This document shows positions 1-32,382 of a DNA stretch of 32,382 nucleotides, piece after piece (the stretch's first letter is position 1; each line of letters begins with the position of its first letter). Source of the DNA: Ilumatobacteraceae bacterium (lineage in GTDB: Bacteria > Actinomycetota > Acidimicrobiia > Acidimicrobiales > Ilumatobacteraceae); the NCBI GenBank assembly GCA_021741795.1, contig JAIOXC010000002.1, forward strand, positions 1 through 32,382. Reading direction: 5' to 3'. A model generated the notes under the pieces. The model saw only the letters and a program-made list of their open reading frames with translations, was not told the DNA's origin and ran no database searches. The translations under genes were made by a program, and so were the position numbers.

Positions 1-996
1 GGCGATTTGAGTATCGCCTCGTTTGTAGCGACTGGTGCTCAAGATGTTGTTGACAGTTTTCCATACAGCAATCTCGCTACTAGACATTGCAGCAAGAGGG
101 TCGGTGAAAGGTGTGTGCACGGTGTACTGCACATCGACAAATTGAGTTGCGGCTCGAGCCTCGTCACGGGTTTCGGCAACGACGATCGCAAGTACATCGC
201 CTGCATATGATGTGCGACCGCCGATTGGAATCATGACTGGCCAGTCTTTGTAGATAATGCCAACCATGAGTTCGCCTGGAATATCGGCGGCAGTAAATAC
301 TTTCCTAACACCAGGCATCTGCAGTGCAGCAGTTGCATCAATTGCGGTGATGTCGGCTCGAGTGTGTTGAGTGAATACGAGTGCAGCATGCAGCATTCCG
401 GGAATACGAATGTCGTCGATGTAACCACGATCACCGAGTGCAAGCGCTTCGGCTTCGTACTTCACCGTATTTGTGCCGACGCCTCCTGGATTAATCAATA
501 CGGGTACTTCGCCTCGCGCAACCATCAAGACAGCGTCGAGAATCTTGACGTAACCGGTGCAACGACACAAGTGCGCGCCGAGATGCTTGGCCATATCGCT
601 TCGTTGCAAAGCAGCACCCTTTTTGTCGACTTGAGCCTTGGCTCGCACAACAATGCCTGGAATACAAAAACCACATTGCAGACCGCCACACGCTGCGAAT
701 GCTTGCGAGTAGCGACTGCGTTCATCTTCGTCGACGCCTTCAAGTGTGGTGACGGTTCCACCTGCAACTTTGGAGAGAGGTGTTTGACAACTCACTACTG
801 CCTTGCCATTGACCATCACTGTGCAACAACCACACTGACCAGTCGGAGAACATCCATCCTTAGGCGATGTGATGTCGAGTTCTTCACGCAGTGCGGCCAG
901 CAAATGGGGGTGGTTGGCACGCACTGTTACTGGAGTTGCGTTGACAGTGAAAGCCACGCGCAGGTCGTCTTGGGTGCCCAAATCCATAGCAGTCAC
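1..996 (-). CDS. Xanthine dehydrogenase/aldehyde oxidase-family protein, N-terminal [2Fe-2S] domain fused directly to the start of the molybdopterin-binding subunit (partial, runs off left edge)
   Basis: Own minus-strand translation: MDLGTQDDLRVAFTVNATPVTVRANHPHLLAALREELDITSPKDGCSPTGQCGCCTVMVNGKAVVSCQ...CGGLQCGFCIPG...HLCRCTGYVKI, then EALALGDRGYIDDIRIPGMLHAALVFTQHTRADI (MPT a/b hammerhead). Absent from the ORF track because it is open at the edge. In-frame GTG at 996 or ATG at 987. Confidence 0.88.
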   Translation of the reverse strand, partial: MTAMDLGTQDDLRVAFTVNATPVTVRANHPHLLAALREELDITSPKDGCSPTGQCGCCTVMVNGKAVVSCQTPLSKVAGGTVTTLEGVDEDERSRYSQAFAACGGLQCGFCIPGIVVRAKAQVDKKGAALQRSDMAKHLGAHLCRCTGYVKILDAVLMVARGEVPVLINPGGVGTNTVKYEAEALALGDRGYIDDIRIPGMLHAALVFTQHTRADITAIDATAALQMPGVRKVFTAADIPGELMVGIIYKDWPVMIPIGGRTSYAGDVLAIVVAETRDEARAATQFVDVQYTVHTPFTDPLAAMSSSEIAVWKTVNNILSTSRYKRGDTQIA

Positions 997-1003
997 GGGT
1001 TTT

Positions 1004-1009
1004 ACGCTA
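1004..1009 (-). promoter_or_regulatory. -10-like TAGCGT, 7 nt before GTG 996 (leaderless type)
   Basis: TAGCGT-AAAACCC-GTG on minus strand. Confidence 0.55.
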
Positions 1010-1054
1010 CAGCAATTGCTTTACAAAATGTTAAGCAATGCCCAACGACCTGGA

Positions 1055-1978
1055 TCAATCGAGAACCGCACCTCGTTGACCAGTAATTCGGCCATACACC
1101 TCGGGACGACGATATTTGTCGAAATCAAACAGGGTTTCTTTGTATTGTTTGCACCAATCCAGATCGCAGACAGCCGATACCAACTCGTCGCCAGAGGTGA
1201 CTGTCTTGGCAAGGATCTCTCCCGAAGGGGCAATGATGCTCGAATCGCAAAGGCCCAAAACTCCTTCTTCGACACCACCCTTGGCAACACCAACTACAAA
1301 AGTCCCGTTTTGGTAAGCACCACTTTGCATCACAAGTGCGTTGTGAAAACCTTGCAACACGTCCTGTGTCGGATCTGGCACATAGTGCATCGGGGTGTTG
1401 TAGCCACAGAGAATCATTTCGACGCCTTGTAAACCCATCACTCGGTACGACTCTGGCCAGCGACGGTCGTTGCAGATCATCATGCCCATTCGTCCACCAA
1501 ATGCTTTCCAAACTCCAAAACCTTGGACGCTGGGTGTGAAGTAGTAGCGCTCTGCGTGTTGAAATGGTCGATCTGGCTCATTGGTCTCGTGTCCGGGAAT
1601 ATGAACTTTGCGATACTTGGCAACAACCGAACCATCGCGCTCGACAAGAATTTGAGTGTTAAATCTTTCGCCCTGCGGAGTGAGCTCTGCATAGCCGAGA
1701 CAAAAACCAATTTCGAGACGTCTGGCCTCTAGGAAGAGTGGCAGCGTCACTGCAGAAGGCATCTCGGTTTCATACCAATGATCTGCTGTTGAAATATCGT
1801 CGACAAACCAACGTGGGAAGAATGTTGTAAGTGCAAGTTCTGGAAACACGACGAGTTCACACTTTGCTGCTTTGGCTTGACGCAAAAGTTCGATCAAACG
1901 AATGACGACTGAAGCCCGATCGTCCGATTGTTGGATGGGGCCGAGTTGCGCTGCACCAACATGAAGAAGTCTCGTCAT
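1055..1978 (-). CDS. Carbon-nitrogen hydrolase, N-carbamoyl-D-amino-acid hydrolase-like
   Basis: Nitrilase-family Glu/Lys/Cys motifs FPELALTTFFPRW, KYRKVHIPGH, MMICNDRRWPESYRVMGLQG; ATGA overlap with the upstream gene. Confidence 0.88.
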   Translation of the reverse strand: MTRLLHVGAAQLGPIQQSDDRASVVIRLIELLRQAKAAKCELVVFPELALTTFFPRWFVDDISTADHWYETEMPSAVTLPLFLEARRLEIGFCLGYAELTPQGERFNTQILVERDGSVVAKYRKVHIPGHETNEPDRPFQHAERYYFTPSVQGFGVWKAFGGRMGMMICNDRRWPESYRVMGLQGVEMILCGYNTPMHYVPDPTQDVLQGFHNALVMQSGAYQNGTFVVGVAKGGVEEGVLGLCDSSIIAPSGEILAKTVTSGDELVSAVCDLDWCKQYKETLFDFDKYRRPEVYGRITGQRGAVLD

Positions 1979-3249
1979 CTGCTTCTTCCCAGATCAGTTG
2001 CGCAAAGAGTCAGCATTGTGTGCAAAAGGATGTTTGCACCTGCCACCAAATCCTCGGTATCCGTGTGTTCGGCAGGATTATGACTGATGCCATTGACGCT
2101 CGGCACAAAAATCATCGCTGAGGGACAAACTCGCGCGAGCATCTGGGCATCGTGACCAGCGCCAGAAGGCATGCGTTCTACAGTATTGCTTTGTTGCTTG
2201 GCGATTGACTCAATGATGTCAATCACGCGGGGATCAAATACAACAGGTTCAAAACGAGCGAGTTTTTTTGTGGTAATCGTGACACCCTCAGCTATTGCGA
2301 TCTTTTCCAAAAATTCTGCTATCTCGTGTTCGGCCTGCTGCAACAAATTTTCATCGGTGTTGCGCACATCAAGAGTGAGGGTGACACGTGCGGCCACGAC
2401 GTTGATGAGGTTTGGAAACACATCCATTTTGCCAACGGTGCACACTTGGTGATCACCAAAACGAGCACTCAACTGCCGCAAGAAAACCGCAATCTCTGCA
2501 GCAACATAAGTTGGGTCATGGCGCAGAGACATTGGTGTCGTGCCTGCATGATTGGACTGCCCAACAACAGTGACTTCTTGCCACGAGATGCCCTGAACGC
2601 CAGTTACTGCTCCGATGCGAACATTGTTTGCCTCGAGTAGTGGACCCTGCTCGATGTGCAACTCGACGAAACTGTGGGGAACGGGGCCTGGACACGGGGC
2701 CGAACCTGCGTAACCAATACGAACGAGTTCATCGCCAAGTCGGGGTCCGTCTATTGCAGTGATGTCGAGCGCCTCTTCGGTAGTCATGCCGCCAACATAC
2801 ACAAGCGAACCGAGCATGTCGGGTGCGAAACGTGCGCCCTCTTCATCGGTGAAGATACCAACGGCCAATGGGCGAGAAGGAATGTATCCGTTACGTTGGC
2901 AGGTCTCGACAACTTCCAGACCGGCAAGCACGCCGTAGTTGCCATCAAACTTGCCGCCTGTGCGCACAGTGTCGATATGGCTTCCCGTCATGACTGGTGC
3001 ACCTGAACCAACATTCCAGCAGGCGATAATGTTGCCCACTGCGTCAATAGAGATGTCCATGTTGAGATCTCGCATCCACGACACCACTAAATCGCGTCCG
3101 TCACGATCAGCATCGGTGAGCGCAAGTCGACAGTTGCCGCCACCAGCAATAGGCGAGACCTCGGCAAGGCTCATGAGACGATCCATCAATCGTGCAGAGT
3201 CGATACACAGGGCATCAAAATCGGATGCCATGGGGCTGGACGTACTCAC
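1975..3249 (-). CDS. M20-family Zn-dependent amidase/carbamoylase (allantoate amidohydrolase / N-carbamoyl-L-amino acid hydrolase / beta-ureidopropionase type)
   Basis: GSHIDTVRTGGKFDGNYGVLAGLEV, FTDEEGARF, ELHIEQGPLLE, SNHAGTTPM, PSGAGHDAQ. Start placed at GTG 3249 (VSTSSPMASDF) or ATG 3231; the longer track ORF overlaps the divergent gene. Confidence 0.88.
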   Translation of the reverse strand: MSTSSPMASDFDALCIDSARLMDRLMSLAEVSPIAGGGNCRLALTDADRDGRDLVVSWMRDLNMDISIDAVGNIIACWNVGSGAPVMTGSHIDTVRTGGKFDGNYGVLAGLEVVETCQRNGYIPSRPLAVGIFTDEEGARFAPDMLGSLVYVGGMTTEEALDITAIDGPRLGDELVRIGYAGSAPCPGPVPHSFVELHIEQGPLLEANNVRIGAVTGVQGISWQEVTVVGQSNHAGTTPMSLRHDPTYVAAEIAVFLRQLSARFGDHQVCTVGKMDVFPNLINVVAARVTLTLDVRNTDENLLQQAEHEIAEFLEKIAIAEGVTITTKKLARFEPVVFDPRVIDIIESIAKQQSNTVERMPSGAGHDAQMLARVCPSAMIFVPSVNGISHNPAEHTDTEDLVAGANILLHTMLTLCATDLGRSR

Positions 3250-3256
3250 ATCTATC

Positions 3257-3262
3257 AGTGTA
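3257..3262 (-). promoter_or_regulatory. -10-like TACACT, 7 nt before GTG 3249
   Basis: TACACT-GATAGAT-GTG on minus strand. Confidence 0.55.
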
Positions 3263-3308
3263 GAGAGATCATCAGTATAAATCGGTTTCACGTATGTGGC
3301 GTGTAAGA

Positions 3309-4667
3309 ATGCCAAGTGTGATTGATCGTCAAAAGCTTGCAGCCGCACTGAAGTCTGAAGAGCAACTGTTCCGTGATATTCACCCAAAATCGATGCTCCT
3401 TGCCCAATCTGCCAAGACTGCATTGTTGTCCGGTGTGCCAATGCCATGGATGACTCGTTGGCCTGGAAGCTTTCCTCTTCATGTACAACAAGCGCATGGC
3501 GCACGATTTATAGATGTAGACGATATTGAATATGTTGATTTTTGTCTCGGCGATACGGGCGCAATGACGGGCCACGCTTTACATGCTGTTGCGCAAGCAG
3601 TGTCACAGCAAGCACAACGTGGTTTGACAACAATGTTGCCAACGAGCGATGCGCAATGGGTTGCGCAAAATCTTGCGCAAAGGTTTGGTGTAGCGAAATG
3701 GCAGTTCGCAATCAGTGCAACCGACGCAAATAGGTTTGTGCTGCGATTTGCTCGCATGTTGACAGGCCGCCCCAAGATTGTTGTCCATGACTGGTGCTAT
3801 CACGGCTCGGTCGATGAGACGCTCGTGATTCGAGATGCGAAAGGCAACACGATCAGTCGACCCGGAGCAATTGGGCCACAAGTCGATCCTGCACTAACAA
3901 CTCGAGTTGTACCATTTAACGACCTTGTAGAACTGGAACGAGTGTTGGCAATCGGTGACGTCGCCTGTGTATTGATCGAGCCAGCACTCACCAATATTGG
4001 AATCGTTCTCCCACAGGATGGCTACATACAAGGTGTGCGCGATATCACTCGAAAATATGAAGTGCTTCTTGTTGTTGATGAGACGCACACAATTTGTGCA
4101 GGACCTGGAGGTTGCACGAAATTGTGGAATATCGACCCTGATTTTGTAGTCATCGGAAAGACAATCGGTGGTGGAATACCAGTCGGTGCCTATGGCATGA
4201 CTGCTGAGATTGCTTTACATTTGGAGGCCGCTATGACGGGTCACGATGTAGATGTATCGGGAGTTGGCGGAACTTTGAGTGGAAGTGCCCTTGCAATGAG
4301 TGCGATGAAAGCAACTCTGTCAAATGCATTGACCCAAGAGGATTTCGATCAAACGATTCCGTTGGCAACGAGGTGGACGCAAGGTGTCGAACGAGTATGC
4401 GTTGAGAGGAACCTTGATTGGCATGTACAGCAGTTGGGTTGTCGCGCAGAGTATTGGTTTTGCACACCACCGGTTGATGGCGCTCAGGCTGCTGCAGCCG
4501 TCGATCCGATGCTTGAGTCGTTCTTGCATCTCTTTTGTCTCAATCGTGGTGTACTGCTCGCGCCGTTTCACAACATGGCTCTGATGTCTCCATTTCATAG
4601 CGCAGCAGATGTTGACAAGCACACAGAAGTCTTTGCGCTAGCCCTCGACGCAATCATCACTGCCTAG
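3309..4667 (+). CDS. Class III PLP aminotransferase, glutamate-1-semialdehyde aminomutase-like
   Basis: GDTGAMTGHA, LLVVDETHTICAGPGG, VIGKTIGGGIPVGAYGM (PLP lysine region). Start at 3294 or 3309 uncertain. Confidence 0.82.
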   Translation: MPSVIDRQKLAAALKSEEQLFRDIHPKSMLLAQSAKTALLSGVPMPWMTRWPGSFPLHVQQAHGARFIDVDDIEYVDFCLGDTGAMTGHALHAVAQAVSQQAQRGLTTMLPTSDAQWVAQNLAQRFGVAKWQFAISATDANRFVLRFARMLTGRPKIVVHDWCYHGSVDETLVIRDAKGNTISRPGAIGPQVDPALTTRVVPFNDLVELERVLAIGDVACVLIEPALTNIGIVLPQDGYIQGVRDITRKYEVLLVVDETHTICAGPGGCTKLWNIDPDFVVIGKTIGGGIPVGAYGMTAEIALHLEAAMTGHDVDVSGVGGTLSGSALAMSAMKATLSNALTQEDFDQTIPLATRWTQGVERVCVERNLDWHVQQLGCRAEYWFCTPPVDGAQAAAAVDPMLESFLHLFCLNRGVLLAPFHNMALMSPFHSAADVDKHTEVFALALDAIITA

Positions 4668-4690
4668 TTGTTGATTGGATACTGCGCTGC

Positions 4691-5422
4691 ATGACGAATG
4701 AACATCTTTTGATCATTTCCGTGATCATTTTGTTGACATCGGTGATCCAGGCCACGGCTGGGTTTGGGTTTGCGCTACTTGCTGTTCCATTGATGGTGTT
4801 GTTCGTCGACCTGCGTCAGGCTGTCATCATTGCAACATTGCTGGGGACCGTCAGCAACTTTGGGCAAGCATGGCAATTGCGGCATCATCACGACCGAGAA
4901 ATCGCCAAGATTTTCATAATTGCATCGTGTCTTGGTGCGCCGTTTGGGCTTGCTCTTTTTAGATATGGAAACCAAGACGTCATGAAGGCTCTTTTGGGTT
5001 GCGCCGTGCTGTTTGGAGTGTGGATGCTCGCTCGTGGCCGCGACCTACAGCATGCCAATAGAGCGCTTGATTGGATAATGGGTTGGGTGAGTGGTGTATT
5101 GCTGATGGCAACATCAACCAATGGGCCTCCAATTGTGTTTACTTTGCAGGCACGAAGGCTTTTGCCAGAGGTGCAGCGCGCAACACTAAATCTCATCTTT
5201 TCTGTGACGGGTGTTTTAAGCATCATTATTTTCGCCGTTGCTGACAAAATTCACCTCGATGAATTGCGTGTTGCGCTGATCACGACGCCTTTGATGCTGC
5301 TCGGAGTGTTTATTGGAACGCGGACGCGCGTACACATTGACGCATTGCGTTTTAGAAGAATGGTGTTAGTGCTCTTGACTCTTGGTGGCGTCAGCAGTCT
5401 TGTCTCTGCGTTTGTTGGCTAA
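4691..5422 (+). CDS. TauE/SafE (TSUP) family membrane permease
   Basis: Hydrophobic 243 aa with QATAGFGFALLAVPLMVLFVDLRQAVIIATLLG N-terminal motif and internal repeat GVLLMATSTNGPPIVFTLQARRL. Confidence 0.8.
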   Translation: MTNEHLLIISVIILLTSVIQATAGFGFALLAVPLMVLFVDLRQAVIIATLLGTVSNFGQAWQLRHHHDREIAKIFIIASCLGAPFGLALFRYGNQDVMKALLGCAVLFGVWMLARGRDLQHANRALDWIMGWVSGVLLMATSTNGPPIVFTLQARRLLPEVQRATLNLIFSVTGVLSIIIFAVADKIHLDELRVALITTPLMLLGVFIGTRTRVHIDALRFRRMVLVLLTLGGVSSLVSAFVG

Positions 5423-6153
5423 CTAAACCACTGCAGCCAATCGGCTTTGGTTTTTGGTTTGAAGACATAGTTGGTTTGTCGAACTTCTGCGAGTGATCGT
5501 GATGAAGGGTCAGAATACCGGTGTCCCGGATAGACGACTGTTTGATCGGGAAGAGCAGAAAGAGTTTGCAGACTCTCAAACATTTGATCTGGGTTTGACC
5601 CGGGCAAATCTGTTCGTCCACAACCTTCAAGAAACAATGTGTCTCCCGCGATCAATCTGTTGTCTACTAAGAAGCACTGACTGCCTGGCGTATGACCGGG
5701 TGTATGGACCAAACAAATTTCAATGTCACCAACTTTGACCTTGTCTCCCGGCTGATGTTGGTGCAAATGATTTGCGGACACGCCAGTCGTACGCATTATC
5801 CATTGCGCCTCGAGTTCCTGCACATGGATAGGGATATCCGTCTTTTCGAGAAGTGTTGCAATACCGTCGATGTTTGCGCCCATCATTGAACCCCCCACAT
5901 GATCCGGGTGGTAATGGGTTGCCAGCGCTCCAACGACTCTCATACCATCTTGTTCCGCGACACTCAGCAACTCTCCAACTGCGTAGGCGGGATCGATGAT
6001 CATGCATTCACGGGTCGACTTGTCGCCAATGAGATACACGAAATTGACCATTTGTTGTGCAAGTTGGTCGTCGGTGGCGAAATCTCGGCCGGAGAGCAGT
6101 TGCTTGAAGTAGATCTGATTGGAATCAGGATCGGAATTTCGGGTCGCTGACAT
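5419..6153 (-). CDS. MBL-fold metallo-hydrolase (glyoxalase II / persulfide dioxygenase-like)
   Basis: THYHPDHVGG, HTPGHTPGSQCFLVDNRLIAGDTLFLEGCGRTDLPGSNPDQMFESL, VVYPGHRY. Confidence 0.85.
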   Translation of the reverse strand: MSATRNSDPDSNQIYFKQLLSGRDFATDDQLAQQMVNFVYLIGDKSTRECMIIDPAYAVGELLSVAEQDGMRVVGALATHYHPDHVGGSMMGANIDGIATLLEKTDIPIHVQELEAQWIMRTTGVSANHLHQHQPGDKVKVGDIEICLVHTPGHTPGSQCFLVDNRLIAGDTLFLEGCGRTDLPGSNPDQMFESLQTLSALPDQTVVYPGHRYSDPSSRSLAEVRQTNYVFKPKTKADWLQWFS

Positions 6154-6160
6154 ATTTGCA

Positions 6161-6166
6161 AGATTA
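6161..6166 (-). promoter_or_regulatory. -10-like TAATCT, 7 nt before ATG 6153
   Basis: TAATCT-TGCAAAT-ATG on minus strand. Confidence 0.6.
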
Positions 6167-6172
6167 GCGTTC

Positions 6173-6178
6173 TACTAT
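6173..6178 (+). promoter_or_regulatory. -10-like TACTAT, 7 nt before GTG 6186
   Basis: TACTAT-TACATGC-GTG. Confidence 0.6.
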
Positions 6179-6185
6179 TACATGC

Positions 6186-7280
6186 GTGACGAATTCCGGC
6201 GCTCGTTTGTTGAGGTACGCGATCATCGGTAGCGGGATGATGGGCTTAGAGCACATCCGCAACTTGGTCGTGATGCCGGATGTACAAATAGTTGGGGTGT
6301 GCGATCCACATACCCCAAGCCTCGAAAAAGCACGTCGTGTATTAAACCGCATGGAAGGTGTCCGATATTTTGCAAACCACCTCGAGATGCTGGGTCACTG
6401 TGATGCCGATGTGGTGGTAATCGCCACACCAAATCACACGCATTTCCACATTGCGAAAGATGTTCTGAATTGTGGAAAACACATTTTGATCGAAAAGCCG
6501 CTGTGCATCACTGTTTCGGAGTGTCTCGAATTGCAACAAATTGAGGCAACTTCCTCGGTTGAAGATCGAGTTGTTTGGGTAGGCCTTGAGTATCGATATA
6601 TGGCACCGACGGCGCGCGTAAGGCAGGAGATTGACAAGGGCGCAATCGGAAAGGTGCGGATGATTACCATCAGGGAACATCGCTACCCATTCTTGGAAAA
6701 AGTCGATGACTGGAATCGCTTCAATGCAAATACTGGTGGCACGTTGGTGGAGAAGTGTTGTCACTTTTTCGACTTGATGTGCGTCTTGGCGAAGAGTTCT
6801 CCAGTGTCGGTGATGGCCAGTGGATCTCAAGACGTCAATCATCTTGCGGAAACCTACGGTGGCCGCACTCCAGATATTTTGGATAACGCTTATGTGATTG
6901 TCAATTTCGAAAATGGAGTACGCGGCATGCTGGATCTTTGTATGTTTGCAGAAGCCTCCAAAAATGAACAAGAGATCTGTGTTGTTGGCGACAAAGGTAA
7001 GATTGAAGCATTGATCTCCGAATCGGTTGTGAGAATCGGCAAGCGTAAAAACGGTTACGGAACGTTTCAAGACTTCCCAATCGAATTAGAAAAGGATGTA
7101 GTCCAGGGATTTCATCACGGAGCCTCTTTCGTGGAGCATCGCCAAATGCAAGAAGCCATACGCAATGGACGAAAAGCCGATATTGGACTGATTGAGGGCT
7201 TGATCTCGGTTGCAATTGGACAAGCTGCTCATATGTCAATTGATCAAGGTCGACTTGTGTTGATCTCAGAGGTGCTCTGA
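6186..7280 (+). CDS. Gfo/Idh/MocA-family NAD(P)-dependent oxidoreductase
   Basis: Rossmann YAIIGSGMMGLEHI, ATPNHTHFHIAKDVLNCGKHILIEKPLC, EKCCHFFDLM; GTG start. Confidence 0.88.
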   Translation: MTNSGARLLRYAIIGSGMMGLEHIRNLVVMPDVQIVGVCDPHTPSLEKARRVLNRMEGVRYFANHLEMLGHCDADVVVIATPNHTHFHIAKDVLNCGKHILIEKPLCITVSECLELQQIEATSSVEDRVVWVGLEYRYMAPTARVRQEIDKGAIGKVRMITIREHRYPFLEKVDDWNRFNANTGGTLVEKCCHFFDLMCVLAKSSPVSVMASGSQDVNHLAETYGGRTPDILDNAYVIVNFENGVRGMLDLCMFAEASKNEQEICVVGDKGKIEALISESVVRIGKRKNGYGTFQDFPIELEKDVVQGFHHGASFVEHRQMQEAIRNGRKADIGLIEGLISVAIGQAAHMSIDQGRLVLISEVL

Positions 7281-8725
7281 TGAACCACGTGCTGAAGGCA
7301 ACAGACATGGTTCTCATCGATGGCGTACCGCATCCGATTGGGGAAGAGATTGCTGATCGATATCGGGAAGGGGACCTGATTATCGGCGTGAGTGGTGGAC
7401 GTCTCTTGCATGTTCCACAGGCTGATCTACTCGTGGCAACTAATGCTGTCTCGCAAAGTGTCGAGGCGTTTGATCTCTTAAAGAGCGTTACGAGCGAACA
7501 GATCTCTCAATTTTTTCATACTTTTGCTCAAAAGCTCGAAGATGATGCAGTCTTTGCCAAGATCAAATCTAGTAATGAAGACGATGTTGCATCTGCTCTG
7601 CAGCGCGGACGCACAACAACCCGCTTGATATTGACCGATGCGATGCGTAGCGATATGGTCGCGGCACTTCGCACATGGGGCGATACTCCTCATGTTGACG
7701 GTTCCGAGATGGAATCTGTAGATCATCAAGGCTGGTCGGTAACGGCCGCGAAATCATCATTGGGCGTTGTCGCTTTTGTGTTCGAGGGACGACCAAACGT
7801 TTTTGCGGATGCGACTGGAGTTTTGAGATCGGGAAACACTTGCGTGTTTCGCATCGGTAGCGATGCTCTTGGCACCGCGCAGGCAATTATGACTCTTGCA
7901 GTGTTGCCAGCGCTCGAATCATGCGGTCTGCCTGTTGGTGCAGTAAGTCTTGTTGAATCACGATCGCACGCGAGTGGCTGGGCTCTCTTTTCCGACAAGC
8001 GCGTTTCGCTAGCGATAGCACGGGGTAGCGGGGAGGCAGTATCGCAATTGGGTGCAGTTGCCCGGCAGTTTGGTATCGCGGTCAGTCTGCATGGCACAGG
8101 TGGGGCATGGATGATTGCTGGTGAGCATGCCGATGCTCAATGGTTCAGCAATGTTGTCGTCAGCTCGCTAGATCGCAAAGTATGCAACACGCTGAATGTG
8201 TGTTGCATTGTGCTCTCTCGAGCGAGTGTGCTGGTGCCGCTGTTCGTTGACGCAATAAATCGAGCAGCTTTGTTGCGAGACACAATCGCGGTTATTCATG
8301 CCGATGTGGCATCGCAAAAATTTATTGCAGCACAGAACGAATCAATGCAAGTGCACAATTTATCGGTAGATGAACTTAGCTCTGAATGGGAGTGGGAGAA
8401 TGCGCCTGAGTGCTCGTTGGTTATTGTGAACGATGTTGACGAAGCAATTGCGCTGTTTAATCGATATGCGCCGAGTTTCATTGTGTCAATCATTTCGGAC
8501 AACGAAGATGAATTAGAAAAGGTTTGGCGTGACGCCAACGCACCATTCGTAAGTAATGGCATGACGCGCTGGGTAGATGGCCAGTTTGCTTTGAATAAAC
8601 CGGAATTGGGTTTGTCTAATTGGCAGAACGGTCGAACATTCGGTCGCGGTGGCATTCTGTCGGGAGACTCGGTATTTAGTGTGCGATATCGCGCACTGCA
8701 ACACGACGCAGATTTGCATCGCTAG
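7280..8725 (+). CDS. Divergent glutamate-5-semialdehyde dehydrogenase (ProA)-like aldehyde dehydrogenase with N-terminal extension
   Basis: SLGVVAFVFEGRPNVFADATGVLRSGNTCVFRIGS resembles ProA PLGVIGVIYEARPNV...SGNAVILRGG; catalytic Cys region RKVCNTLNVCC; but the ProA HARGP motif is replaced. 1-nt overlap with upstream gene (TGATG). Confidence 0.75.
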   Translation: MNHVLKATDMVLIDGVPHPIGEEIADRYREGDLIIGVSGGRLLHVPQADLLVATNAVSQSVEAFDLLKSVTSEQISQFFHTFAQKLEDDAVFAKIKSSNEDDVASALQRGRTTTRLILTDAMRSDMVAALRTWGDTPHVDGSEMESVDHQGWSVTAAKSSLGVVAFVFEGRPNVFADATGVLRSGNTCVFRIGSDALGTAQAIMTLAVLPALESCGLPVGAVSLVESRSHASGWALFSDKRVSLAIARGSGEAVSQLGAVARQFGIAVSLHGTGGAWMIAGEHADAQWFSNVVVSSLDRKVCNTLNVCCIVLSRASVLVPLFVDAINRAALLRDTIAVIHADVASQKFIAAQNESMQVHNLSVDELSSEWEWENAPECSLVIVNDVDEAIALFNRYAPSFIVSIISDNEDELEKVWRDANAPFVSNGMTRWVDGQFALNKPELGLSNWQNGRTFGRGGILSGDSVFSVRYRALQHDADLHR

Positions 8726-8748
8726 TCAAGAATGCTTGCCAGCGCATG

Positions 8749-9579
8749 CTATTGCAAGAGTAAGTTGTCGATAAGTCGCACGCCGTCGAGCACGCCCGCG
8801 AAGAGCACCACTGCATTTCGGGCTTCAGCAACAGTGTTGAGCGTGTCTTGTTGCACAATTTCTAGATATTCCACGTGAATGCTTGGCACTAATCCAAGAA
8901 TCTTGAGACCCTCACTTTTGAGCATATGTGAGCGTGTCTCTCCTTGTGCATGCAACGTTGCAATTGCCTGAAGAGCGCGTGGGATCACTTGCGCTTGAAG
9001 TCTTGATGCAACACTCAAACGTGCATTGCGACTAGAGAGCGCCAACCCATCCGTGTCGCGGACTGTTTCAAGGAGCACGATTCGAATAGTTGGATGCAAA
9101 TCATCGGACATGGCGCGGATAACTGCAACTTGCTGATAATCCTTTGCCCCAAAAATCGCAATGTCGGGTTGCACGATGTCGAATAGACGATGTACGACAG
9201 TAACGACGCCCGCAAAATGACCGGGTCTTTGTCTACCTTCATATTCGTTGGCTATAGAAGATGGTGTGAGATAACGATCAAAGTCGGCTGGAAATAGTTC
9301 TTGTTGGTGAGGTGCAAAAACTACGTTTGCTCCCGCTGTAATGCTGGCAAGATAGTCGGATTGCTCGTCGCGTGGGTAGTTGTCGTAGTCATTTACGTCG
9401 CCGAACTGCAGCGCGTTAACAAAGATAGAAACAACTACGAGGTCGCACTGTTGAGCAGCATGGGCAATCAGTGAATGGTGCCCGCTATGGAGTGCCCCCA
9501 TCGTGGGAACAAATGCAACTGTCTGATTGGCAACACTCTTTCGCCAAGCACTGAATTCGTTAGTGGAATGAATGAGCAT
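8749..9579 (-). CDS. panC: Pantoate--beta-alanine ligase
   Basis: VAFVPTMGALHSGHHSLIAHA, FGAKDYQQVAVIR, GLALSSRNARLS; start ATG 9579/9582 inside the 3' end of panB. Confidence 0.93.
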   Translation of the reverse strand: MLIHSTNEFSAWRKSVANQTVAFVPTMGALHSGHHSLIAHAAQQCDLVVVSIFVNALQFGDVNDYDNYPRDEQSDYLASITAGANVVFAPHQQELFPADFDRYLTPSSIANEYEGRQRPGHFAGVVTVVHRLFDIVQPDIAIFGAKDYQQVAVIRAMSDDLHPTIRIVLLETVRDTDGLALSSRNARLSVASRLQAQVIPRALQAIATLHAQGETRSHMLKSEGLKILGLVPSIHVEYLEIVQQDTLNTVAEARNAVVLFAGVLDGVRLIDNLLLQ

Positions 9580-10405
9580 CATCTGGCCACTGTCCGCTGC
9601 GAACTTCTTGAACAAAAGCCGTACAAGCATCAATACTGGCGGTGCGGATGTCTGCAAATTGCTTGGTGAATTTCAGTTCATGTGTGGTGAGCCCAAGAAT
9701 GTCGTGCAGCACCAATACTTGTCCATCGCAATCTGGGCCAGCACCAATTCCGATAGTCGGAATTGAAACCTTCTGGGTGATCTCTTGAGCGAGTTGTCGG
9801 GGTATGCCTTCAAGTACGACTGCAAATGCGCCGGCTTGCTCAACGGAATGTGCGTCTTCAAAGAGTCGCTCACGACCACCAGCTTCTCGATTATCGGCAC
9901 GGCCTTGCACGCGGTGACCACCCATGCGGTGGTAGCTCTGAGGTGTAAGACCGATGTGCCCCATGACGGGGATGTCGACGCGACTGATTGCCGAGATGGT
10001 GTCAAACATGTTGACTCCACCCTCAAGTTTGACGGCCGACGCACCGGCCTTGATGAGACGAATGGCGCTGCGCACGCCTTGCTCGGAATTGACTTGGTAC
10101 GAACCAAAAGGCAAGTCGCCAACAAGTAGCGCCCGCGGGTTTGCCCGCGACACGAGCCGCACGTGATATTCCATTTCCTCAAGAGTCACAGGAATTGTGT
10201 TGGCTACACCTTGTACAACCGAACCAACAGAATCGCCAACAAGGATGATGTCGACTCCCGATTCGTCAACAATTGAGGCGAAGGTTGCATCGTAAGCAGT
10301 AATCATTGTGATGCGTTGTGCTGCATTTTGTACTGCACTTCTTGACATCTTGCGTTCAAGGATCGATGGAACTGTTACACGTTGACGGATCATGCGTTCA
10401 TCCAA
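9560..10405 (-). CDS. panB: 3-methyl-2-oxobutanoate hydroxymethyltransferase
   Basis: MITAYDATFASIVDESGVDIILVGDSVG, AGASAVKLEGG, PVMGHIGLTPQS, IPTIGIGAGPDCDGQVLVLHDILG. Confidence 0.95.
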   Translation of the reverse strand: MDERMIRQRVTVPSILERKMSRSAVQNAAQRITMITAYDATFASIVDESGVDIILVGDSVGSVVQGVANTIPVTLEEMEYHVRLVSRANPRALLVGDLPFGSYQVNSEQGVRSAIRLIKAGASAVKLEGGVNMFDTISAISRVDIPVMGHIGLTPQSYHRMGGHRVQGRADNREAGGRERLFEDAHSVEQAGAFAVVLEGIPRQLAQEITQKVSIPTIGIGAGPDCDGQVLVLHDILGLTTHELKFTKQFADIRTASIDACTAFVQEVRSGQWPDDAHSFH

Positions 10406-11820
10406 AAGTCATAGACAAGATTGTCGGAAGTCTTCTCGTGTGATTGAGCAATGCTGCTCGGCATGTTGAATATTTTAGTAGCGCGTTTGGACTGATCGTA
10501 CGGTAGCCAATTGGGGTTGCCCAACCGGCCAAGATTCAAGAGATCTCTTGACATTTCAGCACCCAACACACCGTTTGTTGGATCGTCGCTGGTGTAGATG
10601 TGGACCCGTGGGAGTGAGGTGTTGTTGAAGATGAAGGGAATATCGATGCCGTGACTTGCACCCAGCGCTCCATCATAAAGTGGTGAAGCCCACGCAAACA
10701 TATACGACCATGTATTGGTGAGTCCTGCTGGTCTTGATTTGAGCAAGTTCCACATGTGCAGTTTGAAATTGGTATCCGTATCGACTGCCGCAACTATCTG
10801 TGTGGGCGTGTAATCGGGATAGCAGTTGCTGTACAGCGACCATATTGCTTCCGCGCGTTGTGGATGATTTGCGCGTAGCACATCCATTGCTTGATCGGGA
10901 TCAAGACTATTTAATGCTGGGTTGAGCAAATTGAAAATCCGTGACTCATCGCGAGTGGTACCCATCACAAGGTCGACGGGGTTGGACGCAGCAGCGCTCA
11001 CAATGTCAAGTGGCAAAATAGTTCCATCGGCAGTAGGAGAAAACCCTTGGTTCCAGTTGGCAATGTCGAGCAGCATCTTGTCTTGTGCCTGAAGGATTTC
11101 TTGCGTTGTACATGTCTCGAGTTGCGAGAGTGTTTCAACGTTTGCTGCTTTAAGGAAAAGGTCTAGTCCTTGCGCAGCAGATTCGGTTGTACGTAATTGA
11201 CCAATTGATGCGCTCATTGCCCATGCGTGAGCAAAGAGGTTCGCTGCCGGTGTTGAAGCCATCAACGCAATAACACTGCAACCGCCAGCAGATTCACCAA
11301 AGATCGTGACGTTGTGCGGATTTCCGCCGAATGCTTCAATGTTGTCCTGAACCCATTGCAACGCAGCGATTTGATCAAGAATTCCAAGATTGAGGTCGCC
11401 AAGAAAACCAAAAGCACCCAATCGATAACTGATCGTGACTACCACTGCGTTGCCGTCGAGCGAAAGTTGTTGCGAGTCATTCCACGAAAGTGGAGGTGTG
11501 ACGTTGGTAAATGCTCCACCGTGAATCCAGACATAGACGGGGCGTAGTGAAGTCAAATCACTTGGAGTTGTGATGTTGAGAAAAAGGCAATCTTCACTTT
11601 GACCAGAATTATCGGCACTGAGAAGAGTTCTCAATTGGCTATCAACTTGTGGGCACTCAGGCCCAATCTCATTCGCCTCGTAAATACCTGACCAACTTGT
11701 TACAACTGTTGGTGGCTGAAATCTTGTTGCTGACGCAAAGCGGATTCCCTTAAACACGCTCACCCCTGCACCTGAGTTGGTTCCGCGAATCTCACCACAT
11801 GGAGTATTGACCAGTGTCAT
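10390..11820 (-). CDS. Type-B carboxylesterase/lipase
   Basis: CGEIRG...VSVFKGIRFA, EDCLFLNI, VYVWIHGGAF, VTIFGESAGGCSV. Start ATG 11820; the longer track ORF overlaps the divergent gene. Stop overlaps panB start. Confidence 0.9.
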   Translation of the reverse strand: MTLVNTPCGEIRGTNSGAGVSVFKGIRFASATRFQPPTVVTSWSGIYEANEIGPECPQVDSQLRTLLSADNSGQSEDCLFLNITTPSDLTSLRPVYVWIHGGAFTNVTPPLSWNDSQQLSLDGNAVVVTISYRLGAFGFLGDLNLGILDQIAALQWVQDNIEAFGGNPHNVTIFGESAGGCSVIALMASTPAANLFAHAWAMSASIGQLRTTESAAQGLDLFLKAANVETLSQLETCTTQEILQAQDKMLLDIANWNQGFSPTADGTILPLDIVSAAASNPVDLVMGTTRDESRIFNLLNPALNSLDPDQAMDVLRANHPQRAEAIWSLYSNCYPDYTPTQIVAAVDTDTNFKLHMWNLLKSRPAGLTNTWSYMFAWASPLYDGALGASHGIDIPFIFNNTSLPRVHIYTSDDPTNGVLGAEMSRDLLNLGRLGNPNWLPYDQSKRATKIFNMPSSIAQSHEKTSDNLVYDFWMNA

Positions 11821-11826
11821 CGCATC

Positions 11827-11832
11827 AGGATA
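11827..11832 (-). promoter_or_regulatory. -10-like TATCCT, 6 nt before ATG 11820
   Basis: TATCCT-GATGCG-ATG on minus strand. Confidence 0.55.
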
Positions 11833-11837
11833 CCCAT

Positions 11838-11843
11838 TAGATT
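11838..11843 (+). promoter_or_regulatory. -10-like TAGATT, 8 nt before ATG 11852
   Basis: TAGATT-TTGAGTGC-ATG. Confidence 0.5.
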
Positions 11844-11851
11844 TTGAGTGC

Positions 11852-12481
11852 ATGCTTGGGCGACCATTTAGACACCTACTTGAGAGTGGCACAACACGAC
11901 TGTGGGATGTGATGGGCTTGTACGGCGCCATTGGGCCTGATACGAACAAGGGCAAGAGATTTGGAAGATTTGGAACGGGAAGCATCATTTGTTTTCCGCA
12001 GACAACAATTTTCAACGAGAGATATATCCACATCGGCAAAGAAACCATGATCGGTCCCAATGTGGCGTTGTCGGCAGGAATGGTGCCAGGTCAGGTGTGT
12101 CTGACTGATCCTGTGGTTCGTATTGGCGATCGTTGTCTGATTGGACGGGGCAGTGGCATTGTTGGACATCTCTCAATCAACATTGGTAATGATGTTTGGA
12201 CTGGTCATCATGTGTATATCACTGACCAAAATCATGGATATGAAAATGTCAACATTCCTATTTCGCAACAGACTCAAGTAGAACGACCGGTTTCAATTGG
12301 CGACGGCTCGTGGTTGGGTGCTGGCGTGGTCGTGTTGCCGGGATCACAGATTGGCAAACACGTTGTTGTTGGTGCCAACTCTGTGGTGACTGGTCATCTA
12401 CCAGACTTTTGCGTTGCGGTGGGTTCTCCGGCACGGGTGATCAAACAATATTCGCCAGAGGGCTACTGGCAAACTAAATAG
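11852..12481 (+). CDS. Left-handed beta-helix (hexapeptide) acyltransferase
   Basis: ETMIGPNVALSAG, IGDRCLIGRGSGIVGH, IGNDVWTGHHVYITDQNHGYENVNIPISQQ, IGDGSWLGAGVVVLPGSQIGKHVVVGANSVVTGHLPDFCVAVGSPARVIK. Confidence 0.9.
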   Translation: MLGRPFRHLLESGTTRLWDVMGLYGAIGPDTNKGKRFGRFGTGSIICFPQTTIFNERYIHIGKETMIGPNVALSAGMVPGQVCLTDPVVRIGDRCLIGRGSGIVGHLSINIGNDVWTGHHVYITDQNHGYENVNIPISQQTQVERPVSIGDGSWLGAGVVVLPGSQIGKHVVVGANSVVTGHLPDFCVAVGSPARVIKQYSPEGYWQTK

Positions 12482-12989
12482 ACAGATCCATTGGTGGTTT
12501 GCACGACTTCATGTAATTATCTGCAGCGAAAGTAGAGAGTTTTTCGCTCAAGGGAATACCCAGCACGATTGATTCGCCAAACGGAACATTCGACCCAAGT
12601 CGGAGTTGGTCTGCATAAGCGCGACGATCACCGATGTATTTGCGGTAGTCGCTGATCCAGAGCGGGATAATTGCTTGACCCTTGGCGTCTTCAGGTTTTG
12701 TTGCCTCAAGCTTGAGCAGCATTTGATCGAGAGTGTCGGTCGCAAGATCTACGATTTTGGCCCGCTCAAGTAATGCATCTACACCGGCATCAGTGATTGG
12801 CCGAAAGTCGGCGAGTGCAATTCTTTCGGTTGCAGCGTCTTTGCAGATCATTTCTGCACGTTCTGTCCACGCTCGATCATTAATCTCATTGACCACTTCC
12901 TTGGACGCGAAAAATAATGCATATACCCACATTGCACCGATCAGAGCAAACAGCACCACAAGTGTCGATGTCAATGCAAGTCGTTTCAT
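12474..12989 (-). CDS. Hypothetical membrane-anchored/secreted protein
   Basis: N-terminal hydrophobic segment MKRLALTSTLVVLFALIGAMWVYALFF, SD-like GGAGAA upstream; no family recognised. Confidence 0.7.
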   Translation of the reverse strand: MKRLALTSTLVVLFALIGAMWVYALFFASKEVVNEINDRAWTERAEMICKDAATERIALADFRPITDAGVDALLERAKIVDLATDTLDQMLLKLEATKPEDAKGQAIIPLWISDYRKYIGDRRAYADQLRLGSNVPFGESIVLGIPLSEKLSTFAADNYMKSCKPPMDLSI

Positions 12990-13092
12990 GTTGGTTCTCC
13001 GAGTGGTCCTAGTGCTCTGATCGTATGTGCTGGCTCGCGGTGATTTTGCTCTACTTGACAATTTGTGCGATGAGTCACAATTGTCATATTGC

Positions 13093-13098
13093 TAGATT
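13093..13098 (+). promoter_or_regulatory. -10-like TAGATT, 6 nt before GTG 13105
   Basis: TAGATT-GTCAAT-GTG. Confidence 0.6.
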
Positions 13099-13104
13099 GT
13101 CAAT

Positions 13105-14886
13105 GTGACGGTGCCTGCGAATGTGACGGAATCTCTTGTTGTTGAGGAAACCCCAGTGCAAAGTCGACTACGGACTGGCATAGGTCTCGTTCGAGACTTG
13201 CTCAAGTTTCACCCTCGTCTCTTTGCGATTGCTGTCGCTGGCGCATCCCTCTATGCAGTGTGCACCGTGGCATCGAGTTTCGGTGTTGCGTTTTTGGTGG
13301 ACAGCGTTATTTTGCCGACTTTTGAAGCGGGACAGATCGACACAAGCGTCTATATGACCGGTGCAGCAATTGTTATCGGTATTGGATTGTTGAGAGCCTT
13401 CGGCGTCGTGGTGCGACGAAGTTTTGCAGGCATCAATAATTGGCGAACTGTCGAGTCGTTGACAATGTTGTTGGTGCGACAGATCATGACCCAACCATCG
13501 GTTTGGCATAAAAGGCGGATGACTGGAGACTTGGTCGCACGAGTCGGCGTCGATTCCGATGCTGCAGCCGAAGTGCTTGGACCTTTGCCGTTCAGTACGT
13601 CAGTTGTGTTGCTTGTGTTTCTTACTGGCGGTTGGCTGATCGTAGTTGACATTCCTCTTGGCTTGATTGCGATTTCGGTAATTCCTATATTGCTGTTGTT
13701 GAACGTTGGGTATCAACGACGAATTGACAAGCATTACGACACTGCACAACACGAATTAGGTGCCTTGTCGTCTGCGGTGCATGAGAGTTTCGACGGCGTG
13801 ATGGTTGTCAAGGCATTTGGTGCCGAAGATCGCGAGACTCGACGTCTGTCGTTGATCTCCACAAGGTTGAAGGATGCGCGAGTGCGGGCAGTATCGGCGC
13901 GCTCAACATTTGAAGCGCTACTCGATGGCGTGCCATCACTAGTCAATATTCTGCTCTTGGTTGTGGGTGCGATGCGTGTTGAGTCACGAAGCATGACAGT
14001 TGGAGAACTCACGAGCTTTATTTATCTGTTTACGTTGCTCATCTTTCCGCTGCGAATCATCGGTTACGTGCTGAGTTCGGTGCCGCACTCTGCGAGTGGA
14101 TACAAAAGAGTGCGAGAGATATTGGATGAACCTACTGTTTTTGATCCCTCATTATTGATTGCACATGCGCCTGACGGTGTGGGAGTAGCGCTCGAGGATG
14201 TTTCGTTTTCATTCAATGATGAATCTCCAGTTGTTCTTGATTCTGTTTCGTTTCGCATACCAGCAGGAAAAACTGTCGTCGTTGTAGGCGCCACTGGTTC
14301 TGGAAAGTCAACTCTTCTCGCAGTGATGGCGGGTCTACTCCAACCGTCACAAGGTCGAGTTGAACTGGCCGGGAAACATGCTTCGATCGTGTTTCAAGAA
14401 CCATTCTTATTCTCGGGATCAATTGAGTACAACATTTGTCTTGGTAGAGAGTTGTCAGACGAGATGATTGCTGAGGCTTTGTACTTGTCGGCCTCTGACA
14501 GTTTTGTTTCAGAACTAGCAAATGGAACAAAGACAATGATCGGCGAGCGCGGAATCAGCCTAAGTGGCGGTCAACGTCAACGAATTTCGCTTGCTCGAGC
14601 GATTGCACAAGGCGCGGACGTTCTGCTTTTGGACGACACCACTTCAGCGTTGGACACCGTAACTGAAGCAGTCGTTGTGGACCGCTTGCGAGGAATGTCC
14701 CGAAAAGTCACAACGGTGGTTGTTGCGTCTCGACCTTCGACGATTGCATTGGCCGACGATGTGCTTTTTATTGAAGGCGGAAAACTTACCGATCATGGTC
14801 CGCACAGTGCATTGATGTTGGGCAATGAGAATTATCGAAATTTGATGCAGTCATTTGAGCACGATCGTGACGAGGGTGATTCATGA
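13105..14886 (+). CDS. ABC exporter half-transporter (TMD-NBD), degenerate-site subunit
   Basis: TM region plus Walker A GATGSGKST, signature LSGGQRQR, Walker B VLLLDDTTSALD (D instead of E), H-loop VVVASRPST (His replaced). GTG start. Confidence 0.92.
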   Translation: MTVPANVTESLVVEETPVQSRLRTGIGLVRDLLKFHPRLFAIAVAGASLYAVCTVASSFGVAFLVDSVILPTFEAGQIDTSVYMTGAAIVIGIGLLRAFGVVVRRSFAGINNWRTVESLTMLLVRQIMTQPSVWHKRRMTGDLVARVGVDSDAAAEVLGPLPFSTSVVLLVFLTGGWLIVVDIPLGLIAISVIPILLLLNVGYQRRIDKHYDTAQHELGALSSAVHESFDGVMVVKAFGAEDRETRRLSLISTRLKDARVRAVSARSTFEALLDGVPSLVNILLLVVGAMRVESRSMTVGELTSFIYLFTLLIFPLRIIGYVLSSVPHSASGYKRVREILDEPTVFDPSLLIAHAPDGVGVALEDVSFSFNDESPVVLDSVSFRIPAGKTVVVVGATGSGKSTLLAVMAGLLQPSQGRVELAGKHASIVFQEPFLFSGSIEYNICLGRELSDEMIAEALYLSASDSFVSELANGTKTMIGERGISLSGGQRQRISLARAIAQGADVLLLDDTTSALDTVTEAVVVDRLRGMSRKVTTVVVASRPSTIALADDVLFIEGGKLTDHGPHSALMLGNENYRNLMQSFEHDRDEGDS

Positions 14887-16676
14887 ACGAACCCGTGACA
14901 CGTTTTGGTTCCGCTCGAACTATCGGGAGGGGAATGCGCGTAGCACCAGCACTCTCTCATGGCCTTGGATTGACCTTTGGGTTTGCTTTCCTAGGCACCG
15001 GTGCACGGCTCGTCATTCCTATCTTGATTCAGCAAAGTATCGACCATGGTTTACAGCCAAACCAGGTGAGGGTTTCATTTATCGCGATGCTTGGTGTTAT
15101 CGGCGCGTGTTGCGTTGTGGTGTCATCGGTTTCATTACGAGTCGCAACGAAGCGACTTGGCACAAGGGCTGAAGAGGGTTTGTTTTCTCTGCGAATCAAA
15201 CTTTTTGACCACATTCATCGTTTGAGCCTTGCCGATCACAATGAGGAAAAGCGGGGAGCACTCGTTTCACGCGTGACAAGCGACATCGAAACTCTGACCA
15301 TGTTTTTCTCGTGGGGAGGACTATCGCTGTTGCTAGATGGTTCACAAATGGTTGCTGTAGCAAGTGTGATGCTGGCGTATGACTGGCGATTGGCTCTTGT
15401 GGCATTTGCTGTTTCAGCGCCCCTGGTTCTCGTGTTGCGATTGGTGCAGGCAAAATTGGTTTCGGCTCACAACATTTCACGAGAACGAAATGCGCAGTTG
15501 CTTGGTGTATTTAGTGAAATGGTTTCCGGAGCCGAAACGCTGCGGGCCTACGGCGCTGTTGATGTTGTCGTCGATTCGGTGGCAAAAGATGTGCGTAGGC
15601 GAGGAGACAGCAATATTCGCGCAGGTGTCATCGGTGCGTTTTTGTTCCCTTCGGGTGAGGTATTCGCTGTGTTTACCGTGATGGCTGTTGTCGGTGCAGG
15701 TCTTTTAATCGGACCAGCAGGTGGATTGACCGCTGGCGCACTTGTGGGGTTCGTCTTTTTGACGTATCGATTTCTTGAACCAATTGCCGAATTTACCGAA
15801 GTGATCGACCAGGTTCAGAGTGCGGTTGCGAGTTTGCGCCGAGTGCTCGGCGTACTCGACACTCCTATTGGTCCGGCTCAACCTGTATCTCCAACCCTGC
15901 TTCCAAAGGGTGCACTGTCGATCGATTTTGTAGATGTGAGCTTTGCGTACGGATCACGACTCGATGATGTGGACGACGACACTCCAGTGCTCAACTCAAT
16001 CAACCTGCACGTGCCTGGTGGACAACACATTGCTTTGGTGGGTCCATCTGGATCGGGAAAAACGACACTCGCACGACTGATCGCCAGATTGGCCGATCCC
16101 ACTCTTGGCAATGTGTTGTTGGGTGGGGTTGGTTTAACGCGAGTAGAAAATGCAGATTTGAGGCGAAGACTGATTGTGGTGCCGCAAGAACCGTTTTTGT
16201 TTGCCGACACCATTGCCTACAACCTTCGGTTTGCTTCACCGGATGCAACAGATGCTGTGCTGCGAGATGCATTCTCGGACCTTGAACTAGATGATTGGCT
16301 GGAAACTCTGCCATATGGAATTGATACTCATGTTGGTCAACGAGGCGGTTCGCTTTCGGCAGGCGAGCGACAGTTGGTAGCGCTCGTGCGGGCAGCAGTA
16401 GTGCGACCCGATGTCTTGATTTTGGACGAGGCAACTTCATCTGTCGATGCCTCTACAGAAGTTCGTATCTCGAGAGCACTCAGAAAACTTGCCTTAGGTC
16501 GAACAACTGTCTCCATTGCGCACCGCCTGTCGACTGCGGCTCGTGCCGAACGCGTCATACTCCTGGAGAACGGTCGAATTGTTGAAGATGGATCACATGA
16601 TCAATTGATCGCCAAGAATGGTCGTTATGCACGTCAATATCAAACTTGGGTGTCGAGTACACAAAGTACGATTTAA
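14883..16676 (+). CDS. ABC exporter half-transporter (TMD-NBD), partner subunit
   Basis: Walker A GPSGSGKTT, signature LSAGERQ, Walker B VLILDEATSSVD, H-loop SIAHRLST; ATGA overlap with upstream gene. Confidence 0.93.
   Translation: MNEPVTRFGSARTIGRGMRVAPALSHGLGLTFGFAFLGTGARLVIPILIQQSIDHGLQPNQVRVSFIAMLGVIGACCVVVSSVSLRVATKRLGTRAEEGLFSLRIKLFDHIHRLSLADHNEEKRGALVSRVTSDIETLTMFFSWGGLSLLLDGSQMVAVASVMLAYDWRLALVAFAVSAPLVLVLRLVQAKLVSAHNISRERNAQLLGVFSEMVSGAETLRAYGAVDVVVDSVAKDVRRRGDSNIRAGVIGAFLFPSGEVFAVFTVMAVVGAGLLIGPAGGLTAGALVGFVFLTYRFLEPIAEFTEVIDQVQSAVASLRRVLGVLDTPIGPAQPVSPTLLPKGALSIDFVDVSFAYGSRLDDVDDDTPVLNSINLHVPGGQHIALVGPSGSGKTTLARLIARLADPTLGNVLLGGVGLTRVENADLRRRLIVVPQEPFLFADTIAYNLRFASPDATDAVLRDAFSDLELDDWLETLPYGIDTHVGQRGGSLSAGERQLVALVRAAVVRPDVLILDEATSSVDASTEVRISRALRKLALGRTTVSIAHRLSTAARAERVILLENGRIVEDGSHDQLIAKNGRYARQYQTWVSSTQSTI
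16667..16672 (+). promoter_or_regulatory. -10-like TACGAT, 6 nt before ATG 16679
   Basis: TACGAT-TTAACA-ATG, inside the 3' end of the upstream ABC gene. Confidence 0.5.
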
Positions 16677-16678
16677 CA

Positions 16679-17440
16679 ATGAAGTCAATTCGACAAACTT
16701 TGGTTGCATGGACTGGTGTGGCTTGTTTTGCTGGTGTTGTTTTGACTTCGTGTTCTCAAACAGGTGAAACTTCTGCAGTCTGTAGTCGGGCTCCAGAGCT
16801 TGAAAGTTCGCTGGTGGCTGTTGATATTGCGATCGCCTCAATGTCGGAGGTCTCGGCGCGTCAATTGCAAAGTATGTTTGCCGTACTGCTGTCTTCGCTC
16901 GATGCAATTGGCGATGTTGCCCCTATTGACTTAGTCGATCAGTTTGTTCAAGTCGAGCGCGCATACCATTCAGTTTCTATAGCGTTGCAAAACGTTTACT
17001 GGGAAGGCTCGATTGGCGTCAGTGATGCTGCAGTGCTGGCATCAATTGATGATCTATCCCGCAATGACAATGTTGCTGCCCTCAGTGAAGTTCGGTCGTT
17101 TGTCGCTGATTCTTGTCAAATTGAACTGCAAAGCGGGGTCAATAAAACTCCCGGAGATGCAGTAAATCTGCCAGCTCCTTCTGTGGATGTCGAACCGCAG
17201 CCAGATTTGAATACTGGGTTCGACAACGAAGAGAGTGCACTGCAGTCGTATGCATATTTCGTCGCCGAACGTTTTGATCAGGCACTCACTCCAGAGCAAG
17301 CACTGTGCATCGGCACTCTGTTGACAAACGATGCATTAGAGAAGGGTTCACTCTCTGATGCGCAATTCAATTCACTGGTGCTTGAAGCTTTCGATGAATG
17401 CAAAGTAAATAGTGTTGCGTCAGCAACAACTGTTGGGTAA
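16679..17440 (+). CDS. Putative secreted lipoprotein, unknown function
   Basis: MKSIRQTLVAWTGVACFAGVVLTSCSQ: signal peptide with lipobox LTSC; remainder not recognised. Confidence 0.75.
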   Translation: MKSIRQTLVAWTGVACFAGVVLTSCSQTGETSAVCSRAPELESSLVAVDIAIASMSEVSARQLQSMFAVLLSSLDAIGDVAPIDLVDQFVQVERAYHSVSIALQNVYWEGSIGVSDAAVLASIDDLSRNDNVAALSEVRSFVADSCQIELQSGVNKTPGDAVNLPAPSVDVEPQPDLNTGFDNEESALQSYAYFVAERFDQALTPEQALCIGTLLTNDALEKGSLSDAQFNSLVLEAFDECKVNSVASATTVG

Positions 17441-17447
17441 ATCCAAC

Positions 17448-17453
17448 TAGATT
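17448..17453 (+). promoter_or_regulatory. -10-like TAGATT, 7 nt before ATG 17461
   Basis: TAGATT-GTGCCTC-ATG. Confidence 0.6.
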
Positions 17454-17460
17454 GTGCCTC

Positions 17461-18138
17461 ATGGAATTCGTACTTATCCGACACGCCCAGCCCGAATGGG
17501 TCAAAGACGGCCTCAGTATTGTTAATCCGCCCCTTTCAACACTGGGCTTTCGCCAAGCCGATGTGCTTGGCGAGCGACTGAAGGACGATCGTTTTGATCA
17601 TGTGTTTGTCAGTCCACTATTGCGTGCTTGTCAGACAGCCGCGCCTTTTTTGAAACATCATGCGCGACCTCAAGTTATCGAACCATGGCTTGAGGAAATT
17701 CGCGAACCTGCATGGCATGGTCAACCCGCTGAAGTGACCATTAAGGCGTATAACGATGATGCACAAGCCAACGCAGGGGATCGCTGGTCGGGTCTTTCTG
17801 GTGGGGAGGCAGTGAGCGATTTTGTTGCACGAATTAGAGCAGGCTGCGCAGATTTCTTGGCTCGCAATGGTGTTCGACGCCAAGAGACAACGCTGCCCGT
17901 TTGGGATATTGATGATCCAGATACAAGTTTCGTGTTCGTTGCACACGCCGGCACTAACAGCGTGATTATTTGCCATCTTCTTGGTCTCGAGCCAACACCG
18001 TGGGAGTGGGAGCGTTTTGTCATCGGTCATGCATCCATGACCACGATTAAGGCGATCAAACTTGGTGATGGTTACACATTTAGTCTTGAAAATCTCAGCG
18101 ATCTAGAACACCTGGCGATGGCTGATCGATCTAGATAA
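17461..18138 (+). CDS. Histidine phosphatase family protein (phosphoglycerate mutase-like)
   Basis: EFVLIRHAQPEW, FVSPLLRACQTAAPF, VFVAHAGTNSVI. Confidence 0.9.
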   Translation: MEFVLIRHAQPEWVKDGLSIVNPPLSTLGFRQADVLGERLKDDRFDHVFVSPLLRACQTAAPFLKHHARPQVIEPWLEEIREPAWHGQPAEVTIKAYNDDAQANAGDRWSGLSGGEAVSDFVARIRAGCADFLARNGVRRQETTLPVWDIDDPDTSFVFVAHAGTNSVIICHLLGLEPTPWEWERFVIGHASMTTIKAIKLGDGYTFSLENLSDLEHLAMADRSR

Positions 18139-18140
18139 TT

Positions 18141-18182
18141 GGGTGAGACGATGATGGTTCTCACATCGTCACCGCCTCACCC
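18141..18182. terminator. Candidate bidirectional terminator hairpin between convergent genes
   Basis: GGGTGAG-ACGATG ... CATCGT-(caccgc)-CTCACCC inverted repeat; no clear T-tract on either side. Confidence 0.4.
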
Positions 18183-18206
18183 TTCAAAGGCTGCGTGCAT
18201 TACAAA

Positions 18207-19757
18207 TTATGGTTGTGGGAGCACGTCCAAAACGTTGCAAGCATCTGCTGCCTTGAGAATTGCGTATGGGTTGACTGCAGCACCACCAAAAGGGTGCACC
18301 TCAAAGTGCAAATGTGGTGTTTGAGTATTGCCAGTTGATCCCACATAGCCGATGACCTGACCGGCCTTGACTGGAACACCTGCAGCCATGCCAGGAGCAA
18401 AGCTGTCGAGGTGAGCATAGTAAAAGTATGTGCCGTTTGGAATCTTGAGGTAGATCGCATTTCCACCATTACGTCCACCTGTTGAGACTTTGCTGATGAC
18501 GCCATCATTTGTTGCGTAAAGAGCCAATCCGCGTGCACCCATAACGTCAGTGCCTTCATGTGTGCGACCTTCTGAACGAGCCTGACCCCAAGTGTCGGTA
18601 AAACCACAACGGCCTTGCATTGGGAATACTTGCAAGGTTGGCAAACCGAGTGACTCAAGGGTTGGGATGAGTGCAAGTGCAACCGCTGTGTTGACATCGA
18701 GAACTTTTGTCTGGTTAAGGGCTCGTGCTGCTTGAAAGTTTGAAATTGCAACTGTCGTTGCAACACCGAACACGCCGTCAGCGCCACCCTTAACTTCTGT
18801 GCCATTGGCGATTAATGCATTTTGCAATGCACGAACCAATTCGCCAGATTGACCGCGGGCTGGCAATGTCTCGAATGTCATTGTCGTTGCTGCGACAACA
18901 ACTGGCGCAGCAGGTGCTGCGACTGGAGCCGCAAACATGACTGCATTGGTTGCATCGTCGATTGAGCCAGTGATGTTCAATCCACGACGCTTCTGGTACT
19001 CAGCAATTGCTGCAGATGTACCCTTACCAAAGTGACCATCGGCTCCACCAACAAGTCCGATTGAGTCGTTGATCAAAACAGTTTGAATCGCTTTTACCGT
19101 TTCACTGCGATCGCCAAGCTTCGGAAAATTTGATGGAACAACAGCCGCAGGTGCTGCGACTGCCTTTACTGCAGCAACTACTACAGGCTTCGGAGCGCTC
19201 AACATGCCAAGTGCAATTGCTGTTGCCTCGTCGACAACCTTTGTCACTGACAAGCCCTTCGCTGCCTGAAACTTGCCAAGAGCGATTGTCGTTGCAAGAC
19301 CAAACTTGCCATCAGCGCCACCTTTGACAGCGAAACCACTATTGATCAGCGCTTGCTGTACCGACCACACTGCATCTCCAGATGCACCAACTGCTGGCAA
19401 CGATGAAGAGCTCAGGGCCACAACGTCAACAAGACCCAAGAACTTCGCTGTTTTTTCGTCGAGCGTGCCACTTGCCTTAAACCCAGCAACTTTTTGCAAT
19501 GACTTCAAAGCAGAACGAGTTGCCTCAGAGTACAAACCGGTCACGCCACCTTTGATTGTGAAGCCGCGAGCCATGATTGCCTCTTGAAGGCGAACAACTT
19601 CAGGACCATTGTCACCGAACTTTGGCAGTGCTGCAGGTGCTGCTGAGATCACTGGCGATGCCGAGGCAGAAGTGGTGCTCAGTGCGACACTGGCGATACC
19701 GAAAGTGCTCGACAGAACGCCGATTGCGATGACCTTGCGGAGAAGATTGCTGTTCAT
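18207..19757 (-). CDS. Secreted M23 (LytM) peptidase-like protein with four N-terminal peptidoglycan-binding repeats
   Basis: Signal peptide; four PG_binding_1-like repeats (LPKFGDNGPEVVRLQEAI..., LPAVGASGDAVWSVQQAL..., FPKLGDRSETVKAIQTVL..., LPARGQSGELVRALQNAL...); C-terminal RTHEGTDVMG, YYAHLDSF, GSTGNTQTPHLHFEVHP. Confidence 0.92.
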   Translation of the reverse strand: MNSNLLRKVIAIGVLSSTFGIASVALSTTSASASPVISAAPAALPKFGDNGPEVVRLQEAIMARGFTIKGGVTGLYSEATRSALKSLQKVAGFKASGTLDEKTAKFLGLVDVVALSSSSLPAVGASGDAVWSVQQALINSGFAVKGGADGKFGLATTIALGKFQAAKGLSVTKVVDEATAIALGMLSAPKPVVVAAVKAVAAPAAVVPSNFPKLGDRSETVKAIQTVLINDSIGLVGGADGHFGKGTSAAIAEYQKRRGLNITGSIDDATNAVMFAAPVAAPAAPVVVAATTMTFETLPARGQSGELVRALQNALIANGTEVKGGADGVFGVATTVAISNFQAARALNQTKVLDVNTAVALALIPTLESLGLPTLQVFPMQGRCGFTDTWGQARSEGRTHEGTDVMGARGLALYATNDGVISKVSTGGRNGGNAIYLKIPNGTYFYYAHLDSFAPGMAAGVPVKAGQVIGYVGSTGNTQTPHLHFEVHPFGGAAVNPYAILKAADACNVLDVLPQP

Positions 19758-19861
19758 GATGTGCTCCCTTGACTTGCTTGCGGTGTGAGTTCCGCATTAG
19801 GGATCGGTCAGAACAGACCAAACTTGAGTAAAAAACCACAGAAAATAATGGTCTAGACACT

Positions 19862-20842
19862 ATGAGTGGTAATTTTCGGGGATATGTGAGCCTCAAACCA
19901 CCAATAGTGGGTTCGGAGGGTCGGTTGGTCTCTGGATACAGTGCAGATGTGCCTCCAAGACAACTCTCCCAACAGTCTTTTTTGGCAATTTCACGGATTT
20001 CGCTCGTTTTCCTCTATGCGATCATCATCACCGGCTCGCTGGTGCGTCTCACTGGTTCTGGCCTTGGATGCGCGGATTGGCCACAGTGCAGCACCACTAA
20101 ATTTGTGGATGTCTCTACAGGGCATGCGGCCATCGAGCAAATCAACAGATTGTTCACTGGCATCGTTAGCGCTGCAGTTATTGCAGCCGTTCTGGGCTCA
20201 ATCTTTGTTTCTCCACGCAGGAAGTCGCTGATTTGGCTCTCGAGCGCTCTGGTGGCTGGAGTTTTGGCGCAGGTGATACTTGGGGCAATAGTTGTTTTTA
20301 CTGGTCTGAATCCGTGGTCGAATATGGCCCATTTTCTCGTTTCTTTAGCACTGGTGAGCACTGCCGTGTTTTTGGTTGAACAAGCTGGTGCGACAAACGT
20401 TGATGGCGTTCTGGCGGTAGGCGAAAAAATAGAACCAACTCGTCAAATAACGAGGCGGTTCGCAGACCTCATTCTCGGTCTGTGTGGTTTAGCCATTGTT
20501 TTGGGCACGTTCGTCACTGGTGCTGGCCCACACGCAGGAGACGAGAATGCAATTCGATTGAACTTTGATTTGCGATCAATCACTCGTATTCATAGCGCAA
20601 CGGTCTTGATCTGTATTACTGCGACGTTGATATTTCTTTTTCAGATTGGAAGAAACGCCTCTGAATGGTCGAGGCTCCGGGCGAAATTGGAGATATTCCT
20701 GTTTGTGGCCGTGGCACAGGGGGGTGTGGGTTATCTCCAATACTTTGCTGGTGTGCCTGCGCAATTGGTCGCAGTCCATGTGGCATTCGCTGTAGCTGTG
20801 TGGATCAGTGTGCTTCGGCTGTGGATCGCAGCACGGAAGTAA
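19862..20842 (+). CDS. ctaA: COX15/CtaA-family heme A synthase
   Basis: FLYAIIITGSLVRLTGSGLGCADWPQC, HAAIEQINRLFTG, TFVTGAGPHAGD, HSATVLI; exact start uncertain. Confidence 0.87.
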   Translation: MSGNFRGYVSLKPPIVGSEGRLVSGYSADVPPRQLSQQSFLAISRISLVFLYAIIITGSLVRLTGSGLGCADWPQCSTTKFVDVSTGHAAIEQINRLFTGIVSAAVIAAVLGSIFVSPRRKSLIWLSSALVAGVLAQVILGAIVVFTGLNPWSNMAHFLVSLALVSTAVFLVEQAGATNVDGVLAVGEKIEPTRQITRRFADLILGLCGLAIVLGTFVTGAGPHAGDENAIRLNFDLRSITRIHSATVLICITATLIFLFQIGRNASEWSRLRAKLEIFLFVAVAQGGVGYLQYFAGVPAQLVAVHVAFAVAVWISVLRLWIAARK

Positions 20843-20903
20843 ATGCCCAAATGTGGCTCAATTGTGCTTGACTTGAGGAACTTGATCTAGGGGAGAAACC
20901 GTT

Positions 20904-22226
20904 GTGGTAGTGACTGGTGTTGGAAAGCGGACATATCGCATTGTTCGTGCCTTTGCCGTTGTTGCCGGGGCTCTAGTGCTTTTTGGCTCTGGTGCCAATG
21001 TGGCTTCTGCGGAAGACGGCTTGTCGATTATTGCGTCGGTACAAAACCAGACAGTTGAAGCTGGCGTCTCCCAGAAACAGCCGGTTGCAGGTGTCACGAT
21101 CACGGTAACAACACCCGCTGGAGCCATGATCGGTACGGGAGTGACCGATGTTGCAGGATTGATTTCGTTTCCAATTCCCGCGCGAGACAATTACGTCGTG
21201 ACGTTGGATATAGCGACTCTGCCCAACGGTTTCACGATGATTGATGATGCCAAATCAATCTCAATCGTTAATAAGGACGATTTCACAACCACGGTCAAAC
21301 GCGCAACCTTTTTTACTGGTTCTTCCAATACCTCAACGCAGACGTTGCTCAATCGAATAATTCAACGTGGTGCTGATGGGCTGCGACTTGGCTTGGTCAT
21401 TGCAATGTGCGCAGTTGGTCTTTCGCTTATTTTCGGCACAACTGGACTGACCAATTTTGCGCACGGAGAAATGGTCACTTTTGGTGGATTGATGGCGTTT
21501 TTGTTCAACGTAACGATGGGTATTCCTTTGCTGATCTCGGCTCCGATAGTCGTTGCTCTTGGTGGCTTATTTGGGCTCGCGTTGAACGTATTTATTTTTG
21601 GAAAGCTTCGCAAGCGAGGCGTTGGACTCATTTCGCAGTTAGTCGTCTCCGTTGGCCTGTCGATCGTGTTGCGCAATATGTACTTGTATCAATTTGGAGG
21701 TCGTACGAAACCGCTTAACGACTACAGCGCGCAAACTGTCATGCGACTTGGTCCAACATCAATTACGCCACGAGACTTAACCACCGCAATTCTTTCTTTG
21801 TTGGTGCTAGTGGCAGTTGCACTGTTTATTCAAAAATCGCGGACAGGAAAAGCGATTCGTGCAGTGTCGGATAATCCAGCGTTGGCATCATCAACAGGAA
21901 TTGATACGCAGCGCATCATTCGTATCGTTTGGTTTGCGGGTGGAGCACTGGCGGCACTTGGCGGAATTTTTCGTGGGCTTGACGAGCAGGTGGGTTTCGA
22001 AATGGGTTCGAGACTGGTGTTTTTGATGTTTGCCGCAATCACGTTGGGCGGTCTTGGTTCCGCATTCGGTGCCCTGGTGGGCGGTGTTTTGGTTGGCATT
22101 TTCGTCGAGATGGCATCACTTGTCGTTCCAGCGGAATTGAAAAATGCACCCGCGCTCCTGATCCTGATCATCGTGCTGGTATTCAGGCCGCAGGGAATTT
22201 TGGGCCGTAAGCAGAGGGTTGGTTAA
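20904..22226 (+). CDS. livH: Branched-chain/hydrophobic amino acid ABC transporter permease (LivH) with N-terminal signal peptide and extracytoplasmic beta-sandwich-like domain
   Basis: LivH core GLRLGLVIAMCAVGLSLIFGTTGLTNFAHGEMVTFGG...RAVSDNPALASSTGID...; N-terminus RIVRAFAVVAGALVLFGSGANVASA followed by PVAGVTITVTTPAGAMIGTGVTDVAGLISFPIPARDNYVVTLDIATLPNGF. SD GGGGAG before GTG. Confidence 0.92.
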   Translation: MVVTGVGKRTYRIVRAFAVVAGALVLFGSGANVASAEDGLSIIASVQNQTVEAGVSQKQPVAGVTITVTTPAGAMIGTGVTDVAGLISFPIPARDNYVVTLDIATLPNGFTMIDDAKSISIVNKDDFTTTVKRATFFTGSSNTSTQTLLNRIIQRGADGLRLGLVIAMCAVGLSLIFGTTGLTNFAHGEMVTFGGLMAFLFNVTMGIPLLISAPIVVALGGLFGLALNVFIFGKLRKRGVGLISQLVVSVGLSIVLRNMYLYQFGGRTKPLNDYSAQTVMRLGPTSITPRDLTTAILSLLVLVAVALFIQKSRTGKAIRAVSDNPALASSTGIDTQRIIRIVWFAGGALAALGGIFRGLDEQVGFEMGSRLVFLMFAAITLGGLGSAFGALVGGVLVGIFVEMASLVVPAELKNAPALLILIIVLVFRPQGILGRKQRVG

Positions 22227-22229
22227 CAC

Positions 22230-23234
22230 ATGGACTGGATAAACATTTTTCAAAACACGTGCAAGGCATTGACGGGTGTTGATGCCGCATACTTCGCGCT
22301 TGCAGCAATTGGACTTAATGTGCAGTTCGGTTACACCGGTTTGCTCAACTTTGGACAAGCAGCATTTATGGCCTGTGGCGCATACGGAATCGGAATGACA
22401 TCCAAATATTTCGGTATCGGAATGTGGTGGGGCATCCCAATTGGAATGGCGTTTGTCATCGTTCTTGCACTTCTTGTAGGCATTCCGACTCTGAGATTGC
22501 GCGCCGATTACCTTGCGATTGTCACCATCGCCTTGGCGGAAATGGTGCGCTTGATCGTGCGCTCAGTGCGCTTCAAACAATATTTCGGTGGAAGCGACGG
22601 CATCAACGGCTTTAGTTTGCAATTCCGGGAAATGAGCCCGTTTGATCCTGGCGCCCAGTACGGAATTAGACCATTTCAATACAGCGGTTACACGGTGTGG
22701 ACCCTCTTGGTCGGTTGGGCACTTGTCGCAATCTTTGCGACGCTCGTATTCATGTTGATGCGAAGCCCATGGGGACGCGTTATCAAAGCGATTCGCGAAG
22801 ACGAGGACGCCGTGCGAAGTCTTGGCAAAAGTGTGTACAGCTACAAAATGCAATCGCTCATGATTGGTGGACTCATCGGCATGTTTAGCGGTGTCGTTTT
22901 TGCACTCGATCGTGGTTCTGTGCAGCCAGACAACTACAGCCGTGACGTGACCTTCTACATCTTGACTGCACTAGTGCTCGGCGGAGTTGCAAAAGTTTCT
23001 GGGTCGATCGTCGGATCAATGCTTTTCTGGGGAATTTTCGTGTTCTGTGACAACTTCTTGCGTGAGTTGACGAAGGATGAGCCGCTCAAAATCTTTGGTG
23101 TGACAGTGATGCAAAAGATCCAGGTTGGGGCAATCAACTACATGTTGATCGGTGTTGGATTGATGCTGCTGATGACATTTCGCCCGCAGGGTATTTTTGG
23201 AAACCGCAAAGAGATGGCCCTAGATGCCCGCTGA
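22230..23234 (+). CDS. livM: Branched-chain amino acid ABC transporter permease
   Basis: FALAAIGLNVQFGYTGLLNFGQAAFMACGAYG, LRLRADYLAIVTIALAEMVRL, SPWGRVIKAIREDEDAVRSLGK. Confidence 0.93.
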   Translation: MDWINIFQNTCKALTGVDAAYFALAAIGLNVQFGYTGLLNFGQAAFMACGAYGIGMTSKYFGIGMWWGIPIGMAFVIVLALLVGIPTLRLRADYLAIVTIALAEMVRLIVRSVRFKQYFGGSDGINGFSLQFREMSPFDPGAQYGIRPFQYSGYTVWTLLVGWALVAIFATLVFMLMRSPWGRVIKAIREDEDAVRSLGKSVYSYKMQSLMIGGLIGMFSGVVFALDRGSVQPDNYSRDVTFYILTALVLGGVAKVSGSIVGSMLFWGIFVFCDNFLRELTKDEPLKIFGVTVMQKIQVGAINYMLIGVGLMLLMTFRPQGIFGNRKEMALDAR

Positions 23235-24099
23235 AACCAAATTTTCCGACGCACAGGCTCGAGCCACTGCCGCATTAGCGACCGTCGCGCCAACGCCAGG
23301 AGCGTCAAAACCCGACCCAATTTTGCTTGCTGACAAAATTCAAAAACATTTCGGTGGCGTTGTTGCAGTTGATGTTGAGCACATTGAAGTGCAACGAGGG
23401 TCAATCACAGCGTTGATAGGCCCTAACGGTGCCGGAAAGACAACGCTGTTCAATTTGCTGACTGGTTTCGATACTCCAGACACAGGAGAATGGCGATTTG
23501 ACGGTCGCAGCATGGAGAAAATTGTTGCGCACAAGACCGCAGCAATGGGAATGATCCGCACTTTTCAGTTGACAAAGAGTCTGACCAAAATGTCAGTAAT
23601 TGAAAATATGAAACTTGGCGCGACGCATCAGGTTGGCGAAAAGTGGTGGAACGGCTTACTTCCGTTTCGCTGGCGCAAGCAGGAGCAGATTATTGAGCAG
23701 CGTGCAGATGAGTTGCTGAAGCGATTCAAGCTCGACCACATGCGCGGTGAATACGCGGGAACGTTGTCTGGCGGTCAGCGCAAGCTACTCGAAATGGCAC
23801 GCGCGTTGATGACTAACCCACGTTTGGTAATGCTTGACGAGCCAATGGCAGGTGTAAACCCTGCACTCAAACAAAATCTGCTCGAGCACATCCGTGGACT
23901 TCGCGACGACGGCATGACGGTGTTGTTTGTCGAGCACGATATGGACATGGTCAACGATGTGTCTGATTGGGTGATCGTGATGGCCGAAGGTCGTGTGATC
24001 GCCGAGGGAACACCAGCACAAATCTCATCCAACCCTGCAGTGATCGAGGCGTATTTGGGGAGTCACCAAGGCAAGTCATTGATGGAGGACAAATCATGA
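23224..24099 (+). CDS. livG: Branched-chain amino acid ABC transporter ATP-binding protein
   Basis: HFGGVVAVDVEHIEVQRGSITALIGPNGAGKTTLFNLLTG, TFQLTKSLTKMSVIEN, LSGGQRKLLEMARALM, LDEPMAGVNP. Confidence 0.93.
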   Translation: MPAETKFSDAQARATAALATVAPTPGASKPDPILLADKIQKHFGGVVAVDVEHIEVQRGSITALIGPNGAGKTTLFNLLTGFDTPDTGEWRFDGRSMEKIVAHKTAAMGMIRTFQLTKSLTKMSVIENMKLGATHQVGEKWWNGLLPFRWRKQEQIIEQRADELLKRFKLDHMRGEYAGTLSGGQRKLLEMARALMTNPRLVMLDEPMAGVNPALKQNLLEHIRGLRDDGMTVLFVEHDMDMVNDVSDWVIVMAEGRVIAEGTPAQISSNPAVIEAYLGSHQGKSLMEDKS

Positions 24100-24833
24100 G
24101 TGACGATCGCGTACTTGCCGTTGATGAGTTGGTAGCTGGATATATTCCCGAAGTCAACATTCTGAATGGTTGCAACATCGTGGTAGGCAAGGGCGAGTTT
24201 GTCGGTGTCATCGGACCCAACGGCGCAGGCAAGTCAACCGTGCTCAAAGCAATTCTTGGACAATGTGCAGTTCGATCTGGAACATCAACTTTCTTGGGTG
24301 AGAACATCACAGGTCTGCAGGCTCACCAACTTGTCGAGCGTGGTGTTGGCTATGTGCCGCAAACGCAAAACGTGTTTCAAAGCCTGACCGTTGCAGAGAA
24401 CCTGGAGATGGGTTGCTTCATTAAGCCAGAAGTGTTTAACGAGCGTTTTGACTATGTGACCACGTTGTTTCCAAAACTTGGTGAGCGTGCAACTCAAAAA
24501 GCTGGTTCGCTGTCAGGCGGTGAACGCCAAATGGTTGCAATGGGTCGAGCACTGATGATGGAACCGAAGTTGTTGTTGCTGGATGAGCCGTCAGCGGGCT
24601 TGTCGCCTGTCTTGCAAGATGAAGTATTTATCCAATGCAAGCGAATCAATGCGGAAGGAATTGCAATCTTGATGGTTGAGCAGAATGCACGGCGTTGTTT
24701 GCAAGTTGTTGACAGGGGATATGTGCTTGACCAAGGTCGCAATGCATACACCGGCACTGGTCGTTCGTTGCTTGAAGATCCAAATGTGATCAGGCTGTAC
24801 TTGGGAACCCTCGCCAAAGCCTCCGGTGGCTGA
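24096..24833 (+). CDS. livF: Branched-chain amino acid ABC transporter ATP-binding protein
   Basis: VVGKGEFVGVIGPNGAGKSTVLKAILG, VPQTQNVFQSLTVAENLEMG, LSGGERQMVAMGRALM, LDEPSAGLSP; ATGA overlap with livG (start 24096 rather than the track's 23967). Confidence 0.93.
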   Translation: MSDDRVLAVDELVAGYIPEVNILNGCNIVVGKGEFVGVIGPNGAGKSTVLKAILGQCAVRSGTSTFLGENITGLQAHQLVERGVGYVPQTQNVFQSLTVAENLEMGCFIKPEVFNERFDYVTTLFPKLGERATQKAGSLSGGERQMVAMGRALMMEPKLLLLDEPSAGLSPVLQDEVFIQCKRINAEGIAILMVEQNARRCLQVVDRGYVLDQGRNAYTGTGRSLLEDPNVIRLYLGTLAKASGG

Positions 24834-24856
24834 AACTCGATAGGTGAATGGTCTGA

Positions 24857-24942
24857 GGCCCGGGCGTGTGCCCAGGGAAATGAAAAGGCCCCGGGCTATC
24901 GCCCGGGGAAATGAAAAGGCCCCGGGCTTTCGCCCGGGGCCC
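24857..24942 (-). terminator. Tandem array of three intrinsic-terminator-like hairpins (about 30-31 nt period)
   Basis: Minus strand reads GGCCCCGGGC-GAAA-GCCCGGGGCC-TTTTCATTT, CCCCGGGC-GATA-GCCCGGGGCC-TTTTCATTT, CCCTGGGC-ACAC-GCCCGGGCC-TCAG: GC-rich stems, first two followed by TTTT. Confidence 0.85.
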
Positions 24943-24947
24943 TACAT

Positions 24948-24965
24948 ATAGTTCTGAAGAACTAT
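24948..24965. other. Additional short inverted repeat just beyond the substrate-binding-protein stop codon
   Basis: ATAGTTC-TGAA-GAACTAT, 7-bp perfect arms. Confidence 0.55.
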
Positions 24966-24968
24966 GAG

Positions 24969-26306
24969 TTACTTACCAGCGTCAAAGTTCTCGCCGAGTG
25001 CGTTACCCATGTTGCCGTCACAACCGTAGACCTTCTTGACTTTTGGTCCAATGCCTTGCTCCACCATGGTGCGCAAGATACGTGAGCCTTCGTCGAAAGT
25101 TACGAGCATGATTGCGTCTGGGTTAGCAGCAACAACCTCAGCAACTTCAGCATCAAATGAAACTGCAGCTGGATCGTAGATCTTGGTGCCGAGGACTGAA
25201 ACGCCCGCTGCTTCAAGATTCTTGCCGATCGATGCTGCAAGTCCTGTGCCGTATGCATCGTCGAGAGCCAAGATGTACACCGAAGCGTTGCCATCTCCTG
25301 CGATCAAACCTGCAAGCACCGCACCCTGAAGGGTGTCTGGTGGTGCGTTACGGAAGTACAAAGCGCTGTCAGCATAAGTTGACAATGCATCTGATGTGTT
25401 TGCTGGGCTGAACTGAACAACGCCTGCCTGAGTGATCTTGTCGATCACTTTCAACGAAACGCCGGACGATGCTGCACCAATGATGGCGTCAACATTCTCG
25501 CTCAAGAGACGATCAACCGTGGTTGATGCTGTGTCTGTTGAGTTGTCACCAGAGTCGCCTTGGCTGTAAAGAACTTCTTTACCAAGTACGCCACCGGCTG
25601 CATTGACCAAGCTCAATGCGTATTCAACGCCTGCGAATTCTGGAGCACCAAGGAATGCAAGGTTGCCAGTTTCTGGAAGCATTGTTCCGATTTTCAACTG
25701 TCCGTCACCCTTACGAACAACGGTTGTCTTTTGTGCATCAACGTAGTCTGACTCTGGAGCAGCTGCCGGAATGTATGTGGCATTTGCGTAGTCAAAGCGG
25801 TTCGTTGCATCAAAAGTAAGAACGCCGTAGGAAGCCTCAATTGGCTCGCCGTTGCCGTTCATTGTGTTTGGACCAGAAGCACCGTCGTAGTCAATGTCGG
25901 TTCCTGCTTGAACAAGAGCAACACAGTCTGCGAAAGTTGTGCACTTCTCGCCGTCACGTGAAACAGTGATGATCGAGTCAGCAAGTGCGCTGCCATCGGT
26001 CTGTGCTGCTTCTGCTGCAAGAGCGATCAACATCACAGCGTCGAATGCTTCTGCGGTGTACGAGTAGTCAACGAGTGCATCGTTGCCTGCTGCGGTCCAG
26101 AAAGCGTTAACGCCATCTTTGAACTCTGCGGAAAGTTCTACGAGTGGCATTGTGCCCTGCATGCCTTCCAAGTCGCCACCAGCGGCCGGAGCCTCTACTG
26201 CGACAGTCTCTTCTGTTGCTGCATCGTCGCTGCTGCCACAGGAAACAGCAACAAAGCTGAGACCCACAACAAGAGCACCGAAGCGCTTCAAGTTTGATTT
26301 CTTCAT
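24969..26306 (-). CDS. HAAT-family periplasmic substrate-binding lipoprotein, apparently circularly permuted
   Basis: Lipobox LSFVAVSCGSS; residues ~45-187 (DLEGMQGTMPLVELSAEF...YSYTAEAFDAVMLIALAAEAA...KCTTFADCVALVQAGTDIDYDGASGP...EASYGVLTF) resemble the canonical C-terminal part; residues ~203-445 (LKIGTMLPETGNLAFLGAPEFAGVEYALSLVNAAGG...VYGCDGNMGNALGENFDAGK*) resemble the canonical N-terminal part. Confidence 0.9.
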   Translation of the reverse strand: MKKSNLKRFGALVVGLSFVAVSCGSSDDAATEETVAVEAPAAGGDLEGMQGTMPLVELSAEFKDGVNAFWTAAGNDALVDYSYTAEAFDAVMLIALAAEAAQTDGSALADSIITVSRDGEKCTTFADCVALVQAGTDIDYDGASGPNTMNGNGEPIEASYGVLTFDATNRFDYANATYIPAAAPESDYVDAQKTTVVRKGDGQLKIGTMLPETGNLAFLGAPEFAGVEYALSLVNAAGGVLGKEVLYSQGDSGDNSTDTASTTVDRLLSENVDAIIGAASSGVSLKVIDKITQAGVVQFSPANTSDALSTYADSALYFRNAPPDTLQGAVLAGLIAGDGNASVYILALDDAYGTGLAASIGKNLEAAGVSVLGTKIYDPAAVSFDAEVAEVVAANPDAIMLVTFDEGSRILRTMVEQGIGPKVKKVYGCDGNMGNALGENFDAGK

Positions 26307-26314
26307 GTGATTTT

Positions 26315-26321
26315 CTCCCCC
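26315..26321 (-). promoter_or_regulatory. Strong Shine-Dalgarno of the substrate-binding lipoprotein
   Basis: GGGGGAG with 8-nt spacing to ATG (26304-26306) on the minus strand. Confidence 0.8.
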
Positions 26322-26378
26322 TAAAAGCCGGAAGGCGGGGTGCCTGCCTGGGTTAGGAACTCCAAGCCTACGGGGAGA

Positions 26379-27359
26379 TCAAGATGCTGGCAATGGCGGT
26401 CCCGAGCCTGCCGCTTTGGTCAGTCTGTCGCGGATCGCAGCCCCAAGTCCCTTATTTTCGGGTAAAACAGCAATGAGCGCCTGGATTTGGTCGGAGTCGG
26501 CTTGACGGAGATCGCTGTACAACAATGTGGCATACAGGGGAAGATTGTTGCAGCGATTCAGAATACGAACTCGATCATATTGACTCGCCAATGAGACCTT
26601 GAGTTGCTGGGCTTCACTGTCAGTGTGCACCAACAACACGGTGCATGACGGCTGATAATGATTTTGCAACATTCCCGAAGCACGACTGACGCCGTCAGCG
26701 TAGCGAATGGTGTATCCCAAGATCTGTTCAATGTCTTCAATGGGAATGCCACCGGGTCGCAAGAGTTGTGGTGGCGTTACCGAGAAGTCAACAATTGTTG
26801 ACTCGACGCCAATAATAGAGGCACCGTCATCAACAATGAGTTCAACATCGTTCTGCAGATCGTCACAGACATGTTGTGCTGTTGTTGGACTGACTTTGCC
26901 AAAACGGTTTGCTGATGGCGCAGCAATTGGTGAACCCAGATTGATGATCAGTTGTTGCGTAAACGAATTGTCTGGAATGCGAACAGCGACGGTGTCACGA
27001 CCTCCTGTGACACTCATGGATACATTTTCACTACGTTGGAGTAAAAGTGTGAGTGGTCCAGGCCAGCATGCATGAGCAAGCTTGATCGCATCGCGGTGAA
27101 TATTGACTGCAACGGTTTGTAATTCGTCGATGTTTGCAATATGCACGATGAGTGGATGATTGTGCGGTCGGCCCTTGACCGCAAATATTTTGGCAATCGC
27201 AATTTCGTTGTCAATCGCAGCGCCGAGACCATAAACAGTTTCTGTTGGGATGGCAACGAGACCGCCGGTGGCAAGAATTTGCACGGCAAGGTTCATGGTC
27301 GAAGCATCAAATGCACGGGCTATGTTGCACGGGTGTGCAGTACGAGACGATGTACTCAT
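26379..27359 (-). CDS. L-threonylcarbamoyladenylate synthase (Sua5/YciO/YrdC)
   Basis: LATGGLVAIPTETVYGLGAAIDNEIAIAKIFAVKGRPHNHPLIVHI, GSPIAAPSANRFGKVSPTTAQHV, IDDGASIIGVESTIVDF, LLRPGGI. Confidence 0.92.
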   Translation of the reverse strand: MSTSSRTAHPCNIARAFDASTMNLAVQILATGGLVAIPTETVYGLGAAIDNEIAIAKIFAVKGRPHNHPLIVHIANIDELQTVAVNIHRDAIKLAHACWPGPLTLLLQRSENVSMSVTGGRDTVAVRIPDNSFTQQLIINLGSPIAAPSANRFGKVSPTTAQHVCDDLQNDVELIVDDGASIIGVESTIVDFSVTPPQLLRPGGIPIEDIEQILGYTIRYADGVSRASGMLQNHYQPSCTVLLVHTDSEAQQLKVSLASQYDRVRILNRCNNLPLYATLLYSDLRQADSDQIQALIAVLPENKGLGAAIRDRLTKAAGSGPPLPAS

Positions 27360-27451
27360 GACCCTTGAACTGTACAAAATTTTGAAGAATACAAGCGCAA
27401 GATGCAGTAGTATTACGTGGCTTTCAAGGCCAGATTTGGAGACAGGCTGAC

Positions 27452-28888
27452 ATGCGATTTCTCAACGAAGCACCAACGTTTGATCTGACATATAACGATG
27501 TGTTTATGGTGCCGAGCATGTCTAGCGTTCAGTCGCGACAGGGTGTCGATCTTGCAACGCCCGATGGTCTTGGCACGACAATTCCAGTTGTTGTTTCCAA
27601 TATGACAGCAATTGCTGGCAGACGTATGGCGGAAACTGTGGCCCGGCGCGGTGGCCTCGTGGTGTTGCCGCAAGATATCCCGCTAGACGTGGTGACGACA
27701 GTCGTTGATTTTGTAAAAACACGCCACACAGTTTTTGAAACGCCAATCACGATGCCTGGCGACGGAACTGTAGGCGAGGCCTTAAGTCTGATTCATAAGC
27801 GTGCCCATGGTGCGGTCATCGTGATGGATGACGATGGACGACCAGCCGGTATTTTCACCGAGCACGACGCCGCCGGTTTCGATCGGTTTAGTCAGTTGCA
27901 CACGTCGATGAGTCGCGATTTGATTTCACTCAGTTCTACGATGACTGCTGAAGAGATGTTTAATGAGATGACAGAGTTGCGCATCACATTTGCTCCGGTG
28001 ATTGACGCTGCTGGAAGACTCGTTGGGTGTGTGACTCGTAAGGGCACATTGCGCTCTACGATCTATCAACCAGCACTCGACAAGCAGGGCCGATTGATGA
28101 TTGGTGTCGCAGTTGGTATTAACAGCGAGCCAGATGTTCGTGCAAAGGCTCTAGCAAAAATGGGTGTCGATGTGCTTGTGGTGGACACCGCTCATGGTCA
28201 TCAAGAACGCATGCTGCAGGCTGTTGGACAAGTGCGCGCAGCCGTGGGCACGTTGCCAGTTGTGGCAGGCAATGTCGTGACTGCTTCAGGAACACGACAA
28301 CTCATTGAGGCAGGAGCAGACATCGTCAAGGTTGGTGTTGGACCAGGTGCCATGTGTACGACACGAATGATGACAGGTGTTGGTCGTCCACAGTTCTCGG
28401 CTGTTCTGGAATGCTCAGCAGAATCTGCACGGCTTGGAAAACATATTTGGGCCGACGGTGGAGTGCGATACCCACGCGATGTTGCGTTGGGGTTGGCCGC
28501 TGGAGCTTCCAATGTGATGTTTGGATCATTGCTTGCTGGAACCTACGAAAGTGCAGCGGACACTCTTCGAGATTCGGATGGCCGTTTGTTCAAAGAAAGT
28601 TTTGGCATGGCGTCAAATCGCGCAGTGCGCAACCGAACCCGTAGCGAGACTGCATTAGATCGTGCACGCAAAGAACTGTTTGAAGAAGGCATTAGTACCT
28701 CGCGAATGTATCTGGATCCGCAGCGTCCGAGTGTTGAGGACATAATCGATCAGATTGTTGCGGGTGTGCGTTCGTCGTGCACCTATGCGGGAGCACGATC
28801 GATACCCGAGTTTGCCGACCGAGCCGTCGTCGGTATTCAGAGCGCATCTGGTTATGAAGAAGGTCGTCCACGGGACACGAGTTGGTAA
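27452..28888 (+). CDS. guaB1: GuaB1-family IMP dehydrogenase-related protein (actinobacterial CBS-domain GMP reductase type)
   Basis: FDLTYNDVFMVPSMSSVQSRQGVDLATPDGLGTTIPVVVSNMTAIAGRRM, CBS segment, VLVVDTAHGHQERML, VKVGVGPGAMCTTRMMTGVGRPQ, WADGGVRYPRDVALGLAAGA. Confidence 0.9.
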   Translation: MRFLNEAPTFDLTYNDVFMVPSMSSVQSRQGVDLATPDGLGTTIPVVVSNMTAIAGRRMAETVARRGGLVVLPQDIPLDVVTTVVDFVKTRHTVFETPITMPGDGTVGEALSLIHKRAHGAVIVMDDDGRPAGIFTEHDAAGFDRFSQLHTSMSRDLISLSSTMTAEEMFNEMTELRITFAPVIDAAGRLVGCVTRKGTLRSTIYQPALDKQGRLMIGVAVGINSEPDVRAKALAKMGVDVLVVDTAHGHQERMLQAVGQVRAAVGTLPVVAGNVVTASGTRQLIEAGADIVKVGVGPGAMCTTRMMTGVGRPQFSAVLECSAESARLGKHIWADGGVRYPRDVALGLAAGASNVMFGSLLAGTYESAADTLRDSDGRLFKESFGMASNRAVRNRTRSETALDRARKELFEEGISTSRMYLDPQRPSVEDIIDQIVAGVRSSCTYAGARSIPEFADRAVVGIQSASGYEEGRPRDTSW

Positions 28889-29532
28889 CAGCACCAGGTG
28901 TCAATGTGGTCGCGATTGACGGACCAGCAGGCGCAGGGAAGTCGACTATTGCACGAGAGCTGGCGCGCAAGTTGAGCCTTCCGTATCTGGATACTGGTGC
29001 GATGTATCGCGGCATAACTTGTGCAGTGTTGCGCAAGGGCATCGATGTGCATGACGTGGACGCGGTGGCGCAACTTGCGCTGTCAACAGTGCTCGACATT
29101 TCTGATGACGCGCTTGTTGTGGATGGTGTGGATGCAACACAAGACATTCGTGGCGAGGCAGTTACTCGTGCAGTGAGCGCGGTTGCTGCAAATTCAGGAG
29201 TACGTTCCGAATTACGCGAGCGACAACGGCAATGGGTTGCCGAGCGGGGAGGGGGAGTAGTCGAAGGGCGAGATATTGCCACCGTTGTATTTCCCGATGC
29301 TCGGTTGAAAGTATTTCTGACTGCAAGCCCACTGGTCCGTGCTCAACGACGCGTTGCCCAAATCGGTGGTGATGTCGAGCAGATCGCTCGCGACATTGCT
29401 GAGCGAGACCACAAAGACTCAACACGCAGCGATAGCCCTCTACGCGAATCAGAGAATGCGTTATTTGTGGATACCAGCGATCGTTCGATTGGTGAAGTTG
29501 TCAACGAGATAGTCGGAGTGTTTCATGGCTGA
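28882..29532 (+). CDS. cmk: Cytidylate kinase
   Basis: VVAIDGPAGAGKSTIARELARKLSLPYLDTGAMYRGIT, VEGRDIATVVFPDARLKVFLTAS, RDHKDSTRSDSPL. Confidence 0.94.
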   Translation: MVTAPGVNVVAIDGPAGAGKSTIARELARKLSLPYLDTGAMYRGITCAVLRKGIDVHDVDAVAQLALSTVLDISDDALVVDGVDATQDIRGEAVTRAVSAVAANSGVRSELRERQRQWVAERGGGVVEGRDIATVVFPDARLKVFLTASPLVRAQRRVAQIGGDVEQIARDIAERDHKDSTRSDSPLRESENALFVDTSDRSIGEVVNEIVGVFHG

Positions 29533-30199
29533 GGTAACCACAAAACTCGCAGGTCAATCTCGAGGAAATAAATTCCTGTACTTGACAATCCGTTTGATAG
29601 TAATTGTGATTTGTCGCGTCTACCTTCGTTTGCGGATTGTTGACGCACACAAAATTCCAAAATCTGGAACATTTATTTTGGCTCCGAGCCATCGTTCGAC
29701 GTTGGATATTCCAGTTGCCGCGGCAACCACTCGACGTCGAATGATGTATATGGGCAAAGACTCAATGTGGAAGATCAAGCCCATCGGTGTGTTTCTGACT
29801 GCACTAGGAAGTTTTCCAGTAACGCGCGGATCTGCCGACCTGGAAGCCTTGAAGCGCTGCATTGCTGTACTCGAACGGGGAGACCCACTCGTACTGTTTC
29901 CAGAGGGCACACGTCATCACGGTCGAATTATCGAACCATTGTTTGATGGTGCCGCGTTTATTGCCTACAAGACAGGTGTCCCCATTATTCCGGTCGGAAT
30001 TGCTGGATCAGAAGAGATTTGGCCACCAGGAACAAAACTACCGCGGCCGCGCAAATGTGTGGCTGTTGTTGGCGACCCTATTTATCCAAAAGATTTAAAT
30101 GGTGCACGAGCGTCGCGTGAGATGATGAGCGAATTTACAATCGAGTTGCAATCCGCTTTGCAGACAGTGTTCGATCAAGCATTCAAAATACTCGACTAG
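29525..30199 (+). CDS. 1-acyl-sn-glycerol-3-phosphate acyltransferase (PlsC-like)
   Basis: LAPSHRSTLDIPV (HX4D-like block with H-R-S-T-L-D), PLVLFPEGTRHHGR, GVPIIPVGI. Confidence 0.9.
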   Translation: MAEVTTKLAGQSRGNKFLYLTIRLIVIVICRVYLRLRIVDAHKIPKSGTFILAPSHRSTLDIPVAAATTRRRMMYMGKDSMWKIKPIGVFLTALGSFPVTRGSADLEALKRCIAVLERGDPLVLFPEGTRHHGRIIEPLFDGAAFIAYKTGVPIIPVGIAGSEEIWPPGTKLPRPRKCVAVVGDPIYPKDLNGARASREMMSEFTIELQSALQTVFDQAFKILD

Positions 30200-31464
30200 C
30201 GAGCAAAATAAGAGTGCAGTGCATCTCGCAAAAAGATTGGATCTTGGGTTCCGCAAACTTCGCGAGCAGAGTGCATAGACAGCTGTGGAATGCCGACATC
30301 GACGGTGTCGATTCCTAATCGTGTGGCAGTAATTGGACCAATCGTTGAGCCACAGGCGATGTTGTTGCGCGATGCAAAATACTGCATGGGCACATTTGCC
30401 TTGTTGCAGGCATCAACGAAAGGTGTAATGGAGGATGAACTGGTGGCGTAGCGCTGACCGACGTTGGATTTGATTACTACACCTTGATTAATAAGCGGTG
30501 AATGATTCGAGTCATGGCGCTCGGGGTAGTTGTGGTGAACCGCATGGGCATTGTCGGCAGAGATGCAGTGTGATATTGCCAAAGTGTTTATGAAATCCTG
30601 TCGAGACAGGCCAGCAGCGATGCACAGTCTCTCGAGAACATGTTCAAGCAATGGGCCGGCGGCACCGGTTGCAGAGGATGATCCGACCTCTTCATGATCG
30701 AATAGTGCGACCACGCTTGGCGCAACAGTGCTCGTTTGCTCGATCAACGCCGTCATTGCAGTCCAGCACGAAGCCTGATTATCAATTCGTGCTGATGCGA
30801 TCAATGAGTAATCAGCACCAACAAGAGAAGCTTTTTGAGTATCGAATAATTGTGCGGAACTTGCGCGAATTTGAGACGGGTCTATGCCGCACTGATGAGA
30901 CATCCATTGATCAAAATTGAGACCGTTATCTGAAGTAAGCCACAGGGCATTCAGATGCTGATGTCGGTCGAGTACAAGACCCTTGTCATTGACATCTCTG
31001 TCGAGATGAATGGCGAGTTGAGAGATGCGAGCTACGGGTGTACTGCTCTTGAAGAGAATTGTTGAACCATCTTGCAGAACAACGTGACCCGCAATTCCGA
31101 GATCACGATCGAGCCACGAGTTCAACAACGGACCACCGTAAATTTCCACACCGAGTAGCGTTTGATTTGCAAATCGCTTATCGGGTTGAGGCTTGATGTG
31201 CAGGCCGGGAGAGTCGCTGTGTGCTCCTACGATGCGAAAACCGTGCTGCAAAGATTTTTGAGGAACTCTCCATGCAATAATCGCGCCGCCTCTAGTGATA
31301 AAACCTGTATCTGCAGAGAGTGTTCCAGAGAATGTGCCAGGCAGAGAGCAATCGGTGAAGCCGACTTCAATCAAGTGCTTCCTCCACCAATCGACCACGT
31401 GGTGGGCCGTCGGGGATGCGTCTAAATGATCGAGCAGGGAAGAAATGGGGTTGACACTGCTCAT
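30196..31464 (-). CDS. M18-family aminopeptidase
   Basis: RIVGAHSDSPGLHIKPQPD, EIYGGPLLNSWLDRDLGIAG, ALFDHEEVGSSSATGAAGPLLEHVLERL, SADNAHAVHHNYPERHD, NNIACGSTIGPITATRLGIDTVDVGIPQLSMHSAREVCG. Confidence 0.94.
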   Translation of the reverse strand: MSSVNPISSLLDHLDASPTAHHVVDWWRKHLIEVGFTDCSLPGTFSGTLSADTGFITRGGAIIAWRVPQKSLQHGFRIVGAHSDSPGLHIKPQPDKRFANQTLLGVEIYGGPLLNSWLDRDLGIAGHVVLQDGSTILFKSSTPVARISQLAIHLDRDVNDKGLVLDRHQHLNALWLTSDNGLNFDQWMSHQCGIDPSQIRASSAQLFDTQKASLVGADYSLIASARIDNQASCWTAMTALIEQTSTVAPSVVALFDHEEVGSSSATGAAGPLLEHVLERLCIAAGLSRQDFINTLAISHCISADNAHAVHHNYPERHDSNHSPLINQGVVIKSNVGQRYATSSSSITPFVDACNKANVPMQYFASRNNIACGSTIGPITATRLGIDTVDVGIPQLSMHSAREVCGTQDPIFLRDALHSYFAR

Positions 31465-31766
31465 CCCTGTGATGGTAGCGAGGGCAGTTGCACTCGCACA
31501 TCTTGACCAAGCAGCTTGCACATCAGTTCAATTGGCTCACCACTAGCAGCCTGGGCAGTGACGACCTCGATACAGGCATTGAGATTGTCGCGTTGCGTAA
31601 AACCGACATAGCCAACTGCACAACAAACACCGACCAGAAGCAGTTTGGTGATGAGCGACGAAGCAAATTTGAGAACGATGAGCAAAGTGACAACGGAGAC
31701 GACTATTGCGCCGACTGAAAGATTTTTAGCCAAATCGGAGCTTAAGTTAAATAAATTCATGTTCAC
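31461..31766 (-). CDS. Small predicted membrane protein, unknown function
   Basis: 101 aa, hydrophobic LSVGAIVVSVVTLLIVLKFASSLITKLLLVGVCCAVGYVGF, two cysteines in the tail; ATGA overlap with the M18 gene start. Confidence 0.65.
   Translation of the reverse strand: MNMNLFNLSSDLAKNLSVGAIVVSVVTLLIVLKFASSLITKLLLVGVCCAVGYVGFTQRDNLNACIEVVTAQAASGEPIELMCKLLGQDVRVQLPSLPSQG
31472..31477 (-). promoter_or_regulatory. -10-like TACCAT, 7 nt before ATG 31464
   Basis: TACCAT-CACAGGG-ATG on minus strand, inside the end of the upstream gene. Confidence 0.5.
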
Positions 31767-31787
31767 ATTCTGTCACGAACACGACCC

Positions 31788-31793
31788 TAGGCT
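31788..31793 (+). promoter_or_regulatory. -10-like TAGGCT, 6 nt before ATG 31800
   Basis: TAGGCT-GGACAT-ATG. Confidence 0.55.
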
Positions 31794-31799
31794 GGACAT

Positions 31800-32228
31800 A
31801 TGAGCGCGAGTGTCAATTTGTCGGGAGTCGGGCCTGCCGACATGTGCTTACCCGAAGTTGCAACACAGTTGACGTCAGCGATCGATGCAGCCTTAAATCA
31901 GTGCGATCGCGATCGTCGTGCAGCAGTCGTGCAAGTTGTCGCATCGAATCCAACATATCTTGAGGGCTGGGCATGGTTGGGTGCGTTAGGGCGCGACACA
32001 ATGGATTCATATATGGCCTACAGAGTTGGATACCACCGCGGCCTGGACGCACTGCGTGGCAATGGCTGGAAGGGTTCGGGTTACGTTCGTTGGTCGCATT
32101 TGCCAAATCGAGGTTTCTTGAAGTGCCTAGACGGTCTTGCGAAGACGTCAAGACTGCTTGGTGACAATGCTGAGGCTGATCGATGCGAACAATTCTTATT
32201 GCAACTCGATCCGTCGCACAAGTTCTAA
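31800..32228 (+). CDS. DUF3151 family protein
   Basis: ASNPTYLEGWAWLGALGRDTMDSYMAYRVGYHRGLDALRGNGWKGSGYVRWSHLPNRGFLKCLDGLA, typical of actinobacterial DUF3151. Confidence 0.85.
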   Translation: MSASVNLSGVGPADMCLPEVATQLTSAIDAALNQCDRDRRAAVVQVVASNPTYLEGWAWLGALGRDTMDSYMAYRVGYHRGLDALRGNGWKGSGYVRWSHLPNRGFLKCLDGLAKTSRLLGDNAEADRCEQFLLQLDPSHKF

Positions 32229-32231
32229 CAT
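32226..32231 (+). promoter_or_regulatory. -10-like TAACAT, 7 nt before GTG 32239
   Basis: TAACAT-CACTTGT-GTG; the TAA of the upstream stop codon is the first half of the hexamer. Confidence 0.5.
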
Positions 32232-32238
32232 CACTTGT

Positions 32239-32382
32239 GTGCTCGAATCTGTAGATTGCTTTGTATTAGCCGGGGGTAAGAGCACTCGCTTTGGCACCAA
32301 CAAGTCGCTTGCGTCAATTGGTGTACGCCTCATGGCTGCTGTTGTTGCAGACAATTTACAAAACGCATTTGGTTTGAGCGTG
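32239..32382 (+). CDS. MobA-like molybdenum cofactor guanylyltransferase / NTP transferase (partial, runs off right edge)
   Basis: Own translation from GTG 32239: VLESVDCFVLAGGKSTRFGTNKSLASIGVRLMAAVVADNLQNAFGLSV; LAGGxSxRxGxxK motif. Confidence 0.8.
   Translation, partial: MLESVDCFVLAGGKSTRFGTNKSLASIGVRLMAAVVADNLQNAFGLSV

Follow-up and report, generated by a model that had tools for sequence, protein, structure and literature searches.

A probable natural circular permutation in a LivJ-type binding lipoprotein encoded beside a livHMGF importer

Our results show that the DNA analysed here (a stretch of 32,382 nucleotides, the window) contains a gene for a HAAT/LivJ-type substrate-binding protein (SBP) whose two halves stand in swapped order. 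We are highly confident that its product, a binding lipoprotein of type I (LivJ/HAAT-like), is a true circular permutant; it most likely serves the adjacent livHMGF importer, which is of the amino-acid type, as substrate receptor. The gene consists of the following parts:

24969 to 26306, reverse strand: the circularly permuted HAAT/LivJ-type SBP gene (445 aa), an open frame with swapped blocks found in dozens of genomes
26238 to 26306, reverse strand: lipoprotein signal peptide with lipobox VAVSC (Cys23), aa 1–23, recognised in the sequence
26178 to 26237, reverse strand: lipid-anchor tether, disordered and variable by pLDDT and homolog lengths, aa 24–43
25758 to 26177, reverse strand: block 1, the canonical C-terminal part (DLEGMQGT...ATYIPAA), aa 44–183, matching PF01094 positions 273–351
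25698 to 25757, reverse strand: connector from the old C-terminus to the old N-terminus, aa 184–203, absent from canonical relatives
24972 to 25697, reverse strand: block 2, the canonical N-terminal part (KIGTMLPETG...NFDAGK), aa 204–445, matching PF13458 positions 2–226

A sequence-only reading of this DNA had placed the lipobox, the DLEGMQGT...RF block, the linker and the LKIGTMLPETG...NFDAGK-stop block correctly (DLEGM starts at nt 26174, KIG at about 25697). Across 26 aligned permuted homologs Cys23 and Gly24 are invariant, and the length of the tether varies strongly between homologs. The connector closes with (R/K)xGDGxLxIG, the motif with which the mature domain of canonical relatives begins. 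Block 2 ends at the same point in all main-clade rows inspected, 245 or 246 residues past the connector end.

The same reading had proposed that the blocks are swapped, which the coordinates of profiles and structures confirm. The protein matches PF13458 (Peripla_BP_6) with 125 bits against a cut-off of 31.7, and thus belongs to the family by sequence. However, the profile positions do not increase monotonically along the protein: the C-terminal ones come first, which makes it a permuted derivative of PF13458 proteins and not a canonical member. On their own, aa 44–200 match only the C-terminal end of PF01094 (ANF_receptor, positions 273–351 of 353), and aa 201–445 match positions 2–226 of the 343 in PF13458. 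Among solved structures, where the best matches are LivJ-type, aa 203–435 align to residues 7–234 of 4gnr and aa 44–113 to residues 246–311 (a weak match when alone). The cut falls near residues 235–246 of 4gnr, and no solved structure in the PDB covers both blocks in the permuted order in one stretch. As had been suspected, domain searches conceal the permutation: the PF13458 hit looks normal, and annotation pipelines therefore pass over it.

Comparison with normal-order relatives leads to the same result. BLAST against one of them (L092) gives two crossed pieces (E 1e-98 and 5e-31), but a single HSP (E 4e-138) once the sequence is rotated. The global score against L092 is 1023 for the rotated, 746 for the native and about 30 for shuffled sequences; the swapped order is far beyond chance. 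The rotated protein aligns to normal-order relatives in one continuous alignment at 56% identity, with 47–50% identity to canonical relatives in block 1 and 51–62% in block 2. The residues of both new ends, GENFDAGK-stop and GGDLEGMQGTMPL in the window protein, are adjacent in canonical relatives (e.g., GEQFTEPGALEGMKGTTPL in L094). Hence, the cut was made with almost nothing lost or repeated, in line with the proposal of a swap without evident loss.

The predicted structure is one confident fold. An AlphaFold2 model built with 26 permuted homologs has a mean pLDDT of 86.3 and a pTM of 0.84; only aa 1–40 fall below 50, and the connector, at about 90, is predicted to be well ordered. Foldseek is sequential and aligns in chain order. 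Against LivJ-type structures of about 345 residues it aligned no more than about 240 columns, which is what a permutation should give, with a TM of about 0.5–0.6 over the target for the better matches.

The SBP is encoded together with livHMGF permease and ATPase genes, as seen from the gene order in the window and from synteny:

20904 to 22226, forward strand: livH permease with an N-terminal extracellular extension; PF02653 at aa 158–425
22230 to 23234, forward strand: livM permease; the livHMGF order beside the SBP is conserved in permuted and canonical genomes
23224 to 24099, forward strand: livG ATPase, part of the conserved livHMGF order
24096 to 24833, forward strand: livF ATPase, with an ATG start that overlaps the end of livG

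The SBP gene is convergent to livHMGF, and the order COX15 - livHMGF > < SBP < tsaC - IMPDH > is found in permuted and many canonical genomes. Between the convergent SBP and livF genes lie two near-identical GC-rich hairpins followed by T runs (window 24890–24945), which are probably terminators. The extension of LivH (aa 1 to about 130, window 20904–21300) precedes the permease domain; its aa 55–127 give weak SdrD_B/bMG3 matches below the cut-offs, and the extension may serve to dock the receptor.

Two members of the window's own genus (genomes G003 and G017) carry an SBP in normal order at this locus. Flanks and leader match the window (at 86–91% on the DNA level in G003), and the whole segment from window 20830 to 26206, which comprises livHMGF and the mature SBP, is replaced by a diverged canonical cassette. 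The breakpoints lie near 20830 and 26206, the latter just downstream of the lipobox (L079, L080). Since livHMGF and the mature SBP are exchanged as one block, the receptor moves with its permease and one form can take the place of the other at the locus. A dedicated permease partner of permuted SBPs is unsupported: the livM tree needs four changes of permuted status.

Where does the permuted order come from? In a tree built after all sequences had been rotated to the same order, the main permuted clade (33 rows, 100/98) branches from within canonical proteins. When a further permuted form, type B, is added, the main clade still falls among canonical proteins (19 rows, 100/99). On the evidence of these trees, the permuted order is derived among canonical relatives. 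Two permuted proteins of another class (L144 and L145) are sister to the canonical L125 (100/97), and a tree constrained to join them to the main clade is rejected (AU p = 0.00027), which speaks against a single origin of all permuted forms. Their linker is SGGESDGVLKIG, resembling that of nearby canonical rows (CTGESDGVLKIG); the main-clade linker is R.GDGVLKIG.

Type B opens with VxLYGTDGN and finishes with ADAGVxIRH or a similar sequence; its cut is therefore about 25 residues upstream. All 49 genomes of one genus have it (many of these assemblies are a single contig, and one copy is frame-shifted), as have two genomes of family f167. The tree does not reject a shared origin with the main clade (p = 0.15 and 0.18), but the different cut means that at least a second trimming was needed. 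Judged from trees and cut sites together, proteins of this kind were permuted independently at least twice in Actinomycetota, at two cut sites, and the number of independent origins may be three. In f167, type B adjoins livHMGF. The loci inspected in the 49-genome genus (e.g., L168:5804–7156) have it as an orphan with no importer genes next to it, and it sits on a long branch, which suggests a new role; no close livM was found in the six genomes of that genus that were checked.

What would the permutation change for the protein? In LivJ structures the motifs SSG, SPANT, YGxGL and DGN form the pocket. All four are kept in both the permuted and the canonical arrangement, and from this and from established family knowledge we infer that the permuted protein is still a Venus-flytrap receptor. 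The cut lies at what we take, from the known LivJ fold, to be the second crossing between the lobes, within the hinge or close to it. The flexible lipid tether would enter there instead of at the first N-lobe strand, and the ordered connector would add a fourth lobe-to-lobe crossing. The docking geometry to the permeases would presumably change as well.

Whether this had consequences for the bacterium is an even call. The permutation could just as well be selectively neutral, with a new anchor point that has no effect, a reading that concerns consequence and is compatible with a genuine permutation. In favor of neutrality, a single locus in one genus can hold either a canonical or a permuted cassette, each replacing the other, and permuted proteins pair with several permease lineages. 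On the other hand, cuts within about 25 residues of each other recur in two or three lineages, which suggests either strong structural permissiveness at this place or an advantage, the two being inseparable here. A more far-reaching proposal, which we put forward tentatively and think somewhat more likely to be wrong than right, is that the receptor family is a permutation hot spot. There would have been three independent permutations, two at nearly the same cut and one about 25 residues upstream, all adjoining the second hinge crossing. They would have been driven by selection on the point where lipid tether and flytrap meet, and each form, canonical or permuted, would be traded as part of a whole importer cassette.

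The route to the permuted gene probably led through a tandem duplication. Canonical copies would have been duplicated in tandem and fused in frame to give N1C1-N2C2. N1 would then have been lost, with the leader rejoined directly to C1, and C2 would have been lost as well, leaving leader-C1-linker-N2. Permutation by duplication predicts tandem intermediates (PMC3320104). Such intermediates exist in the family: two in-frame fusions of two full canonical HAAT domains behind one leader (989 and 818 aa; L166:3522–6488, L167:3824–6277), although these belong to a more distant canonical branch and are not sister to the permuted clade. Moreover, Nonomuraea gerenzanensis carries three canonical copies head-to-tail beside livF, and another genome (G118) two. 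At its end the connector carries the motif that canonical relatives have just ahead of their first strand: GDG in the main clade and, as in the canonical rows nearby, GESDG in L144/L145. This is expected if the start of a second copy was fused behind the end of a first.

It is unlikely that the permutation arose instead through gene fission and refusion (or cut-and-paste). This route is compatible with the sequences, and no intermediate trimmed at one end was found among the family's sequences. However, canonical copies do exist in the family both fused in tandem and head-to-tail, separately encoded halves are not seen at intact loci, and the pre-strand motif at the connector end speaks for duplication. 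The saposin/swaposin pair and DNA methyltransferases, which were permuted by duplication (PMC3320104), resemble the present family in that tandem intermediates are present, and differ in that a partly trimmed intermediate was not found here.

Another alternative, which we consider very improbable, is that the gene is a chimera, made from the C-terminal half of one paralog and the N-terminal half of another. The nearest canonical rows do differ by half (L094 and L110 for the N half; L092, L149 and L094 for the C half, which has few columns). Both halves nevertheless point to the same neighborhood, L094 being near in both, and in the trees of the separate blocks the main permuted clade stays together both times. 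In addition, hardly any sequence is missing or duplicated where the two cut ends join. If near-identical tandem copies had recombined, the result could not be told apart from a permutation.

The sequence-only reading had guessed that the permutation is shared by a whole lineage. We searched relatives, the order and a species-wide genome set, and obtained a single match through both blocks in many loci, at identities down to about 50%. Dozens of genomes, which represent at least eight of the order's families (f1, f3, f9, f13, f19, f41, f42 and f47), have the permuted order with the same cut, and this bears the guess out. Independent assemblies, inspected for a normal gene order, have the permuted order instead. 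dN/dS against four relatives is 0.05–0.27 in both blocks, a sign of purifying selection that rules out a pseudogene. A misassembly had to be excluded because the window's assembly is fragmented (109 contigs) and 68% complete, but an assembly or binning artefact, in which two fragments of a canonical gene were joined in the wrong order, is refuted by the agreement in order and cut among many assemblies that different projects produced independently, by the type B form in many single-contig genomes, by intact flanking synteny on both sides and by purifying selection across both blocks.

That a natural permutation would be unusual in this class, as the reading had also held, needs refining. The HAAT/LivJ case appears new: our search of mostly open-access literature found no paper on a permuted HAAT/LivJ protein. 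But a type I precedent is known: the crystallised sugar-binding lipoprotein TpMglB-2 (Tp0684) of Treponema pallidum is permuted and was named 'Type Ic / Cluster Bc'. Its cut lies within the N lobe, the first three N-lobe strands having moved to the C-terminus, and its authors also suspect a link to membrane tethering (PMC4990184). Both are natural, lineage-wide permutations of a type I bilobed binding lipoprotein with an extra fourth inter-lobe crossing, in our case a putative one. The differences are threefold. First, TpMglB-2 belongs to the sugar (MglB-like) family, whereas the window protein is HAAT/LivJ and has no match to PF13407 (MglB-like) up to E 1. Second, the window protein is cut at or just before the presumed second lobe crossing. 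Third, canonical relatives occur at its locus, and the permuted order arose more than once. With canonical LivJ/HAAT proteins (PF13458; 4gnr, 3ipc, 4n0q, 2lbp) the window protein shares domain family, motifs and livHMGF neighbors; it differs in block order, anchor position and the presence of the connector.

As a rule, natural circular permutations come to light long after they happened, without a close unpermuted relative at the same place. Here, canonical and permuted forms that are about 50% identical share one locus in one genus. Canonical tandem fusions survive and more than one origin is visible, which makes it possible to test whether a topology changes via fused tandem duplicates. With both forms at hand, one could also test whether ABC import depends on where a substrate-binding lipoprotein is anchored.

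Several unusual genes turned up beside the permuted ones. The Nonomuraea hit H1, a candidate for a permuted full-length match, consists of canonical copies in tandem. From their tblastn matches, two archaeal loci (L077 and L078; Thalassarchaeaceae, Poseidoniales), each with a frame of about 1080 aa, seemed to be permuted. In L077 several canonical binding domains form one long fusion, with an SBP_bac_3-type region and two HAAT domains (L077:1690–4947), and the open frame of L078 has two HAAT N-blocks (L078:1963–5181). In another open frame (L095:2–2518) a canonical HAAT binding protein is apparently fused to a second, different binding protein. Finally, one contig carries two permuted genes head-to-tail (L072:1–3997). 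Hence, duplication continues after permutation.
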